Assembly: GCA_028873795.1 (NCBI GenBank)
Contig: JAPPNP010000031.1
Coordinates: 66,545-130,544, forward strand
DNA from: Chloroflexota bacterium
Lineage (GTDB): Bacteria; Chloroflexota; UBA11872
Length of the DNA: 64,000 bases
Reading direction: 5' to 3'
This document shows, in pieces, positions 1-64,000 of the stretch. The notes below the pieces were generated by a model. It was given only the letters and a program-made list of their open reading frames with translations, did not search any database and was not told the origin of the DNA. A program made the translations under genes and the position numbers. Positions within the stretch are counted from its first letter, which is position 1. The number at the start of each line of letters is the position of its first letter.

Positions 1-132
1 CGGACGGGTATCATTTAGAGGATGCGCCGTATTATTAATCCACCCAGGGCTTGTTCTTTAAACCGTTCAAATCGCACGGCTGGCGCCCGACCGCCACATG
101 CGGGGGGGGCGCCTGCTGCATTCCGAGAGTCG

Positions 133-2124
133 CTACTCCTGGGTGCTGTAGAACTGCCCGTAGCTGGGCAGGTAGTCAATACCCAAGTGCAGCACGCCGC
201 CGATGCGGTCCGGGTTGGACAGCCACGGCAGGTAGTCGTGAACCAACGGGATGGCGACCGCGTTCTCCATGAGGTAGAGCTCGGCTTCTTCCCAAATGGC
301 TCGCTGCTCGTCCGGATCGAAGCTGGCCCGCGCGGCGTCCAGCAGACCGTCGATCTTCGCGCCTTCCGTCGCGGTGGCCGGAACGCCGTCCCACTCGAAG
401 AATGAGTAGGCGCGGCCCGGTCGACCGTAGAAGGACGTGTGGAAGCGGTCGTACAGCACGTCGCCGTTCGGCCCCGCCACGCCGATCCACGTGGTGTGGA
501 AGGCGCCGTCCTGGGCCTGCTCGCGGTGCGTGGCCTCGTCCATCTTCGGGATGTTCACCTGGATGCCCAGGCTCCGCTCGACGTCAAGCTTGAACAGCTC
601 CACCACGGGGTCGCCGCGGTCCGGGTAGCTGATCTCGAGCTTGCGGCCGTCCGGCGCGTAGCGGAAGCCGTCCTCGCCCAAGGCGTAGCCGGCCTCGTCC
701 AGAAGCGCGGAGCCCTTGGCGGGGTCGTAGGTGTAGAGCTGACCGGCTGCGTCGCTGCGGCCCACGGTGCCCGGCACCAGCAGGTTGCTGATGTTGGTCG
801 GAGCCGTGCCGCCGTTCGCGCGCACCGTCACGGTTCGCCGGTCGACGCCGAACAGCAGCGCCTTGCGCACTGCCAGGTCGTCCAGCGGCCAGAGCTGCGT
901 GTGCAGAGGCATGTACTGACCCATGCCCGGCGCGGCAAAGCCGATGACGTGGTACTTCGGGTTCTCGGACACCCGCTTGTAGTCGGCGAACGACCAGTTC
1001 AGCAGGATGTCGACCTCGCCCGCCTCGAAGGCCTGGGCGTTGTCGGTCATGTTGAAGCCGAAGATCTGCGACCGCATGCGGTCGGGGTACGCCGGACCCT
1101 GGTTCGGCAGGTACGACGGGCCCCAGGCCCAGTTGTCGAACCGCTCGCCGACGATCTTCACGTCGTCTTCCCACTCGAGGAACTTGTAGGGACCGGTGCC
1201 GACCGCGTGGCGGTCGAGATCCTCGCCCATCTCCGTGATGGCCTTCGGCGAGGCGAACACCACGTGCTGGTGAGCGATGAACTTCAGGAAGAACGCCTGC
1301 GGCTGGTCCGTGTGGAACCGAAGCGTGAAGTCGTTGACCTTCTCGATGCCCGTAATGCCGGCGATGTCGCGAACGACGTGGCCGCGCGGCAACTCTTCGT
1401 CGAGGAATCGGTCGAAGTTGAAGATCGCGGCGTCCGCGTCGAACGGCGTGTCGTCGTGGAAGGACACGTCGTTCCGCAGCGGGACCGTCCAGCTCAGCTT
1501 GTCGTCCGAGACCTCGGGCAGGTCGGAGGCCAGCGTCGGCAGGATCGCGTTGCCCGGGCCGTAGTTGTACAGCAGCTCATAGAACATGTTCGCCGGCTCG
1601 GCGGTGCGTCCGCCCCACGTCGCCGGGTCGAAGTTCGTCGGGTTGCCGAAGGTCATGTAGCTGACCTCGCCGCCGACCTTGGGGTCCCACGGCTTCAGGC
1701 CGATGTTTACCGCCGAGTCGAGGTTGTGGATGTCGATGCCCGGCGCGCGCTCGGCGGCCTGCTCGACGATCTTCTCGACCACTCGCTCGACGACCTTCTG
1801 GACTTCAACCTCACGGATGACTTCCTGGGTGACGACCTTCTCGACCTGGACCTCTTTGATGGTCTCGACCGGGACTTCCTTGATCACCTCTTTGGTGACG
1901 ACCGTCTCGACCGGGACTTCCTTCACCACTTCCTTGGTGACGACCGTCTCGACCGGAACTTCCTTCACCACCTCTTTGACTTCGGTGACCGTGACCGTGA
2001 CCGTCTTCTCGACGACCTCGGCCTCGCCGCACGCGGCCAGAGCGGCTACTCCAACACCGCCCGCCAGCGCCGCCGCCCCACCACGGAGCAGCTTGCGACG
2101 ACTCAATGACTTACTCGGACCCAT
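133..2124 (-). CDS. Family 5 ABC transporter solute-binding lipoprotein (unit 1)
   Basis: Extracellular binding protein of an oligopeptide/oligosaccharide-type importer (SBP_bac_5 family), 663 residues. The N-terminus has a twin-arginine motif (SLSRRKLL) and a lipobox ending LAAC with the cysteine at residue 32, so it is probably exported folded by Tat and lipid-anchored. About 95 residues of Val/Glu/Lys repeats (KEVPVETVVT-type units) separate the cysteine from the globular domain, which carries typical family 5 text such as VGTGPYKFLEW. An ATG lies 16 codons further upstream, but GGGAGG is best spaced for the ATG at 2124; 2130 is a possible alternative. It follows a permease C gene on the same strand. 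In units 2 and 3 the next gene is permease B, so that gene probably lies beyond the left edge. The ligand is unknown. Confidence 0.93.
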   Translation of the reverse strand: MGPSKSLSRRKLLRGGAAALAGGVGVAALAACGEAEVVEKTVTVTVTEVKEVVKEVPVETVVTKEVVKEVPVETVVTKEVIKEVPVETIKEVQVEKVVTQEVIREVEVQKVVERVVEKIVEQAAERAPGIDIHNLDSAVNIGLKPWDPKVGGEVSYMTFGNPTNFDPATWGGRTAEPANMFYELLYNYGPGNAILPTLASDLPEVSDDKLSWTVPLRNDVSFHDDTPFDADAAIFNFDRFLDEELPRGHVVRDIAGITGIEKVNDFTLRFHTDQPQAFFLKFIAHQHVVFASPKAITEMGEDLDRHAVGTGPYKFLEWEDDVKIVGERFDNWAWGPSYLPNQGPAYPDRMRSQIFGFNMTDNAQAFEAGEVDILLNWSFADYKRVSENPKYHVIGFAAPGMGQYMPLHTQLWPLDDLAVRKALLFGVDRRTVTVRANGGTAPTNISNLLVPGTVGRSDAAGQLYTYDPAKGSALLDEAGYALGEDGFRYAPDGRKLEISYPDRGDPVVELFKLDVERSLGIQVNIPKMDEATHREQAQDGAFHTTWIGVAGPNGDVLYDRFHTSFYGRPGRAYSFFEWDGVPATATEGAKIDGLLDAARASFDPDEQRAIWEEAELYLMENAVAIPLVHDYLPWLSNPDRIGGVLHLGIDYLPSYGQFYSTQE
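1790..2010 (-). repeat. In-frame repeats encoding the unit 1 stalk
   Basis: Tandem degenerate repeats of about 42 bases (14 codons) encode alternating KEVPVET and VVTKEV segments of the stalk. Neighbouring copies are close to identical at DNA level, which suggests expansion by slippage or unequal exchange. Limits are approximate. Confidence 0.7.
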
Positions 2125-2233
2125 AGACATTCCCCTCCCATTGGGGTGTTCGTGCATGCACGCGGCGCGCATACTACACGACTCTGTAGAAACAGGTACA
2201 CGTTTTCCTGTTACCGATACGAATTCGGCGCGA

Positions 2234-3148
2234 TCAGTGCGACCACGCTCCCGCTTGTGGATCGAGCGCCTCGCGGAGGCCGTCTCCCAGCAGGTTGATC
2301 GATAGCACCGTGATGGCGATGGCCAGGCCGTTGAACGTCGAAATCCACCACGACGACCGCAGCAAGTGCCGGCTGGACGACAGCTCCAGGCCCCACTCGG
2401 GCGACGGGCGCTCGGCGCCCAGCCCCAGGAAGCTCAAGCCCGCGGCGGCCAGGATGGCCCCGCCCAGCCCCAGCGTGGCCATGATGAGGATCGGGCTCAC
2501 GATGTTCGGCAGGATGTGGCGCAGCATGATGCGGGCGTCGGACATGCCCACGGCACGCGCCGCGCGCACGTACACCAGCTCCCGAGCGGCGAGCGTCGTC
2601 GAACGCACCACGCGCGCATAGAAGGGAATACCGGCCACTCCTAGCGCGATCATGGCGTTGTTGAGCCCTGATCCAAGCGCGGCGACCACCGTCATCGCCA
2701 GCAGTAATCCCGGGAACGCCAGCATCACGTCGATGATCCGACTGATGACCATGTCCACCCAGCGCCCGAAATAGCCCGCCGACAACCCGATGAACGTGCC
2801 GACGATGGCTGAAATCGTCACCGCGGAAAACCCGACGCGAAGCGAAATCCGGGAGCCGCGCACAATGCGGCTGAAGACATCGCGCCCGATGTCGTCCGTG
2901 CCGAGTGGATGGCCTTCCGAGCCCGGAGGCAGTTCGGCCGCCATGATGTCGAAGTGATTCTCCGGTTCGGTCGCAATGAAATCGGCAAAGATCGCCGCAA
3001 GCGAAATGACGATCAGAACGCCCAGCCCCGCCAGGGCCGCCTTGTTCCGTCGCAGCCGCCGCCACGCCATCGTCCACTCGCTGCGCGGTTTCGGCGCAGC
3101 GGCGGCCTCGAGCCCGGAATCGCCCTCAGCGAGCGTGTCAGTGGCCAA
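2234..3148 (-). CDS. Family 5 ABC transporter permease, DppC/OppC type (unit 1)
   Basis: Inner-membrane permease of the binding-protein-dependent type, 304 residues from the chosen start. The N-terminus (KPRSEW, then RRNKAALAG before the first membrane helix) is typical of OppC/DppC. The EAA-like loop that contacts the ATPase is visible around the RAARAVGMSD segment. The open frame begins with GTG at 3154, but that codon directly abuts AAGGA. TTG at 3148 sits five bases after AAGGAG, and from it the protein aligns residue for residue with the unit 3 paralogue up to the shared KPRSEW. It lies upstream of the unit 1 binding protein on the same strand and is presumably co-transcribed with it. 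Confidence 0.92.
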   Translation of the reverse strand: MATDTLAEGDSGLEAAAAPKPRSEWTMAWRRLRRNKAALAGLGVLIVISLAAIFADFIATEPENHFDIMAAELPPGSEGHPLGTDDIGRDVFSRIVRGSRISLRVGFSAVTISAIVGTFIGLSAGYFGRWVDMVISRIIDVMLAFPGLLLAMTVVAALGSGLNNAMIALGVAGIPFYARVVRSTTLAARELVYVRAARAVGMSDARIMLRHILPNIVSPILIMATLGLGGAILAAAGLSFLGLGAERPSPEWGLELSSSRHLLRSSWWISTFNGLAIAITVLSINLLGDGLREALDPQAGAWSH

Positions 3149-3567
3149 CGTCACTCCTTACGCAATTCGGAACCGGTGTAGTTTAGGAATGGCTGCGACC
3201 GCACGATCCGGTCGCCCGCCAACGCTACCACTTCGGTCCGGCAAGGCCGGACAAAGAATGCGGTCCATGCGTTCGACCAGCTGCGGCGCCGGATTCCCGT
3301 CGCCCTGGCCTGTCGGCCGTGGAACTCACAAACCGGCGTAGCGTCCCAGATCGCGCGCCAACCGCGCAAGCGCGCCGCTTGCCAGATTGACACGACGGCG
3401 CGTCGCGGCTTACGTTCCACCTTGAGGTGATGGCTCGCCCACGGCGAGTCGATCGGGTGCATTTCAGATATCGGGGCATCCGTGGCATTGCTCGACCGGG
3501 GCCAATTGGATCCGCTGACGGTATCCGGGGCAATCCCCGCCTCACCTAGTCCGGCGGGAGAGCGGGC
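3149..3567. other. Divergent intergenic region between transport units 1 and 2
   Basis: About 420 bases separate the diverging permease C genes of units 1 and 2. No convincing gene is seen; open frames here run antisense into the permease. It is the natural place for both promoters and any shared regulator sites. A candidate promoter facing unit 2 is listed separately. Confidence 0.6.
3387..3416 (+). promoter_or_regulatory. Candidate sigma-70 promoter for transport unit 2
   Basis: A perfect TTGACA at 3387-3392 is followed after 18 bases by TACGTT, a weak -10 match. It would give a leader of about 145 bases before the permease C ATG at 3568. Support is the -35 match and the location only. Confidence 0.3.
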
Positions 3568-4503
3568 ATGTCGACAAAAGCCGTAGCGGAGTCGGCCGGC
3601 GCGACAGCGCAAGACCCCATCGAACTGCGTCCGCCGCGCAGCGAGTTGCAGATGTCCTATCGCCGCTTTTGGCGCCACAAGGCGGCCGTCCTCGGGCTGA
3701 CGATCCTCATCATCATCAGCATCGGCGCGATATTCGCGGATGTCATCGCCATCGAGCCCGAAGAGACGTTTTACAGCTTCGATGAGCTCCAGACCAAGAA
3801 ATGGCTGCCTCCGCTGACCGACGGTCACCTCATGGGCACCGACGACATCGGGCGTGACGTGTTCAGCCGCGTCGTCCGCGGCTCACGCGTGTCGCTGCGC
3901 GTCGGATTCTTCGCCGTGGGCATCGCCAGCATCGCCGGCACACTCTTCGGCCTCGCCGCCGGCTATTTCGGCGGGTGGGTCGACCAGGTGGTCAGCCGAG
4001 CCATCGACGTGATGCTGGCCTTCCCCGACTTGCTGCTGGCGATTGCGATCTTGGCGGCGCTCGGCCCCAGTCTCGTGAACGCCATGGTGGCGCTGGGCCT
4101 GGCGGGGATTCCCGGCTATGCGCGCGTTGTGCGCGGCGCCACGCTGGCCGCGCGCGAGCTGGTCTACGTGCACGCCGCGCGTGCCGTGGGCATGTCCGAC
4201 ACGCGCATCATGCTCCGCCACATCCTGCCGAACGTGCTCAGTCCGATCTTGATCATGATGACCCTGGGCCTCGGCGGCGCGATCCTCGCCGCCTCCGCGC
4301 TCGGATTTCTCGGCCTGGCCGCCGACCCGCCGACTCCGGAGTGGGGCAGCGAGCTCAACCTCTCGCGCGCCTACCTGCGCACCGCCTGGTGGGTGTCCAC
4401 GTTCAACGGCGCGGCCATCGCCGTCACGGTCCTTTCGGTCAACATGGTCGGTGACGGTCTGCGCGAGGCGCTCGACCCGCAGGCCAGCTCGTGGGCGCGC
4501 TAA
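3568..4503 (+). CDS. Family 5 ABC transporter permease, DppC/OppC type (unit 2)
   Basis: Membrane permease of 311 residues and paralogue of the unit 1 and unit 3 C-type permeases. It has the same layout: a short cytoplasmic N-terminus, one helix, a periplasmic-type loop containing GTDDIGRDVFSRVVRGSR, then five helices with the conserved RAARAVGMSD cytoplasmic loop that docks the ATPase. ATG at 3568 is preceded by GGGAGAG. It is the first gene of a plus-strand unit followed by a binding protein and a B-type permease. The long loop before GTDDIGRD differs most from the paralogues. No ATPase gene is nearby, so the importer must share one encoded elsewhere. Confidence 0.93.
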   Translation: MSTKAVAESAGATAQDPIELRPPRSELQMSYRRFWRHKAAVLGLTILIIISIGAIFADVIAIEPEETFYSFDELQTKKWLPPLTDGHLMGTDDIGRDVFSRVVRGSRVSLRVGFFAVGIASIAGTLFGLAAGYFGGWVDQVVSRAIDVMLAFPDLLLAIAILAALGPSLVNAMVALGLAGIPGYARVVRGATLAARELVYVHAARAVGMSDTRIMLRHILPNVLSPILIMMTLGLGGAILAASALGFLGLAADPPTPEWGSELNLSRAYLRTAWWVSTFNGAAIAVTVLSVNMVGDGLREALDPQASSWAR

Positions 4504-4583
4504 AATGCCGCCACCAAGACCGTTTTTTCCTGAAGCACATTTTCAGCCGGTAGTTGACGTGTCGTTCGAGGGGGAGGTGTTGG

Positions 4584-6563
4584 ATGGGGAGTAAAGGACT
4601 AGTAACCCGGCGCAAGGTTATGCGCGGGGGGTTGGCCGCCTTGGCCGGCGGTGTCGGCGCGGCCGCGCTGGCCGCGTGCGGCGAAGCCGAGGTCGTCGAG
4701 AAGACGGTCACGGTCACGGTCACCGAAGTCAAAGAGGTGATCAAGGAAGTCCCGGTCGAAGTCCCGGTCACCAAGGAAGTCGAAGTCGAGAAGGTCGTCA
4801 TCAAGGAAGTCCCGGTCGAAACCATCAAGGAAGTGCCGGTCGAGACGATCAAAGAGGTCCAGGTCGAAAAGGTCGTCGAGAAGGAAGTCGTCAAAGAAGT
4901 CTTCGTCGAGAAGGTCGTCGTCGAGGAGAAGTTGGTCGAGCGCGCCAAGGAGCTGGTGCCCGGCATCAACATCTTCAGCTACCCCGACGTCATTCCGCTG
5001 GGGCCCTACAACCCAACCGTCGGCGGCGAGGTGAGCTACCCGACGTTCGGCAACGCGAACAGCTATCACCCGCTGCGCGCGGCCAGCCGGGCGTCGGTTG
5101 AGATCGGCAACATGATCCACGAGCCGCTCTACGTGCTGGGCGCGGGCAATGACTTTGCCCCGCTCCTGGCCGCGGGCTCCGAGGTTCAGGACGACCGCAC
5201 GCAGTGGCGCATTCGCCTGCGCAACGACGTGGTCTTCCACAACGACGAGCCGTTCAACGCCGACACGGTGATCTCGAACTTCGAAGAAATCTTCGACGAG
5301 AGCATCGTGCGCGGCGGGATCGTCGGCTTCGCCAATGAGCTCAACAAGGTCGAGAAGGTCGACGACTTCACGGTCGACTTCTTCACCAAGATCCCGAACG
5401 CGCTATTCCACAAGCCACTCACCCGCGGCTACCGGCCGTGGCCGATAGTGGCCAAGGAGATGGGCGAGGACTTCGACTTCAACCCGATCGGGACCGGTCC
5501 CTTCAAGTTCGAGAGTTGGACCGACAACGTCGAGCTCGTCGGCACGCGGTTCGACAAGTACGCCTGGGCCCCGTGGTACTCCGCGAATCAGGGCCCCGCA
5601 TACGCCGATCGAGCCGTCGGCAAGGTGCTGTCCAACGACAGCACGGCGCGGATCAACGCGATGGAGGCGGGCGAGGTCAGCTTCCTGCTCCACTTCGTGT
5701 TCCCGCACGTGCAGCGCATCTCGACCAACCCGAGCTTCCGGGTGCTGGGGATCCTGAACGAGGGCATGCCGCAATACATGCCGATCAACACGCAGCTCTT
5801 CCCGACGGATGACGTCGAGGTTCGCCGCGCGATGATCGAAGGCATCGACCGCCGCACGGTCACCGTGCGCGCCAACGGCGGTGTGCCGCCGGTGGTCGTC
5901 AGCAACTGCCTCACGTCGGAGGCGGTCAAGGGCTACAACCCGGAGGTCAACAACCTCTACACCTTCGACGTGCAGAAGGCGCAGGCGCGGCTTGACGCCG
6001 CCGGCTGGACGCTCGGCGACGACGGCTTCCGTTACAACTCGGACGGCGAGTTGCTCGAGATCGTGTTCCCGGACACCGGCTTCCCGGTGCGCGAGCTGTT
6101 CAAGCTCGACGTCGAGAAGTCGCTCGGCATCTCCGTGCAGATTCCGAAGATGGAAGGCAGCACGTTTAACGAGCAGATGCAGAACGGCGCCTTCCACGCG
6201 GCGTACGTGGGTGTCGGCGGGCCGGACGGCGACGTGCTGTGGGACCGCTTCCACACCTCCGTCTACGGGCTGCCGGGCCGCGCCTACTCGCGTTGGATGT
6301 ACACGGACCCGCCCGGAGAGGCCACGCCAGGCGTGGAGCTGGACGCGCTGCTCGACGGCGCCCGGGTCGAGTTCGACGAGTCCAAGCGGATCGACCTGTG
6401 GCAGCGTGCGAGCCACATCATCATGGACAACGCCTTGATGATTCCGTTCGTCACCGAGTTCCTCAGCTGGATCGCCAACACCGACATCGTCGGCGGGAAC
6501 CTCTACGTCGGTAACTTCGCGCTGCCGATCTGGAGCGACTGGTACGACAAGCGGGTCGGCTAG
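4584..6563 (+). CDS. Family 5 ABC transporter solute-binding lipoprotein (unit 2)
   Basis: Extracellular solute-binding protein, 659 residues from ATG 4584, which has GGGGGAGG just upstream; an earlier in-frame ATG at 4554 is less likely. The twin-arginine motif VTRRKVM and a lipobox with cysteine at residue 32 mark a Tat lipoprotein. A Val/Glu/Lys repeat stalk of about 94 residues follows, then a complete SBP_bac_5 domain (for example NPIGTGPFKFESW). Signal and early stalk are nearly identical to unit 1, so the two are sister paralogues. It sits between its permease genes (C upstream, B downstream). The substrate is not readable from sequence; neighbouring glycosidase-like genes make an oligosaccharide or glycoside possible. 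Confidence 0.94.
   Translation: MGSKGLVTRRKVMRGGLAALAGGVGAAALAACGEAEVVEKTVTVTVTEVKEVIKEVPVEVPVTKEVEVEKVVIKEVPVETIKEVPVETIKEVQVEKVVEKEVVKEVFVEKVVVEEKLVERAKELVPGINIFSYPDVIPLGPYNPTVGGEVSYPTFGNANSYHPLRAASRASVEIGNMIHEPLYVLGAGNDFAPLLAAGSEVQDDRTQWRIRLRNDVVFHNDEPFNADTVISNFEEIFDESIVRGGIVGFANELNKVEKVDDFTVDFFTKIPNALFHKPLTRGYRPWPIVAKEMGEDFDFNPIGTGPFKFESWTDNVELVGTRFDKYAWAPWYSANQGPAYADRAVGKVLSNDSTARINAMEAGEVSFLLHFVFPHVQRISTNPSFRVLGILNEGMPQYMPINTQLFPTDDVEVRRAMIEGIDRRTVTVRANGGVPPVVVSNCLTSEAVKGYNPEVNNLYTFDVQKAQARLDAAGWTLGDDGFRYNSDGELLEIVFPDTGFPVRELFKLDVEKSLGISVQIPKMEGSTFNEQMQNGAFHAAYVGVGGPDGDVLWDRFHTSVYGLPGRAYSRWMYTDPPGEATPGVELDALLDGARVEFDESKRIDLWQRASHIIMDNALMIPFVTEFLSWIANTDIVGGNLYVGNFALPIWSDWYDKRVG
4725..4945 (+). 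repeat. In-frame repeats encoding the unit 2 stalk
   Basis: Degenerate tandem repeats encode KEVPVET, IKEVQVEK and similar Val/Glu/Lys units between the lipobox and the binding domain. The order and number of units differ from units 1 and 3. Limits are approximate. Confidence 0.7.
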
Positions 6564-6616
6564 CCGAAAGGACTTGGCGCACGCAACTGGGTAGCTAAAA
6601 GGGATCAGGCGTAGGC

Positions 6617-7588
6617 ATGGGTGGTTACATCGTCCGGCGCCTCCTCTACACGATTCCGGTCGTGTTGGGAGTGCTGGTGACGACGTTTATCCTCCTGCGC
6701 CTGATCCCGGGCGACCCGGTTGATCTGTTTTATCTCGGCGGCCAGGACCCGTCCGGCACCGTGTCGTTCGTCGTCACGCCCTCGCAACAGAGCGCCTACG
6801 ACGCCCTGCGCAGGGAATTCAATCTCGACAAGCACATCGTGCACCAGTTCTTCATCTACCTCTGGGACTTCGTCCGCTTCGACTTCGGCAAGTCGATTCG
6901 GTCACAGCGTCCGATCAACGAGATCATCGGAGACCACTGGCCGGCCACGATTCAACTGACCTTGGCCGGGATGGGCCTCGCGCTGTTCATTGGCATTGGC
7001 GCCGGCGTGATCTCCGCCATACGTCACCACACGTGGGTCGACTACGCCTCGCAGAGCTTCGCCGTCTTCGGCGTCTCTATCCCAAGCTTTTTCCTCGGAG
7101 TCATTCTGGTCATGATCTTCAGCGTCGGACTCGGGTGGCTCCCGGCGATCTCCAACGGACACGGCAAGGAGCTCATCTTGCCGGGGATCACCCTGGGTAC
7201 GGCCGCGTCGGCCATTCTGGCCCGGCTGATGCGCTCCTCCATGCTGGACGTGCTATCGCGCGACTACATCCGCACGGCGCGCGCCAAGGGGCTGCGCGAG
7301 CGCGCCGTGATCTGGCTGCATGCGCTGCGCAACGCCCTGATCCCCGTGGTTACGGTCGCCGGCCTGGCCTTCGGCGGCCTGCTCACGGGCACCGTCATCA
7401 TCGAGTCGGTCTTTACCCGGCAGGGACTTGGGCTCCAGCTCATCGCCGCCATCACCCAGCGTGACTATCCGGTCGTTCAGGGGCTGGTAATGCTCGCGGC
7501 GCTTCTCTACGCGGGCATGAACCTCGTTGTCGACATCCTCTACACATACATCGACCCACGCGTCCGCCTCGTCCGCGCGTCCGTCTAG
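6617..7588 (+). CDS. Family 5 ABC transporter permease, DppB/OppB type (unit 2)
   Basis: Membrane permease of 323 residues. It starts MGGYIVRRLLYTIPVVLGV, the classic N-terminal helix of OppB/DppB, and has the B-type loop (RTARAKGLRERAVIWLHALR) that contacts the ATPase. It is the third gene of unit 2, about 50 bases after the binding protein, and converges with the enolase-superfamily gene. The corresponding protein of unit 3 is strongly similar throughout. Confidence 0.94.
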   Translation: MGGYIVRRLLYTIPVVLGVLVTTFILLRLIPGDPVDLFYLGGQDPSGTVSFVVTPSQQSAYDALRREFNLDKHIVHQFFIYLWDFVRFDFGKSIRSQRPINEIIGDHWPATIQLTLAGMGLALFIGIGAGVISAIRHHTWVDYASQSFAVFGVSIPSFFLGVILVMIFSVGLGWLPAISNGHGKELILPGITLGTAASAILARLMRSSMLDVLSRDYIRTARAKGLRERAVIWLHALRNALIPVVTVAGLAFGGLLTGTVIIESVFTRQGLGLQLIAAITQRDYPVVQGLVMLAALLYAGMNLVVDILYTYIDPRVRLVRASV

Positions 7589-7616
7589 AGGGCAAACCGC
7601 CGAAGCGTCCGCCTGG

Positions 7617-8798
7617 CTAGAAGTTCGTGTATGAGCCGTCGCGGCGGTGGAGCAGCGTCGAGTTCCAGGGGCGAAGCTCCTGGCTCGCGGCGATAGCCTC
7701 GTCGACCTCGATCCCCAATCCCGGTTCCGTTGGCAGCGGATACCAGGTCCCGTCCAGCTCGATCTGCTTCGGATAGATCGCACGGCGCTCGGGCGTCGTG
7801 TCGGAATTGTCGTTCTCCCCGGCCCCTCGCGGCGGCGTGCGCACCTCCAGCCAGGCGCAGTTGGGAATGGCCGCCAGAAAGTGCACCGACGCGGCCGTGC
7901 ACAGCGGGCCGACCGGGTTATGCGGCATGAGATCGATGTAGTGCGCCTCGCACCAGGCGGCGATCTTCATCGCTTCCGTGAATCCACCGACGTTGCAGAT
8001 GTCGATGCGCATGAAGTTCGCCAGCCCGCGCTCGATATAGGGCAGGGACTGCCACTTGCTCTCAAACTCCTCGCCGATGGCGAAGGGCACCTCGGTCATC
8101 GAGCGCAGCGATTCGTAGGCCTCGGGCGTCTGATCGCGGATCGGCTCCTCCAGGAAATCGAGGGCGGCGCGGGGCAACCGCTGGCAGAACGACGCCGCTT
8201 CGGCCACCGTCAATCGGTGGTGATAGTCGATGCCCAGCACCGGCGGCTGCCCCAGTGCCTCGCGCACGCGAGTCACCCACTCCGCGGTCAGAGCGATTGA
8301 CTCGCGCGGCTCGAACAGCCGCCCATCCTCGCCGGCATCGGCCGTGCCGAGGCCCAGCCGGATGGCCGGCCAGCCTTCCCCGTGCAAGTGCAACACTTCC
8401 TCGACCAGCTCGGGGCCGTAGGGCGCGGCGGCGGTGGCGAAACCGGGGACGAAATCGCGATGCTTTCCGCCCAGGAGCTCATAGACGGGCACGCCCAGCG
8501 CCTTGCCCTTGAGGTCGTACAGGGCGATGTCGATCGCCGAAATCGCCGCGGTGAGCACCCGGCCGCCCTCGAAGTATTGGCTGCGATAGAGCTCCTGCCA
8601 CAGGGCGCCGATCTGCATCGGGTCGCGCCCGACCAGGAAGTCGCGGTAGTGCCGCACGGCGCCCTCGACCGCCCACTCGCGCGCCGACAGGCCGGAGCAA
8701 CCCCAACCTTCGAGGCCCGCATCGGTCTCGACCTTGACGATGGTCTCGGCGCGCGGGCCGCCCCAGGGCAGATAGGTCTTGACGTCGGTGATGGTCAT
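7617..8798 (-). CDS. Enolase-superfamily sugar acid dehydratase (mandelate racemase/galactonate dehydratase type)
   Basis: Soluble enzyme of 393 residues, normal length for the mandelate racemase/muconate lactonizing group. It removes a proton alpha to a carboxylate in a Mg-dependent active site, usually dehydrating a sugar acid. Visible ligands and catalytic residues are D191 and H193 in GIDYHH, E217/E218 in FLEEP, E243/E244 in IGEEF, and H293 in MPHNPVGP. The D-x-H pair with the late His resembles D-galactonate or D-mannonate dehydratases rather than muconate cycloisomerase. It is the last gene of a minus-strand run with a membrane protein and a glycosidase-like gene. The exact sugar acid cannot be assigned. 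Confidence 0.9.
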   Translation of the reverse strand: MTITDVKTYLPWGGPRAETIVKVETDAGLEGWGCSGLSAREWAVEGAVRHYRDFLVGRDPMQIGALWQELYRSQYFEGGRVLTAAISAIDIALYDLKGKALGVPVYELLGGKHRDFVPGFATAAAPYGPELVEEVLHLHGEGWPAIRLGLGTADAGEDGRLFEPRESIALTAEWVTRVREALGQPPVLGIDYHHRLTVAEAASFCQRLPRAALDFLEEPIRDQTPEAYESLRSMTEVPFAIGEEFESKWQSLPYIERGLANFMRIDICNVGGFTEAMKIAAWCEAHYIDLMPHNPVGPLCTAASVHFLAAIPNCAWLEVRTPPRGAGENDNSDTTPERRAIYPKQIELDGTWYPLPTEPGLGIEVDEAIAASQELRPWNSTLLHRRDGSYTNF

Positions 8799-8813
8799 GG
8801 CACGCTCGCTTTC

Positions 8814-9422
8814 CTACGGACTGGCGGCAATGCCCTGCCGCCAGCAGTCGGGGAGGGAATCTCCGACGTTGATCGCGTCGTATGTACTCCGCCGTCGCAT
8901 GACCGAACCCAGGTATACGCCCCGCGACCAGCCATGGCACGAGAGGAAATCCGTGGGGACCGGCTGGTTGTCCGCGTATCCCGCCAGGTCTTCTTGCAGA
9001 CGGAAACAGGTCTCCGATTCCTCCTCGGGCGAAATGCGATAGCTCACGCAGCCCAGGTCCTCATCGTCGGGATGAATGCGCTTGGCCGTCACGACGTATT
9101 CGGACCGCGACCCGAAGATGTTCTGATACCAGCCGCGCCCCCAGATGGTGCGCTCCGGGCGGTCGGTGTCTATGGTCACGAAAAAGGCCAGTGGCAGCGC
9201 CACACCAATGGCTGCGCCCATGAAGCCCATCACCACGTGGAGCGGCCATGAGGCTCGCAGGCGCCTCGCCACGCCCACAACCAGAATCATCCCAACCAGC
9301 CCGGTCACGATCAGGAAGATGGGCACCACCCACCCGGCCGACCGCACGCCAAACGTCAGCAGCACGGCGATCGCCGCGGCTACGAACCCCCAGGCGATCC
9401 AGACGAACCGCTCGCTGGTCAC
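8814..9422 (-). CDS. Small membrane protein of unknown function
   Basis: Predicted protein of 202 residues. I do not recognise the family. The first half shows three hydrophobic stretches (about residues 6-25, 30-50 and 62-83) interrupted by Arg-rich turns. The second half is soluble, with four cysteines (LGCVSY, ETCFRL, LSCHGW, PDCWRQ) that could pair in disulfides if outside. The start is GTG at 9422 without a clear Shine-Dalgarno. It lies 24 bases after the glycosidase-like gene and 15 bases before the enolase-superfamily gene on the same strand, so co-transcription is likely. Confidence 0.65.
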   Translation of the reverse strand: MTSERFVWIAWGFVAAAIAVLLTFGVRSAGWVVPIFLIVTGLVGMILVVGVARRLRASWPLHVVMGFMGAAIGVALPLAFFVTIDTDRPERTIWGRGWYQNIFGSRSEYVVTAKRIHPDDEDLGCVSYRISPEEESETCFRLQEDLAGYADNQPVPTDFLSCHGWSRGVYLGSVMRRRSTYDAINVGDSLPDCWRQGIAASP

Positions 9423-9446
9423 GAGTTCGTCAGCGCCGGAGCCGGC

Positions 9447-11012
9447 TCAGCCGTCCGAGCTGGTGATCTGAAACGAGTAGAGCTGCGCGTCGTGCATGTA
9501 GAACCGCAGGTGCCGGTGCGGGATGAAGGTCGAATACACCGTCCCCGAGTCGATCCCCTCCGGCAGCGGCAGGGTCGCATCGCCGCCCCAGGTCACGACG
9601 TGGGAGATGGAGTCTCCCGTGAAGACGTCGCAGTCATCCGCGGACCGACCGTCCATCACCCGGTAGGCCACGTCCGACGCCTCCACCTTGATATAGCCCT
9701 CCGGCCCGCAGGACGCGTTGATCACCAACCGATCGCCCGGCGCGATGAACGCCTCCGTCAGCAGCATTCCCACATGCTTGTCGTTCGTCCCGACCGACAC
9801 GAAGCCGTGCCGCCGCAGCTTGCCCAGTCCTAACCCGTAGGGTTGGCGCTGCTTCGCGGATACGGCGCCGGCGCCCCCGAAGTAGAACCACGACTCATCG
9901 CCCACGTCCACCATGTGCGGGGCCGCCACCACCAGCTCGTCGTACGAGCCGGGCCCTCCGCCGGGAATCCACGTGTGACTCGGCCGCAGGCGGTCCCAGT
10001 TGCGCGCGTCCCGGCTAAAGGCCAGCTGCGGATGCAGCTTGTACTCCGTCATGGCGAGCACGCCCAAGAACGCCACCCAATGGCTGCCCAGCCGGTAGGG
10101 CCGCATGCTGTAGAACGAGTCGTCCAGGTTGTCGAGCTCCGGGTCCGGCGCCAGCGCCAGCCGCGGCTCGCTCCAGTGGTGAAAGTCCCGGCTCTGCGAC
10201 TGGAAGATGCGGCGCATTCCGCGCCGGTTAGACAATCCGTGCGCCGGGTCCGTGGTCGAGCCGCCGGCGATGGCCTTCTCCACCAGGCCGACCCGCGGCC
10301 GCGGCGCCATTTCCATCCACGGGTGCCGCGTCAGGATGTTGTAGGTGCGTGTCTCGGGGTCGAAGAAGGGATAGATGCTGTCGCCCTGCTTCGCGCCCAA
10401 GCCCTCGAACATGGGCGGCTCGTCATAGGTCGTCCAGTGGATGCTGTCCGCCGAATAGGCCCGCCGCACATTCGCCCCGGGCAGCTCGTCCGCCACCCGA
10501 AAGCCCGGCGGCCCAATCTCGTAGATCGCCTTGTAGCGGCGCGCCGGATCAGTCTCCAGCGGGTCGTCCAGCGGCGCCAGTCCCCACACGTTGCCGTGGG
10601 TTCGGTCGCCCAGCACGATGTTGGTGTCGTGCCCGTCCTCGTGCACGATCCCCATCGGCGGCTTTTCCCAGGTGTAGCCGTCCGCCGAGCGCGCATAGCA
10701 GACGCGAAAGCGGGAGATGTCGTAGTCGATCAGCGTGCCTCCCGTGCGGGCGGCCTTCTCCTGGTCGATGTCGAAGTCGGAGTAGAGAAGGTGAAAGACC
10801 CCGTCGTCGTCACGCCACACCTTGTAGTCGTCGGCGTGCATGTTGACGTGGTGCTCCCACGGCTTGTCCTGGACCACGATCGGGTTGCCCTCGTGCATCT
10901 CCGGCGTATGCACCGTCCGGGAGATGTTCTGGATCTCCTCGATCATGCCCGTGTCGAAGAAGTACTGTGGCGTGTCGCGGATGTGCAGCTCGGTCGAGTC
11001 GAGGTCGGCCAT
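9447..11012 (-). CDS. Beta-propeller glycosidase-like protein, copy 1
   Basis: Protein of 521 residues with sequence features of five-bladed propeller glycosidases (GH32/43/130-like): repeated Trp-containing strands such as KVWRDDDGVFHLLY, DSIHWTTYDEPP and FHHWSEPRL, and several short acidic loops. No signal peptide is visible. The frame is open 46 codons further upstream, but ATG 11012 has GGGAG seven bases before it and matches the start of copy 2. It is nearly identical to the gene at 12884-14449, with differences clustered in the middle and an almost unchanged 3' end. A GH32 gene lies between the two on the opposite strand. Activity is unknown; a fructoside- or other glycoside-processing role is an inference from context. 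Confidence 0.85.
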   Translation of the reverse strand: MADLDSTELHIRDTPQYFFDTGMIEEIQNISRTVHTPEMHEGNPIVVQDKPWEHHVNMHADDYKVWRDDDGVFHLLYSDFDIDQEKAARTGGTLIDYDISRFRVCYARSADGYTWEKPPMGIVHEDGHDTNIVLGDRTHGNVWGLAPLDDPLETDPARRYKAIYEIGPPGFRVADELPGANVRRAYSADSIHWTTYDEPPMFEGLGAKQGDSIYPFFDPETRTYNILTRHPWMEMAPRPRVGLVEKAIAGGSTTDPAHGLSNRRGMRRIFQSQSRDFHHWSEPRLALAPDPELDNLDDSFYSMRPYRLGSHWVAFLGVLAMTEYKLHPQLAFSRDARNWDRLRPSHTWIPGGGPGSYDELVVAAPHMVDVGDESWFYFGGAGAVSAKQRQPYGLGLGKLRRHGFVSVGTNDKHVGMLLTEAFIAPGDRLVINASCGPEGYIKVEASDVAYRVMDGRSADDCDVFTGDSISHVVTWGGDATLPLPEGIDSGTVYSTFIPHRHLRFYMHDAQLYSFQITSSDG

Positions 11013-11151
11013 GGGTGTGCTCCCGTGACTCAGACCTAGCGACCGTAGCACCTTGAGGGACAACCCAAGGTGCGGGGCGACATGAGGCTCCACGGCCAGG
11101 CGCGCTCGGCACCTGGCGTCGCGGGCGGTCCTTGCGAATTGCGCGCCCATC

Positions 11152-11157
11152 TATAGT
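11152..11157 (+). promoter_or_regulatory. Candidate -10 element before the GH32 gene
   Basis: TATAGT matches the bacterial -10 consensus at five of six positions. It lies about 55 bases before the GH32 ATG in the divergent gap with glycosidase-like copy 1. The only upstream -35 candidate (TTGCGA at 11132) is too close, so support is weak. Confidence 0.25.
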
Positions 11158-11211
11158 GGCCGCCAGGCGCCGGGGCCGGCTGGCGCCAAGAGAACGGCAC
11201 GCGAGATATCA

Positions 11212-12759
11212 ATGCCCGACTACAAGTCGCGCGTACCCAGGTACACCTTCCCGACCTCGCTCGAGGCCCAGGAAGCGGCGCTCGCCACAAATCCGCTCAT
11301 GCAGCGCCTGCACGCGTCGCGGGCGGCGCTCGCAGACGACCCGTACCGCCCGACCTATCATTATGTCAACCCAGGGTCCACGCTCAACGATCCCAACGGC
11401 CTCTGCTTCTGGCAGGGAAACTGGCACCTCTTCTACCAGGCCTATCCGCCGGAAGATCCGCGCCAACATTGGGGCCACGCCGTGTCCAGGGACCTCGTGC
11501 ATTGGCGCGACCTTCCCTATTGCATCTATCCCGACCCCGAGGAGAAGTGCTTCTCCGGCTCGACGCTGGTCGAGGACGACCGGGTCATCGCCATGTACTT
11601 CGGCACGCAGGTCGGCAACATGGTGGCCACGTCGAGCGATCCGCTGCTGCTCAACTGGACCAAGGTCGCCAACCGGGCGGTGATCCCGATTGCCGCGCCC
11701 GACGAATCACCGCTGCCATACACCGTCTACGACCCGTGCATCTGGAAGAAGGACGGCGTCTACTACTCCCTCTCGGGTTGGGCCAGGCCCGGCGGTCCCG
11801 CGGGCAAGCCAATTCGCGCAAATTTTCTGTTTCGCTCCACCGACCTGGAGCATTGGGAATACCTGCACCCCTTCGTCGAGGACGACCGGTATACCTTGGT
11901 CGGCGACGACGGCTCGGTGCCCTATTTCTGGCCGATCGGCGACCGGCACATTCTGCTCTTCGCCAGCCACATGACGGGCGCCCAATACTTGCTGGGGGAC
12001 TACGACACGGCGCGGGACAAGTTCGTGGTCACCCACGGGGGACGATTCAACTTCGGCGCCATGAGGCCCGCCGGCATCCATGCGCCCTCCGCCACGCCGG
12101 ACGGCCGGGGCGGCGTCGTCACCATCTTCAACATGAACGAGGGCAAGCCAACCCAGGGTTGGAACCAGATCATGTCGCTGCCGCGGCGCCTGACGCTCGA
12201 CGGTGACGACCTGTTCATGGAACCGGTGCCGGCGCTCGCGGCGCTGCGGGGCGCGCACACGCGAGTGGACAGGACGCTGCTGCCCGCGAACGAGGAGCGC
12301 GTGTTCGAGCCGGTGCAAGGCCGCGCGCTCGAGCTCGTCGCCGTGCTCGATCCCCAGGGCGCACCCATGGTCGAGCTGAACGTCCTGCGCTCGCCGGGCA
12401 AGGAGGAGTTCACACGCATCGCCTTCTACAAGAACCGCGGCCATTTCGAGCGCGTCTTGGGCACTGGGCGGCATTTCAGCGTGGTCACCATCGACACGTC
12501 GTACGCGTCGGAGGCGGCGGACGTCCTGTCACGAGCTCCGGAATCGGCGCCGGTCAACATCGAGCCGGACGAGCCCGTCGAGCTGCGGGTTTTCGTCGAC
12601 CACAGCGTCGTCGAGGTGTTCGTCAACTCCAAGCAATGCGCGGCGGTTCGCGTCTATCCGCAGCGGGCCGACAGCGTCGGGGTATCGATGCGAGCGCAAG
12701 GGGCCGACGCCCTGCTCAGATCGCTCGATGCATGGACGATGCGCTCGATCTGGAGTTGA
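11212..12759 (+). CDS. Glycoside hydrolase family 32 (beta-fructosidase-like)
   Basis: Predicted retaining beta-fructofuranosidase of 515 residues acting on sucrose, fructans or related fructosides. The N-terminal five-bladed propeller shows the nucleophile motif LNDPNG (D60), a fructose-binding FSGSTLV strand, a variant of the RDP motif (YDP, D174), and the acid/base region DDGSVPYFW near residue 233, where the usual EC pair is replaced. The C-terminal beta-sandwich is present, with VFVDHSVVEVFVNS. No signal peptide is visible, so it is probably cytoplasmic and acts on imported sugar. It is placed head-to-head with glycosidase-like copy 1 and converges with copy 2. Confidence 0.9.
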   Translation: MPDYKSRVPRYTFPTSLEAQEAALATNPLMQRLHASRAALADDPYRPTYHYVNPGSTLNDPNGLCFWQGNWHLFYQAYPPEDPRQHWGHAVSRDLVHWRDLPYCIYPDPEEKCFSGSTLVEDDRVIAMYFGTQVGNMVATSSDPLLLNWTKVANRAVIPIAAPDESPLPYTVYDPCIWKKDGVYYSLSGWARPGGPAGKPIRANFLFRSTDLEHWEYLHPFVEDDRYTLVGDDGSVPYFWPIGDRHILLFASHMTGAQYLLGDYDTARDKFVVTHGGRFNFGAMRPAGIHAPSATPDGRGGVVTIFNMNEGKPTQGWNQIMSLPRRLTLDGDDLFMEPVPALAALRGAHTRVDRTLLPANEERVFEPVQGRALELVAVLDPQGAPMVELNVLRSPGKEEFTRIAFYKNRGHFERVLGTGRHFSVVTIDTSYASEAADVLSRAPESAPVNIEPDEPVELRVFVDHSVVEVFVNSKQCAAVRVYPQRADSVGVSMRAQGADALLRSLDAWTMRSIWS

Positions 12760-12883
12760 CGCCGCTTGAACCGGCCCCGACCCGGTCTTTGTCTCACAGC
12801 CTCCAGGGCGCCGAGATGCGTCGCCCCCTGCGAATGGTGTCGTTGCCGTTGGCCCAGCCATCCTGGCCGTTCTCCCAGCCTGG

Positions 12884-14449
12884 TCAGCCGGGCGAACTCG
12901 TGATTTGAAAGGAATAGAGCTGCGCGTCGTGCATGTAGAACCGCAGGTGCCGGTGCGGGATGAAGGTCGAATACACCGTCCCCGAGTCGATCCCCTCCGG
13001 CAGCGGCAGGGTCGCATCGCCGCCCCAGGTCACGACGTGGGAAATCGAGTCTCCCGTGAACACGTCGCAGTCGTCCGCGGACCGACCCTCCATCACCCGG
13101 TAGGTCACGTCCGACGCCTCCACCTTGATATACCCCTGCGGCCCGCAGGACGCGTTGATCACCAGCCGGTCGCCCGGCGCGATGAAGGCCTCCGTCAGCA
13201 GCATGCCCACGTGCTTGTCGTTCGTCCCGACCGACACGAAGCCATGCCGCCGCAGTTTGCCCAGTCCTAACGCGTAGGGGCTGCGATCCCGCGCGGATAG
13301 GGCGCCGGCGCCCCCGAAGTAGAACCACGACTCATCGCCCACGTCCACCAGGTGCGGCGCCGCTACGATGGACTCGCCGAACGAGCCCTTCCCCCCGCTC
13401 CCGATCCACGCGTGCGTCGGCCGCAGGCGGTCCCATTTGCGCGCGTCCCGGCTGTAGGCCAGTTGCGGGAACATCGTGCGCGTGGTCATGTTGAGCACGC
13501 CCAGAAACCCGACCCAATGGCTGCCCAGCCGGTAGGGCCGCATGCAGTAGAACGAGTCGTCCAGGTTGTCCAGCTCCGGGTCCGGCGCCAGCGCCAGCCG
13601 CGGCTCGCTCCAGTGGTGGAAGTCTCGGCTCTGGGCAAAGAAGATGCGCCGCATCCCCCTCCGGTTCGACAGCCCGTGCGCCGGGTCGGTGGTCGAGCCG
13701 CCCGCGACGGCCTGTTCGACCAGACCCACCCGCGGCCGCGGCGCCATCTCCAACAACGGATGGCGCGTGAGGATGCAGTACGTGCGCGTCTCGGGGTCGA
13801 AGAACGGGAAGATGCCGTCGCCCTGCTTGGCGCCCAGCCCCTCGAACATGGGCGGCTCGTCATAGGTCGTCCAGTGGATGCTGTCGGCGGAATATGCGCG
13901 CCGCACGTTCGCCCCGGGCAGCTCGTCCGCCACCCGAAAGCCCGGCGGTCCGATCTCGTAAAACGCCTTGTACCGACGCGCCGGATCCGTCTCCAGCGGG
14001 TCGTCCAGCGGCGCCAGGCCCCACACATTCCCGTGCGTGCGGTCGCCCATCACGATGTTGGTGTTGTGCCCGTCCTCGTGCACGATCCCCATCGGCAGCT
14101 TTACCCAGGTGTATCCGTCCTCCGAACGCGCGTAGCAGACGCGAAAACGGGCAATGTCGTAGTCGATCAAGGTGCCGCCCGTGCGGCGCGACTTCTCGTG
14201 GTCGATGTCGAAGTCGTTATAGAGGAGGTGGAAGACGCCGTCGTCGTCACGCCAGACCTTGTAGTCGTCGGCATGCAAATTGACGTGGTGCTCCCACGGC
14301 TTGTCCTGGACCAGGATCGGGTTGCCCTCGAACATCTCCGGGCTGTGTACGGTGCGGGAGATGTTCTGGATCTCCTCGATCATGCCGGTGTCGAAGAAGT
14401 ACTGCGGCGTGTCGCGGATGTGCAGCTCGGTGGAGTCGAGGTCAGCCAT
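12884..14449 (-). CDS. Beta-propeller glycosidase-like protein, copy 2
   Basis: Protein of 521 residues, the same length as copy 1 and identical at roughly nine residues in ten by eye. The last 130 or so residues differ at only a handful of positions. Family features are as in copy 1 (KVWRDDDGVFHLLY, DEPPMFEGLGAKQGD). ATG 14449 is preceded by AGGGG. It lies 81 bases after the unit 3 permease B on the same strand, so it may be read from the unit 3 operon. Substitutions relative to copy 1 concentrate around residues 295-385, where substrate contacts could differ. Function is unproven. Confidence 0.85.
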   Translation of the reverse strand: MADLDSTELHIRDTPQYFFDTGMIEEIQNISRTVHSPEMFEGNPILVQDKPWEHHVNLHADDYKVWRDDDGVFHLLYNDFDIDHEKSRRTGGTLIDYDIARFRVCYARSEDGYTWVKLPMGIVHEDGHNTNIVMGDRTHGNVWGLAPLDDPLETDPARRYKAFYEIGPPGFRVADELPGANVRRAYSADSIHWTTYDEPPMFEGLGAKQGDGIFPFFDPETRTYCILTRHPLLEMAPRPRVGLVEQAVAGGSTTDPAHGLSNRRGMRRIFFAQSRDFHHWSEPRLALAPDPELDNLDDSFYCMRPYRLGSHWVGFLGVLNMTTRTMFPQLAYSRDARKWDRLRPTHAWIGSGGKGSFGESIVAAPHLVDVGDESWFYFGGAGALSARDRSPYALGLGKLRRHGFVSVGTNDKHVGMLLTEAFIAPGDRLVINASCGPQGYIKVEASDVTYRVMEGRSADDCDVFTGDSISHVVTWGGDATLPLPEGIDSGTVYSTFIPHRHLRFYMHDAQLYSFQITSSPG

Positions 14450-14530
14450 GAAACGGCCCCTGGAGTCCTGATTGGGTCACGCTAGCACCGGCGTCTCCCG
14501 CCTCCGTCCCGCAGCGCATCCAGCCTCCGG

Positions 14531-15505
14531 CTACGTCGCCGTCGATCCCTCCAGCCGCACCCGCGGATCGATGTAGGTGTAGAGCACGTCGACGACCAGG
14601 TTCATGAACGCGTAGATCACCGCCGCCAGGACCACCAGACCTTGAACGATCGGATAGTCGCGCTGGGTGATCGCGTTGATGAGTTGAAATCCCAGTCCCT
14701 GGCGGGTAAAGACCGCCTCGATCACCACCGCGCCGCCCAAAAGTCCGCCGAATTCGAGCCCGATCACCGTCACCACGGGAATCAGCGCATTTCGCAGCGC
14801 GTGGAGCCAGATCACCGCGCGCTCGCGGAGGCCCTTGGCCCGCGCCGTGCGGATGTAGTCCCGCGACATCACGTCCAGCATCGACGACCGGGTCAGCCGA
14901 GCCAGGATGGCGGAAGCCGCCAAGCCCAAGGTGATCGACGGCAAGATCAGCTCCTTGCCGTGACCATTGGAAATGGCCGGCAGCCAGCCGAGCGTAATGC
15001 TGAAGATGAAGATCAAAACCAACCCGAGCAGGAACTGCGGCACCGACACGCCGATAATCGCGAACATCTGGGCCGCGTAGTCGATGATGGTGTGATGCTT
15101 GATCGCGGATAGGATGCCGGCGGTCAGCCCCACGACAATGGCGACCGACATGCCCACCAGCGTGATCTGCATGGTCGCGGGCCAATGGTCGCCAATGATG
15201 TGCAGGACCGGCCGCTTCTTGCGGATCGAGATTCCCAGGTCGCCGCGCACCAGATCGGCCACATAGAGCACATATTGGTGGGGCATCGATTTGTCGAGGT
15301 TGTAGGCCTCGCGCAGGCGCTGAAGCGTCGCCTCTGACTCCAGGCCGGCGGCCGACGCGCTGGCCTGCCCCGGCTGATCCTGGCCGAAGTAGTAGAGCGT
15401 GATCGGGTCTCCCGGCACCAGCCGCAGCAGCACGAACGCCACCGTGACCACCCCGAGGGTGACCGGGACGATGTAGAGCACTCGCCGAATGATGTAGGCG
15501 CCCAT
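14531..15505 (-). CDS. Family 5 ABC transporter permease, DppB/OppB type (unit 3)
   Basis: Membrane permease of 324 residues with the typical N-terminus MGAYIIRRVLYIVPVTLGV, a DppB-type extracytoplasmic loop and the conserved cytoplasmic loop RTARAKGLRERAVIWLHALR. It closely resembles the unit 2 permease, including the identical WLPAISNGHGKELILP segment. It is the third gene of a minus-strand unit, after permease C and the binding protein, and is followed by glycosidase-like copy 2. Confidence 0.94.
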   Translation of the reverse strand: MGAYIIRRVLYIVPVTLGVVTVAFVLLRLVPGDPITLYYFGQDQPGQASASAAGLESEATLQRLREAYNLDKSMPHQYVLYVADLVRGDLGISIRKKRPVLHIIGDHWPATMQITLVGMSVAIVVGLTAGILSAIKHHTIIDYAAQMFAIIGVSVPQFLLGLVLIFIFSITLGWLPAISNGHGKELILPSITLGLAASAILARLTRSSMLDVMSRDYIRTARAKGLRERAVIWLHALRNALIPVVTVIGLEFGGLLGGAVVIEAVFTRQGLGFQLINAITQRDYPIVQGLVVLAAVIYAFMNLVVDVLYTYIDPRVRLEGSTAT

Positions 15506-15626
15506 GGCTATGCCAAGCGGGCGCGGCGCCTTGCGACGCCGCGCCCAGCTTCAAGCCGACCGATGCCGCTTGGCGGCATTTTGGCTACCGAGGCTGTCCT
15601 CATCGGCAACGATCTTGCAGGCGCTC

Positions 15627-17537
15627 CTAGTCCTTGCTGTAGAGGTCGCCGAAGTAGGGGTGCGACGCGCCGCTGCCGATGAACATGCGCCCACCGACCG
15701 TTTGCGGATTCGTGAGCCACGCCAGCAGCGACTGCACCAGCGGGACGCCCACCGCGTTCTGCATCAGGAGATACTCGGCATCCTTCCACATCTGCACTCG
15801 CTTCTCGGCGTCGAACTCGGTGCGCGCACCGTCCAACAGCGGGTCGATGCGAGAGTCGGGGTTGGGCACGCCGGGCTCGCCGGAGTACTCGAAGAACGTC
15901 CACGCGCGACCGGGCTTGCCCAGCAGCGACGTGTGGAATCTCGTGTACAGCGCGTCGCCGTTGCGACCGCCCACACCGTTCCACGCGTGGTGGTAGAGCC
16001 CCTGGCTCATCCCCTCGGCAAACGTCGGGAAGTCGATGTTTGGCACGTCCACGAAGATGCCAATGTTGGACTCGATGTCGAGCTTGAACAGCTCGCAAAT
16101 CGGATTCGGGGTGTTCGGGAAGATCACCTCGAGCCGCTTGCCCTCCGAGTCGTAGCGGAAGCCATCCTCGCCTCGTGCGTAGCCGGCCTCATCCAGAATC
16201 TGATTCGCCTTGGGGACGTTCCAGTCATAGAGCTTCGACGCCTCTTCGCTGAAGCCAATGGTGCCCGGGGCAAGCAGATTGCTCACCAGGGTCGGCGCGA
16301 GCCCGCCGTTCTGCCGCACGGTCGCGGTCCGGCGGTCCAGCGCGTGAATCAGCGCCTTGCGCACGTTGATGTCAGTCAAGGGCCACTTGATCACGTTCAT
16401 CGGCACGTACTGGATGTCGTTGAACAGCAGCCCGATGACGTGGAACGCCGGGTTCTCCGACACTCGTTGCACGTCCGGGAACGTGAACTGCAGCGAGATG
16501 TCGATCTCGCCGGCCTCGAACGCCTGCGCCCGGGCGGCGAAGTCCATCGACAACTGCAGGATCCTGGCCGTGTCGGCCAGGCCCGGCCCCTTGTTCGTGG
16601 CAAACGGCGGGCCCCAGTTGTAATCGTCGAATCGCTCATACAAGAGGTCGACGTCATCCGTCCAGCTCACGAAGCTGTAAGGGCCCGTTCCAACCGGATT
16701 GCGTTCGAAGTCCTGCCCCATCTCCGTGATGGCCTTCGGTGAACCCATCACGAGCGAGGCGGTTGTCAGGAACTCCGGCAGCAACGGCTGCGGTCCGTTC
16801 GTGTTGAACCGGACGGTGAAGTCGTCGATCTTTTCGACGTTGGCGAATGCGCCGACCTCGCCCGCGACCGAGCCGCGCACGGCGCTGTCATCGAGATAGC
16901 GCTCGAAGTTGAAGACCACGGCGTCGGCATTGAACGGGGTGCCGTCGTGAAACTTCACGTCGTTACGCAGCGGCAGCGTCCATGACATGTGATCGTCGGC
17001 GACCTGGGGAAGATCCGCCGCCAGGTGCGGCTGGAGAACGTTGTCTTCCCCGAACACCACGAGGCGCTCGAACATCGGCGAGGTCGCCTCGGGTCCACGC
17101 GTAATCCAGGACAGCGGGTCGAGTGAGTTCGGGTTGGTGAACGTGAAGTAGCTCACCTCGCCGCCCACGATGGGATCCCAGGGCTCGCCGCCGATATCCA
17201 CGATCTTGCTGAGCAGGTGCGCGTCGACGCCGGGCGCTCGCTCGCGAGCCTTCTCGACGATCTTCTCGACGATGACCTCGCGAATGACTTCCTTCTCGAC
17301 GATCTGCTGGACCGGGACTTCCTTGATGACCTCTTGGGTCACGATCGTCGCGACCTCGACCTCTTTGATCACTTCCTGGGTGACGATGGTCTGGACCGGG
17401 ACTTCCTTGATGACTTCCTTGGTGACGACCTTCTCTTCGCCGCACGCGGCGAGAGCGGCCGCTCCGACACCGCCAGCTAAGGCAAGGGCTCCACCGCGCA
17501 ACGCTTGACGGCGCGAGAGCGAAGATTTCATACCCAT
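15627..17537 (-). CDS. Family 5 ABC transporter solute-binding lipoprotein (unit 3)
   Basis: Extracellular binding protein of 636 residues. ATG 17537 has GGGGGAGG seven bases upstream and is preferred over upstream in-frame starts. The Tat motif LSRRQAL and a lipobox with cysteine at residue 32 are at the same positions as in units 1 and 2. The repeat stalk is shorter (about 71 residues) and lacks the TVTVTVTEV opening. The SBP_bac_5 domain is complete (NPVGTGPYSFVSW, then ALIHALDRRTATVRQNGG). It is the middle gene of the unit 3 operon. Being more diverged than units 1 and 2, it probably binds a different ligand. Confidence 0.94.
   Translation of the reverse strand: MGMKSSLSRRQALRGGALALAGGVGAAALAACGEEKVVTKEVIKEVPVQTIVTQEVIKEVEVATIVTQEVIKEVPVQQIVEKEVIREVIVEKIVEKARERAPGVDAHLLSKIVDIGGEPWDPIVGGEVSYFTFTNPNSLDPLSWITRGPEATSPMFERLVVFGEDNVLQPHLAADLPQVADDHMSWTLPLRNDVKFHDGTPFNADAVVFNFERYLDDSAVRGSVAGEVGAFANVEKIDDFTVRFNTNGPQPLLPEFLTTASLVMGSPKAITEMGQDFERNPVGTGPYSFVSWTDDVDLLYERFDDYNWGPPFATNKGPGLADTARILQLSMDFAARAQAFEAGEIDISLQFTFPDVQRVSENPAFHVIGLLFNDIQYVPMNVIKWPLTDINVRKALIHALDRRTATVRQNGGLAPTLVSNLLAPGTIGFSEEASKLYDWNVPKANQILDEAGYARGEDGFRYDSEGKRLEVIFPNTPNPICELFKLDIESNIGIFVDVPNIDFPTFAEGMSQGLYHHAWNGVGGRNGDALYTRFHTSLLGKPGRAWTFFEYSGEPGVPNPDSRIDPLLDGARTEFDAEKRVQMWKDAEYLLMQNAVGVPLVQSLLAWLTNPQTVGGRMFIGSGASHPYFGDLYSKD
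17235..17445 (-). repeat. In-frame repeats encoding the unit 3 stalk
   Basis: Degenerate tandem repeats encode TKEVIKEVPVQT, TQEVIKEV and related units. This array is shorter than those of units 1 and 2. Limits are approximate. Confidence 0.65.
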
Positions 17538-17642
17538 GTCTCTACCTCCCCCAGACATTCGGATACCGGACATGTTCTACAGCAAAGCATCCTACTCGCT
17601 GCCTCGCACCCACGGCAATGTGGCAGCGGCGCTGCGCGGCGA

Positions 17643-18557
17643 CTAGCCGGCCCAGGCCGATGCCTGTGGATCGAGCGCCTCACGCAGGCCGTCGCCAAAG
17701 AGATTGATGGCGAAGACGGTGATCGCCAGCGCCAGTCCGTTGAACGTCGGAATCCACCAGGCCGTGCGGAAGTAGTTGCGATTCAACGACAGCTCGAGCC
17801 CCCATTCCGGCTCGGGCGGACCGGCCCCCAGTCCGAGGAAGCTCAGGCCGGCCGCCGACAGCATGTTGGTCCCCAGCCCGAGCGTCGCCAGGATCAGAAT
17901 GGGGCTGACCACGTTGGGAAGAATGTGACGAAAGATGATCCGCCCGTCGCGCATGCCGACGGCGCGGGCTGCCCGCACATAGGTGAACTCACGCGCCGAA
18001 AGCGTGGTGCCGCGCACGACGCGGGCGTATCCCGGAATCCCGGCGATCCCCAGCGCGATCATGGCGTTGTTCAGGCCGGGACCCAGACCCGCGACGATGG
18101 TGATGGCCAGCAGCAAACTGGGAAACGCCAGCATGACGTCCAGCACGCGGCTGATCAGCATGTCCGGCCAGCGGCCGAAGTAGCCGGCGACCAATCCCAG
18201 GATGGACCCAAAAAACGCCCCAATCGCCACCGCCGTGAATCCGATGCGCAAGGAAATGCGCGCCCCTCGCACCACGCGGCTGAACACGTCGCGTCCGATG
18301 TCGTCGGTGCCGAAGAGACGGCCGTCGGTTCCGGGCGGCAATAGCGCCTCGGGCACGTTGTAGTAGTCCAGCCCTTCAGTGGCGATCACGTCGGCAAAGA
18401 TCGCCCCGCTGGCCATCACGATGAGCACCGCGCCGCCCACCAGGGCGCCCTTGTTCCGGTAGAGACGTCGCCACGCCAGCGACCATTCGCTGCGCGGCTT
18501 GGCCTGCGCGGCGCCCTGGAGGGACGCCTCGCCCACCACTCGTGACTCCAAGCTCAA
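17643..18557 (-). CDS. Family 5 ABC transporter permease, DppC/OppC type (unit 3)
   Basis: Membrane permease of 304 residues. The frame is open to an ATG at 18692, but that would add 45 non-family residues. TTG at 18557 has GGGAG six bases upstream and gives exact N-terminal alignment with the unit 1 permease (KPRSEW at residues 20-25 in both). It shows the GTDDIGRDVFSRVVRGAR loop and the RAARAVGMRD ATPase-contact loop. It is the first gene of the unit 3 operon. Confidence 0.92.
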   Translation of the reverse strand: MSLESRVVGEASLQGAAQAKPRSEWSLAWRRLYRNKGALVGGAVLIVMASGAIFADVIATEGLDYYNVPEALLPPGTDGRLFGTDDIGRDVFSRVVRGARISLRIGFTAVAIGAFFGSILGLVAGYFGRWPDMLISRVLDVMLAFPSLLLAITIVAGLGPGLNNAMIALGIAGIPGYARVVRGTTLSAREFTYVRAARAVGMRDGRIIFRHILPNVVSPILILATLGLGTNMLSAAGLSFLGLGAGPPEPEWGLELSLNRNYFRTAWWIPTFNGLALAITVFAINLFGDGLREALDPQASAWAG

Positions 18558-18724
18558 CGGCCGCTCCCTGTCCCGATACCGATGCGCATCGCACCGCGGA
18601 TATCCAGGCCGACGGACAGCAGGGCCGGATCCGGAGCAAGCAGTCTGCCGGGCGGCCGCGGCTGTCGTTTGGAAACTAAACTGATCGACCAAGAAGCGTC
18701 AATCCCGTGGAGTCATGGCGGCTG

Positions 18725-18744
18725 GCGGATTTTCGGCAATCCGC
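18725..18744 (+). promoter_or_regulatory. Small hairpin in the divergent gap before the sugar isomerase genes
   Basis: Seven-base arms GCGGATT and AATCCGC flank a six-base loop. No T-run follows on either strand. It may be an operator or a leader structure; nothing decides between them. Confidence 0.3.
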
Positions 18745-18753
18745 GCCGACGTG

Positions 18754-18766
18754 CGACATAATGTCG
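18754..18766 (+). promoter_or_regulatory. Palindromic operator-like site over a -10-like sequence
   Basis: CGACAT-A-ATGTCG is a perfect six-base palindrome around one central base. It contains CATAAT (18757-18762), five of six with the -10 consensus, about 90 bases before the GTG start at 18852. The -35 region is poor. A repressor site over the promoter of the isomerase genes is possible. Confidence 0.3.
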
Positions 18767-18851
18767 ACGCCGTCACCTGTTGGCTGGCGGCGAACCGCGG
18801 CCCAGCCGCCGGAGGTGCAGTGATCGCCACCCACAAGCACCCGAATCCATC

Positions 18852-19799
18852 GTGAAGCTCTGCATTTCCATCGCGTGCTACCGCTGGGCGTTCCAGCCCT
18901 CGATTCGGCGCGACGGCCCCGAATATCGCGCGGGCGGCGGGCCGCTGGCCTACTTGCAGTCGTTCACCGCCCCACCGCCGGAAGACAACCGCTTCTTCTG
19001 GATGGTCGACAAGACCGCCGAGCTCGGACTCCAGGGTCTCTACGCGCACCCGGGTGAATACGTCGACGACCGGGCCGGGGCCGAAGCGATGCGCCGCAAG
19101 GTCGAGGACCGCGGACTGATCTGGAACGGCGGCCTCACCGTCAACATGGCCGCCACCGACGAGGAGTGGGAGAGTTTCGAGTACGACAACGCCGTGCGCC
19201 AACTCGAACTCAACCATTGGGCCGGCCTCACGATCGGCACCATGACCCACCGGCTGCCGAACGTGCACAACCACTTCTCGACCGATCCGCCGATCGAGGA
19301 GCAGATGGCGCGCGCCGCCAGGCACCTCCCCACGCTCACGCCGGTAGCGGAAGACCTTGGCGTGATCATGGCCTGGGAAAACCACATGGACTACCGCGTC
19401 TCCGAGGTGGCCGGGGTCGTCAACGAGATCAACTCACCCTGGCTGCGAATCACCCTCGATACCTCCAACCCGTTTCCGAGTCTCGAGGACCCGCTGGAGG
19501 GCGCGCGCCTCGCCGCCCGAAACGTCGTGGCGGTTCACTTCAAGGACTTTCGCGCCCAGCCGCTCCGCGACACCTGGGAGCCGCACTTTCACTATTCGCC
19601 CGTGGGTCACGGGGACTCCCCCATCGGCGAGATTCTGGCGGTGCTCCAGGCTGAGGCGCCCGACCCGGCCAACCTGCTGGCCAACATCGAGATCTCCCCA
19701 CCGCCGCAGCACGACCCGGAAACCTGGGTGCTCGAGAGCAAGCGCTGGCTGCTCGAAGAGCAAGGCCAGTATTTCGAGCCCCACCTGTCCGCCCAATGA
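18852..19799 (+). CDS. Sugar phosphate isomerase/epimerase-like TIM barrel, copy A
   Basis: Cytoplasmic xylose-isomerase-like TIM barrel (AP endonuclease 2 superfamily), 315 residues. These enzymes use a divalent metal to isomerise or epimerise sugars or inositol derivatives. Candidate metal-site segments are WENHMDYR (Glu, His), ITLDTSN (Asp), AVHFKDFR (His) and the late Glu in NIEISPPP. The open frame starts 24 codons upstream, but GTG 18852 gives VKLCISIACYRW, matching the MKLGLSHETYRW start of the next gene. Its stop overlaps the next ATG (ATGA), so the two are translationally coupled. Substrate unknown. Confidence 0.85.
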   Translation: MKLCISIACYRWAFQPSIRRDGPEYRAGGGPLAYLQSFTAPPPEDNRFFWMVDKTAELGLQGLYAHPGEYVDDRAGAEAMRRKVEDRGLIWNGGLTVNMAATDEEWESFEYDNAVRQLELNHWAGLTIGTMTHRLPNVHNHFSTDPPIEEQMARAARHLPTLTPVAEDLGVIMAWENHMDYRVSEVAGVVNEINSPWLRITLDTSNPFPSLEDPLEGARLAARNVVAVHFKDFRAQPLRDTWEPHFHYSPVGHGDSPIGEILAVLQAEAPDPANLLANIEISPPPQHDPETWVLESKRWLLEEQGQYFEPHLSAQ

Positions 19800-20812
19800 A
19801 GCTCGGCCTTTCCCACGAGACCTACCGCTGGGTCGCCTTCCCCTGGATGCGATCCGACGACCCCGAGTTCGTCGGCGAGATGCAGGCGCCCATCTACCTG
19901 CGCGGCATCGACCCGCCGCCGCCCGGGGAATTGCCGATCGACTGGATGGTCGACCGCGTGGCGGCGCATAGTCTCTCGTCGCTGGCCATGGAATGCGGTT
20001 GGTTCCAGGACACGGACCGCGCCCGCTCGTTCGGCGACCGAATGGCCGAACGCAGGCTCACCTATCTCGCCTCCGTATCCGTCGATCTGGCCGCGCCGCC
20101 CCCAGAATGGGGCAACGGGAGCTACGACCCGTCGTGGAGCAGCCGCCCGACGCCGACGTTTGACATGTCGCGGGCAACCGCCGTGCGGACCGGCTGGACC
20201 GGCGGCACGCCCTTCGACATCGCGGTGAGGGCCATGGAGCTGGCGCAGGCCGCCGGCGCGCGCGTCCTCAGCCTCGTCCACGGACAACCCGGACGGCCGA
20301 ACCACTACACCAAGGATCCATCCATTGACGAGCAGATCGACCGGATCATCGACAACCTCGGCACGCTGCTGCCCATCGCCGAGGGCATGGGCTTGACGCT
20401 CGCGACCGAAAACCACATGGACTACCGCTGCTCGGAGTTCGCCCTGGTCCATCAGGGCCTGGGCGCGGCGAACGTGCGCCACGTGTTCGACTTCGCCGAC
20501 TCCATGGCCGTCAACGAAGACCCGCTCGACGGCGTCCGCCACGTGGCTCGCCACACCGTAGCCACACACCTGCGGGACATGCGGGCGCAGCCCATCACTC
20601 AGGTGGCGACCGGCGCCTTTTATCACGCGCCGATCGGCCACGGCAGCGTTCCTATTCGGGCGATGCTCGACATCTTGCGAGCGGAGGCGCCGGACCCCGA
20701 CAACCTCTGCCACTACGTCGAGGTGGTCCCACGACCCGACTACGACACTGAGCACTGGCTGACCGCCAGCCTGGACTGGCTGCGCACCGAGTGCGCGGAC
20801 TACTGGGGCTAG
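19796..20812 (+). CDS. Sugar phosphate isomerase/epimerase-like TIM barrel, copy B
   Basis: TIM-barrel sugar isomerase/epimerase of 338 residues, paralogous to the overlapping upstream gene. Matching metal-site segments are ATENHMDYRCSE, HVFDFADS, ATHLRDMR and YVEVVPRP. It has an insertion around residues 100-140 containing two short Trp/Pro-rich stretches that copy A lacks. The four-base ATGA overlap suggests fixed stoichiometry, possibly a heteromer or two consecutive steps. The gap that follows is filled with palindromic repeats. Confidence 0.85.
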   Translation: MKLGLSHETYRWVAFPWMRSDDPEFVGEMQAPIYLRGIDPPPPGELPIDWMVDRVAAHSLSSLAMECGWFQDTDRARSFGDRMAERRLTYLASVSVDLAAPPPEWGNGSYDPSWSSRPTPTFDMSRATAVRTGWTGGTPFDIAVRAMELAQAAGARVLSLVHGQPGRPNHYTKDPSIDEQIDRIIDNLGTLLPIAEGMGLTLATENHMDYRCSEFALVHQGLGAANVRHVFDFADSMAVNEDPLDGVRHVARHTVATHLRDMRAQPITQVATGAFYHAPIGHGSVPIRAMLDILRAEAPDPDNLCHYVEVVPRPDYDTEHWLTASLDWLRTECADYWG

Positions 20813-20867
20813 CCGTTTGGTCATTCTGGCGGAGGCTGGAATCTAGAGGCCGCGGGGCGCCCGCCCT

Positions 20868-20948
20868 GTCATTTCGAGCGCAGCGAGAAATCTAGGGGGC
20901 ACGAAGAAGGCGCAGCGTCCTTAGATTCCTCACTGCGTTCGGAATGAC
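20868..20948. repeat. MITE-like inverted repeat (GTCATTTCGAGC type)
   Basis: Two arms of about 27 bases (from 20868 and ending at 20948) are reverse complements with about four mismatches, separated by about 26 bases. The outer ends read GTCATT and AATGAC. The pattern matches widely dispersed non-coding repeats seen in many bacterial genomes. No transposase is present. Confidence 0.65.
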
Positions 20949-20980
20949 TCTTCTATCATTTCCGTCGCTTGCGCCTCGCC

Positions 20981-21016
20981 CGTCATTCCGGCGGAGGCCG
21001 GAATCCAGTCCGGTCC
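20981..21016. repeat. REP-like palindrome, ATTCCGGC/GCCGGAAT family, copy 1
   Basis: Perfect eight-base arms ATTCCGGC and GCCGGAAT flank GGAG, followed by CCAGTCCGGTC. A copy at 35649 agrees at all but one of about 35 bases, and a diverged copy is at 28888. Confidence 0.75.
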
Positions 21017-21046
21017 ATCCCGAGGGCGCGCCGGATTCCTGGCCTC

Positions 21047-21067
21047 GGGCGGGACTAAGACCCGCCC
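21047..21067. repeat. Short palindrome GGGCGGG/CCCGCCC, copy 1
   Basis: Seven-base arms GGGCGGG and CCCGCCC are separated by ACTAAGA. A related element with AGACCCGCC lies at 28819-28838. Confidence 0.55.
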
Positions 21068-21139
21068 CGACGTCTCTATTCGCGAGTCTCCCTGGCGAGT
21101 ACGCTCTACTGGCACACGCCGCCGCCACCGAACGTGCGA

Positions 21140-22756
21140 ATGGACTACGACGCGATCATCATCGGCTGCGGGCACAACGGGCTCGTGGCGGCGTTCTACC
21201 TGGCGCGGGCCGGGCTGCGCGTGCTGGCATTGGAGCAAGGCCCCAAGGTCGGCGGTGCGGCCACCACGGACGAGCTTTTCCCCGGCTATCGCTTCTCCAC
21301 CTGCGCCCACAGCTTCGTGCTGTTCCATCCGCAAATCCTGGACGACATGCGACTCGTCGACCTCGGCCTGCGCGTGTTTCGCCGCGATCCGCCGCAATTC
21401 CACCCATTCGCCGACGGCGAGTACCTGCTGGCCTGGAACGACCTCGAGCGAACCAAGGAATCGATCGCGCACATTTCGCGGCGCGACGCCGAGGCCTACG
21501 ATGATTATGTCAAGTTTTGGAAGCGCGCGGCCGAGCTCTTCGACCCCTATCTCCTGACCCCGCCGCCGACGCTCGGTGAATTCCTGCGCACCGCCGAGGA
21601 CGGGCCGCACGCCTCCATCGCGCACACCCTCGTCACCGGCACCAAGCGCCAGCTCCTCGACGACTATTTCGAATCGCCTCGCGTCAAGGCGTCGCTGGGC
21701 ACCACCTTCGACGTCGGGTACACCGACAACGCCGGCGGGCTGCTCTATTTCGCCTTCGCCGCGGCTCTCTCGTCGCGACTGGGGCAGCGCGGGCTGGTGG
21801 GATTTCCCCAGGGCGGGATGGGCGCCGTCACCCGGCTGCTGCAGCAGGCTGCCGAGAGCGCCGGGGCGGAAGTGCGCACCTCCTCTCCCGTCGCCAGCGT
21901 GCACGTGGCTGACGGGCGCGCCGCGGGCGTCGTTCTCCACGACGGCACCATCATCACGGCCCGGACCGTCCTTTCCAACGCCGACCCGCAACGCACGCTC
22001 GCTCACCTGGTCCCGTCGGAGCACTTGCCGGACCCATTCGTGCGATCCGTGCGCCGCCTGCGCATGAACGCGGGCTACCTGAAGCTCCACTGCGCCACCA
22101 CGGGACTGCCGGACTGGCGTGCCCTGCCGGGCGACGGTCCGCAGCACGGCGCCAACGTACGGATCTGCGAATCGCTCGACCACATCGACCGGACCTGGAG
22201 CGAGGCGCGCGCCGGCCGGATGCCCTCCGAGCCGGTCCTCGGGCTGGTGTGCCCGTCCGCCTACGACCGCTCGGTCGTGCCCGCCGGCCACCACACGATC
22301 TCAATTTGGGTGGAGTACGCGCCCGTGGGACTCCCGGCACCTGCTTGGGACGCGCAGCGGGGTCAAATAACGGACGCGCTGATTGCCCAGGTCGCGCGCT
22401 ACGCCCCCAACTTCCCCCATATCGTGAGCGACGCCTTCCTGCATGGACCGCCGGAGATCGAGGCGCGGGCCGGAATGACCCGCGGCAACATGCATCACGT
22501 CGACATGACCATCGATCAGATGCTGGGTGCGCGTCCGCTGCCTGGCTGCGCGGCCTATCGCACGCCGCTCAGCGGGCTCTACCTGTGCGGGTCGGGGTGT
22601 CATCCGGGAGGCGGCGTGAGCGGCGTGCCCGGCCACAACGCCGCTCGGACCGTGATCGGCGATCTGAACGGCGCTAAGGTCGGGGGTTCACCGCGCGCTA
22701 CCATCAGCGCCGCGCGGCCTGCGCCGCCCGACGGCTTGAGAGGCAGAAGTTTGTGA
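21140..22756 (+). CDS. FAD-dependent oxidoreductase, PYROXD2/phytoene-desaturase-like
   Basis: Flavoprotein amine-oxidase fold of 538 residues. The N-terminal Rossmann motif GCGHNG (residues 8-13) binds the FAD ADP moiety. GGAATTDELFPGYRFSTCAHS and the C-terminal LYLCGSGCHPGGGVSGVPGHNAA-type FAD motif are typical of the CrtI/CrtO/PYROXD2 group. No carotenoid genes are nearby, so a desaturase role is not supported; PYROXD2-like oxidoreductase is the safer name. GTG 21134 is an alternative start. Its TGA overlaps the ATG of the aminotransferase gene (TGATG), which suggests coupled translation and a shared pathway involving an amino compound. Confidence 0.87.
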   Translation: MDYDAIIIGCGHNGLVAAFYLARAGLRVLALEQGPKVGGAATTDELFPGYRFSTCAHSFVLFHPQILDDMRLVDLGLRVFRRDPPQFHPFADGEYLLAWNDLERTKESIAHISRRDAEAYDDYVKFWKRAAELFDPYLLTPPPTLGEFLRTAEDGPHASIAHTLVTGTKRQLLDDYFESPRVKASLGTTFDVGYTDNAGGLLYFAFAAALSSRLGQRGLVGFPQGGMGAVTRLLQQAAESAGAEVRTSSPVASVHVADGRAAGVVLHDGTIITARTVLSNADPQRTLAHLVPSEHLPDPFVRSVRRLRMNAGYLKLHCATTGLPDWRALPGDGPQHGANVRICESLDHIDRTWSEARAGRMPSEPVLGLVCPSAYDRSVVPAGHHTISIWVEYAPVGLPAPAWDAQRGQITDALIAQVARYAPNFPHIVSDAFLHGPPEIEARAGMTRGNMHHVDMTIDQMLGARPLPGCAAYRTPLSGLYLCGSGCHPGGGVSGVPGHNAARTVIGDLNGAKVGGSPRATISAARPAPPDGLRGRSL

Positions 22757-24057
22757 TGTCCACCCGCACCTCGTCTTCATCGGACCAACTGCTGGGCAGA
22801 GCCAAGCGCGTACTCGCGGCGGGAGCTTTGGGACGGTTCAGCATTCCGGACGAGGTGAGCGTGGTGTTTGAGTCCGGGTCGGGCAGCCGACTGCGCACGG
22901 TCGACGGCGATGAGTACCTCGACTATCTCTTGGGCTCCGGGCCGGTCCTTCTCGGCCACGCGCATCCGGACGTGGAAGCGGCCGTGCAAGATCAGCTGAG
23001 CCGCGGCACGACCTACTTCTTCCTCAACGTCCCGGCGATCGAGTTGGCCGAGCGGCTGATCGACGCCGTGCCCTGTGCCGACCAGTTGCGCTACACCAGC
23101 ACCGGCACCGAGGCCACCCATCTGGCGCTGCGCGGCGCCCGGGCCTTCACCGGGCGCTCCAAGATCCTCAAATTCGAGGGCGCCTGGCACGGCATGCACG
23201 ACTATGCGCTGTGGGGCACGGTGCCCACCGAAGCCAGCGACTATCCGCATGCCGAACCCGATTCGGCCGGAATTCCGAGCGTTCTCGGCGACGAGGTGCT
23301 CGTCGCGCCCTTCAACGAGCTGGAAGTCACCCAACAGCTCATTGAGTCACACGCCCACGAGTTGGCCGCCGTCATCGTCGAGCCGCTGCAGCGGGTCCTC
23401 AAGCCGGAGCCCGGCTTCCTCGAAGGCCTCCGCGAGCTCACCGCCCGTCACGGCATCGTGCTGATCTTTGACGAAATCGTCACCGGCTTCCGGATTGCCT
23501 GGGGCGGCGCCCAGGAGCGCTACGGCGTTCTGCCCGACATGGCCACCTATGGCAAGGCGATGGCGGGAGCGTTTCCGTTGGCGGCCATCATGGGTCGCGC
23601 CGACCTCATGGACGTGTACGCGCGCCAGACTCGCTCCACGCGCGACGTCGCGTGGGCCAGCGGAACGTTTAGCGGCAACCCCGTCGCCGCCGCCGCCGGC
23701 ATCGCCGCATTGGATGTGCTGTCCGGCGACGGCGTCTACGACCGGCTGCAGGCCACCGGGTCGCGGCTGCGCCAGGGCATCGAAGACCTGGGCCGTAAGC
23801 ATGGCGTGCCCACGCAAGCGTTGGGTGAAGACCCGGTCTTTGGCGTCCGGTTCATGGAAAACGCGAACCCCAAGACCTGGATGGACCTGCAGGAGCACGA
23901 CGGCGACTTCGGCCACCGCTGGAGCATCGAGTGCATTCGCGGCGGCCTGCTGCTCAACCCCAACGAAAAGTGGTACGTCTCCATCGCCCATGACGACGCC
24001 GACCTCGACCGCACCCTCGAGATCGTCGACGGCGCCTTCCGACGGGCGCTCGCTTAG
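22756..24057 (+). CDS. Class III PLP aminotransferase (HemL-like)
   Basis: PLP enzyme of 433 residues from aminotransferase class III. It shows TSTGTEATHLALRGAR (cofactor phosphate), FDEIVTGFR (PLP-ring Asp) and ATYGKAMAGAFPLAA (Schiff-base Lys in GKAM). Overall it resembles glutamate-1-semialdehyde aminomutase, but the catalytic loop is not the canonical HemL GKIIGGG form and no tetrapyrrole genes are near. A catabolic omega-aminotransferase or aminomutase is more likely. ATG 22756 overlaps the preceding stop; GTG 22753 is possible. The amino-acid importer that follows fits nitrogenous compound metabolism. Confidence 0.88.
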   Translation: MSTRTSSSSDQLLGRAKRVLAAGALGRFSIPDEVSVVFESGSGSRLRTVDGDEYLDYLLGSGPVLLGHAHPDVEAAVQDQLSRGTTYFFLNVPAIELAERLIDAVPCADQLRYTSTGTEATHLALRGARAFTGRSKILKFEGAWHGMHDYALWGTVPTEASDYPHAEPDSAGIPSVLGDEVLVAPFNELEVTQQLIESHAHELAAVIVEPLQRVLKPEPGFLEGLRELTARHGIVLIFDEIVTGFRIAWGGAQERYGVLPDMATYGKAMAGAFPLAAIMGRADLMDVYARQTRSTRDVAWASGTFSGNPVAAAAGIAALDVLSGDGVYDRLQATGSRLRQGIEDLGRKHGVPTQALGEDPVFGVRFMENANPKTWMDLQEHDGDFGHRWSIECIRGGLLLNPNEKWYVSIAHDDADLDRTLEIVDGAFRRALA

Positions 24058-24117
24058 CTCGACCGTGGCGCCGGCTATCGTCTAGCCAGCAAGAGATGGT
24101 GAAAAACTACCCCTAGC

Positions 24118-24147
24118 TTGATTATGTTTGCCTCGGAGCCGTACCAT
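24118..24147 (+). promoter_or_regulatory. Candidate promoter of the aap operon
   Basis: TTGATT (24118-24123) and TACCAT (24142-24147) are spaced 18 bases apart, about 110 bases before aapJ. Both hexamers are moderate matches. Confidence 0.25.
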
Positions 24148-24189
24148 GCTGGCGGTTTGCCGGGGGCTACACACGCGGAACCCCTAAAT

Positions 24190-24204
24190 GCGTGTTTTAC
24201 ACGC
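24190..24204 (+). promoter_or_regulatory. Inverted repeat in the aapJ leader
   Basis: GCGTGT-TTT-ACACGC is a perfect six-base inverted repeat about 50 bases upstream of the aapJ start. It could be an operator or a leader hairpin. Confidence 0.3.
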
Positions 24205-24256
24205 GACATGTATGCGGCGGGCATTGAGGCCAGTCGCTACGGCTCAGGAGCAGCTG

Positions 24257-25339
24257 ATGCGCTGGAAGCTGGGGTTGATCTTGATGATGGCGGCGATCTT
24301 CGTCGTCGCCGTCGCGGCATGCGGTGAGGATGCCGAGGAAATGGTGGAAGAGGAGCCGATGGTCAGTCGCCTCGCCACCGTACAGGAGCGCGGACACGTT
24401 ATCTGCGCCAGCCGCAACGACGTTCCCGGCTATGGCTCGCTGGACGCCAACGGCCGCAACGTCGGCTTTGACATTGACCTGTGTCGCGCCGTTGCCGCCG
24501 CCGTGCTCGGTGACGCCGAAGCAATTGAAATCGTGCTAATCACGGCGGCTGAGCGTGGCCCGACGATCCAGTCCGGCGACGTGGACCTACTGGTTCGCAC
24601 CGTGACCTGGACCACCTCCCGCGACGCTGGGTGGGGGAACTACATCCACACCACGTTCTACGACGGGCAGGGCTTCATGGTCTCCAAGGACCTTGGGGTG
24701 AGCTCCGCCTATGAGTTGGCCGGCGCCTCGGTCTGCGTCACCAGTGGTACGACCACTGAGTTGAACATGGCCGACTTCTTCCGGCAGAACAACCTCGAGT
24801 ACAACCCGATTGTGTTCGAGGACACCGATGTCGTGCTTGACGCCTACCAGGAAGGCCAGTGCGACGTCTTCACCAACGACCGCTCGCAGTTGGCCGCGCT
24901 TCGCAGCGCACTGCCGAACCCGGGCGACCACGTGATCCTTCCGGAAACCATTTCCGAGGAGCCGCTTGGTCCGGTCGTCCCTCACGGTGACGAGCAGTGG
25001 TTCGACCTGGTGAAGACGGTGATCGCCGGGATCATCTACGCCGAGGCCTACGGCGTGAACAGCGGCAACGTCGCGGCCATGGCCGCCGGCGACAACGTGA
25101 AGGTGAAGCGCCTGCTGGGTACCGAAGGCAGCTTCGGTCAGGAGACGCTCGGCCTGCGGGAAACCTTCATGCAGGACGTGATCAACAGCGTGGGCAACTA
25201 CGGCGAGATCTACAACCGCAACCTCGGTCCGGAGGGCATTGACCTCCCGCGCGAGGGCGGTCGGAACGCGCTGTGGGCCAACGCCCCATGCACGGATTGC
25301 CCGAAGGGCGGTCAGATCTACGCGCCGCCGCTGCGCTAG
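24257..25339 (+). CDS. aapJ: General L-amino acid ABC transporter binding lipoprotein
   Basis: Extracytoplasmic amino-acid binding protein (SBP_bac_3 family) of 360 residues, capturing substrate for AapQ and AapM. ATG 24257 with AGGAG six bases upstream is preferred over the open frame from 24188. It yields a signal peptide with a lipobox ending VAAC at residues 20-23. AapJ hallmarks are LATVQERGHVICASRND, GFDIDLCRAVAAAV, TTSRDAGWGNYIHTTFYDG and YNRNLGPEGIDLPREGG. A short acidic linker follows the cysteine, unlike the long stalks of the family 5 proteins. Proteobacterial AapJ is a free periplasmic protein; lipid anchoring fits a monoderm host. Confidence 0.93.
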   Translation: MRWKLGLILMMAAIFVVAVAACGEDAEEMVEEEPMVSRLATVQERGHVICASRNDVPGYGSLDANGRNVGFDIDLCRAVAAAVLGDAEAIEIVLITAAERGPTIQSGDVDLLVRTVTWTTSRDAGWGNYIHTTFYDGQGFMVSKDLGVSSAYELAGASVCVTSGTTTELNMADFFRQNNLEYNPIVFEDTDVVLDAYQEGQCDVFTNDRSQLAALRSALPNPGDHVILPETISEEPLGPVVPHGDEQWFDLVKTVIAGIIYAEAYGVNSGNVAAMAAGDNVKVKRLLGTEGSFGQETLGLRETFMQDVINSVGNYGEIYNRNLGPEGIDLPREGGRNALWANAPCTDCPKGGQIYAPPLR

Positions 25340-25370
25340 ACCGATCCCGCGAGAAACGGGAATGCAATTT

Positions 25371-25394
25371 GGGGGGATGCGCGAGCATCCCCCC
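25371..25394 (+). terminator. Intercistronic hairpin between aapJ and aapQ
   Basis: A perfect ten-base stem (GGGGGGATGC and GCATCCCCCC) closes on a GCGA tetraloop. No T-run follows, so full intrinsic termination is unlikely. Such hairpins after binding-protein genes typically protect the upstream message and lower permease expression. Confidence 0.7.
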
Positions 25395-25459
25395 GGTTGC
25401 TATCCGGCCTCCGAAGCCGCTGGCCCCCCGCTCATCGCGCCTTCCTGTAGGCTGCCCTC

Positions 25460-26632
25460 GTGAACCGGTTGCTCTACGTTCAAGGCGTCCCGTTCTGGCG
25501 CAACGTGGTCGTGTTGCGCTGGGCGGTGCAGATCGTCTCCGCCGTCCTGGTCATCGCCGTGATCGCGGGGTTCTTTGGCAACGTGTCAAGGGAAATCGCC
25601 GCGCGGGACATTCCCTTCGGCTATGGCTTCCTCGACCGCGAAGCCCAGATTCCCATCGGCGAATCGATCATTGGCTACCACCCGTCCGACAGTTTTGCCT
25701 ACGGCCTGCTGGTCGCCGCGCTCAACACCGTCAAGGCTTCGGTGTTGGGCGTCATTCTCGCCACCCTGCTGGGCATCGTCGTCGGCGTGTCGCGCCTGTC
25801 GCCGAACTGGCTGCTGAACCGGATCGCCCTCGTCTACATCGAGGTCTTTCGCAACATCCCGCTGCTGGTTCAGCTGCTCTTCTGGTTCCTCATCGTGCTG
25901 AGCTTGCCGACCGTGCGCGAGGGCTACGTCGCCTTCGACGCCTTCTATCTCAGCAACAGCGGCGTCAACCTGCCGTGGCCCGTGCCGCAGGACGGGTTCT
26001 GGCCCTGGGCGCTGATAACCGTCATCGGCATCGTTGTAGCCGTGGTCGTCGCCCGTCGCCTGAATTCGCGCGAGACCGAGACGGGCAAGCCGAGCTATCC
26101 CATTCTCACCGGGCTCGCAATAGCCATCGGCGTGGGTGTGATCGCGCTGCTCATCCTCGGACCAATGACCATCGACGTTCCATCGCCCGAAGGCAGGTTT
26201 GGACGACTGCAAGGCGGCGCCGAGCTGAGTGGCAGCTTCACGGCCCTGCTCGTCGGACTGGTCATGTATACGTCGTCGTTCATCGCCGAGATCGTCCGCG
26301 CCGGCATCCAATCCGTCAGCAAGGGCCAAACGGAAGCGGCCCGCTCCGTGGGCATGTCGGGCATCCTCACGCTGCGGCACGTGACCTTTCCCCAGTCCCT
26401 GCGGGTCATCATCCCGCCGACGATCAGCCAGTACCTGAATCTCACCAAGAACTCGAGCCTGGCGGCCGCCATCGGCTATCCCGACCTGGTGAGCGTGGCG
26501 AGCACCATGACGCAAACCGCGCCGGCCATCTCGCTGATTCTGGTCGTAATGCTCACCTATCTCGCCATGAGCTTGACCTATTCGCTGATCGGCAACCTCT
26601 ATAACCGCGCCATCAGGTTCAAGGGCACATGA
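25460..26632 (+). CDS. aapQ: General L-amino acid ABC transporter permease
   Basis: Membrane permease of 390 residues of the HisM/AapQ type. The long extracytoplasmic insert between the early helices is characteristic of AapQ. The C-terminal half carries the EAA-type loop (SVSKGQTEAARSVGMSG) that docks AapP. GTG 25460 is the start. It overlaps aapM by four bases (ATGA), typical for paired permeases made in equal amounts. Confidence 0.92.
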   Translation: MNRLLYVQGVPFWRNVVVLRWAVQIVSAVLVIAVIAGFFGNVSREIAARDIPFGYGFLDREAQIPIGESIIGYHPSDSFAYGLLVAALNTVKASVLGVILATLLGIVVGVSRLSPNWLLNRIALVYIEVFRNIPLLVQLLFWFLIVLSLPTVREGYVAFDAFYLSNSGVNLPWPVPQDGFWPWALITVIGIVVAVVVARRLNSRETETGKPSYPILTGLAIAIGVGVIALLILGPMTIDVPSPEGRFGRLQGGAELSGSFTALLVGLVMYTSSFIAEIVRAGIQSVSKGQTEAARSVGMSGILTLRHVTFPQSLRVIIPPTISQYLNLTKNSSLAAAIGYPDLVSVASTMTQTAPAISLILVVMLTYLAMSLTYSLIGNLYNRAIRFKGT

Positions 26633-27846
26633 GCGCCGTCACCGCCGGGGCCATGGGGCGACCTCCACCTCCGCCGCCCATGACCGTGGGCCCCCTCGGC
26701 TGGCTGCGCCAGAACCTCTTCAGCTCGTGGGTCAACAGCCTGGTGACCGTAGTCCTGGCCGTGGTGCTGGGCTGGGCGTTGATCGGCCTCATCAGCTGGG
26801 TGATCGTCACCGCCGACTGGTTGGTCATCACCAGCCGGGTGCAGCTCTACCTGGTGGGGCTTTACCCGCAGGTGGACGCCTGGCGGCCCCAGGTCGCCGT
26901 GCTGCTGCTCAGCGCCTTGCTGGGCATCTCCTGGCGCTCGTGGGGCGGCACGGCTCGCGGCTTCGCCGTTGGCTTGAGCGCCGTGGCCCTGATCGTCGGC
27001 GTGATCCCGCACGGATTGCAGCCGCTCAACCGAGCCCTGGTGCTGGCAATCCCGGTGGCGGTCGGCGTGGGCTATTTCCTGGCGGCGGGTTTCTTCGCCG
27101 GACGCCCCAGACGCATCGTCGGCGCCGCGTTCCTGGCCGTGTTTGTCGGCTTGCTGATCATCCGTGGCATCGAAGGTGTGCCCGGCCTGGAGCCCGTCAA
27201 CACGAACGACGTCGGCGGGCTGCTGCTCAACCTGTTGCTGGCCCTCTTTGGCATCGGCGCCTCGATGCCCATCGGCATCGCGCTGGCGCTGGGACGGCAG
27301 AGCAATCTGCCGGTCGTCAAGTGGGCCTGCGTCGCGTTCATCGAAATCATCCGAGGCGTGCCGCTCATCACCCTGCTCTTCATGTCCCGCCACATCCTGC
27401 CGCTGACGTTCCCCGAAAACATCAAGATCGACACGCTCTACATCACAGGCATCACCATCATGCTCTTCAGCTCGGCCTATATGGCCGAGAACGTGCGCGG
27501 CGGCATGGCCGCGGTCGCCCCGGGTCAGACGGAGGCGGCGCGGGCGCTGGGCCTGCGCGGCTGGCAGACCACGCTGCTCATCACGCTGCCGCAGGGCCTG
27601 CGAAACATCATTCCAGCGATCGTGGGACAGTTCATCAGCCTGTTCAAAGACACCAGCCTGGTCTTCATCATCGGCATGTTGGATCTCGTCGAGATGGGTC
27701 GTGTGACGATTCAGTCGAACCTGGAATTCGTCGACAACGGCAGAGAGGTCTATCTATTCATCGCCGTCGTGTTCTGGATTTTCTGCTTCTCGATGTCGTA
27801 TGTCAGCCGGCGCATTGAACGCGCGCTTGGCGTGGGCCGTCGCTAA
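26629..27846 (+). CDS. aapM: General L-amino acid ABC transporter permease
   Basis: Second permease of the heterodimer, 405 residues, with a Pro-rich N-terminus (RPPPPPPMTVGP) before several hydrophobic helices. The conserved loop AVAPGQTEAARALGLRG and the preceding FIEIIRGVPLITLLFM are classic AapM/HisQ features. Its start overlaps the aapQ stop. The next gene encodes the ATPase. Confidence 0.92.
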   Translation: MSAVTAGAMGRPPPPPPMTVGPLGWLRQNLFSSWVNSLVTVVLAVVLGWALIGLISWVIVTADWLVITSRVQLYLVGLYPQVDAWRPQVAVLLLSALLGISWRSWGGTARGFAVGLSAVALIVGVIPHGLQPLNRALVLAIPVAVGVGYFLAAGFFAGRPRRIVGAAFLAVFVGLLIIRGIEGVPGLEPVNTNDVGGLLLNLLLALFGIGASMPIGIALALGRQSNLPVVKWACVAFIEIIRGVPLITLLFMSRHILPLTFPENIKIDTLYITGITIMLFSSAYMAENVRGGMAAVAPGQTEAARALGLRGWQTTLLITLPQGLRNIIPAIVGQFISLFKDTSLVFIIGMLDLVEMGRVTIQSNLEFVDNGREVYLFIAVVFWIFCFSMSYVSRRIERALGVGRR

Positions 27847-27870
27847 GGCGGCCCGCGTGGGAGATTGACC

Positions 27871-28683
<813 letters not shown>

Positions 28684-28818
28684 GGGACCTCTGATCGAAT
28701 CCCTTCCGCCTGCGACGAGGCCTTGGCTTACCCACCTCGTCGTTTCCGCAAAGCATACGTCCCGCATCGAGTACGGGGCGGGAATCCACCGCCGCTGCGC
28801 CTGTCCCTAGCCGTGTGT

Positions 28819-28838
28819 GGGCGGGTTTGAGACCCGCC
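28819..28838. repeat. Short palindrome GGCGGGT/ACCCGCC, copy 2
   Basis: GGCGGGT and ACCCGCC arms are separated by a short TTGAG-type loop. It is related to the element at 21047-21067. Confidence 0.5.
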
Positions 28839-28887
28839 ATTGTTCACTCTTGAACGCCCCCTGCGAGAGACTTTGGCGCAACCTCTC

Positions 28888-28922
28888 CGTCATCCCGGTG
28901 CAGGCAGTATCCAGTCCGGTCG
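28888..28922. repeat. REP-like element, diverged copy
   Basis: CGTCATCCCGGTGCAGGC followed by ATCCAGTCCGGTCGAA is a diverged version of the elements at 20981 and 35649. The inner palindrome has decayed. Confidence 0.5.
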
Positions 28923-29011
28923 AACCTGGCAAAGCCTGGCTACATGCGGTTCGCGAACCGCCCGAACCGGAATGATGCAAGCGTCTTTGAACGCGGAAAT
29001 CAGCCGCCCGC

Positions 29012-31807
29012 CTAGGGCCGCAGTCTGGCGTTGAGGTCGCCCGCATAGACTTCAAGGGCCACCTCGCCGTCCTCCGAAACGTCCACCTGCAGCAATGGGA
29101 TGAATCCCACGTGCTCGTGCGCCACGTAGCTGCCACGATCGACGGCGCGGATCAGCCGCATCACGAGCATCCAACGACCGGGACCGAGCGGATCGTCCTC
29201 GCCCAAGGCGCCAACGGACCCGTCGCCGGTGCCGGCAGCCAAGCTGCCCGTGCGTGGATCGAATCGGTAGTAGGCCTCGACGGCAGCTGGCCAGGAGGAA
29301 ATCTGACCCGGAATCCATCGCTCGGCTGCCGGCCGGCCCAACCCCGGATACAGGGGAATCCCGGCTTCCGTCGTCTCGACCACGATCCAATCCTGTCCCG
29401 ACCAGCGGTCCGGTTCCCAGTTATGCAGCGCGAGGGAGAAGTTGATCCATCCGTTTGCCTCCACGACGTCAAGCAACCGAACGGTGACGGACACCCAATC
29501 CCCGGGCGTGAACGGCATGAGCGGGGCGATCGTCCCGTCCGGCGAGTAGACCGCCACACCGTCGTTCCACCAGATCGGCTGCCGCGCCTCCGGCGGGAAC
29601 ATGGCTGGCGTGAACCAGTGCGGCACGACAACGATGTCTGGAATGTGCTCGCCGAGCGGCTCGATCCCAAAGTCCGTCCGCATGTGCATGCGGCCCGGGA
29701 ACACCTCGCCCACCAGCGTGGCATGCACGAGCGTGGACGCGGCGCGCAGGGCGAACGTCGATTGGATCGCCGGGTCCACATAGACGACCGCGGACGGCGG
29801 CACGGACCGCCGCAGCGCCTCATAGGACGCCGGCGCCGGCTCGGCCTCGAGCTCCAGAAACTCGGCCCGCACGCGATACAGGGCGTCGCCCGCGTCCTCA
29901 ACGAGGAGATCGAATAGCCGCGGGTCGCCGAGCCAGCGGCGGGCGCGATCAGGCAAACCGTCCACCCAAGGGTCAGTGGCGTGCACGTATTCGATGCCCA
30001 AGCGCTTGACGGCGGCCGGCTCGAGATAGCGAACGGCGTCCTGGTACTCGGGACCGACCTCGTAGAGCAGATGCGCCGCTTGGATGAAGCCCGATGCATT
30101 GGGCCGACCGGTGGCTGTGGAAAGGGCCGTCGGATGAGGCGAAAGGATGCGCGCCTCGATGTCCGTGTGCCTCTGGATATATTCAGCCAGACGCACGGAC
30201 GTGAAGCGTGGATACACCTCTCGGGGCCAGCCCCGCGTCGCCTCCGCCGCTCGCGCTTCGCCGGTGGCATTGGCCAACAGCACGCCCTGGGCAAGCCCCG
30301 GACCGATGGCCCGCAGGGGTGCCACAACGGTCGGCCAGGTCACGAGGCCCACGAAGACCGCGGCGGCCGCCCAGCGCCAGTGAGATTGGCTGGTCCCGAG
30401 CCGAAGACTCAGCGCGAGCAGCACCGCCAGCAGCGCAAAATTGCGCGCGTGCCCGTCGAGCCTGGTGACGTCCTGCTGCCCGATTTCGTAGTGCAGGCTG
30501 AGCCCGGCAAGGACGAAGAGGCCGGCGACAGCGGCCAGCGCCAGGCTGAATCGATCGCGCCCGGCCAGCAGGGCGGCGCCACCGGCCACAACGAGCGGCC
30601 CCAGGGCCAACAAGCCCAGCCCGCCGGATAGCGTGGTGACGGTCGCCAGCGGTTGCCGCACGCTCGTGTCGTCGACCCAGCCGAATGACAGCGCACCTGC
30701 GTCTTCCCCAAACAGGACGGCGGTGATAATGCCCCCGCCGACGGCCAAGAGCACCACCGCCAGCGCCGGACCCGCCACGGCGCGCCAGACGCCGGCCGTA
30801 ATGGGGCGTTCGCGCCGGTTCCGCAAGAGCTCGACGGCCTCGAGAAGACCCCATAGCGCCAGCACGAGGGGAGCCACGGCTTCGTCCACCAGCCCCAGAA
30901 ACCCGACCAGCAGCGCCAACGTCAGATGGTGCGCCCAACGCCGATCCTTGAGATGCGCGGACCGCTCCAGGACCACCAGCGCCAGGGCGTAGGCCAGGGG
31001 AAACGTCGGCTTCCAAACGTTTGGCGGCACCGACTCGCTCGCCCCAATCCCGTCGACGTAGACCGACCCCAGCGCGGCGCGCAGGCCGGCTTCCGGACTC
31101 CCCGCCGGGACGGGAACTTGTAGCACGCCCGGCGAGGCGAAAAGCAGCGTCTGCGCGCCGGCCGTCAGCAGCAGCGGCCCAAGCGTCGCCACCGCCAGCC
31201 ACGATCCGCGCCGCAGCAGCAGCGTTCCCACGATCAGCGCGAGACTCGTCCAGATGTAGGCGCCCAGCAGCTCCGTCACGAACGCCGGGTCGGGACCCAC
31301 CGGCGGCGTGAGCAGCGCGATCAGCAGGTCGACCCCGTAGTGATACGGCACGGCCATGCCCGGATTCCACGGCAGCTCCGGCGGGTGCGGTCCCCCGGCG
31401 CGCATCGCGGCGATGAACCCGTGATGGATATACGGATCGGGATTCGGGAGCAGCTGACGCCCGGCCAGCGCGACCCAAAGCAGCGCCAGGACTGCCACCG
31501 CGAAACCCGCCGCCACCCGGGGCTGCACGCCGATGCGCTCGCGCCGGCGCCAGGCAATTCCGGCGCCGAGCCCCAGCACGACCGCCCAGGCCACCAGCGC
31601 CCCGGCCAGTCCGGGCAAGAGGTAAATGACGAAGTTGGTGATCAGACCCCACAGGGCGAGGCCGACCACCAGGCTCTGCGCCAGCGCCACCAGGTCGTCA
31701 GTTTGCCCGAGCGTCACCCGCACGACGAGAAACCCGACGGCGGCCAGCACCACGAGCTCGGCTGCCAGCAGCAGCAATCCTGGTACTACCCCGGGATCAA
31801 TGAGCAT
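29012..31807 (-). CDS. Large polytopic membrane protein with C-terminal soluble domain, unknown function
   Basis: Protein of 931 residues. The first 530 or so residues contain about a dozen hydrophobic helices. Between early helices is a loop with PNPDPYIHHGFIAAMRAGG and YHYGVDLLIALL, rich in Asp/His/Tyr as in GT-C type membrane glycosyltransferases. The C-terminal 390 residues are soluble, with Trp- and Pro-rich beta-like segments. I cannot place the family. A GT-C-like membrane glycosyltransferase or a surface-polymer protein are possibilities only. ATG 31807 lies 27 bases downstream of tRNA-Thr on the same strand, so read-through is possible. Confidence 0.8.
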   Translation of the reverse strand: MLIDPGVVPGLLLLAAELVVLAAVGFLVVRVTLGQTDDLVALAQSLVVGLALWGLITNFVIYLLPGLAGALVAWAVVLGLGAGIAWRRRERIGVQPRVAAGFAVAVLALLWVALAGRQLLPNPDPYIHHGFIAAMRAGGPHPPELPWNPGMAVPYHYGVDLLIALLTPPVGPDPAFVTELLGAYIWTSLALIVGTLLLRRGSWLAVATLGPLLLTAGAQTLLFASPGVLQVPVPAGSPEAGLRAALGSVYVDGIGASESVPPNVWKPTFPLAYALALVVLERSAHLKDRRWAHHLTLALLVGFLGLVDEAVAPLVLALWGLLEAVELLRNRRERPITAGVWRAVAGPALAVVLLAVGGGIITAVLFGEDAGALSFGWVDDTSVRQPLATVTTLSGGLGLLALGPLVVAGGAALLAGRDRFSLALAAVAGLFVLAGLSLHYEIGQQDVTRLDGHARNFALLAVLLALSLRLGTSQSHWRWAAAAVFVGLVTWPTVVAPLRAIGPGLAQGVLLANATGEARAAEATRGWPREVYPRFTSVRLAEYIQRHTDIEARILSPHPTALSTATGRPNASGFIQAAHLLYEVGPEYQDAVRYLEPAAVKRLGIEYVHATDPWVDGLPDRARRWLGDPRLFDLLVEDAGDALYRVRAEFLELEAEPAPASYEALRRSVPPSAVVYVDPAIQSTFALRAASTLVHATLVGEVFPGRMHMRTDFGIEPLGEHIPDIVVVPHWFTPAMFPPEARQPIWWNDGVAVYSPDGTIAPLMPFTPGDWVSVTVRLLDVVEANGWINFSLALHNWEPDRWSGQDWIVVETTEAGIPLYPGLGRPAAERWIPGQISSWPAAVEAYYRFDPRTGSLAAGTGDGSVGALGEDDPLGPGRWMLVMRLIRAVDRGSYVAHEHVGFIPLLQVDVSEDGEVALEVYAGDLNARLRP

Positions 31808-31834
31808 GGCGATCCGGTCGGCACCTTGGCATCG

Positions 31835-31910
31835 TGGAGCCCAGGGTGGGACTCGAACCCACGACCTGCGGTTTACAAAACCGCCGCTCTGCCGATTGAG
31901 CTACCTGGGC
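31835..31910 (-). tRNA. trnT: tRNA-Thr(TGT)
   Basis: Complete cloverleaf on the minus strand: acceptor GCCCAGG pairs with CCTGGGC, D-arm TAGCTCAATCGGCAGAGC, anticodon stem GCGGT/ACCGC with loop TTTGTAA (anticodon TGT), and T-arm with GGGTTCGAGTCCC. The discriminator is T and a CCA end is encoded at 31835-31837. Confidence 0.96.
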
Positions 31911-32037
31911 GAGCCGCTGATCTCCGGGGCTGGGCGCCCAAGAGGCCGGGTCACGGTTGCCAACGATCAGCATAAACGAGACTCCGGCGTCGATTGCGGC
32001 TGGCCACGAAGCGCCCGCAGCCCCTCATCACCCGCGG

Positions 32038-33480
32038 TCACGACCAAATCGAGCGCATCTGCCAGACATCAATCGAGCGCACCGTGGCGCCCACTTCCGC
32101 CAACAGCGCCACGCCGCGGCTGCCTCGACGCGCGGGGTAGATCCGCTGGGTGAGGCACTGCCGTCCGTTGGCGAACACCTCGACGATCGAGCGGTCAATG
32201 AAGACTCGCAGGTCCAGCGCCTCATCCTCGTCCAAGTCGAGTGGCGCATGCTGGACATCACGCCCGACGACTTCCGGGGCGGTGCTCGAAGCCCCCGGAT
32301 CGAGGGAGAGCCGGCGCTCGGTTCGCGAATAGACGATCCGAGTCTCCTCCGCCGCGTCCGGCGAACGGCCCACGGTAATGCCGATGTCGCCCTCCGTCTC
32401 GCGCTCAAAGGCCACTGCCACCTCGGCGCAGGATGCCTCAACGCCGGGCAACGGCACCGGTGCTCCCCCTGGCACATGCAAGCCGTCGAACCGCTCATGG
32501 ACGCCCCGCAGCACCCGTAGTTCAGGCGCCGGCTCGATTCGCAGCAGTCCGTCGCCGCCAAGCGACAGCACCCGAGGCAGACACATCACGCCCGACCAGC
32601 CCGAAGCTCGTTGGGCGGCCTCGCTGCGTCCCTCCGTGACCCAGCCAAACATGATGCGACGGTCGGCGTCGTCGCGAAGCGTGAGGCCGGCGCACAGCGT
32701 GCCGCTCTCGAGCGAGAAGCCGGCGAAGTTCATTCGACCGTGGTGTTCCGGAACGAATCGCTCGCCGTCCATCTCGCCCACGTAGTACTGCACGCCGCGT
32801 TCGTGGCTGGCGAATAGCAGTACGTGCGCCTTGCCCAATCTGAATAGGTCCGGCACCGCGCAATCGCTCTCGCCGCCCGGCTCATAGAGCAACCCGCGGT
32901 ATTCCCAGCGCACAAAGTCCTGGGAACGGAACAGAAACGCCGTATCGCCGGCGCCTTCAATCTTGCCTCCGCAGACCAGATACCAGGTGTCCCCGTCGCG
33001 CCAGGCGCACGGATCCCAGGCACGCCAGCCGGCTTGCGGATCGGTCGGATGCGGGATCAGCGGATTGGACGGATGCCGCGACCACGCGCGCAGGCCATCA
33101 TCGGCGCTCGTGGCCACGCAAATGCCATCGGGATTTCCGTAGTACACCAGCGTCGGCGCTCCGTCGAGATCGATCGCGCCGCCGCTATAGCAACCGCTGC
33201 GATCAGGCCCGCCGGCCATCGGTGCGAGCGCGATGGGCAGGTCCCGCCAATGGACCAAGTCAGTACTGACCGCATGAGCCCAGTGCATCCGCCGCGGGTT
33301 GTCATAGGCCTCGTCGGGGTTGTGCTGGTAGAAGAGGTGATACGCGCCGTTCCAATGGATCGTCCCGTTCGGATCCCCCAAAAAGTTCGCCGGGGCGGTG
33401 AAGTGATAGGCGGGCCGGTAGGGATCGCTCGCGATGCGCCGGCGGTCGTCCTCGGCACGCACGGTCGGCGCCCCGCTCAC
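32038..33480 (-). CDS. Glycoside hydrolase family 32 (beta-fructosidase-like), second gene
   Basis: GH32 protein of 480 residues, not closely related to the one at 11212. The nucleophile motif reads LGDPNG (D36 kept, the usual Asn before it replaced by Gly). The stabiliser motif is WDP (D156) rather than RDP. The acid/base region reads ESDCAVPDLF around residues 204-213, an expanded form of the usual ECPDLF. The C-terminal sandwich has VFIDRSIVEVFANG. No signal peptide is seen. GTG 33480 starts 10 bases after the phytanoyl-CoA dioxygenase-like gene, so the two are probably co-transcribed. Substrate specificity is uncertain given the altered motifs. Confidence 0.88.
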   Translation of the reverse strand: MSGAPTVRAEDDRRRIASDPYRPAYHFTAPANFLGDPNGTIHWNGAYHLFYQHNPDEAYDNPRRMHWAHAVSTDLVHWRDLPIALAPMAGGPDRSGCYSGGAIDLDGAPTLVYYGNPDGICVATSADDGLRAWSRHPSNPLIPHPTDPQAGWRAWDPCAWRDGDTWYLVCGGKIEGAGDTAFLFRSQDFVRWEYRGLLYEPGGESDCAVPDLFRLGKAHVLLFASHERGVQYYVGEMDGERFVPEHHGRMNFAGFSLESGTLCAGLTLRDDADRRIMFGWVTEGRSEAAQRASGWSGVMCLPRVLSLGGDGLLRIEPAPELRVLRGVHERFDGLHVPGGAPVPLPGVEASCAEVAVAFERETEGDIGITVGRSPDAAEETRIVYSRTERRLSLDPGASSTAPEVVGRDVQHAPLDLDEDEALDLRVFIDRSIVEVFANGRQCLTQRIYPARRGSRGVALLAEVGATVRSIDVWQMRSIWS

Positions 33481-33490
33481 GCTCGACTAC

Positions 33491-34285
33491 CTAGCTGGCC
33501 GTGGCCGCCTCGGCCCATCCCGAAACCAGCGGAAATGCTCTGTCGGGTAGTCCGTCGCCGGGGTCCAGTCCCAGGCCGTCGATCACCGGGTGCGGCAGGT
33601 GCGGGTCGTATACCGCCGCTGCATCCACCATTGCGACTCGATGGGCCACGCGCCACTCGTCGGTTAGATTCGGCCCCGCCATGTGAAACGTGTAGCCGTT
33701 GTGAAACGTGCAATCGCCCGCCTGGAGCGGAATGGTGATGCGCGGCAGCCAGGCCACCTCGTCCACGTTCTGCAGCGAGCCCTTGGCAATGTCCGGCCGG
33801 TGGCCATGCGCCACCTCCTTGGGCAGGTCCTTCCAGTGCTGGCTGCCCATCGCGAAGCTCATGCAGCCCATCTCGACGGAGGTGTCCTGCAGCGCGATCC
33901 AGGCGGTGAGCGCGCCGGGCGCGTTGCCGAGCGCCCACAGCGGCATGTCCTGGTGCGGCCGGGTCGGCCCGTCGTTATGCGGCGGCTTGGCGATGATGTC
34001 GTCGTGCCACAGGCGCAGCGGCATGCCCGCCAGCCGCTCGGCGGCCGCCCCCAGCCGGGGAAGCATCGTCAGCGCACGCATGGTCTCGTTCCACTTCCAC
34101 AGCTGCACCCGCTGCTGGTTCGCGCCGTCGATGTCCAGCTCGCCCGTCGGCCCCGCCAGCAGCAGCTTCATCCCCTCCTCGCGGAAGGCGGCAGCCTCCT
34201 CGCGGCTGATGAGTCCCGGCAGCTTCACCGCCCCGTGGACGCGGTAGAAGTCCACCATCGCCTGCGTCACCTCACCGGCTGCCAT
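33491..34285 (-). CDS. Phytanoyl-CoA dioxygenase (PhyH) family oxygenase
   Basis: Fe(II)/2-oxoglutarate-dependent oxygenase of 264 residues that hydroxylates an aliphatic carbon of an unknown substrate. The facial triad is visible: H111-x-D113 in RPHQDMP and a distal His (H201) in FHMAGPN. R212 follows in DEWR and probably binds 2-oxoglutarate. ATG 34285 with GGGAGAGG upstream is preferred over an open frame starting 15 codons earlier. It lies between a sterol-methyltransferase-like gene and GH32 on the same strand. The family acts on lipids, sterol-like and small natural-product substrates, so its position beside the methyltransferase is suggestive but not proof of a shared pathway. Confidence 0.88.
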   Translation of the reverse strand: MAAGEVTQAMVDFYRVHGAVKLPGLISREEAAAFREEGMKLLLAGPTGELDIDGANQQRVQLWKWNETMRALTMLPRLGAAAERLAGMPLRLWHDDIIAKPPHNDGPTRPHQDMPLWALGNAPGALTAWIALQDTSVEMGCMSFAMGSQHWKDLPKEVAHGHRPDIAKGSLQNVDEVAWLPRITIPLQAGDCTFHNGYTFHMAGPNLTDEWRVAHRVAMVDAAAVYDPHLPHPVIDGLGLDPGDGLPDRAFPLVSGWAEAATAS

Positions 34286-34413
34286 CGCGCCTCTCCCTCG
34301 CCACCCGCGGCGCGTAGCAGCGTCGCACACTCACGCGTCGGGAATGAGCCACCCCGAATTCCGGATCGACGCCCCTGCCGCCAAATGCCGGAAGCCGCCA
34401 AGTCCGGCGAGAC

Positions 34414-35433
34414 CTATCCAGGCTTCCGGGCGTGGACCAGGTACATCGGGGTGAAGATGCCCAGCCGGCCCGCTTCGACCATGGCTGTCGCGCACAGATT
34501 CAGCATCTCCGCTACGCGAGCCGCCCCTTTCGGCGCAATCCGGAGCGTCTCGAGCGCTCGCACCGAGTTTTGGGTGACCCAGCGCCCGATCCTGGAACTG
34601 CGAAAGGCGGCCAGAAAAATCCCCGAGCCGACCAATGGCTCGAACCAAGGGATCGACGGACCGGTTTGCTGGGTGAGATCCCGCGTTTCCAAGACCTCGA
34701 ACCCCACCGATCGAAGCGCGTTATCAACGGTTGGCATGTCGTCGATGATGAGCAGCCCGCCTCCCAGCTGCAAGTCAGCCTTGATCCGGACGTGCTGTGG
34801 GTTCTGGGCATCGAATCGATCGGTCATGCAGTACTCGTAGGCGGCAAATCGGGCGCCCGGCTTCAGCAGGCGAAACACCTCGCGGTAAACGCTCACCTTG
34901 TCCGGGGCGCAGCACGTGGCTTCGATGGAGTAAGCCGCGTCGAACGACGCGTCCGGAGCATCCACGTTCAGGAAGTCGCCGTGCAGAAACTCGGCCAGAT
35001 GCGATAGCTCGGCCTCGTCCGTCAGCTTCCGGGCGCGCTCCAGTTGGTAAGCATTGCTGTTGACACCGACGATCTTCGCGCCGGTAAAGCGAGCGATCTC
35101 GATGAGCGGCCCGCCAACGCCGCACCCGAGATCGGCGACGACCATTCCTGGCGTCAGCCCGAGCTTGTGCGCCAATAAGTGCTCGTGGCGCGCGAGCGAA
35201 GCCTTGAAGCTCTCGCCGGGCACGCGCGGGGCAAAGTGAAACGACCGGCCCCAGCCAAACTCAAAGAATTCCGTGACCACGTCGTAGTAGAGATTGTTGA
35301 CCGTGGCGGCGTCGCTTATTTGCGCTACATCGTGCTGGTCACGCTCGAAGCGACGTTCGTATTCGCTGACCGTCGACGCGACACCCGAAGCGCCTTGATT
35401 GTCCTTGAGTGATTTGGAGAGCTTGACTGCCAT
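34414..35433 (-). CDS. Sterol C-24 methyltransferase homologue (SMT/Erg6-like)
   Basis: SAM-dependent methyltransferase of 339 residues that matches eukaryotic sterol 24-C-methyltransferase from end to end. Residues 56-70 read FFEFGWGRSFHFAPR, the sterol-binding signature. DLGCGVGGP (101-109) is the SAM loop, and YSIEATCCAP (168-177) matches the SMT motif with IEAT. The C-terminal part keeps the SMT_C features APKGAARV and GIFTPMYLVHARKP. The start is taken at ATG 35433 (an upstream frame exists to 35496); the ribosome site is weak. The known family methylates C-24 of the sterol side chain. No oxidosqualene cyclase or squalene epoxidase is in the window, so substrates may be imported. Remodelling of host or dietary sterols is an inference. 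Confidence 0.9.
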   Translation of the reverse strand: MAVKLSKSLKDNQGASGVASTVSEYERRFERDQHDVAQISDAATVNNLYYDVVTEFFEFGWGRSFHFAPRVPGESFKASLARHEHLLAHKLGLTPGMVVADLGCGVGGPLIEIARFTGAKIVGVNSNAYQLERARKLTDEAELSHLAEFLHGDFLNVDAPDASFDAAYSIEATCCAPDKVSVYREVFRLLKPGARFAAYEYCMTDRFDAQNPQHVRIKADLQLGGGLLIIDDMPTVDNALRSVGFEVLETRDLTQQTGPSIPWFEPLVGSGIFLAAFRSSRIGRWVTQNSVRALETLRIAPKGAARVAEMLNLCATAMVEAGRLGIFTPMYLVHARKPG

Positions 35434-35792
35434 CAAAACGTCCCGGCCCGGCCATCGCCGGATTCGAGCCGAATCACCGTAGGAGCGGGCCGGCACAGCG
35501 TCAACCGCTTGTCGTCATTCAGCACTCACGCATTCATCGCGAAATTCCGCGACTGTCGAAGACCTCCCGGACGCCTTCTCGACCATTGCTTCTCCTCATG
35601 TCGAGATCCGCACGCCTCACCCTCAAAGAGATCCCTGCGTAGCCCCTCCGTCATTCCGGCGGAGGCCGGAATCCAGTTCGGTCGAATCTGCCGACGCGCC
35701 GGCGGCGTGCAGGGCGTGGTCGCCAGCCTTCACGCGCTCATGTGGTTCCATGGCGGGTGCGCCGGTGGGCGCATGCGCGAGAAGGTGACGCT
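35434..35792. other. Divergent intergenic region with a REP-like element
   Basis: About 360 bases between the methyltransferase gene (leftward) and a TPP enzyme gene (rightward). It holds a well-preserved palindromic element at 35649-35686 and no credible gene. Both promoters should lie here, but no convincing hexamer pair was found. Confidence 0.6.
35649..35686. repeat. REP-like palindrome, ATTCCGGC/GCCGGAAT family, copy 2
   Basis: Carries the same perfect eight-base arms and GGAG loop as the copy at 20981, followed by CCAGTTCGGTC. The two copies differ at one base over about 35. Confidence 0.75.
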
Positions 35793-37469
35793 ATGCCGTC
35801 GATGACCGGGTCCCGCTTCATCGCCGAAACCCTGCATGGGTACGGCGTTACCGCCGTGTACTTCGTCCCCGGCATCCTGCAGCAGACCTTGGTGGACATG
35901 GAGCCGCTGGGAATCCGGCGGATCATGTGCCACACGGAAAAGGCCGCCGCCTACATGGCCGACGGCTACGCGCGTGCCGCGCGGCGACCCGGAGTGGCCT
36001 TTGCGCAGTCCGTCGGCGCCGCCAACCTGGCGGCGGGCTTGCAGGATGCGTTTTTGGCGCAATCGCCCGTCATCGCCCTCACCGGACGCTGGATGCCGGA
36101 ATACCGCTACCGGCACGCCTACCAGGAGATCGATCACTGGCCGCTGTTCCAGCCCGTCACCAAGTTCAGCGCCCTCGTGGACGGCGCCGAGCAGCTGCCG
36201 CTCCTGCTACGACAGGCGTTTCGCGAGGCCGTCTCTGGCTCACCCGCGCCCGTTCATCTAGACCTTCTCGGCATCGCCGCGGAGCTGATCGAAGAGGACG
36301 AAGTCGAGTCCCACGTGATCGTGGACTCCTCGTTTCGGGCCTACCCCGCCTTCCGGCCTACGCCCGACGATGGGCAGATTCGAGCCGCGGCGGAGCTGCT
36401 CGAGCAGGCGCAGCGTCCGGTTCTGCTGGCCGGCGGCGGCGTCACCGCCTCACGGGCCGGGCCGGAGGTCACGGCGCTGGCCGAGAGGCTCTCCATGCCG
36501 GTCGTCACGTCGCTCAATGGCAAGGGATCCATCCCCGAAGACCATCCGCTGTCGGTCGGCGTGCTCGGCACCTACTCGCGCTCCTGCGCCAACCAGGTCG
36601 CCAGCGAGGCCGACCTGGTGCTGATCGTCGGCAGCCAGACCGGCGGGCAGGCCACGCACTTCTGGCGCGTGCCCAAGCCCGGCGTTCCCACGATTCAGAT
36701 CAACGTCGACCCCGCCGAGCTTGGCCGCAACTACCCGAGCAGGATCGACGTGCTGGCCGACGCCAAGCTCGCGCTGCAGCGTCTCATCGACGTCATTGAG
36801 CCCGCTCCAGGCGAGACCAAATGGTCTCGGCGCGCCCAACAGCGAGTATCGGAGTGGCGCGCCGAGCTGCAACCCCACCGCGACTCCGACGCCAACCCCA
36901 TCCGGCCGGAGCGCCTCTGCCGCGAGGTCCAGGACTTCCTGCCCGCCGACGCCGTGCTGGTCTCCGACACCGGGCACGCCGGCATCTGGACCGGCACCAT
37001 GATCGACATCAAGCACCGCACCCAGAGCTACCTGCGCTGCGCCGGATCGCTCGGCTGGGCGCTCCCCGCGGCCATGGGCGCCAAGTGCGCCGTTCCCGAC
37101 CGCCCCGTCATCTGCTTCACAGGCGACGGCGGCGTCTGGTACCACCTCGCCGAGCTAGAGACCGCCGTCCGCTGTCAGCTCAACACCGTCACCATCATCA
37201 ACAACAACCGCTCCCTCAACCAGGGCAAGGCTGAGATCGAACGCCTCTACGCCAAACGCACCGGCAACCCCGACGAGCTATGGGTCTTCGAGGACGTCGA
37301 CTTCACCAAGATCGCGGAAGCCATGGGCTGCTTCGCGCTTCGCGTCACTCGCGCCGAGGACCTGCGCGACGCTCTGGCCGCCGCGCTCGACGCCAACCGT
37401 CCCGCCGTAGTCGACGTAGCCACCGACATCAACGCCGCCGCGCCGTTGCCGTTCGTTCCCAATCAATAG
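35793..37469 (+). CDS. Thiamine diphosphate-dependent enzyme, acetolactate-synthase-like (first)
   Basis: Three-domain TPP enzyme of 558 residues (PYR, central, PP). The activating Glu is present in CHTEKAAAYM, and the cofactor Mg-binding motif GDGG...NN is complete (TGDGGVWYHLAE to IINNNRSLN). The frame is open upstream to 35742; ATG 35793 follows AAGGTGA. No regulatory subunit or branched-chain amino-acid genes are adjacent, so anabolic acetolactate synthase is unlikely. A decarboxylase, carboligase or sulfo/oxalyl-type member is possible. It diverges from the sterol methyltransferase gene and precedes the tRNA-bounded HEPN-MNT cassette. Confidence 0.88.
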   Translation: MPSMTGSRFIAETLHGYGVTAVYFVPGILQQTLVDMEPLGIRRIMCHTEKAAAYMADGYARAARRPGVAFAQSVGAANLAAGLQDAFLAQSPVIALTGRWMPEYRYRHAYQEIDHWPLFQPVTKFSALVDGAEQLPLLLRQAFREAVSGSPAPVHLDLLGIAAELIEEDEVESHVIVDSSFRAYPAFRPTPDDGQIRAAAELLEQAQRPVLLAGGGVTASRAGPEVTALAERLSMPVVTSLNGKGSIPEDHPLSVGVLGTYSRSCANQVASEADLVLIVGSQTGGQATHFWRVPKPGVPTIQINVDPAELGRNYPSRIDVLADAKLALQRLIDVIEPAPGETKWSRRAQQRVSEWRAELQPHRDSDANPIRPERLCREVQDFLPADAVLVSDTGHAGIWTGTMIDIKHRTQSYLRCAGSLGWALPAAMGAKCAVPDRPVICFTGDGGVWYHLAELETAVRCQLNTVTIINNNRSLNQGKAEIERLYAKRTGNPDELWVFEDVDFTKIAEAMGCFALRVTRAEDLRDALAAALDANRPAVVDVATDINAAAPLPFVPNQ

Positions 37470-37512
37470 GACCGAGTGCCAGGGTCAGAGCACTTGTCAG
37501 ATTCGGGTCGGC

Positions 37513-37534
37513 GGCACCCCGGCGAGATTCGAAC
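37513..37534 (-). repeat. tRNA 3'-end-like fragment (possible attachment-site remnant)
   Basis: GGCACCCCGGCGAGATTCG (plus strand) followed by AAC matches the 3' end and T-loop region of the tRNA-Arg gene at 38665-38687 in the same orientation, with one missing C and one mismatch. The rest of a tRNA cannot be folded here. The HEPN-MNT pair lies exactly between the two copies. Confidence 0.5.
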
Positions 37535-37609
37535 TTAAGTCCACGGGCTCACAAGACCGAAATGCCGCTAAACTCAGGGCATCCGACAAGTCGACAAGGA
37601 GTCGGAGCG

Positions 37610-37987
37610 GTGCGGCAGACTGCTGAGGCTTCGCTGCGACTCGCTCATGCGCACCTCGAACGGGTGCAGACCGCATGGGACGATCCGACGGACTGGGCCA
37701 ATCTATCGACCTACGGCCTGTATTGCCTTGAAGCGTGCGTTGTCGCCGCGGCGTTGCACTTCGACCAGCCCCGCCCCGGGAGCCACGTCGTCAAGGCGGA
37801 GACGGCTCAATCCCTGAGTCAGGAATACGGCCTGCCCGAAATCGGCGAATTGCTCATAGACCTGAACAACATGCGCAAGCACCAGGCATATGGCGACACA
37901 CGTGCCCCGGAAGGCATGGACCCGCAGGACACCGCGGACTCGATTGAGGCGTATGTTGCAGCGGTACAAGCATTGCTCGCGCGATGA
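37610..37987 (+). CDS. HEPN-domain protein of a HEPN-MNT pair (putative toxin)
   Basis: Small helical protein of 125 residues. GTG 37610 is preceded by AAGGAG at ideal spacing, while the frame upstream is a shadow of the TPP gene. It resembles HEPN proteins paired with minimal nucleotidyltransferases: alternating helices and a C-terminal LNNMRKHQAYGDT segment. The usual HEPN RNase motif (Arg, four to six residues, His) is not seen. Instead there is Arg-Lys-His followed by a Tyr that could be the AMPylation target known in HepT/MntA systems. It overlaps the MNT gene by four bases (ATGA). A toxin-antitoxin or defence role is inferred from the pairing. Confidence 0.75.
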   Translation: MRQTAEASLRLAHAHLERVQTAWDDPTDWANLSTYGLYCLEACVVAAALHFDQPRPGSHVVKAETAQSLSQEYGLPEIGELLIDLNNMRKHQAYGDTRAPEGMDPQDTADSIEAYVAAVQALLAR

Positions 37988-38652
37988 CGCAGCGGATCAC
38001 TGCAGAACGCTCGGCGGACTGGCAGGAATCGCCTCGGGCGACACTAGAGGCCGTGCGGTCGTGGCCCACCAGCAAGGCGCGTCAGTGGACGATTGATACC
38101 GTGGCCGTCGCCAGCCAAGATGCGGCAATACAGGCAATCGTGGCATCGGGTTCGGCCGTACGCGACGTTCCGAACTGCGATGACCTCGATCTCGTGCTGG
38201 TGTATCACAAGTGTCGGCCGAGTCTCCCGCGGCCACCTATCGGCGTAGACCTTCAGCAACACGAGGAATCGGAAGTCCCGCAGAAGTTAGCGAACGGCCA
38301 TGACTTCCTCTCATGGGCCGTGCGCTTCGGCCAACCGTTGTTTGAGCGCGAACAGTGGTGGACGCGCCTGCGAGACGACTGGAACGATCGGCTGTCGTTG
38401 CCTTCGGTTACCGAAGCTCGCAGACGGGCGGCCCGTGCGCAGCAGCTCTACCAAGAAATGCGGTCGCTCGGCGATCACGATGCCGCAAAAGAGAATTACC
38501 TCTCAATGTTGACCCACCGCGCCCGAGCGGCATTGAGCGACGCGAGTGTTCTGCCGCAATCACGCCCGGAGCTCGCCGAGCAACTGCGGGGCGTCGGCGA
38601 GCAAAAGCTGGCCGACCAGTTGGCCGAAGCGCTGGCACACAGATACGACTAG
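37984..38652 (+). CDS. Minimal nucleotidyltransferase (MNT, Pol-beta fold) of the HEPN-MNT pair
   Basis: Protein of 222 residues. A Pol-beta nucleotidyltransferase core is visible near residues 50-75: G56-S57, then DDLDLVLVY with D67 and D69 as candidate metal ligands, after the ASGSAVR loop. The C-terminal half is helical and Arg/Glu-rich. In type VII toxin-antitoxin pairs the MNT partner AMPylates and silences the HEPN toxin. The gene is translationally coupled to the HEPN gene and ends 14 bases before tRNA-Arg. Base composition is visibly less GC-rich than flanking genes, consistent with transfer. Confidence 0.78.
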   Translation: MTQRITAERSADWQESPRATLEAVRSWPTSKARQWTIDTVAVASQDAAIQAIVASGSAVRDVPNCDDLDLVLVYHKCRPSLPRPPIGVDLQQHEESEVPQKLANGHDFLSWAVRFGQPLFEREQWWTRLRDDWNDRLSLPSVTEARRRAARAQQLYQEMRSLGDHDAAKENYLSMLTHRARAALSDASVLPQSRPELAEQLRGVGEQKLADQLAEALAHRYD

Positions 38653-38666
38653 GCGGAAAAACTAGG

Positions 38667-38739
38667 CACCCCCGGCGGGATTCGAACCCACGACCGTCGG
38701 CTTAGAAGGCCGCTGCTCTGTCCACTGAGCTACGGGGGC
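38667..38739 (-). tRNA. trnR: tRNA-Arg(TCT)
   Basis: Cloverleaf on the minus strand: acceptor GCCCCCG pairs with CGGGGGT (first pair G-U), D-arm TAGCTCAGTGGACAGAGC, anticodon loop CTTCTAA (TCT), T-arm GTGGGTTCGAATCCCGC, discriminator G. The 3' end is followed by CCT, so CCA is not encoded, unlike tRNA-Thr. One stem position (27-43) is G-A. Its 3' end faces the HEPN-MNT cassette. Confidence 0.94.
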
Positions 38740-39036
38740 GTAGGGTCGCCACGGGCGCGCCGCAAGTTTCCCACAGCCTCGCGCGGCGGCGGCCGGAATG
38801 CGCGTCCCTGGCTCGACCGCGACCGCACCGCCGTGGTGAGCACAGCTAGACTGCGGGCGATGCTCCAAGCTGTTGACCGCCCCGGTACCGCTCAGGCTCG
38901 ACGGCGTTGCCAGCCCGGATGCAGCGACTGGCGCCGCCCGTCCGGGCAGCAGCGGTGAGTGTCCTTGGCACACTGCCGCCGCCCGTCCTAGGCCGGCGCG
39001 CCGAGAGCGCATCCTGCCCGACCGAGACCGACTAGC

Positions 39037-40203
39037 GTGAGCGCCCCATCCACACCCGACGCGACGCTCGAGGCCACCGAGGCCTGGTTTCGCCGGCAGG
39101 GCGTTCCCCACCTCACCGAGGACTACAGCACGCGGCGCGACGTACTGACCCGCACCCTCCCGTTCCTGTTGGCCGTGCTGGCTCTCGAGGTGCTGTTGAA
39201 CTTCAGCCTGGCCTGGCCGTGGTGGGCGAATGTGCTCTCGGTCGTCGGCGCGGCAGTCGCGGTCACGGCAGTCTGGATGGGAATCAACGCCCTCCGCCGT
39301 CGAAAGCTCCTGTCGCTGCCGGAGCAGGTCGGTGCGGTGGAAGCACTCGTGTTCCTGCTCACCGCGCCGGCACTCACCGGTCTCATCTGGGGCGCGTGGG
39401 CCGATGCGGCGGTCGTCCTCGGCATCAACGCCCTGCTGCTGTTTGGGGCCTATCTCACGGTCGGCTTTGCGCTGCTGCCAATTTTTCGCTGGGGCGTGCG
39501 GCGGCTCCTTCGGGACATCATCGATGTGTTGGGGCTCTTTGCGCGGGCCCTGCCGCTGCTGCTGCTTTTCTTGACGTTCCTGTTCATCAACGCCGAGGTA
39601 TGGCAACTGGCGGGCACGATCGAGCCTGGAATCCTCGCTGCATTGATGGCGCTATTCGCGCTGGTCACGGCGGCGTTCCTGATCTCCCGGCTGCCGCTCG
39701 AACTCAGCGACCTCGCCACCTTCGAACGCCCCGAACGGGTGAGGGAGCTTGTTCAGGGGACTCCCGCGGCCGACCTCGTCAGCTCCGCCACGTCGCTGAG
39801 ATTGGATGCGCCGCTCCGACGCGGGCAATGGACAAACGTCGGCCTCGTCGTGCTGGTCGCGCTGTCGCTTCGGGTCCTATTCGTCAGCATGCTCGTGGGA
39901 TTGTTCTTCTTTGTCTTCGGGGCTATTGCCATGGACTCGAGCACCATCGCGTCATGGACCCAGAGCGAACCGCGTGACCTGCTGGACCTTGGGTGGCTGG
40001 GAAAGACGCTGACCGTGGAGCTGCTGCAGGTGGCCATTTTCCTGGCCTCGTTCTCGGGCTTCTACTTCACCATCAGCGTCCTCACGAATCGCGAGTATCG
40101 CGACGAATTCTTCGAAGAGGTGGTGGGCGACGCGCGACGAGCCCTTGCCGTGCGTGCTGTCTATCTGGGCGCGCTCGCGCAGCAAGAGGGGAACCGGGGC
40201 TAA
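39037..40203 (+). CDS. Polytopic membrane protein, unknown function
   Basis: Protein of 388 residues with about eight hydrophobic helices, in two blocks separated by a soluble segment near residues 225-265 (FERPERVRELV and neighbours). The start is GTG 39037. The family is not recognised; general layout resembles uncharacterised actinobacterial and chloroflexotal membrane proteins. It stands alone between tRNA-Arg and the convergent korB. Confidence 0.78.
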   Translation: MSAPSTPDATLEATEAWFRRQGVPHLTEDYSTRRDVLTRTLPFLLAVLALEVLLNFSLAWPWWANVLSVVGAAVAVTAVWMGINALRRRKLLSLPEQVGAVEALVFLLTAPALTGLIWGAWADAAVVLGINALLLFGAYLTVGFALLPIFRWGVRRLLRDIIDVLGLFARALPLLLLFLTFLFINAEVWQLAGTIEPGILAALMALFALVTAAFLISRLPLELSDLATFERPERVRELVQGTPAADLVSSATSLRLDAPLRRGQWTNVGLVVLVALSLRVLFVSMLVGLFFFVFGAIAMDSSTIASWTQSEPRDLLDLGWLGKTLTVELLQVAIFLASFSGFYFTISVLTNREYRDEFFEEVVGDARRALAVRAVYLGALAQQEGNRG

Positions 40204-40261
40204 CATCCCCACTCCCCGGAGCAGGTTCGGCCCACCGGCGCTCCTGCTTAGCAGTCCCCCC

Positions 40262-41203
40262 TTAGCGGAACCGGTCCTCGAGCGAGCTGACGTCCATGCC
40301 CGGTCTGGCGCCGTCCATGAGCGACGTCTTCTCGAACTCGGGTCGCCGGGAGGTCACGCCGTCCTCGAAGGTCGGTAAATCGATCTGGTAGAGCACGCCC
40401 ATTGGGATGCGATCGCCCCACTCGTAGGACTTGGCGAGCGCGGCCTGCTGCTTGGCGACGATCTCGTCGATATTGCTCGGATCGTGCACCTTGCCGTCGT
40501 AGCCCTCATCGGCCAGCGCGTAGGTGCGCTGATGCCCGATATCCCGGCCTCTGAAAAAATCGATCGTCAGCAAGTCGTTGTAGACCGGGCAGGGCTGCAG
40601 GATGTCGATTAACGCCGTCCCGCGGTGCTCCATGGCCTGAACGATCAGACCCACCAGCTCGCGCTGCGCCATGGCGTATCCCCGCGCGATGAAGGTGTAG
40701 CCCGAGGAAATCGCCAGCCCAATCGGATTCACCGCGTCGATGATGGCCGGCTCCGGCATGCTCTTGACTTGCATCCCGCGCTGCATCGTGGGTGAGGCCT
40801 GGCCCTTGGTGAGGCCGTACACGCCGTTGTTGTGCACCAGGTAAGTGAAGTCGACGTTGCGACGGCCCGAGTTGACGAAATAGCCGGCGCCGATGCCGTA
40901 GCCGTCCCCGTCGCCGCCGACCGCCAGCACCTCGAGATCGCGGTTCGCGAGCTTGACGCCCGTGGCCACATTCAGCACGCGCCCGTGCAGCGTGTGGAGC
41001 CCATAAGTCCGCACGTAGTGCGGCAGCTTGCCCGAGCAGCCGATGCCGGACACCACCATCACGTCGTGCGGCGCGCGCCCACGTTGAGCCAGCGCCTGCT
41101 TGACGGCGTTGAGAATCCCGAAATCGCCACAGCCGCCGCACCAGTCCGGGTGCGAATCCGTGACGGCAAAGTCCTTGACGGTCGGAAGCGTTGCTACGGC
41201 CAT
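40262..41203 (-). CDS. korB: 2-oxoacid:ferredoxin oxidoreductase, beta subunit
   Basis: TPP-binding subunit of 313 residues of the 2-oxoglutarate (or related 2-oxoacid):ferredoxin oxidoreductase. Visible are WCGGCGDFGILNAVKQAL (cluster/TPP region), GIGCSGKLPHY and the TPP motif GGDGDGYGIGAGYFV ending in HNNGVYGLTKGQ, all characteristic of KorB. ATG 41203 (AAAGG six bases upstream) is preferred to ATG 41209, which directly abuts the site. It follows korA by about 40 bases and converges with the membrane protein gene. Confidence 0.93.
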   Translation of the reverse strand: MAVATLPTVKDFAVTDSHPDWCGGCGDFGILNAVKQALAQRGRAPHDVMVVSGIGCSGKLPHYVRTYGLHTLHGRVLNVATGVKLANRDLEVLAVGGDGDGYGIGAGYFVNSGRRNVDFTYLVHNNGVYGLTKGQASPTMQRGMQVKSMPEPAIIDAVNPIGLAISSGYTFIARGYAMAQRELVGLIVQAMEHRGTALIDILQPCPVYNDLLTIDFFRGRDIGHQRTYALADEGYDGKVHDPSNIDEIVAKQQAALAKSYEWGDRIPMGVLYQIDLPTFEDGVTSRRPEFEKTSLMDGARPGMDVSSLEDRFR

Positions 41204-41245
41204 AGCCATCCTTTAGTGCGCGCGGTCGGTTGCCAATCGGTCACG

Positions 41246-43102
41246 TTACGAGCCATGCGCCGCCGCGACAGCCGCCGTCGCCGGCACCTGCCGTCGGATC
41301 ACCTCGGCGACCTCGTCCTGGGAGAACGGGCGGCCGGTGTATTTCAGCGCCTTCTCCTCGATCTGGATCCCAGTCTGCTCGGCAATCAGCAGGCCGAGCT
41401 GGCCGGCATAGTTGTCCTCGAGCAGCAGCAGGCGGTTTGCCTGCTCCAAGATCTCGCGGACGGCGTCGGCGGGAAACGGCCGCAGTAGGCGGATCTGCAG
41501 GTTATTCACGCGGATATCCGACTCCCGCTCCACCTGCCGGATCGCGTCGCGGATCGGGCAGCGCGTTGAGCCCCACGAAACGATCGTGAGGTCGGCCTCC
41601 TCCGCGCCATGCAGCGTGAATTGCTCCTCCTCGGGGATCTCACGGAGCATTATGTCAAGCTTGCCCATGCGCTTGTCCATCTGGTCGATCCGGTTGTCGA
41701 TGTCTTCCTCGATCCGGCCGCGCTCGGTGTGCTCGTCGCTGGTGGTGACAAATTCACCGCCGGGCGTGCCAGGCACCGATCGAGGGCTCACCCCCGAGGA
41801 CGTCAGCTGGTGTCGCCGATACGGCTCCGCGCCGTTGGCGTCCCCAGCCCAAATGGCGCCGTGGTCCACCGGCAGCCCCTTCAACCCGAGGCTGTCAACC
41901 GTGAAGTGCGAGTTGGCGATGAATTTGTCGGCCAGCACGACCACCGGCACCTGATAGCGGTCGCCCCAGTTGAACGCCAAGTGGGTGAATTGCGCCGACT
42001 CCTCGACATCGCCGGGCGCCACCACGATGTGCGGAAACTCGCCGTGGGCCGGTTGCAGCGCGAATCGCAAATCCTGCTGGGAGTTGCGCGTTGGGAGGCC
42101 CGTGCTCGGACCGCCGCGCTGATACAGCACCACCACCGGACCGGGCGCCTCGGTGATCGACGCGAACCCCATGCCCTCGGCCATGAGGGTGAATCCGGGG
42201 CCGGCGGTCGACGTGGCCGCGCGAACGCCGGCGTGCGCCGCGCCCACGGCCATGTTCATGGATGCGACCTCGTCCTCCGCCTGAAGAACGACGATGGGCC
42301 AGTCAGCCTGCAGCGCTTCGAGATAGACGCTCTCGTCGGAGGCCGGTGCAATCGGGTAGTAGGTCTGAAACGCGCAGCCGGCGTGCAGCTTGGCGATGCC
42401 AATGGCCTCGTGACCGGCGATGAGCATCCGGGACGGCTGATCGTCGCAGGGGTGCAGCGTTTGCGAAAACCCCTCGTCGCCCAAGACGTCGTGCGCCGCC
42501 TGCCAGGCGTGGTGCAGGACCGAGCGGTTGATGGGAACCAGGTTCTGATGCCGTTCCGGCAGGCGCTCGGCCACGATCGGAATCACCCGATCCACGTCGA
42601 AGTCGAGCAGCGCGCAGCACGCGCCCAGGGGCACCATGTTGGCCATCACCGCGTGGCGGCGTGCGTTGTATTCGAGGCCGTGCTCTTCAACGGCTGATCG
42701 CACGATGTCGTCATAGGGCAAGGACAGCAGCCGCACGTCGTCACGTCCAAGGTTCTCGGCGGTGATGCCGACCTTGGCGTCCACCACGATCGCGCCGCCC
42801 GGCACCACCTCATGGAGATGGCCCTTGTGCGACTGGTAGTCCTGGTGCGGATCCGTGCCGTAGATCGTCTCGGAATCCAGCGCAAGCAGGACGTCCACCC
42901 GCTCCACGTGCGAGGTGATCGGCTCATCGGCCGTGCGAATGCGGAAGAAGATGTGCCTGCCGTGGATGTTGGAGTGGTACTCGACGTTGGTGAAAACGAA
43001 CAGTCCCGCGCGCGAACATGCCTTCATGAAGATCTCTGATGATGGGTTCACGCCACTTCCGGCCGGACCGCCAATCATCAGGGACAGATCGCTCGGGGGC
43101 AT
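41246..43102 (-). CDS. korA: 2-oxoacid:ferredoxin oxidoreductase, fused gamma-alpha subunit
   Basis: Protein of 618 residues. The N-terminal 190 or so residues form the gamma domain (GGPAGSGVNPSSEIF start). The remainder is the alpha domain with pyrimidine-binding and transketolase-C-like parts. This gamma-alpha fusion is the usual KorA arrangement. ATG 43102 follows AAGGAG; the frame extends five codons further. With KorB it oxidises 2-oxoglutarate (or a related 2-oxoacid) to the acyl-CoA while reducing ferredoxin, and can run in reverse. The upstream sucCD and ndk genes support 2-oxoglutarate as substrate. Confidence 0.93.
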   Translation of the reverse strand: MPPSDLSLMIGGPAGSGVNPSSEIFMKACSRAGLFVFTNVEYHSNIHGRHIFFRIRTADEPITSHVERVDVLLALDSETIYGTDPHQDYQSHKGHLHEVVPGGAIVVDAKVGITAENLGRDDVRLLSLPYDDIVRSAVEEHGLEYNARRHAVMANMVPLGACCALLDFDVDRVIPIVAERLPERHQNLVPINRSVLHHAWQAAHDVLGDEGFSQTLHPCDDQPSRMLIAGHEAIGIAKLHAGCAFQTYYPIAPASDESVYLEALQADWPIVVLQAEDEVASMNMAVGAAHAGVRAATSTAGPGFTLMAEGMGFASITEAPGPVVVLYQRGGPSTGLPTRNSQQDLRFALQPAHGEFPHIVVAPGDVEESAQFTHLAFNWGDRYQVPVVVLADKFIANSHFTVDSLGLKGLPVDHGAIWAGDANGAEPYRRHQLTSSGVSPRSVPGTPGGEFVTTSDEHTERGRIEEDIDNRIDQMDKRMGKLDIMLREIPEEEQFTLHGAEEADLTIVSWGSTRCPIRDAIRQVERESDIRVNNLQIRLLRPFPADAVREILEQANRLLLLEDNYAGQLGLLIAEQTGIQIEEKALKYTGRPFSQDEVAEVIRRQVPATAAVAAAHGS

Positions 43103-43220
43103 CACCGCTCCTTGCATGCCATTAGGGACTGGGCGCGCACTTGCACGCCATGGCGCACCGCACCCAGGGCGCGTGTGCTGGCCGTTCTAGGTCCATTATC
43201 AACGCTCTGGCCCCTAGAGG

Positions 43221-44102
43221 CTAGCGCAACTGTGCGGCCAGCAGCTCAACCGCCTCCCGCGGGGTATCGCCCACACGCACTCCGGCCTCCCGCAGGGCGG
43301 CCTCTTTGCCTGCGGCCGTTCCTTCCGATCCTGACACGATGGCGCCCGCGTGCCCCATCCGACGCTCCGGCGGAGCAGTCTTGCCCGCGATGAAGGCGCT
43401 GACCGGCTTCGTCACGCGTTCGCGCACGAACCGGGCCGCCTGCTCCTCGTCGCCGCCGCCTATCTCTCCCAGCAGCACGATCCCGTCCGTTTCGTCGTCT
43501 TGTTCAAAGAGCTCCAGCACATCGGTGAAGCGCGTGCCGATGATCGGATCGCCGCCGATGCCCACCGCCGCGGATTGCCCCAGACCGCTGTCGGTCAGGT
43601 GCTGCACCACCTCATAGGTCAGGGTGCCGCTGCGGCTGACGACGCCAACCCGACCCGGCGCGTGGATCTCCCAGGGCATGATGCCCACCTTGACGTTCGC
43701 CCCGGGAACCGCGATTCCCGGGCAGTTGGGCCCGATGAGTCGAGACGACGAGGCCTGCAGCATCGGCATCACGCGCAGCATGTCGATGGTCGGAATGCCC
43801 TCGGTGATGCAGACAATCAACTCCAAACCGGCCGCGATGTCTTCCAAGATCGCGTCCGCCGCAAACGGCGGCGGCACGAAAATGCACGCCGCGTTCGCAC
43901 CCGTGTCCGAAACCGCCTCGGCCATGGTGTTGAAGACCGGCACCCCGGGCAGGCCGTCCACCGCGGCTCCCGCTCGACCAGGCGTCACGCCCGCTACCAC
44001 ATTCGTGCCGGCCTCCGCCATGCGCTGGGCGTGGAACGTGCCCTGACGCCCAGTGATCCCTTGAACCACCACCCGCGCCGAGGTATCGAGCAGGATGCTC
44101 AT
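43221..44102 (-). CDS. sucD: Succinate-CoA ligase, alpha subunit
   Basis: Subunit of 293 residues with the CoA-binding Rossmann start ([18 protein letters not shown]) and the phosphohistidine region [15 protein letters not shown], whose His carries the phosphoryl group. Length is normal for SucD. It overlaps sucC by four bases and is followed after 118 bases by korA. Confidence 0.95.
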
Positions 44103-45229
44103 TGCACGGCCTCCACCGCCAGGCGCGCCGCGGCGTCCATCGACCGCTCGGCCTGGATGCCGGCGTCGGCCAGCAGACGCAGCCCTTCGGCCTCATTGGT
44201 GCCCATCAGGCGCACCACCAGCGGCACGGCGCGGGGCATGCTTTCGCGCGCCGCAAGCACCCCGCGGGCCACTTCATCGGCACGGGTAATCCCGCCAAAG
44301 ATGTTGACGAAGACGGCCCGAACGTTGGGATCGTCCAGGATGATGGCGAAGGCGGCGCTCACGCGATCGGCGCCGGCGCCGCCGCCAACGTCGAGAAAGT
44401 TCGCCGGTTCGCCGCCGTAGTGCTTCACCACGTCCATGGTGGCCATGGCCAGGCCGGCGCCATTGACCATGCAACCGATATCGCCGTCGAGCTTGATGTA
44501 GCTGATGCCCGCGTCACGCGCGCGCGCCTCCGCCGGTTCCTCGGCATCCGCGTCCCGCAGCTGCTCCAGCTCAGGACGCCGTCCCAGCGCGTTGTCGTCA
44601 ATGTTCAGCTTCGCGTCGATGGCCCAAAGCGTGCCGTCCGGGCTCACGACCAGGGGGTTCACCTCAGCCAGCGACGCGTCGCACTCCATGAAGACCCGAA
44701 CCAGCCCGTCGAGGATGCGAATGAAACTCAGTACTTGCCGTCCGCCAAGCCCGAGCGCGAAGCCCACCGCCCGCGCCTGCCAGGCCTCCACGCCGCGCGC
44801 CACGTCGAACTCGATGCGCTGGATGGCCTCGGGCGTAGCCGCCGCGACCTCCTCGATGTCGATGCCGCCGGCCGCGCTCGCCATCACAACCGCCGATTGG
44901 CGCTCGCGGTCGATGGTCACGCCCAGGTAGATCTCGCGGTCAATGTCCACTGCCGGCGCCACCAGCACGCGCCGCACACCTTCCCCTCGGATGTCGAGTC
45001 CAAGAATCTGCTGCGCGGCGTCCCGCGCCGCCTCGGCGCCGTCGGCCAGCTTCACGCCGCCGGCTTTGCCCCGTCCCCCGGCCAGGACCAGGGCCTTGAC
45101 CACCACCAGCCCCCCGAACTCTGCGGCCGCGGCCGCGGCCTCATTGGGCGTTGTCGCCACCCGACTTGGCGGGACGGGCAGCCCGCGGTCGGCAAAGATC
45201 TGACGGGCGTCGGACTCGTGAACTTTCAC
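44099..45229 (-). CDS. sucC: Succinate-CoA ligase, beta subunit
   Basis: ATP-grasp subunit of 376 residues that binds nucleotide and completes succinyl-CoA synthetase with SucD. Recognisable text includes [19 protein letters not shown] (nucleotide), [14 protein letters not shown] and [16 protein letters not shown] near the C-terminal ligase domain. Its start overlaps the ndk stop and its end overlaps the sucD start, so the three are translationally coupled. Confidence 0.95.
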
Positions 45230-45687
45230 TCGCCGCTGTCTTCGACAATCCAGGCGTCGAGCCCGCGCGCATAGTCCACCAACTGGTGTGAGTCGAAGTG
45301 CAGCGCGATCTCCGCCTTCGCCGTGTCGGGTCCATCGGACGCGTGGATAAGGTTGCGAAGCCCGGCCAGGGCGTAGTCGCCGCGGATGGTGCCCGCGGCC
45401 GCTTCGTGCGGCCGCGTCGCCCCGACGAGCGTGCGCACGACCTGAATGGCCTCCGGCCCTTCGAGCACCACCGCGACCACGGGACCGCTGGTCAGGTGCC
45501 GCACCAGACCGTCGAAGAAGAACTTGCCTTCGTGCTCGGCGTAGTGCCGGCGGGCCAGCGATTCCTCGATCTGGACCAGCTTCAGCCCGACGAACCGCAG
45601 GCCGCGGCGTTCAAACCGCGCCAGCAGCTCCATCCCAATGGCCCGCTGCAAGGCATCGGGCTTCAACAAGACCAGCGTGCGTTCCAC
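45226..45687 (-). CDS. ndk: Nucleoside diphosphate kinase
   Basis: Kinase of 153 residues with the catalytic His (H115) in RNLIHASDG, the family-specific RTLVGATRPHEAAAGTIRGDYA loop and VERTLVLLKPDA at the N-terminus. It equilibrates nucleoside triphosphates, for example GTP made by succinate-CoA ligase. GTG 45687 follows AGGAGG at nine bases. It is first in the overlapping ndk-sucC-sucD set. Confidence 0.96.
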   Translation of the reverse strand: MERTLVLLKPDALQRAIGMELLARFERRGLRFVGLKLVQIEESLARRHYAEHEGKFFFDGLVRHLTSGPVVAVVLEGPEAIQVVRTLVGATRPHEAAAGTIRGDYALAGLRNLIHASDGPDTAKAEIALHFDSHQLVDYARGLDAWIVEDSGE

Positions 45688-45741
45688 GTGTGTCGTCCTC
45701 CTATCGCCGCCGGCGAACCGCGCCTTTGCGCGGATCCACCA

Positions 45742-46077
45742 TCATGACTGGCGCTCGAGTTGCTCAGTTACTGCGTTGCGCAGCCTGTCGATATCCGCAT
45801 CCAGCGTCGCCACAATAATCGCCTGCCAATCGCCCAAACGCACGGCCAAGCCTTGCTGCGCCCCAGTGAGGAACCACAGCTCTTCGACTTGACCTAGCCC
45901 CACGGTCTGCACCACCTGCTCCATCGTGCCGATGCCCGATGCCAGAAGCCCCGGCGCCACCGCGCTTACAGACGCCGACAGATTGCCCACGGGCGCCTCC
46001 CCAGCGCGCCAAACCACCGCGCCGTCGACCTCGTCCAGGGCCTTCAGATTGGCCAGCAAGCTCTGCAGGTCAGCCAT
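45742..46077 (-). CDS. Roadblock/LC7-like small protein
   Basis: Protein of 111 residues with the pattern of roadblock/LC7 domains: MADLQSLLANLKALDEVDGAVVW, then GLLASGIGTMEQVVQTVG and a beta-rich end with AVRLGDWQAIIVAT. These small alpha-beta dimers regulate GTPases or ATPases in gliding and polarity systems. The frame is open upstream to 46224, but ATG 46077, overlapping the TPR gene by eight bases, gives the family-like start. It is third in a run with an M16 protease and a TPR protein. No partner GTPase is in the window. Confidence 0.75.
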   Translation of the reverse strand: MADLQSLLANLKALDEVDGAVVWRAGEAPVGNLSASVSAVAPGLLASGIGTMEQVVQTVGLGQVEELWFLTGAQQGLAVRLGDWQAIIVATLDADIDRLRNAVTEQLERQS

Positions 46078-47221
46078 CGGCCGCGTCCTGAGCACTCGCG
46101 GCCCGCAGATAGGCCTCCGCGGCCGCCTGAGGGCGGTGGCTGCGCATGCGGAAGTCTCCCAGCAGGCCCCAGGCAACCGCCGCAAGCGCCGGTGCTTCCG
46201 CCGCTTCCTCGAGCAGCGCGTCAACGTCCGCCTGTGATAGCTCGTCGTCCTCGACCATCTCGCGCAGGACCCGCTCCGCCTCGCGCCAGTCTTCCCGCCG
46301 TATCAGCTCGCGGGCCCAGTCGATCTGGGTGAACGCCGCGCCGTCGGGCGCCGTCGGTGAGTCTTCGGGCTTGCCCGGCTGATCGTCCTGCAACGGCTCG
46401 TCCGCGGCCGGCGCGACCGGCGTCGGCGCAGGCTCCGCCGTCTCGCTCGGGGGACGGAGCGACGTCGGCACGTCGATCTGGGGAGCGTCCGGCAGTACCA
46501 AGCGATGGATCTCGAGCTGCGCCAGCATCTGCCGCGCTTCCAGGTATTCCGGGTCGATTTCGCCCGCGCGGCCGAGCAGGTCCTGGCCCTCGGCCATGCG
46601 TCCGCGTTCGGCCAGCACATGCGCCAGCATCACGGCGGCGCGTACGCAATCGTTAGCGCGGTCGAAGATGATCGTGCACTGCTCTTCGCAAAGGGATAGC
46701 CGATTCAATTGCCAGAGGGCCTCGGCAAGCGTCAGGCGAATATCGATGCGGTCGGGTTCGTCATCGAGTGCGCGTCGCGCATATCGCTCCGCCGTGCCGG
46801 GCCATCCGGTTCGCAAGTGAATCCGTGCGAACACGCCGGGCGTCATGGGCAGCGCGTCGGCGTCCACGCCAAGAATGTCGAGTGCCGACTCCAGAGACTC
46901 GCTGTCGGCAACGTCTGGCACCAGCTCAACGACGCGGCGTGCTTCATCCTGCGCTCGCGCGTCGTCGTCGCGCCGCTTGAAAATCCTTGCCGTTGCCGCG
47001 GCAGCCGGCGCGTTCAGGGGTTCCGCGGAGGTAACGAACCGAAGATCTTCCAGCGCCTGATCAAGCTCGCCGGCTGCCTCCGCCGCCAGAGCCCGGACGA
47101 GCCGAGCGGAGGCGTGTCGCGGATAGCGCGCGATGACGTGGCCGGCCAGCTCCACGGCGCGATCCGGCGACCCGTCACGAAACGCCTGGCGCGCACGGTC
47201 CACAATCTCGCTGGGTCGCAC
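46070..47221 (-). CDS. TPR-repeat protein
   Basis: Protein of 383 residues with several tetratricopeptide-like helical pairs in residues 1-240 (for example GELDQALEDLRF, GWPGTAERYARRALDDEP, GRMAEGQDLLGRAGEIDPE). A Pro/Glu-rich linker (about 260-300) follows, then a further helical segment (WREAERVLREMVEDDELSQ). There is no signal peptide, so it is a likely cytoplasmic scaffold. GTG 47221 starts five bases after the M16 protease stop. Confidence 0.85.
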   Translation of the reverse strand: MRPSEIVDRARQAFRDGSPDRAVELAGHVIARYPRHASARLVRALAAEAAGELDQALEDLRFVTSAEPLNAPAAAATARIFKRRDDDARAQDEARRVVELVPDVADSESLESALDILGVDADALPMTPGVFARIHLRTGWPGTAERYARRALDDEPDRIDIRLTLAEALWQLNRLSLCEEQCTIIFDRANDCVRAAVMLAHVLAERGRMAEGQDLLGRAGEIDPEYLEARQMLAQLEIHRLVLPDAPQIDVPTSLRPPSETAEPAPTPVAPAADEPLQDDQPGKPEDSPTAPDGAAFTQIDWARELIRREDWREAERVLREMVEDDELSQADVDALLEEAAEAPALAAVAWGLLGDFRMRSHRPQAAAEAYLRAASAQDAADG

Positions 47222-47226
47222 GCGTA

Positions 47227-48534
47227 TCAGAATCCCGGCGCCGACGCGCCGTCGATGCTAGAAGGAATGTCCGCATCGTCGTCAATGGGACCAGACGCCG
47301 CCACGATCGGCCAGTCGTCGCTGAAGAGGCGGCGCGCCGCCTGGACGACACTCGCGGCGCTCACCGCGTCGTACTTGGCGATGGCGCCGTCGGGCGTGAG
47401 CGGCTCCGTTTCGAGCAGTTGTTCGCGCAGCGCCCAGCCGGCTACGGCGTAGGTGTCTTCCATCGAGAGCTGGATTTCTCCCTTGATGACCTCGCGCGCG
47501 CGATCCACCTCGTCGGCCGTCACACCGTGGTCGCGTACGGCCGCCAACTCATCCAGCACGGCCTGCATGGCCTCGTGCAGCGTATCCGGCTCGGTCGCCG
47601 CTTCGATCACCATCGCGCCGGAATCCTTCGTGGCGGTCACCGACGCCAGCACCTCGTACACGATGCCGCGGCGTTCGCGCAGCTCCTCGAAGAGCCGCGA
47701 GCCCATCCCCTCGCCAAGGATTGCGGTGAGCACGTCCACGTCATATCGCTGGGTGTCGTCGCGGGACACGGCGCGACCGGCGATGCCGAAGTAGGCATGG
47801 TCCGCCTCGCGCGAGTCGAGGACCGCACGCGGCGACGGCGGACCGTCGGGCGCGAATACCGGCCACACCGCTTCGCGTCCGGCGGGTCGGCCCTCGACTC
47901 CGGCCCGGACGGCGGCTGCGCCGTCGCCCGGATCGAGGTCGCCGGCCAGGCTGACCACGAGATTTGCGCCCGAGAACATCCGGCGCGCATGCGCTCGCAA
48001 CTGGTCGGGCGTAAACGTTTCGAGGATGGCCGGCGTGCCCGCCACCTCACGCCCCAGGCCATGTCCGTGCCACAGGCGCGCGCGCAGCGACCGCCGCACG
48101 GATTCTTCGGGCACATCGGCCGTCATCCCGATCTCGTCGAGGATGACCCGCCGCTCCTTTTCGATCTCCCCGGCGTCGAACCGGGAGTGACCGATCATGT
48201 CGGTGATTACATCCAAGGCGCTCCGCCAGTGCGGCGCCGCAACCTTGGCCCAAATCACCGTCATCTCCGGCTCCGTCAGGGCGTTGATCATGCCGCCGAG
48301 GCGCTCGACAGAGGCCGCAATATCGGTGTACGACGGACGACGGTCGGTGCCCTTGAAGAGCATGTGCTCGACGAAGTGGGAGATTCCTTGCTCGGCCGGC
48401 GACTCGAAACCCGAGCCGATGCGTGTGGCCGCAATGATCGATACGGAGCGCGCGTGCGGAACCGGGGTGACGAGCACATGAGCGCCGTTGGGCAGGCGCG
48501 ATCGAGCGGTGCGATGGTCGCGAAACGTGCTCAA
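47227..48534 (-). CDS. M16 family metallopeptidase (mitochondrial-processing-peptidase-like)
   Basis: Zn-dependent peptidase of 435 residues. The inverted zinc motif HFVEH (H53, E56, H57) sits in GISHFVEHMLFKGT. The distal Glu ligand is probably in the ERRVILDEIGM segment about 75 residues later. The length fits a single-chain PqqL/YmxG/MPP-like protease. The apparent start is TTG 48534 with GGAG only a few bases upstream. It is followed by TPR and roadblock-like genes in tight succession. Confidence 0.93.
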   Translation of the reverse strand: MSTFRDHRTARSRLPNGAHVLVTPVPHARSVSIIAATRIGSGFESPAEQGISHFVEHMLFKGTDRRPSYTDIAASVERLGGMINALTEPEMTVIWAKVAAPHWRSALDVITDMIGHSRFDAGEIEKERRVILDEIGMTADVPEESVRRSLRARLWHGHGLGREVAGTPAILETFTPDQLRAHARRMFSGANLVVSLAGDLDPGDGAAAVRAGVEGRPAGREAVWPVFAPDGPPSPRAVLDSREADHAYFGIAGRAVSRDDTQRYDVDVLTAILGEGMGSRLFEELRERRGIVYEVLASVTATKDSGAMVIEAATEPDTLHEAMQAVLDELAAVRDHGVTADEVDRAREVIKGEIQLSMEDTYAVAGWALREQLLETEPLTPDGAIAKYDAVSAASVVQAARRLFSDDWPIVAASGPIDDDADIPSSIDGASAPGF

Positions 48535-48573
48535 TGCTCCGTCGGAAAGCAGCGGGATGGACCGGCGGAGACG

Positions 48574-48708
48574 CTAGCCCGCGCTGCGTCCGCCACGTTG
48601 TTGGCGTCGCTGCCCGCCGGCCGCCTCACGCTCGGCTTTGCGCTGCAGTCGGCCCCGCTTGGCCGTCTTGCGCCGCTTGCGCAGGGCAACCTTCTTCGGC
48701 TTGTTCAC
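48574..48708 (-). CDS. Small highly basic protein (44 residues)
   Basis: Starts GTG 48708 with AGGAG four bases upstream. The sequence is dominated by Lys and Arg (LRKRRKTAKRGRLQRK), with a Gly/Arg-rich tail. Composition suggests an RNA- or ribosome-binding protein, comparable in style to the small basic ribosomal proteins related to bS22/mS38; this is only a resemblance. It lies 39 bases upstream of the M16 protease gene on the same strand. Confidence 0.55.
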   Translation of the reverse strand: MNKPKKVALRKRRKTAKRGRLQRKAEREAAGGQRRQQRGGRSAG

Positions 48709-48817
48709 AATGCTCCTAAGATTGCGCGAACGACGCGAGTGCCGCTGGCGCCAACGCATGAATCATAGCAACGGCCCGGATACCGCCCCCAGCGTGAGAC
48801 CTGTGCGGGACCTCTCC

Positions 48818-48868
48818 GCCATTCCCGCCGAGCCTGTCCCCGCGCAGGCGGGGAGCGGAAATCTATCC
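48818..48868. repeat. REP-like palindromic element
   Basis: Reads CCGCCATTCCCGCCGAG, then CCCCGCGCAGGCGGGG and GGAAATCTATCC. It has a strong inner CCCCGC/GCGGGG palindrome and ends resembling the other dispersed elements in the window. Confidence 0.5.
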
Positions 48869-48889
48869 CCCCAGCCGGCAACGACCGGT

Positions 48890-48914
48890 GTAGGGGCAAC
48901 CCTTGTGGTTGCCC
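48890..48914. repeat. Short palindrome GGGCAACC/GGTTGCCC
   Basis: Perfect eight-base arms flank CTTGT, within GTAGGGGCAACC...TTGCCC. It is similar to small dispersed repeats in other genomes and lies in the divergent gap before rfaE1. Confidence 0.55.
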
Positions 48915-48951
48915 GCTCGAGATTCCTGCGTGCCAATGCGCACGGGGCGCC

Positions 48952-49995
48952 ATGCCGCCCAGCCATGGCGATATGAGCCCCAATCCCACGCTCCACGCCG
49001 CCCGCGTGCGCGAGATCCTGAGTCGCGCGCAGGGCTGCCGCGTCGTCGTGCTGGGCGACATGGTCCTCGACGAGCACATCGTCGGCCGGGCCCAATCGGT
49101 CGCCCGCGAGGCCCCGGTGATGATCATCAAACAGGACTCCCGCTACGCCGTACCCGGCAGCGCCACGAACGTCGCCGCCAACCTGCGGGCGATGCAATCC
49201 GAGGTCAGCGTCTGCGGCGTGGTGGGCGACGATGACGCCGCCGTGGTCCTCCGAGAGCAACTCGCCGAGCGTGGCATTGGCACCGCCGGCCTGATCGCCG
49301 ACGCCTCACGCACGACATCGATCAAGCTGCGGATTTGGGCCGGCGGCGACCGGCAGCGGCCGCAGCACATGGTGGCGCGGGTCGACACCGTGGACCGACG
49401 CGATTTAGATGGTGCGGTCGCGGCGGAGCTGATCGCCTGTCTCGAGCGAGCCATTCCCCGGGCCGACGCCCTGCTCATCTCCGACTACGAGATCGGCGTG
49501 GTGGGCTCGGACGTGGTGGCGGCGGCGCTGCCGCTCGCGCGCGAGCACGGCCTGATTATCGCCGTGGACGCCCACGCCCGCCTGGGTAGATTCCAGGGTG
49601 CCGCAGTGGTGACGCCCAACCAACCGGAGGCGGAGGCTGAGCTCGGCTATGCCCTCAGCTCACCCGAGCTGGCCTGCCGCGGCGCGGCCGAGCTGCGGGA
49701 GCGGCTGGAGGCGCGAGGGGTGGTGATCACGCTCGGCGCCGCCGGCATGGTGGCGGCTGGCGAAGACGGCGATCCGGTGCTCATTCCCGCCGCGCCGGAG
49801 GCCCGCGTCACGGACCCCACGGGCGCGGGGGACACCGTGGCGGCGGCGGTCACCGCCGGCCTGCTCGGCGGCGGCTCGATTCTCGAGTCCGCCCTGCTCG
49901 GCGAGCTGGCCGCGAGACTTGTAATTCGCCAGCTCGGCGTGGCGGTGGCCGGCACCGCAGAAATCTTGGCCGAAGCGGGCGCCGGCGATGGCTGA
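48952..49995 (+). CDS. rfaE1: D-glycero-beta-D-manno-heptose-7-phosphate kinase (RfaE1)
   Basis: PfkB-family kinase of 347 residues that phosphorylates heptose-7-phosphate to the 1,7-bisphosphate in ADP-heptose synthesis. Recognised by VVVLGDMVLDEHIVG near the N-terminus, the PGSATNVAANLRAM sugar-binding segment and the C-terminal DPTGAGDTVAA with the catalytic Asp. ATG 48973 is an alternative start. It overlaps rfaE2 by eight bases. The two halves of the E. coli HldE fusion are separate here. Confidence 0.9.
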   Translation: MPPSHGDMSPNPTLHAARVREILSRAQGCRVVVLGDMVLDEHIVGRAQSVAREAPVMIIKQDSRYAVPGSATNVAANLRAMQSEVSVCGVVGDDDAAVVLREQLAERGIGTAGLIADASRTTSIKLRIWAGGDRQRPQHMVARVDTVDRRDLDGAVAAELIACLERAIPRADALLISDYEIGVVGSDVVAAALPLAREHGLIIAVDAHARLGRFQGAAVVTPNQPEAEAELGYALSSPELACRGAAELRERLEARGVVITLGAAGMVAAGEDGDPVLIPAAPEARVTDPTGAGDTVAAAVTAGLLGGGSILESALLGELAARLVIRQLGVAVAGTAEILAEAGAGDG

Positions 49996-50479
49996 GGCGG
50001 CGGCGCCGACCCCGCAAATCTTCGACAGAACCCTCGAGGCCGCCCGCTCCCATGGCCGAATCATCGTGCTGACGAATGGCTGTTTCGACGTGATGCACGC
50101 CGGACACGCCGCGGTCCTCCGCGCCGCCGCCGCCGAAGGCGACTTCCTGGCCGTCGGCGTCAACGACGACGCGGGCGTGCGGGCGCTCAAGGGTCCCGGG
50201 CGTCCCATGGCGCCGCTTGCCGATCGTCTGGCGCTCGTCGCCGCCGTCCGCTGGGTCGATGCGATCACCGTTCTGGAGGAGCCGACCGCGGATGCCCTGA
50301 TCGAGCGCGTCCGCCCGAATGTCTATGTCAAGGGCGCGGACTATGACCCGGGCGCCGGCGGCCGTGATTTGCCCGAGGCGGCCACGCTGCGCGCCCTCGA
50401 CGTGCGCGTCGTCTACGTCCCGCTGCTGAGCGGACGATCCACCAGCGAATTCATCGAGCGTCTGCGCCTCGAGCCGTGA
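49988..50479 (+). CDS. rfaE2: D-glycero-beta-D-manno-heptose-1-phosphate adenylyltransferase (RfaE2)
   Basis: Cytidylyltransferase-fold enzyme of 163 residues. The HxGH motif is in NGCFDVMHAGHAAVL, and KGADYDPGAGG is the family segment that follows. It makes ADP-heptose from heptose-1-phosphate. It overlaps rfaE1 upstream and murJ downstream (GTGA), so these three genes are translationally linked. Confidence 0.92.
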   Translation: MAEAAAPTPQIFDRTLEAARSHGRIIVLTNGCFDVMHAGHAAVLRAAAAEGDFLAVGVNDDAGVRALKGPGRPMAPLADRLALVAAVRWVDAITVLEEPTADALIERVRPNVYVKGADYDPGAGGRDLPEAATLRALDVRVVYVPLLSGRSTSEFIERLRLEP

Positions 50480-52062
50480 CCGAATCCACCGGACGGCGAA
50501 TCGCCATCGCCGCCCTCCTCATTGCCGGCGGCAACATCCTGAGCCGGCTGCTCGGGTTAGTGCGAGAGCCCGTCATCGCCTATCTCTTCGGTGCGGGCGG
50601 AACCGTCGACGCACTCGAAATCGCCAGCCGCATCCCGCAGTTCATGCACGAGCTGGTGATCGGCGGCGCGGTATCCGGCGCGCTGATCCCCGTGTTCAGC
50701 CGACTTGCGGACGACGACCAGGCGCTTCGACGCACCTTCTCGACGGTGATCGCCACGGTGATCGCCGCCGCCGGCCTGGGCACGGTGATCTTGGTCATCC
50801 TCGCCGAGCCGCTGGTGGATCTGGCCGCCATCGGTCTGCCGCCGGATACGCGCGAGCTCGCCGTGACGCTGACCCGCATCACCCTGCCTTCGTTGCTGTT
50901 TCTCGGAATCTCTGCCGTCACCACGGCCCGCCTGTACGCCCGCGATCGCTACGCCTTCCCCGCCTTCAGCACCGCCTCGCTCAATGGCACGCTCATCGTG
51001 TTCGCGCTGGCGCTCACCCCCATCGTCGGACCGCCGGGGGTGGCGTTGGGGTATCTGGCGGGCGCGGCGATGCACCTCGTGGTTCAGCTGCCGGCGCTGG
51101 TGCGCGACCGGGCCCGCCTCTCGCCGCCGGACTGGCTCGGGGACTCCCGGTTCCATCAGATCTTGCGGCTCTATGCGCCGGTAGCCGTCGGCGTGTTGGT
51201 GGCCCAGGTGCTCGTCGTGGTCGACACCAACCTGGCGTCGCGCACCGGCGAGGGCAGCCTGGCAACCATGCGCTTCGCCACGCGCTTGCAGCAGTTTCCG
51301 ATCGGCTTGGTGGCAACCGCGCTCTCCCTGGCGTACCTCCCCACCCTCGCCCGCGCGGCGCCGGAGTCCGTTCGCGACCTGGCGTCGGCCGTGGACTTTC
51401 GTCGCCACCTTGCGCTGGCCGCCAAGCTCTCAACGCTGCTCATCATCCCCATCACGGTCGTCATGACCGTGTTGAGCACGTCGGTGATTCGCGCCGTCTA
51501 CGAGCGCGGCGCGTTCGACGCCGCCGCTACGAGCGCGGCGGGCCCCGCGCTGCTGATCTATTCCATCCAGCTCCCGCTCACCGTGCTGGATCAAATCTTC
51601 ATCGTGGCCTTCTATGCCATGCGCAACACGATCACGCCCGTCACGGTGGGGATCGTCGGCGGTGGGGTGTACCTCGCCACGGCCCTGTCACTGGTCGAGC
51701 CGCTGGGAATGCTCGGACTCGTCACCGCCAACACCGTGCAGAACAGCTTTCACGGACTGGTGCTGGGTCTTGGGCTCTGGTGGCTGATGCGAGGCACGGT
51801 CCAGCGCGGCACTTGGACGTTTGCCATCAAGGTGGCGCTTGGCGGCGGCGTCATGGCGTTGGTCGCGCTGGGACTGCGCGAGGCCGTGATCCAGGGGCTG
51901 GAAGCCGACGGCCGCGGCGGCTGGCTGACCCTCATCCTGGCCGGCGGCGGCGCGTTCGCGGTGTACGTTGCGGCGCTGTTCGTGCTTCGCGTGGAAGAGC
52001 TTGGAAACCTGCGGTCCCTCGTCCATCAGGTGCTTGCCCGCGTCCGGAGCCGCGCCGCGTAG
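50476..52062 (+). CDS. murJ: MurJ/MviN family lipid II flippase
   Basis: Integral membrane protein of 528 residues with about 14 helices and the MurJ signature near the N-terminus (GGNILSRLLGLVREPVIAYLFG). It belongs to the MOP exporter superfamily and in most bacteria flips lipid-linked peptidoglycan precursor. Here it overlaps rfaE2, so it could instead, or also, serve a lipid-linked heptose-containing glycan. GTG 50476 is the start. Confidence 0.92.
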   Translation: MTESTGRRIAIAALLIAGGNILSRLLGLVREPVIAYLFGAGGTVDALEIASRIPQFMHELVIGGAVSGALIPVFSRLADDDQALRRTFSTVIATVIAAAGLGTVILVILAEPLVDLAAIGLPPDTRELAVTLTRITLPSLLFLGISAVTTARLYARDRYAFPAFSTASLNGTLIVFALALTPIVGPPGVALGYLAGAAMHLVVQLPALVRDRARLSPPDWLGDSRFHQILRLYAPVAVGVLVAQVLVVVDTNLASRTGEGSLATMRFATRLQQFPIGLVATALSLAYLPTLARAAPESVRDLASAVDFRRHLALAAKLSTLLIIPITVVMTVLSTSVIRAVYERGAFDAAATSAAGPALLIYSIQLPLTVLDQIFIVAFYAMRNTITPVTVGIVGGGVYLATALSLVEPLGMLGLVTANTVQNSFHGLVLGLGLWWLMRGTVQRGTWTFAIKVALGGGVMALVALGLREAVIQGLEADGRGGWLTLILAGGGAFAVYVAALFVLRVEELGNLRSLVHQVLARVRSRAA

Positions 52063-52133
52063 GTTCGGGGTTCCATCGCGACGCCAATGCCCGTTACCAT
52101 CCGCCTAGCCCCAATCGCGCCTGGAGGTGCCGC

Positions 52134-53747
52134 GTGCCCGTGATGACCGGATCCGACGCCGTTGTGCAGAGCCTGATCGCCGAGGGCATCGACCTCGTGT
52201 TCGGGATTCCCGGCTACCACTCCGAGCACCTGTATGGCCGCCTCATGCAGCAGGACGACATCCGCCACGTGCTGGTCCGGCACGAGCAGGGCGCCGGCTA
52301 CATGGCCATCGGCGTGGCGCGCGTGACAGGCAAGCCGGCCTGCGTCCTGAGCACCGCCGGACCCGGGGCGCTCAACATCGCCACCCCCATGGGCGAGGCC
52401 TACGGCGACGGCGTCCCTCTGCTCAACATCATGGCCGAAGACCTCTCGCCGTATCTCTACCAGGACAAGGGCCTCGTCCACGAGAGCAAGGATCAGTTCG
52501 GCGTTTTCAGCCGCCTCTCGCAGTGGGCGCGGCAAGCCATGTCGCCCGGCGAGATTCCCGGCGCCATCCACGAGGCGATGCGTCGCATGGAGGTCAACCG
52601 ACCCCGTCCCACCGTGGTCGAGATTCCGCTCGACGTATTCCAGGGCGACGGGCCGGTCGAAATTCTTGAACGTGAGACCTGGGAGCGCCCGGCCGGCGAC
52701 TCGGGAGACCTCGAGCGGGCGGCTGCGCTCTTGCGCGACGCCGAGCGACCGCTGATCTGGGCCGGCGGCGGTGTGATCAACTCGGGCGCGTGGGACGAGC
52801 TGCGACAGGTGGCCGAGACCCTCGACGCTCCGGTGCTGACGACGTGCAGTGGCCGGGGCTCGATTCCCGACGACCACCCACTGGCCTTGACCAACATTTC
52901 CACTCATGGTCCGGTTACGCGGCTGATGGAGCGCTGCGACGCCATGCTCGCCGTGGGCGCGGTGTTTCCCCACCTGATCACCTCCAGGTGGACCCTGCCG
53001 ATTCCCGAGCGCCTGATTCACATCGACATTGACCCGGCGCAGCCCGGCAAGAACTATCCGGCGGAGATTGGCATCCACGCCGACGCCAGGCTTGCGCTCG
53101 CCGCGCTGGCCGCCGCGCTCGACGGCGGGGACGTCGACCGCGACGACTGGGTGGACACGGCGCGCACCGCCCGCGCCGACGTGCGCCGCGACCTGTCGCA
53201 AAGGGCGCCGCTGGAGTGGAGCCTGATGCGGACCGTCCGCGAGGCACTGCCGCGCGAGACCATCGTGGCCTGTGATCCGCATCTCTGGGGCTACTGGGCC
53301 CGCGAGCACTTCCCCATCTACGAGCCGCGCACGTTCCTCTACGGACTCCAGTTCGGCACCCTGGGCTACGCCTATCCCGTCGGCCTGGGCGCCAAGCTCG
53401 CCGCGCCCGACCAACCGGTCGTGGCGATCGGCGGCGACGGCGGCTTCCTGTTCACCGGGCAGGAACTGGCCACCGCCGTGCAGCTCGGCATCAATGTGCC
53501 CATGGTCATCTTCAACGACGACGCCTACGGCGCCATCAAGGAAGACTTCGTGCGCGACTACGACAACGCCTACGAAGTGGACCTGGTAAATCCGGACTTC
53601 GTGCGCTACGCGGAGTCGTTTGGCGCGGTGGGCCTGCGGGCCAACCCCGACAATCTCGGCGACACGCTCCGGCGCGCGCTGGAGCTCGACCGCCCGTCGA
53701 TCATTGACGTGCCCGCCAAGCTCCGCCGCCCGCTCAAGGTGGACTGA
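52134..53747 (+). CDS. Thiamine diphosphate-dependent enzyme, acetolactate-synthase-like (second)
   Basis: TPP enzyme of 537 residues. The activating Glu is in VRHEQGAGYM, and the cofactor motif GGDGGFLFTGQEL to FNDDAYGAIKED is complete. The frame is open far upstream inside murJ, but GTG 52134 has GGAGG seven bases before it. It shares limited similarity with the TPP enzyme at 35793. The short-chain dehydrogenase gene starts nine bases after its stop, so the two are coupled. The reaction is unknown; a carboligation or decarboxylation followed by carbonyl reduction is a plausible pair. Confidence 0.9.
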   Translation: MPVMTGSDAVVQSLIAEGIDLVFGIPGYHSEHLYGRLMQQDDIRHVLVRHEQGAGYMAIGVARVTGKPACVLSTAGPGALNIATPMGEAYGDGVPLLNIMAEDLSPYLYQDKGLVHESKDQFGVFSRLSQWARQAMSPGEIPGAIHEAMRRMEVNRPRPTVVEIPLDVFQGDGPVEILERETWERPAGDSGDLERAAALLRDAERPLIWAGGGVINSGAWDELRQVAETLDAPVLTTCSGRGSIPDDHPLALTNISTHGPVTRLMERCDAMLAVGAVFPHLITSRWTLPIPERLIHIDIDPAQPGKNYPAEIGIHADARLALAALAAALDGGDVDRDDWVDTARTARADVRRDLSQRAPLEWSLMRTVREALPRETIVACDPHLWGYWAREHFPIYEPRTFLYGLQFGTLGYAYPVGLGAKLAAPDQPVVAIGGDGGFLFTGQELATAVQLGINVPMVIFNDDAYGAIKEDFVRDYDNAYEVDLVNPDFVRYAESFGAVGLRANPDNLGDTLRRALELDRPSIIDVPAKLRRPLKVD

Positions 53748-53755
53748 GGCCCGAC

Positions 53756-54529
53756 CTGACCGAACCGCCCGCCCTCACCACACGGCTCGACGGCCAGCAC
53801 GCCATCGTCACCGGCGCGGCGGCGGGCATCGGCCGGGCCGTGGCGGGCGCCCTGCACGCCGCCGGGGCCAACGTGACCGTCAGCGACATCGATGGCGGCA
53901 GAGCCGGAACGGTTGCCGAGCATCTCAGCGCCGCCGGACCGGCCTGTCTGGGTTTGCGCCTGGACGTCACCGACGACGCCTCCGTTCGCGCCGGCGTCGC
54001 CAAAGCGGCGGAGCGGTGGGGCCGCGTGGACATCCTCGTCAACAACGCGGGGATTTCCGGCTATTCCACGCCCGTCTGGGAGACCACCGACGCCGATTGG
54101 CAGCGGGTCCTCGACCTGAATCTTTCAGGCACGTTTCGCATGTGTCGCGCCGTGACGCCGCACATGCGCGAGCGGGGCTACGGGCGCATCGTCAACATCG
54201 CCTCGATCTCGGCCAAGGACGGCAATGTCAACGTGGCCGCCTATCCCGCGTCCAAGGCCGGCATCCTGGGATTCACCCGCGCCCTTGCGATGGAGCTCGC
54301 CGACCAGGGCGTGCTGGTGAACGCAGTCTCCCCGGCTGCCGTCAACACCGAAACCTCACTGGCCGCCGATCAGACTATGCGCGCGCCGCTCGTCGCCAAG
54401 ATCCCCATGGGCCGCGCCGCCCAGCCCGAAGAAATCGCCGCCCTGGTGGCCTTTCTCGCCTCGCCCGCCTGCGCCTTCAGCACCGGCGCAAACTTCGACG
54501 TCACCGGCGGTCGCGCCAACATCGCCTAG
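53756..54529 (+). CDS. Short-chain dehydrogenase/reductase, probable CTG start
   Basis: Classical SDR of 257 residues: NAD(P) motif TGAAAGIG near residue 20, NNAG in ILVNNAG, catalytic Ser in NIASISAK and YPASK as the Tyr/Lys pair. Gene-finding from the first conventional start (GTG 53840) would cut off the cofactor motif. No ATG, GTG or TTG occurs upstream in frame within reach. CTG 53756 has GAGG six bases before it and gives a normal N-terminus, so CTG initiation is proposed. It is the second gene with the TPP enzyme. Confidence 0.86.
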   Translation: MTEPPALTTRLDGQHAIVTGAAAGIGRAVAGALHAAGANVTVSDIDGGRAGTVAEHLSAAGPACLGLRLDVTDDASVRAGVAKAAERWGRVDILVNNAGISGYSTPVWETTDADWQRVLDLNLSGTFRMCRAVTPHMRERGYGRIVNIASISAKDGNVNVAAYPASKAGILGFTRALAMELADQGVLVNAVSPAAVNTETSLAADQTMRAPLVAKIPMGRAAQPEEIAALVAFLASPACAFSTGANFDVTGGRANIA

Positions 54530-54758
54530 CCAAGGGCGATCTCGAGCTTCAGCGAAGTCGAACGGATCAGGCAGCCGGTCGCGGCGTCGCCCGCCGATTT
54601 GATACGCCGGCCCCTCGTGCCGTTCCAGCTCCGCGCTCGCCGCACCACAAGCTTCGCAATCGGCAATAATCTCGCCGGGCTCGCGGAGGCGCCCGGATTG
54701 TCCGACGCTCCTCGGGCCAAGCGCCCGACCGAAACCGTTTCTGGGAGGCAACGGCCAG

Positions 54759-56399
54759 TTGGAAATCCATGACGCGCTGTTCGCCGTCGGTCTGCTGATC
54801 GTCGTCGCCAAGCTGCTCGAAGGCGTATTCAAGCGCCTCGGCCTGAACTCGATCATCGCCTACGCCACGACTGGGGTGATCCTCGGTCCCTTGACGGGAC
54901 TGGTGGAAGCCGGCTCCGAAGTCGAGATCGTGCTGGGCATCGGCATCTTCTTGTTCTTCTTCCTCATCGGACTGGATGAGCTCGACATTCGCGGCTTCAT
55001 CTCGGCCATTCGCGGGCGGCTCTTCATCGCCTCGGTCCTGTCGCTGGTCATCTCGCTGTTGGTCTCCCTGGCCGTCACCACCGATGTCATCGTCGATTTG
55101 GGCCTGGGTCTCGACTTCACCCAGGCCCTGGGGGTGGCCGGCGTTCTGTCGCTGTCCAGCCTCGGCGTCGTCGCCAAGGTGCTGATCGACGAAGGTCGCC
55201 TGCGAGAGCCGGTTGGCGTGCAGATATTCACCGCCGTGGTCATCGCCGAGCTGATCGGGCTGTTCATCGTCGGCTTTGCTATCAGCGAGCACTTTTACGC
55301 CAGTGGTGAAGCCCACACCCTCGATGTGCTCAGCGTATTCACGTTGGTGGGCCAAATCGTCGGATTCGCGATTCTGACCTGGTTCGTGTCCACCAGGATT
55401 CTTCCCAAGGTCATCGTCTTCCTGCAGCGCTTCATGCAGGTGCCCCAGCTTTCCTTCGGATTGCTGTTGGGCGGCCTTTTCCTGGTAGTCGTGGGCGCCG
55501 AGAAGGTCGGACTTCACGGCTCCTTGGGCGCGCTGCTCTTCGGTGCGGCCCTATCCATGCTGCCCTACCAGGTACGCCGGGACATCATGCCCGGCATGCA
55601 GGGCACGGCTGAAGGCCTGTTCGTGCCGCTGTTCTTCGCCTCGGCAGGTTTGTACCTGAGCCTGGAGTTTCTGAATCTGCCCGTCGTGACCATCCTGGCC
55701 TTGGCCCTGGTGCCGTTGGCCGGCAAGTTCGCCGGGGCGTTCATTGCCGCTTACGTCACCCGGCTTCAAGCGCCGCTGGCCACCGCCGCCGGACTGATGG
55801 CCAAGGGCGTGGCCGAGATTGCCCTGTTGCTCCTCCTGCTGCACACGGGCGCCATCGACGAGGGCGTCTTCTCCCTGCTGGTGCTGGTCATGTTCGGCTA
55901 CATCTTGCTCACGCCCATGGGCATCAGCTTCGCCCTCAAGCGGCTCAAGCGCGCCGAGGCAGTCGCTCCCCCGACGAACGCGCCGCCGTCGCTGAATCGC
56001 TTCGCCCTGGAAGGCATCAGGGTGCGCGACGTGCTGGATCGATCACGCAACTACCCGCAGCAGTCGCTCACGGTCAAGACGTTCGCCGAACACTGGCTGC
56101 TGCCGGAGCAGCACGACTACGTGGTGATGAACAACGGCGAACTGGCCGGCGTGGTGTCGTTGAGCATGCTGCGCTATCTCCCGCGCAGCGAGTGGAGTCA
56201 CACCCCGCTGGAGCAAGTCTTGCGACGGGATACGCCGTTCGGACAATCCGACGAGTTGCTCGAGGACCTGCTGCAACGCATGACCGAAAACTCCCTCACC
56301 GTACTGCCCGTGGCGGATGCCGACACCGGCGAGTTCATCGGCTCCATCGCCAGCCACGAGATCCTCGAAATGGTCGTCTTGACCGCCAAGGGTCGCTGA
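54759..56399 (+). CDS. CPA2 family cation:proton antiporter with C-terminal regulatory domain
   Basis: Monovalent cation/proton antiporter of 546 residues. About 12 hydrophobic helices span residues 1-400 and include IGLDELDIRGF and GLYLSLEFLNLP segments of the KefB/CPA2 type. The cytoplasmic C-terminus (about 430-546) looks like a CBS-domain pair (DYVVMNNGELAGVVSL and NSLTVLPVADADTGEFIGSI). TTG 54759 follows GGAGG at about ten bases. Such domains sense adenine nucleotides or ionic state; the transported ion (K or Na) is not readable. Confidence 0.9.
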   Translation: MEIHDALFAVGLLIVVAKLLEGVFKRLGLNSIIAYATTGVILGPLTGLVEAGSEVEIVLGIGIFLFFFLIGLDELDIRGFISAIRGRLFIASVLSLVISLLVSLAVTTDVIVDLGLGLDFTQALGVAGVLSLSSLGVVAKVLIDEGRLREPVGVQIFTAVVIAELIGLFIVGFAISEHFYASGEAHTLDVLSVFTLVGQIVGFAILTWFVSTRILPKVIVFLQRFMQVPQLSFGLLLGGLFLVVVGAEKVGLHGSLGALLFGAALSMLPYQVRRDIMPGMQGTAEGLFVPLFFASAGLYLSLEFLNLPVVTILALALVPLAGKFAGAFIAAYVTRLQAPLATAAGLMAKGVAEIALLLLLLHTGAIDEGVFSLLVLVMFGYILLTPMGISFALKRLKRAEAVAPPTNAPPSLNRFALEGIRVRDVLDRSRNYPQQSLTVKTFAEHWLLPEQHDYVVMNNGELAGVVSLSMLRYLPRSEWSHTPLEQVLRRDTPFGQSDELLEDLLQRMTENSLTVLPVADADTGEFIGSIASHEILEMVVLTAKGR

Positions 56400-56430
56400 C
56401 CCTGGAGGACGTCACAACGGATAGCTCGAA

Positions 56431-57615
56431 GTGTCCATCCCAAACGTCACCCCACTAGCGCAGGAATTCGTCATTGCGGCGCGGGTGCCCGATCCGAAGC
56501 GCTACTTCTTCCACGACCCGAATCTGGCCCGGCTGGACGACGGCACGTTGCTCGTCGCGGCGCCGCTGTGGGGCCGGAAGGGCGCGGATGCTGGACGTTC
56601 GCTGCGGATGATCCGCAGTAGCGACGGCGGCAATACCTGGACCGAACTGCCCACGCTGCCCTATGAGGAGGGGCGCCCGTTCGTCGTCGACGGCCGGCTG
56701 CTGATGTTTGTGCAGGAGCGGACCCATCGCGACTTCCAGCTCGTGATCAGCGACGACCGCGGCGAGACATGGAGCGAGCCGCGGACCCTGATCGAAGGCC
56801 CGCTCTGGAACATCTCGACGCCGCAGGTCATTCGACCGGATGCGCTCTACTGGGCCATGGACTACGACTCGGCGGGCATCGACTACAAGGGCAAGGTCAT
56901 GGTGCGCTGGGATCGCTCCAAGCCCGTACTCGATCCCGATGCCTGGTCGCTCTCCAACGTCGTGCCGCTGCCGGAACTGCCGGCGGCGCTGACGCGCGAG
57001 GTCTACCCCTCGGACGACAAGACCAAGCTCCACCGCGGCTCGCCGTCGCCGTTCGTCTGGCTGGAGCCCAACACGGTCGAGGTCGGCGGCAAGATCCGCG
57101 TGTTCGTCCGGTCGGTCATCGACAACTACGCCACGGCCAACATCGCGGCCGTGCTCGACTACGACGAAGACGCCAACGAGCTGCACTTCACCCAGTTCGC
57201 CGCCTGGCCGGGCGGGCAGTGCAAGTTCTTCATCATCAACGACCCGGCGAGCCGCATGTACTGGATGTTGAGCAACCTGGTCACCAACTCGCAGGACCAC
57301 CTCGGCTGGGGCGAGCGCATGCGGGAAACGAAGTACGTCGGAGGACCGGGCAACGAGCGGCGCTGGCTCTTCCTGCACTACGGCGTGGACTGCCTCAACT
57401 GGTTTCCCGCCGGCTGCGTCGCGCGCTGGCCCGATAGCGTGCGCCGCAGCTTCATGTACCCCAGCCCGGTCATCGACGGCGACGACCTCGTCATCCTGTC
57501 CCGCACCAGCCGAGACGCCGAGGACCAGCACGACGCCGACCTCTGCACCATCCACCGCGTGCGCGACTTCCGCTCGCTCGCGATGGACCTGCGATGCGGC
57601 AGCCTGGCGGACTAG
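56431..57615 (+). CDS. Sialidase-like (BNR/Asp-box) beta-propeller protein
   Basis: Protein of 394 residues with Asp-box repeats (SSDGGNTW, SDDRGETW) and an N-terminal RYFFHDPNLARLDDG strand, as in exo-alpha-sialidase-like propellers. No signal peptide is seen. Whether it cleaves sialic acid is doubtful without the Arg triad, which I could not identify with certainty. A different glycosidase or lyase is possible. GTG 56431 is the start. It is co-directional with the two MDR dehydrogenases. Confidence 0.82.
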   Translation: MSIPNVTPLAQEFVIAARVPDPKRYFFHDPNLARLDDGTLLVAAPLWGRKGADAGRSLRMIRSSDGGNTWTELPTLPYEEGRPFVVDGRLLMFVQERTHRDFQLVISDDRGETWSEPRTLIEGPLWNISTPQVIRPDALYWAMDYDSAGIDYKGKVMVRWDRSKPVLDPDAWSLSNVVPLPELPAALTREVYPSDDKTKLHRGSPSPFVWLEPNTVEVGGKIRVFVRSVIDNYATANIAAVLDYDEDANELHFTQFAAWPGGQCKFFIINDPASRMYWMLSNLVTNSQDHLGWGERMRETKYVGGPGNERRWLFLHYGVDCLNWFPAGCVARWPDSVRRSFMYPSPVIDGDDLVILSRTSRDAEDQHDADLCTIHRVRDFRSLAMDLRCGSLAD

Positions 57616-57698
57616 CAGCCCCTCTCGCCTCCCCGACCTCCCACTGGCATTATGAACCCGCCGCACCGGCGCATCGCCGTTCCGCATGGAGTCCACGC

Positions 57699-58685
57699 AT
57701 GAGGCGCCTCGCGAAACCGGCCGGTCGCTACAACCTGGTGCTCGAAGAGGTCCCAATCCCCGAGCCCGGCCCCACCGAGGTGCGAGTCAAGGCCGTCCGC
57801 AGCCTCATTAGCCGCGGCTCCGAGATTGGCCGGCGCTACACCCGCGACGAAGCCATCGACCCCCAGATGATGGGCTACTCGATGTCCGGCATCGTTGATG
57901 CGGTCGGCGAGTCCGTCACACACATTGGCGTCGGGGATCGCGTCGTCATCTCGGCGCCGCACGCGGATTACGTTGTGCGAGACGCAATCATGCGCTCCGA
58001 CGACGACCGGCCGCTCGTCTATCCCATCGACCCGGCGGTCGATTTCGACGCGGCGCCGTATTGGTCGCTCGTCAGCGGCTGCGTCACCTGGGCGGCCGGT
58101 GAGGAAGCCGCGCCAACCGACACCATCGTCATCGTGGGTCAGGGTCTGGTCGGCAGCCTGCTGCTGCAAGTGCACAAGGCCAACGGGATCCGCCGCGTGG
58201 TGGCGATCGACGCGCTGGACATGCGCTGCGAACTGGCGGGCAAGCTCGGCGCCGACGTTGTGATCAACGCGGCCCACGAGGATCCCGTGCAGGCCGTCCA
58301 CAAGCTCACCAGCGGAGCGGGCGCCGAGATCGTGGTCTACGCCGTCGGCGGCCCCGCTGGCCCCAAGGCCTTCGATCAAAGCCTGGAGATGCTCGCGCGC
58401 GGCGGCCTGCTGCACCTAGTCGGTCGCTACGAGGACGCGCCGCTCCCCTTCTGGAGCCACAAGTTCGCCGGCAAGCGCATGTTCGAGGGCTATTACCCCC
58501 GCACCAAGCGCATGGCGGAAGCCAAGCGGGGCATGGATTTGCTGGCCAGCGGCACAATCAATACCGACCTCATGACTACCCACCGGTTCGCATTCAGCGA
58601 CGCGCCCGCCGCCTTCGACCTGCTCTACCGGCGATCCGGAGAGACGCTGGGCGTGCTGCTGGACTGGACACACGACGAGACATAG
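57699..58685 (+). CDS. Zinc-less medium-chain dehydrogenase (MDR), tandem copy 1
   Basis: MDR-fold oxidoreductase of 328 residues. The Rossmann motif is GQGLVGS (in VIVGQGLVGSLLLQ). At the position of the catalytic-zinc Cys of alcohol dehydrogenases it reads ISRGSEIGRRY, so zinc catalysis is not expected. ATG 57699 aligns with the start of the next paralogue. Two such genes in tandem, with the same length, suggest recent duplication and possibly a two-sugar or two-stereoisomer pathway. Confidence 0.88.
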   Translation: MRRLAKPAGRYNLVLEEVPIPEPGPTEVRVKAVRSLISRGSEIGRRYTRDEAIDPQMMGYSMSGIVDAVGESVTHIGVGDRVVISAPHADYVVRDAIMRSDDDRPLVYPIDPAVDFDAAPYWSLVSGCVTWAAGEEAAPTDTIVIVGQGLVGSLLLQVHKANGIRRVVAIDALDMRCELAGKLGADVVINAAHEDPVQAVHKLTSGAGAEIVVYAVGGPAGPKAFDQSLEMLARGGLLHLVGRYEDAPLPFWSHKFAGKRMFEGYYPRTKRMAEAKRGMDLLASGTINTDLMTTHRFAFSDAPAAFDLLYRRSGETLGVLLDWTHDET

Positions 58686-58723
58686 CTAGGGCACATCGCC
58701 TGGACACGAGTAAAGGAGACGAC

Positions 58724-59710
58724 ATGAAGCGAATGGCAAAGCCCGAGGGACGGGGCAACGTGATGCTCGAGGACGCTCCCATCCCGGAGCCCGGCTACGG
58801 GCAAGTCCGCGTCAAGGCCGTGCGCAGCCTCATCAGCCGCGGCTCGGAAATCGGCCGGCGCTACGTCATGGATGAGGCCATCGACCCGCAGATGATGGGC
58901 TACTCCATGGCCGGCGTGGTGGATGCGCTGGGCGACGGCGTCGATCACCTGAACCTTGGCGACCGCGTAGGCGCCGTCGCGCCCCACGCGCAATATGTGG
59001 TGTGCGCCGCCATCCCCGAAGTGCAGGGCAAGATCCCCGAAATCTTTCCGCTCACGCCCGGCGTCTCCTGGGACCAGGCGCCCTACTGGATGCTCGGAGC
59101 GTCCGCGGTGCGCTGGGTGGATATCGCCCCGTTCGAGCGCGACAACGTGATCGTCACCCTGGGGCAAGGCCTGGTGGGCAGCCTCATGCTCCAAGTCATG
59201 CGTGCGATCGACGCCGGGCGGCTTGTCGCGGTGGACGCCGCGCCCTTGCGCTGCGAGCTTGCCGCCGAGCTAGGCGCGGACCACGTGATCAACGCGGCCG
59301 AGGAAGATCCCGTGGCGGCGGTCAAGCGGCTCAGCAACGGCGTCGGCGCCGAGCTGGTCGTCTACGCCGTGGGCGGACCAGCCGGACCGCGGGCCTTCGA
59401 GCAGGGCATGGACATGCTCTCCAGTGGCGGCACGCTGCATCTCATCGGCAAATACGAGCATCAGATCCTGCCGCTCACCTCCGACGTGATCCAGGGACGG
59501 CGCATCCTGGGCGGCTACTTCGGCGGCCAGTGGCACACCGGATCGGCGCGGCGGGCGCTGGCGCTGCTCGAGTCGGGCGCGATCGACGCCGACCGCATGA
59601 CCACCCATCACTTCCCGTATACGCGGGCGCCCGAGGCCTTCCACCTGCTGCACGACCACACGGACCAGACTCTGGGCGTATTGATCGATTGGGACGTCGA
59701 CGAGAGCTAG
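58724..59710 (+). CDS. Zinc-less medium-chain dehydrogenase (MDR), tandem copy 2
   Basis: Paralogue of the preceding gene, also 328 residues: ISRGSEIGRRY at the same place, GQGLVGSLML in the Rossmann fold, and IDPQMMGYSMAGVVDALG in the catalytic domain. AAAGGAG precedes ATG 58724. Its stop overlaps the convergent transaldolase-like gene by four bases. Divergence from copy 1 is clear, especially around residues 85-120, so the two probably have distinct substrates. Confidence 0.88.
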   Translation: MKRMAKPEGRGNVMLEDAPIPEPGYGQVRVKAVRSLISRGSEIGRRYVMDEAIDPQMMGYSMAGVVDALGDGVDHLNLGDRVGAVAPHAQYVVCAAIPEVQGKIPEIFPLTPGVSWDQAPYWMLGASAVRWVDIAPFERDNVIVTLGQGLVGSLMLQVMRAIDAGRLVAVDAAPLRCELAAELGADHVINAAEEDPVAAVKRLSNGVGAELVVYAVGGPAGPRAFEQGMDMLSSGGTLHLIGKYEHQILPLTSDVIQGRRILGGYFGGQWHTGSARRALALLESGAIDADRMTTHHFPYTRAPEAFHLLHDHTDQTLGVLIDWDVDES

Positions 59711-60480
59711 CGGCCCGAGGTCCCCACCAGGGATTCGGTAGTCGCGGGCGCGTCCACGACACCTTCCAGCGCGCCCTTGGCCTCCATCTGGTCCCAGTGT
59801 CGACGGAAGGTGGCGTTCCACTCCGCCGTGCCTGGATGGAGCAGCATTTCCTCGAAGGTGGCGGGCGAAATCACGATGCCGTCGCAGCCGGCGCGAATGG
59901 CCGTGTCGGCGGCAATGGTCGTCCGCACGATGCCCGCCGCCAGATAGGGAGAGTCTTCGCCGCTTCGCCCAATCACCCGCACGATATCGCCGATGATTTT
60001 GCCGGCATCCGCCCCGGCGTCGATCTGGGGTCCCGTGAACGGTGCGATGTAGGCCGCGCCGGCCGACGCGGCAGCCACGGCCTGGCTGGCGGAGAAAGTC
60101 GTCGTCACCATGCTCAAGTGGCCTTCGGCCTTCAGGTGGACCACCGCGCGCAGCCCCTTCATGGTGCAGGGAATCTTGAGCACGACCCGCGGCGACATCG
60201 CGGTGAAGACCCGCGACACGCGCTCGATCTCTTCGGTGGTATCGCCGTCGACTTCCACTACTAGCGGACCGTCGTGCGGCAGATTCAGGTATCGCTCGAT
60301 CACCCGGATCATGGGACCGTAGGAGTCCGTGAGCTGATCCAGCACAATGGTGTTTGTTACCAGCCCGACCACCCCGAGTTCGAGATAATCGCGAATCTCG
60401 GCCGGGTCGCCCCACAGCCAGATGCCCACCGGGTCGTTATGACCCCGTGGAAACCTCGGCGATATGTGAGAGTTGTCCAT
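59707..60480 (-). CDS. Transaldolase/fructose-6-phosphate-aldolase-like protein
   Basis: TIM-barrel class I aldolase of 257 residues in the TalC/FSA group. The Schiff-base Lys is in VVLKIPCT, and TTTFSASQAVAAASAGAAYIAPFTG is characteristic. It is longer than bacterial FSA (about 220) by an N-terminal stretch and a C-terminal tail. It probably catalyses aldol cleavage or formation of a sugar phosphate or related compound. It converges with the MDR pair and diverges from the PLP fusion gene. Confidence 0.87.
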   Translation of the reverse strand: MDNSHISPRFPRGHNDPVGIWLWGDPAEIRDYLELGVVGLVTNTIVLDQLTDSYGPMIRVIERYLNLPHDGPLVVEVDGDTTEEIERVSRVFTAMSPRVVLKIPCTMKGLRAVVHLKAEGHLSMVTTTFSASQAVAAASAGAAYIAPFTGPQIDAGADAGKIIGDIVRVIGRSGEDSPYLAAGIVRTTIAADTAIRAGCDGIVISPATFEEMLLHPGTAEWNATFRRHWDQMEAKGALEGVVDAPATTESLVGTSGR

Positions 60481-60586
60481 GTCCCTATCCTACGCGCGCC
60501 TCGCATAGATGAAAACCGCGCCGCGTGTTGAATCCGGCGGGGCATCGGCCGTCGCCGCCAATCTGCGGCACTCCCGAGGATCGACC

Positions 60587-62359
60587 GTGACTCTTTTCCC
60601 GAGTGCCCCCTGGCAGCGAGTGCTGGCCGTCGCACTGCTCGCCGCCGCGCTGGCCTTCGGCGCGACCCGGGTGTTCGTGATCCAGCCGGCGGTCGGCGCC
60701 GTGCTCCTGGGCCTCCTCGCCATGCTCGCCGCACAGGCCATCCGGCAGCCCGGACCGGCGCTCCTCGTCGGCGTGGTGGCCGTCGTCTGGAATGACCTCA
60801 TCGGGCTGCCGCAGTCGCTGGTGGGATTTCTCGGGCCGGCTCTGGTCATCGAGCTGTGGGCGGCATTCCTGCGGCTGCGGTCCGGCATGCCACTGCGGCG
60901 CAGGGTCGTCGGAGACCTCAGCCTCATGGCGCTCGCGCTCGGCAGTCCCGTCGCCATCGGCTTCGCCACGGGTCCGGGTTATGTCGACCTCGAAACCGTC
61001 CCGGCGTTTCGTCACTACATCATCGACCTGACCTCGATCGGTCTGGCCTATCTGGGCCTGCTTGCAGCGTTCTCGGTCATGCTCGGACGCGTCGTGGTCT
61101 GGCTGCGCGCCCGGCGGCGGCGACGGCGGACGTACACGGAAGACCTGACCAAGCAAAGCGCCCAGCGCTCGCAGCAAACGGCGCGGGCCTCGGCGAGCCT
61201 GACGGCGCGCGCCCGGGCCGGCGTCGCGATACCCTTCGTTCGCCAGCAGCCGAGGCACACGCTCGTGGACCGCCCTCCCCGCACTATCGACGAGATCGAC
61301 ACCCCCGCCGCGATCATCGATCTGGACCTCGTCAAGCAGAACATCAAGACGCTCGAGGACTTCGTGCGTTTCCGTCCGGTGCACTCGCGACCCCACGCCA
61401 AGACGCACAAGACCCCGGCCATCGGCCGACTGCAGGTAGACGCCGGGGCAGTGGGCCTCACCTGCGCCAAGGTCGGTGAGGCCGAGGCCATGGTCGACGG
61501 CGGCATCGAGGACGTCCTCATCGCCAACCAGGTCGTCGGCCCCATCAAGATCGAGCGCATGTGCCGGCTGGCGCACCGGGCTCGCGTGGCCGTGGAGGTG
61601 GACGACCCCGCCAATGTCGACGAGATTTCGGCGGCGGCGCAGCGCCACGGCGTGACGATCGGCGTCGTGGTGGAGATCGACGTCGGCGGACCTCGCGCCG
61701 GCGTGCCGCCGCACGAGCCCGCCCTCGCCCTCGCGCGCCGCATCATGGACCGGCCCGGACTCGAGTTCACGGGCCTCATGGCCTACGAGGGCCACACCGT
61801 CGGCATCGAGGATTGGGACGAGCGCAACGAGGCCGCCCGCGCCGCCTTGGCGCCGGTCATCGAGACTCGCGAGCTGTGCGAAGCGGAGGGCATCCCGGTA
61901 CGCGAGGTCACCGGCGGCGCCACCAACACCTTCGACATCACCGGCACTATCAACGGCTGGACCGAGCTGCAGGCTGGAACCTACGTCACCATGGACGCTT
62001 GGTTCCGTCCGCACGCCGGACACGCCTTCACTCAGGCGTTCTGGGTTCTCTGCAGCGTCACCAGCCGGGCCAAGCCCGGCTACGTGCACCTGGACGGCGG
62101 GCGCAAGTCGCTTGCGTTCGAGCCGTCGGGTACACCGGTGATCGACGACCCGGAGGGTCTGGAGATCGAAGTGGTGGCCGAGGAGCACCTGCACGTCAAG
62201 ATGCTCGACGGCGCCCCTGATCTACGTCCGGGCGACCAGGTGCGCGTGACGCCCTGGCACGGTTGCGGCACGTTCAACCTGCACGACACCCTCTACGTGC
62301 TGCAGGACGACGAAGTCGTGGACATCTGGCCCATCAGCGGACGAGGGCGCTTCACCTAG
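60587..62359 (+). CDS. Membrane domain fused to a D-threonine aldolase/D-serine dehydratase-like PLP enzyme
   Basis: Single open frame of 590 residues. Residues 1-190 or so hold five or six hydrophobic helices, followed by an Arg-rich segment (RARRRRRR). From about residue 225 it is a fold III PLP enzyme: DTPAAIIDLDLVKQN start, PLP Lys in RPHAKTHKTP, and the C-terminal PWHGCGTFNLHD with His and Cys as the usual zinc ligands of D-serine dehydratase and D-threonine aldolase. GTG 60587 (GAGGA upstream) is preferred over ATG 60509. A GTG at 61265 could give a soluble enzyme alone, but no stop separates the halves. Likely cleaves or dehydrates a D-hydroxy amino acid at the membrane. Confidence 0.86.
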   Translation: MTLFPSAPWQRVLAVALLAAALAFGATRVFVIQPAVGAVLLGLLAMLAAQAIRQPGPALLVGVVAVVWNDLIGLPQSLVGFLGPALVIELWAAFLRLRSGMPLRRRVVGDLSLMALALGSPVAIGFATGPGYVDLETVPAFRHYIIDLTSIGLAYLGLLAAFSVMLGRVVVWLRARRRRRRTYTEDLTKQSAQRSQQTARASASLTARARAGVAIPFVRQQPRHTLVDRPPRTIDEIDTPAAIIDLDLVKQNIKTLEDFVRFRPVHSRPHAKTHKTPAIGRLQVDAGAVGLTCAKVGEAEAMVDGGIEDVLIANQVVGPIKIERMCRLAHRARVAVEVDDPANVDEISAAAQRHGVTIGVVVEIDVGGPRAGVPPHEPALALARRIMDRPGLEFTGLMAYEGHTVGIEDWDERNEAARAALAPVIETRELCEAEGIPVREVTGGATNTFDITGTINGWTELQAGTYVTMDAWFRPHAGHAFTQAFWVLCSVTSRAKPGYVHLDGGRKSLAFEPSGTPVIDDPEGLEIEVVAEEHLHVKMLDGAPDLRPGDQVRVTPWHGCGTFNLHDTLYVLQDDEVVDIWPISGRGRFT

Positions 62360-62361
62360 AG

Positions 62362-63006
62362 CTACGGCCCCGGCGTTCGAATGTCCGCGGCGCGCCACAT
62401 GTACCACGCGCCCACGCTGCGATAGGGGGTCCAGGGCTCGCCGATGGCCGTCGCTTCGGCCGGCGACGGGGTCTCATCCAGGCCGTAGGCGACCTGCATT
62501 CCTCGGCGCACACCCAGATCGCCGACGGGAAGCACGTCCAGCCGGCCTAGTTGAAACATCAGGAACATCTGCGCGGTCCACACCCCGACGCCGCGCACCA
62601 CCGTCAGCCGCTCGATGACCTCGGCGTCGTCGCTGGCGGCCAGTCCGTCCAAATCCAGCCGTCCGCTCTGGAGGTGCTGTGCCAGATCGCGCAGGTATCC
62701 GGCCTTCTGTCGTGACACGCCCGCGGCGCGAAACTGCTCGTCAGTGGTCGCCAGCACCTCTGCCGGCGTGGGAAAACGAGCGTCCGAGCCGTAGAGCCCC
62801 AGCAGCCGTCCCAATATGGCGCTGGCCGCGGCCCCGGCGAGTTGCTGAAACATGATGCTGCGGATCAGCGCCTGGTAGGGATCGCCGGGCGTCCGCGACG
62901 GGTAGGGCCCGCACTCCTCGATCAGACCTGCGAGCACACCGTCCACCCGGCGCAGATGCCGCATGGCCGCGGGCGCGGTGTCGTCAGAGGATCTAGTGAT
63001 GGTCAA
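62362..63006 (-). CDS. HhH-GPD DNA glycosylase (AlkA/3-methyladenine type)
   Basis: Base-excision repair enzyme of 214 residues. The helix-hairpin-helix is LTVVRGVGVWTAQMF, followed by the catalytic Asp in VLPVGDLGVRRG. The QALIRSIMFQQLAGAAA segment is typical of AlkA-type glycosylases. The start appears to be TTG 63006 without a clear ribosome site; ATG 62964 is an alternative. It converges with the PLP fusion gene almost without a gap. Confidence 0.9.
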   Translation of the reverse strand: MTITRSSDDTAPAAMRHLRRVDGVLAGLIEECGPYPSRTPGDPYQALIRSIMFQQLAGAAASAILGRLLGLYGSDARFPTPAEVLATTDEQFRAAGVSRQKAGYLRDLAQHLQSGRLDLDGLAASDDAEVIERLTVVRGVGVWTAQMFLMFQLGRLDVLPVGDLGVRRGMQVAYGLDETPSPAEATAIGEPWTPYRSVGAWYMWRAADIRTPGP

Positions 63007-63050
63007 CGTTCGATAGCAAGCATCTATATGGGGTCATGGGCTCACCCCAA

Positions 63051-63090
63051 TCCGTTCGCCCAAAGCTTGTCGAGGGGGTAACCGAACGGA
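63051..63090. repeat. REP-like palindrome TCCGTTCG/CGAACGGA
   Basis: Eight-base arms flank CCCAAAGCTTGTCGAGGGGGTAAC in part. It matches in form the widely dispersed CCGTTCG...AGCTTGTCGA...CGAACGG elements. It lies between the glycosylase and the SH3b protein genes. Confidence 0.6.
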
Positions 63091-63260
63091 CTCGGTCCGA
63101 GTGCGCATTGTCGCCCGAATTGCTCGGCCGTTTCCGAGCTGCCGGGCCTATCTCGACCCGTGGAACCAAATGGCATCCGAGCTCACAGCCCACGTGCCAA
63201 GCCGTTCACTCGCCAAGGTCGCACGTGCCGCGCCAGTCACCCGCGACCGTCCGACGACTC

Positions 63261-64000
63261 TTACGGCGCGATCTGCAGATACCGGGCTTGGACCCAATTG
63301 CCGTCGTCGAGCTCGCGCCAAACGACGCCGTCGACAACCTCCAGCGCCCCGGTCAGGGTCACCTCGGAGTTGCCATAGGCCACGTACTGCACCGTGCTCG
63401 TTTCGGCGTTCGGCACGTCGCGCACGTTGAGGCCGTCGGCCGGAATCACCACGGCCGCGCCGGCGTGCTCCACGTCGGCGAAGGCGCCGCGACCCAACCA
63501 TGCCTCGGATACCCAATTCCCGTCGGCCGTTTCGCGCCAAGCGCCGTCGGCCAGGTCCACGACCACGCCGGTCACCTCGATTTCGTCGTTCTCACGGACC
63601 ACGTACTCGACCTCGCTGCCTTCCAGGCCCGGCTGGTTGCGCACGTTCAGCACGTCCGCGATCACGAGCGCCAGCACTGGGACCACGACGGGCGTCGGCT
63701 CGGGCTCGGGCGTGGCCGCGGGCGTCGCCGTAGGCGTGGGATCCGGCGTCGGCGTGGGGCTCGGCGCCGGGATAGGCGTGGGTGAAGGCGCCAGCGTGGG
63801 CGTTGGCGCGGGCGTGTCGGTTGGACTGGGCGCCGGCGGCGGCGTGGGCGCCGCGACGGTCGCAGCCGGCGTTGGCGAGGTCTCCCCGCCGATGACGACG
63901 ACCGTGGCGGTCGCCTCCGGTGCGCTGGTGGATTCGGTGCCGGGCGGATCGCACGCGGCGAGCGCAATAACGGCGACGAAGGCCACGGTCAGGATGATCG
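63261..64000 (-). CDS. Lipoprotein with Pro/Thr linker and two SH3b domains (5' end outside window)
   Basis: At least 241 residues are encoded. The visible N-terminus ends a signal peptide with lipobox LAAC, but only about 12 hydrophobic residues precede it, so the true start is probably beyond the right edge. A long Pro/Thr/Ser/Ala linker follows (about 63660-63870). Two SH3b repeats come next: [20 protein letters not shown] with NWVSEAWL, and [20 protein letters not shown] with [10 protein letters not shown]3b domains bind cell-wall peptide or act as surface adhesion modules. An extracellular cell-wall-associated lipoprotein is inferred. Confidence 0.87.

Follow-up and report, generated by a model that had tools for sequence, protein, structure and literature searches.

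A sterol C-methyltransferase homologue and a putative sterol-tailoring module in a hopanoid-making Chloroflexota bacterium of a sponge-associated lineage

The window analysed is a 64,000-nucleotide stretch of contig JAPPNP010000031.1 (assembly GCA_028873795.1). The source genome is a MAG of 3.18 Mb that is 96.6% complete, and its owner belongs to a lineage of Chloroflexota associated with sponges. The gene of interest, here named SMT-A, encodes a homologue of sterol C-methyltransferase (SMT) and lies beside a gene for an Fe/2OG oxygenase. The features of this region, in window coordinates, are as follows.

33491..34330, reverse strand: PhyH-family Fe/2OG oxygenase, directly downstream of SMT-A (Pfam PhyH, 103.8 bits)
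34414..35433, reverse strand: SMT-A, sterol C-methyltransferase homologue, 339 aa (Sterol_MT_C domain, tree, dN/dS, start common to relatives)
34420..34608, reverse strand: C-terminal Sterol_MT_C domain, SMT-A residues 276-338 (Pfam)
34903..34932, reverse strand: region III, YSIEATCCAP, SMT-A residues 168-177 (alignment)
35107..35133, reverse strand: region II, the SAM-binding motif DLGCGVGGP, SMT-A residues 101-109 (alignment)
35233..35268, reverse strand: region I, the sterol-binding aromatic motif FFEFGWGRSFHF, SMT-A residues 56-67 (alignment)

The start of SMT-A was assigned to the ATG at 35433, and its relatives begin at the same MxVKLS. The mechanical open reading frame extends further to a GTG at 35496, an extension that is not common to the relatives. 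The C-terminal domain matched Pfam Sterol_MT_C at 87.3 bits (E 7.5e-25; cut-off 21.7), and matches to Methyltransf_11, Methyltransf_25 and Methyltransf_31 were also observed. Since Sterol_MT_C matched in 0 of 14 control genomes, the match is not a chance one. In pairwise alignment, identity was 42% with yeast ERG6 (336 columns) and 43% with Arabidopsis SMT1 (334 columns). In the ERG6 reference, D79, Y81, E82, W85, H90, C128, E195, C198 and H199 stand where the mutagenesis literature places them. The dN/dS values of 0.15-0.19 correspond to purifying selection on the gene. A sequence-only reading of the window had claimed an end-to-end match to SMT, and FFEFGWGRSFHF, DLGCGVGGP, YSIEATCCAP and the tail APKGAARV...GIFTPMYLVHARKP were indeed all present. 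Its claim of a bacterial SMT homologue was likewise borne out, with the sterol-binding and SAM motifs largely kept and the protein lying next to the eukaryotic SMTs in an SMT-only tree. By sequence comparison, the open reading frame was confirmed to be a full-length bacterial SMT homologue.

Region I of SMT directs methylation and deprotonation (PMC5711494). In Erg6 numbering, SMT-A was found to keep Glu82, Trp85, His90, Asp125, Cys128, Glu195, Cys198 and His238, including all six members of the region I and acidic/His set (E82, W85, H90, D125, E195 and H238). With ERG6, SMT1 and SMT2 of yeast and plants it has regions I-III and the C-terminal domain in common at 35-43% identity. It differs from them by Phe at Tyr81 (Phe57 of SMT-A), Cys at His199 (Cys175; Cys is found here in 55 of 77 SMT-A sequences) and Gln at Glu246, and by its separate tree branch. 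In yeast ERG6, the Y81F change permits a second methylation. By analogy with this effect, SMT-A might be bifunctional, which is taken as a lead only.

The PhyH neighbour had been thought able to hydroxylate the same lipid as SMT-A, and this was not borne out. The genome carries 42 PhyH genes in 3.2 Mb. In three congeners, a gene for a solute-binding protein (identified as SBP_bac_5 in the first of these, L041) lies between the PhyH gene and SMT-A, at the following positions.

L041, 7631-10084: intervening solute-binding-protein gene
L042, 7042-9429: intervening solute-binding-protein gene
L043, 7082-9466: intervening solute-binding-protein gene

This gene is missing from the window genome at 34331-34413. 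In other genera the neighbours differ, and no PhyH of the same type was found beside SMT-A. With 42 paralogues and an adjacency that is interrupted or absent in relatives, the position of the PhyH gene is weak evidence; its candidacy as the partner of SMT-A was therefore rejected, and the adjacency is probably incidental. Elsewhere in the window, a 931-aa membrane protein (29012-31807, reverse strand) had no Pfam match and was 81% conserved in congeners.

A second SMT, SMT-B, was found in the same genome on contig C63. SMTs were present in 22 of the 151 relatives examined and fell into two types, the window type (SMT-A) and the C63 type (SMT-B), which are about 40% identical to each other. Both types occur in two families of the order, and SMT-B also in a further family of the class. 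The careful tree comprised 67 rows and was built after removal of a truncated row, two rows on long branches and the single outgroup. In this tree, SMT-A grouped with other bacterial sequences in a 44-member clade (bootstrap 100, SH-aLRT 99) drawn from Chloroflexota, Actinomycetota (Acidimicrobiia), Pseudomonadota, Nitrospirota, Nitrospinota, Acidobacteriota, Gemmatimonadota and Binatota, its members being mostly sponge symbionts. With SMT-B left out, the tree required 15 phylum changes, which points to horizontal transfer. SMT-B formed a separate long branch with support of 100/100, and the myxobacterial SMTs branched outside the SMT-A clade. Three eukaryotic SMTs formed a branch of their own, and the deep order of the tree, which rests on these three eukaryotes, is tentative. 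SMT-A stood next to the eukaryotic SMTs in this SMT-only tree; the quick tree had a single distant outgroup.

The genes for making a sterol skeleton were then considered across the genome. The genome encodes a single triterpene cyclase, a squalene-hopene cyclase with the motif DVDDTAE, which passed the hopene-cyclase equivalog at 711 bits and scored 254 bits with the oxidosqualene cyclase (OSC) model TIGR03463, compared to 642-867 bits for true OSCs from other SMT carriers. The gene sits in an hpnC-D-E-F-H operon (hpn names read from the translations). By family models, none of the order's 24 genomes, this one included, had an OSC; the cyclase scores there were of the squalene-hopene type (183-272 bits, against the same 642-867 for true OSCs). 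Within the order, the 20 genomes that carry an SMT gave hopene-cyclase-type scores or none, and DxDDTA was present in all eight order cyclases read for the motif. For squalene epoxidase, no match to PF08491 was found in any of the 24 genomes, although this model is loose and also matches in E. coli and Caulobacter. The absence of both enzymes from the 96.6% complete MAG rests on family models. With a squalene-hopene cyclase as the only triterpene cyclase, de novo sterol synthesis was rejected. About fifteen other genomes with an SMT locus do carry an OSC, so that related SMTs serve cells with an OSC as well as cells without one. The proposal that acquired sterols are altered had been made earlier from the lack of nearby genes, and it is now better backed by the lack of squalene epoxidase and OSC throughout the order (24 genomes).

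Contig C63 carries a set of genes around SMT-B (locus L005), comprising an MMPL/RND pump, a Rieske oxygenase, a fusion of a GPP34 (GOLPH3-like) domain with a P450, and an FAD oxidase. Two of these are located as follows.

L005 of contig C63, 11075-13099, forward strand: GPP34 (GOLPH3-like)-P450 fusion
L005 of contig C63, 13133-14230, reverse strand: SMT-B, the second SMT

The pump matched Pfam Sterol-sensing at 53 bits and also Patched. The Rieske oxygenase matched KshA_C at about 87-88 bits, with a weak similarity to SdmA as well, and is the sole KshA-type Rieske of the genome. The GPP34-P450 is the sole P450; its best solved matches were CYP51s, while its P450 family assignment is uncertain. 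The FAD enzyme is amine-oxidase-like. SMT-B showed an altered region I, with Met81, Val82 (in 8 of 10 SMT-B sequences) and Leu89 in place of Tyr, Glu and Phe in Erg6 (Y81M, E82V, F89L), and carries Ile153 in the same numbering. In this genome, two ERG4/ERG24-like reductases lie apart from the module, on contig C27; they share 82-88% identity with two tandem genes that adjoin the module in a sister genus. The sequence-only reading had missed this putative tailoring module and the second SMT, both on a contig other than that of SMT-A.

Within the order, the GPP34-P450 and SMT-B co-occurred in 18 of 18 genomes (Fisher p 7e-6, the genomes being related and not independent), and the presence of SMT-A did not significantly track the module (Fisher p 0.15). 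In this genome, SMT-A and the module are on different contigs. In a genome of another family (G020), a single cluster of ~11 kb holds SMT-A together with the MMPL pump, SMT-B, GPP34-P450, Rieske oxygenase and FAD oxidase. Members of the SMT-A clade also lie near module genes in several Alphaproteobacteria, a Nitrospinae bin, Nitrospira, Gemmatimonadetes, Binatia and one further bacterium; across phyla, the FAD oxidase is 74-83% identical, and GPP34-P450s near SMT-A are 44-70% identical. In the alphaproteobacterium L120 (1015-11800), three tandem SMTs, two of them members of the SMT-A clade, adjoin a 1583-aa fusion of epoxidase and oxidosqualene cyclase. In another genome, G019 (L040, 6553-10185), an SMT from a different branch lies beside a KshA-like Rieske and a full ERG24-type sterol reductase (421 bits), and no triterpene cyclase was found in this 96% complete genome.

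Given two SMT genes and no skeleton-making gene, the probable role of these enzymes is to remodel host-derived sterols. Based on sequence evidence, SMT-A was postulated to be a sterol side-chain methyltransferase that acts on acquired sterols together with tailoring by the module, and we consider this reading the likely one, with appreciable room left for the others. The owner of SMT-A would make hopanoids and no de novo sterols. Sterols with a side-chain double bond would be taken up from the host or other community members, and SMT-A would transfer at least one methyl group from SAM to C-24. SMT-B, the GPP34-P450, the KshA/SdmA-type Rieske, the FAD oxidase and the ERG4/ERG24-like reductases could then carry out further tailoring of the rings and side chain, and the MMPL-type pump may move the product. 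A bolder version, which we hold to be improbable, is a two-enzyme side-chain elongation in which SMT-A alkylates C-24 of the host sterol and SMT-B adds, for example, the C-26 methyl. It is based on the rebuilt region I of SMT-B and its constant company with the GPP34-P450. We know of no enzyme that explains the C-26 methylation step.

Structural comparison bears on whether SMT-A could be a small-molecule, ubiquinone or tocopherol methyltransferase merely resembling SMT. The AlphaFold2 models of SMT-A and SMT-B were both confident (pLDDT 85.8 and 81.1). A PDB fold search with the SMT-A model returned generic methyltransferase folds only, and the closest solved structures by sequence or fold were natural-product methyltransferases such as MitM, RebM and AtmM. 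No genuine SMT was among the best solved matches, the SMT-titled 6f5z aligning over the SAM domain only. However, the sequence alignments to the best solved chains covered just the SAM domain and its near surroundings, for which reason this identity was rejected; the Sterol_MT_C domain and region I are, moreover, SMT-specific, and such an enzyme is highly improbable here. A cell-made substrate is less remote, yet still unlikely: SMT-A, SMT-B or both might methylate squalene or another isoprenoid, as the triterpene methyltransferases of Botryococcus do. Of these, TMT-1 and TMT-2 methylate squalene and are SMT homologues whose sterol-binding domains are variant; the canonical SMT-like Botryococcus proteins did not accept squalene (PMC3533583). 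The cell makes squalene via hpnC-D-E and makes no sterol, and the changes at positions 81, 82 and 89 of SMT-B would suit this substrate. SMT-A, in contrast, keeps most of region I and so lacks the variant sterol-binding domain. The SMT-A relatives that adjoin an OSC in L120, the SMT that adjoins ERG24 and a Rieske without a cyclase in G019, and the steroid-directed appearance of the module oxygenases and pump also argue against squalene.

The same module genes could instead serve sterol breakdown or detoxification, with the Rieske, P450, FAD oxidase and pump attacking host sterols and methylation blocking or marking the side chain. The match of the Rieske protein to KshA, a steroid-degradation enzyme, favours this, but the protein also matches SdmA, a biosynthetic demethylase. 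Members of the SMT-A clade, furthermore, occur in a biosynthetic OSC cluster of another phylum. In the cases known to us, side-chain methylation and ERG4/ERG24-like reductases are anabolic, which was counted against breakdown. Counted in its favour was a study that reports KshA-like genes of sponge metagenomes as divergent and proposes a pathway for SAR202 Chloroflexi (PMC5790920). Overall, a catabolic role seems unlikely, and methylation and tailoring of acquired sterols is the preferred reading.

Several SMTs of uncultured and sponge-associated bacteria methylate desmosterol or 24-methylenecholesterol in vitro, three of them reaching the 24-isopropyl product; of the 24 proteins assayed, some were inactive on both substrates (Brown et al. 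2023, PMC10070321). These belong to the same family and come from the same kind of source as SMT-A. Many of them have an OSC in the genome or cluster, whereas the order to which SMT-A belongs is OSC-free and hopanoid-making and carries a tailoring module as well as another, divergent SMT. One SMT of that study, from Chlamydiae, came from a MAG without other sterol homologues, and modification of host sterols was suggested (PMC10070321). In Ircinia symbionts of 11 classes, ERG24-CYP51-OSC clusters are often flanked by SMTs, and horizontal transfer was proposed (Kelly et al. 2022, PMC9531527). These are likewise sponge symbionts of many phyla, including Dehalococcoidia, with SMT1/ERG6 enriched. 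The present module differs in having no OSC and in its GPP34-P450 fusion, SMT-B, pump and FAD oxidase. The Msb cluster of a gammaproteobacterium from Melophlus resembles the present genome as a sponge symbiont with an SMT, a Rieske oxygenase and a sterol reductase, but its fused squalene epoxidase/cyclase provides de novo synthesis (PMC7074536). As active bacterial SMTs and sterol clusters of sponge symbionts have already been published, SMT-A is not a first. A literature search found no account of a sterol module lacking an OSC in Chloroflexota or in other symbionts of sponges, which is not proof of absence. New, in the sense of not having been found described, is the combination of an OSC-free module and two types of SMT in hopanoid-making Chloroflexota.

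Side-chain alkylated steranes are read as fossils of eukaryotes or sponges. The relevance to such biomarkers claimed by the sequence-only reading is real and already published, in that a contribution to alkylated steranes could come from bacteria that carry sterol genes (PMC10070321, PMC9531527). If the preferred reading is true, bacteria without sterol-making genes would also rewrite the side chains of host sterols, using a module common to several phyla, and a missing cyclase could not exclude a symbiont input to sponge sterols. SMT-B would then be a concrete candidate for a methylation step without a known enzyme. Should the two-SMT elongation be true as well, symbionts would write part of the C29-C31 sterol pattern of sponges, an animal biomarker.
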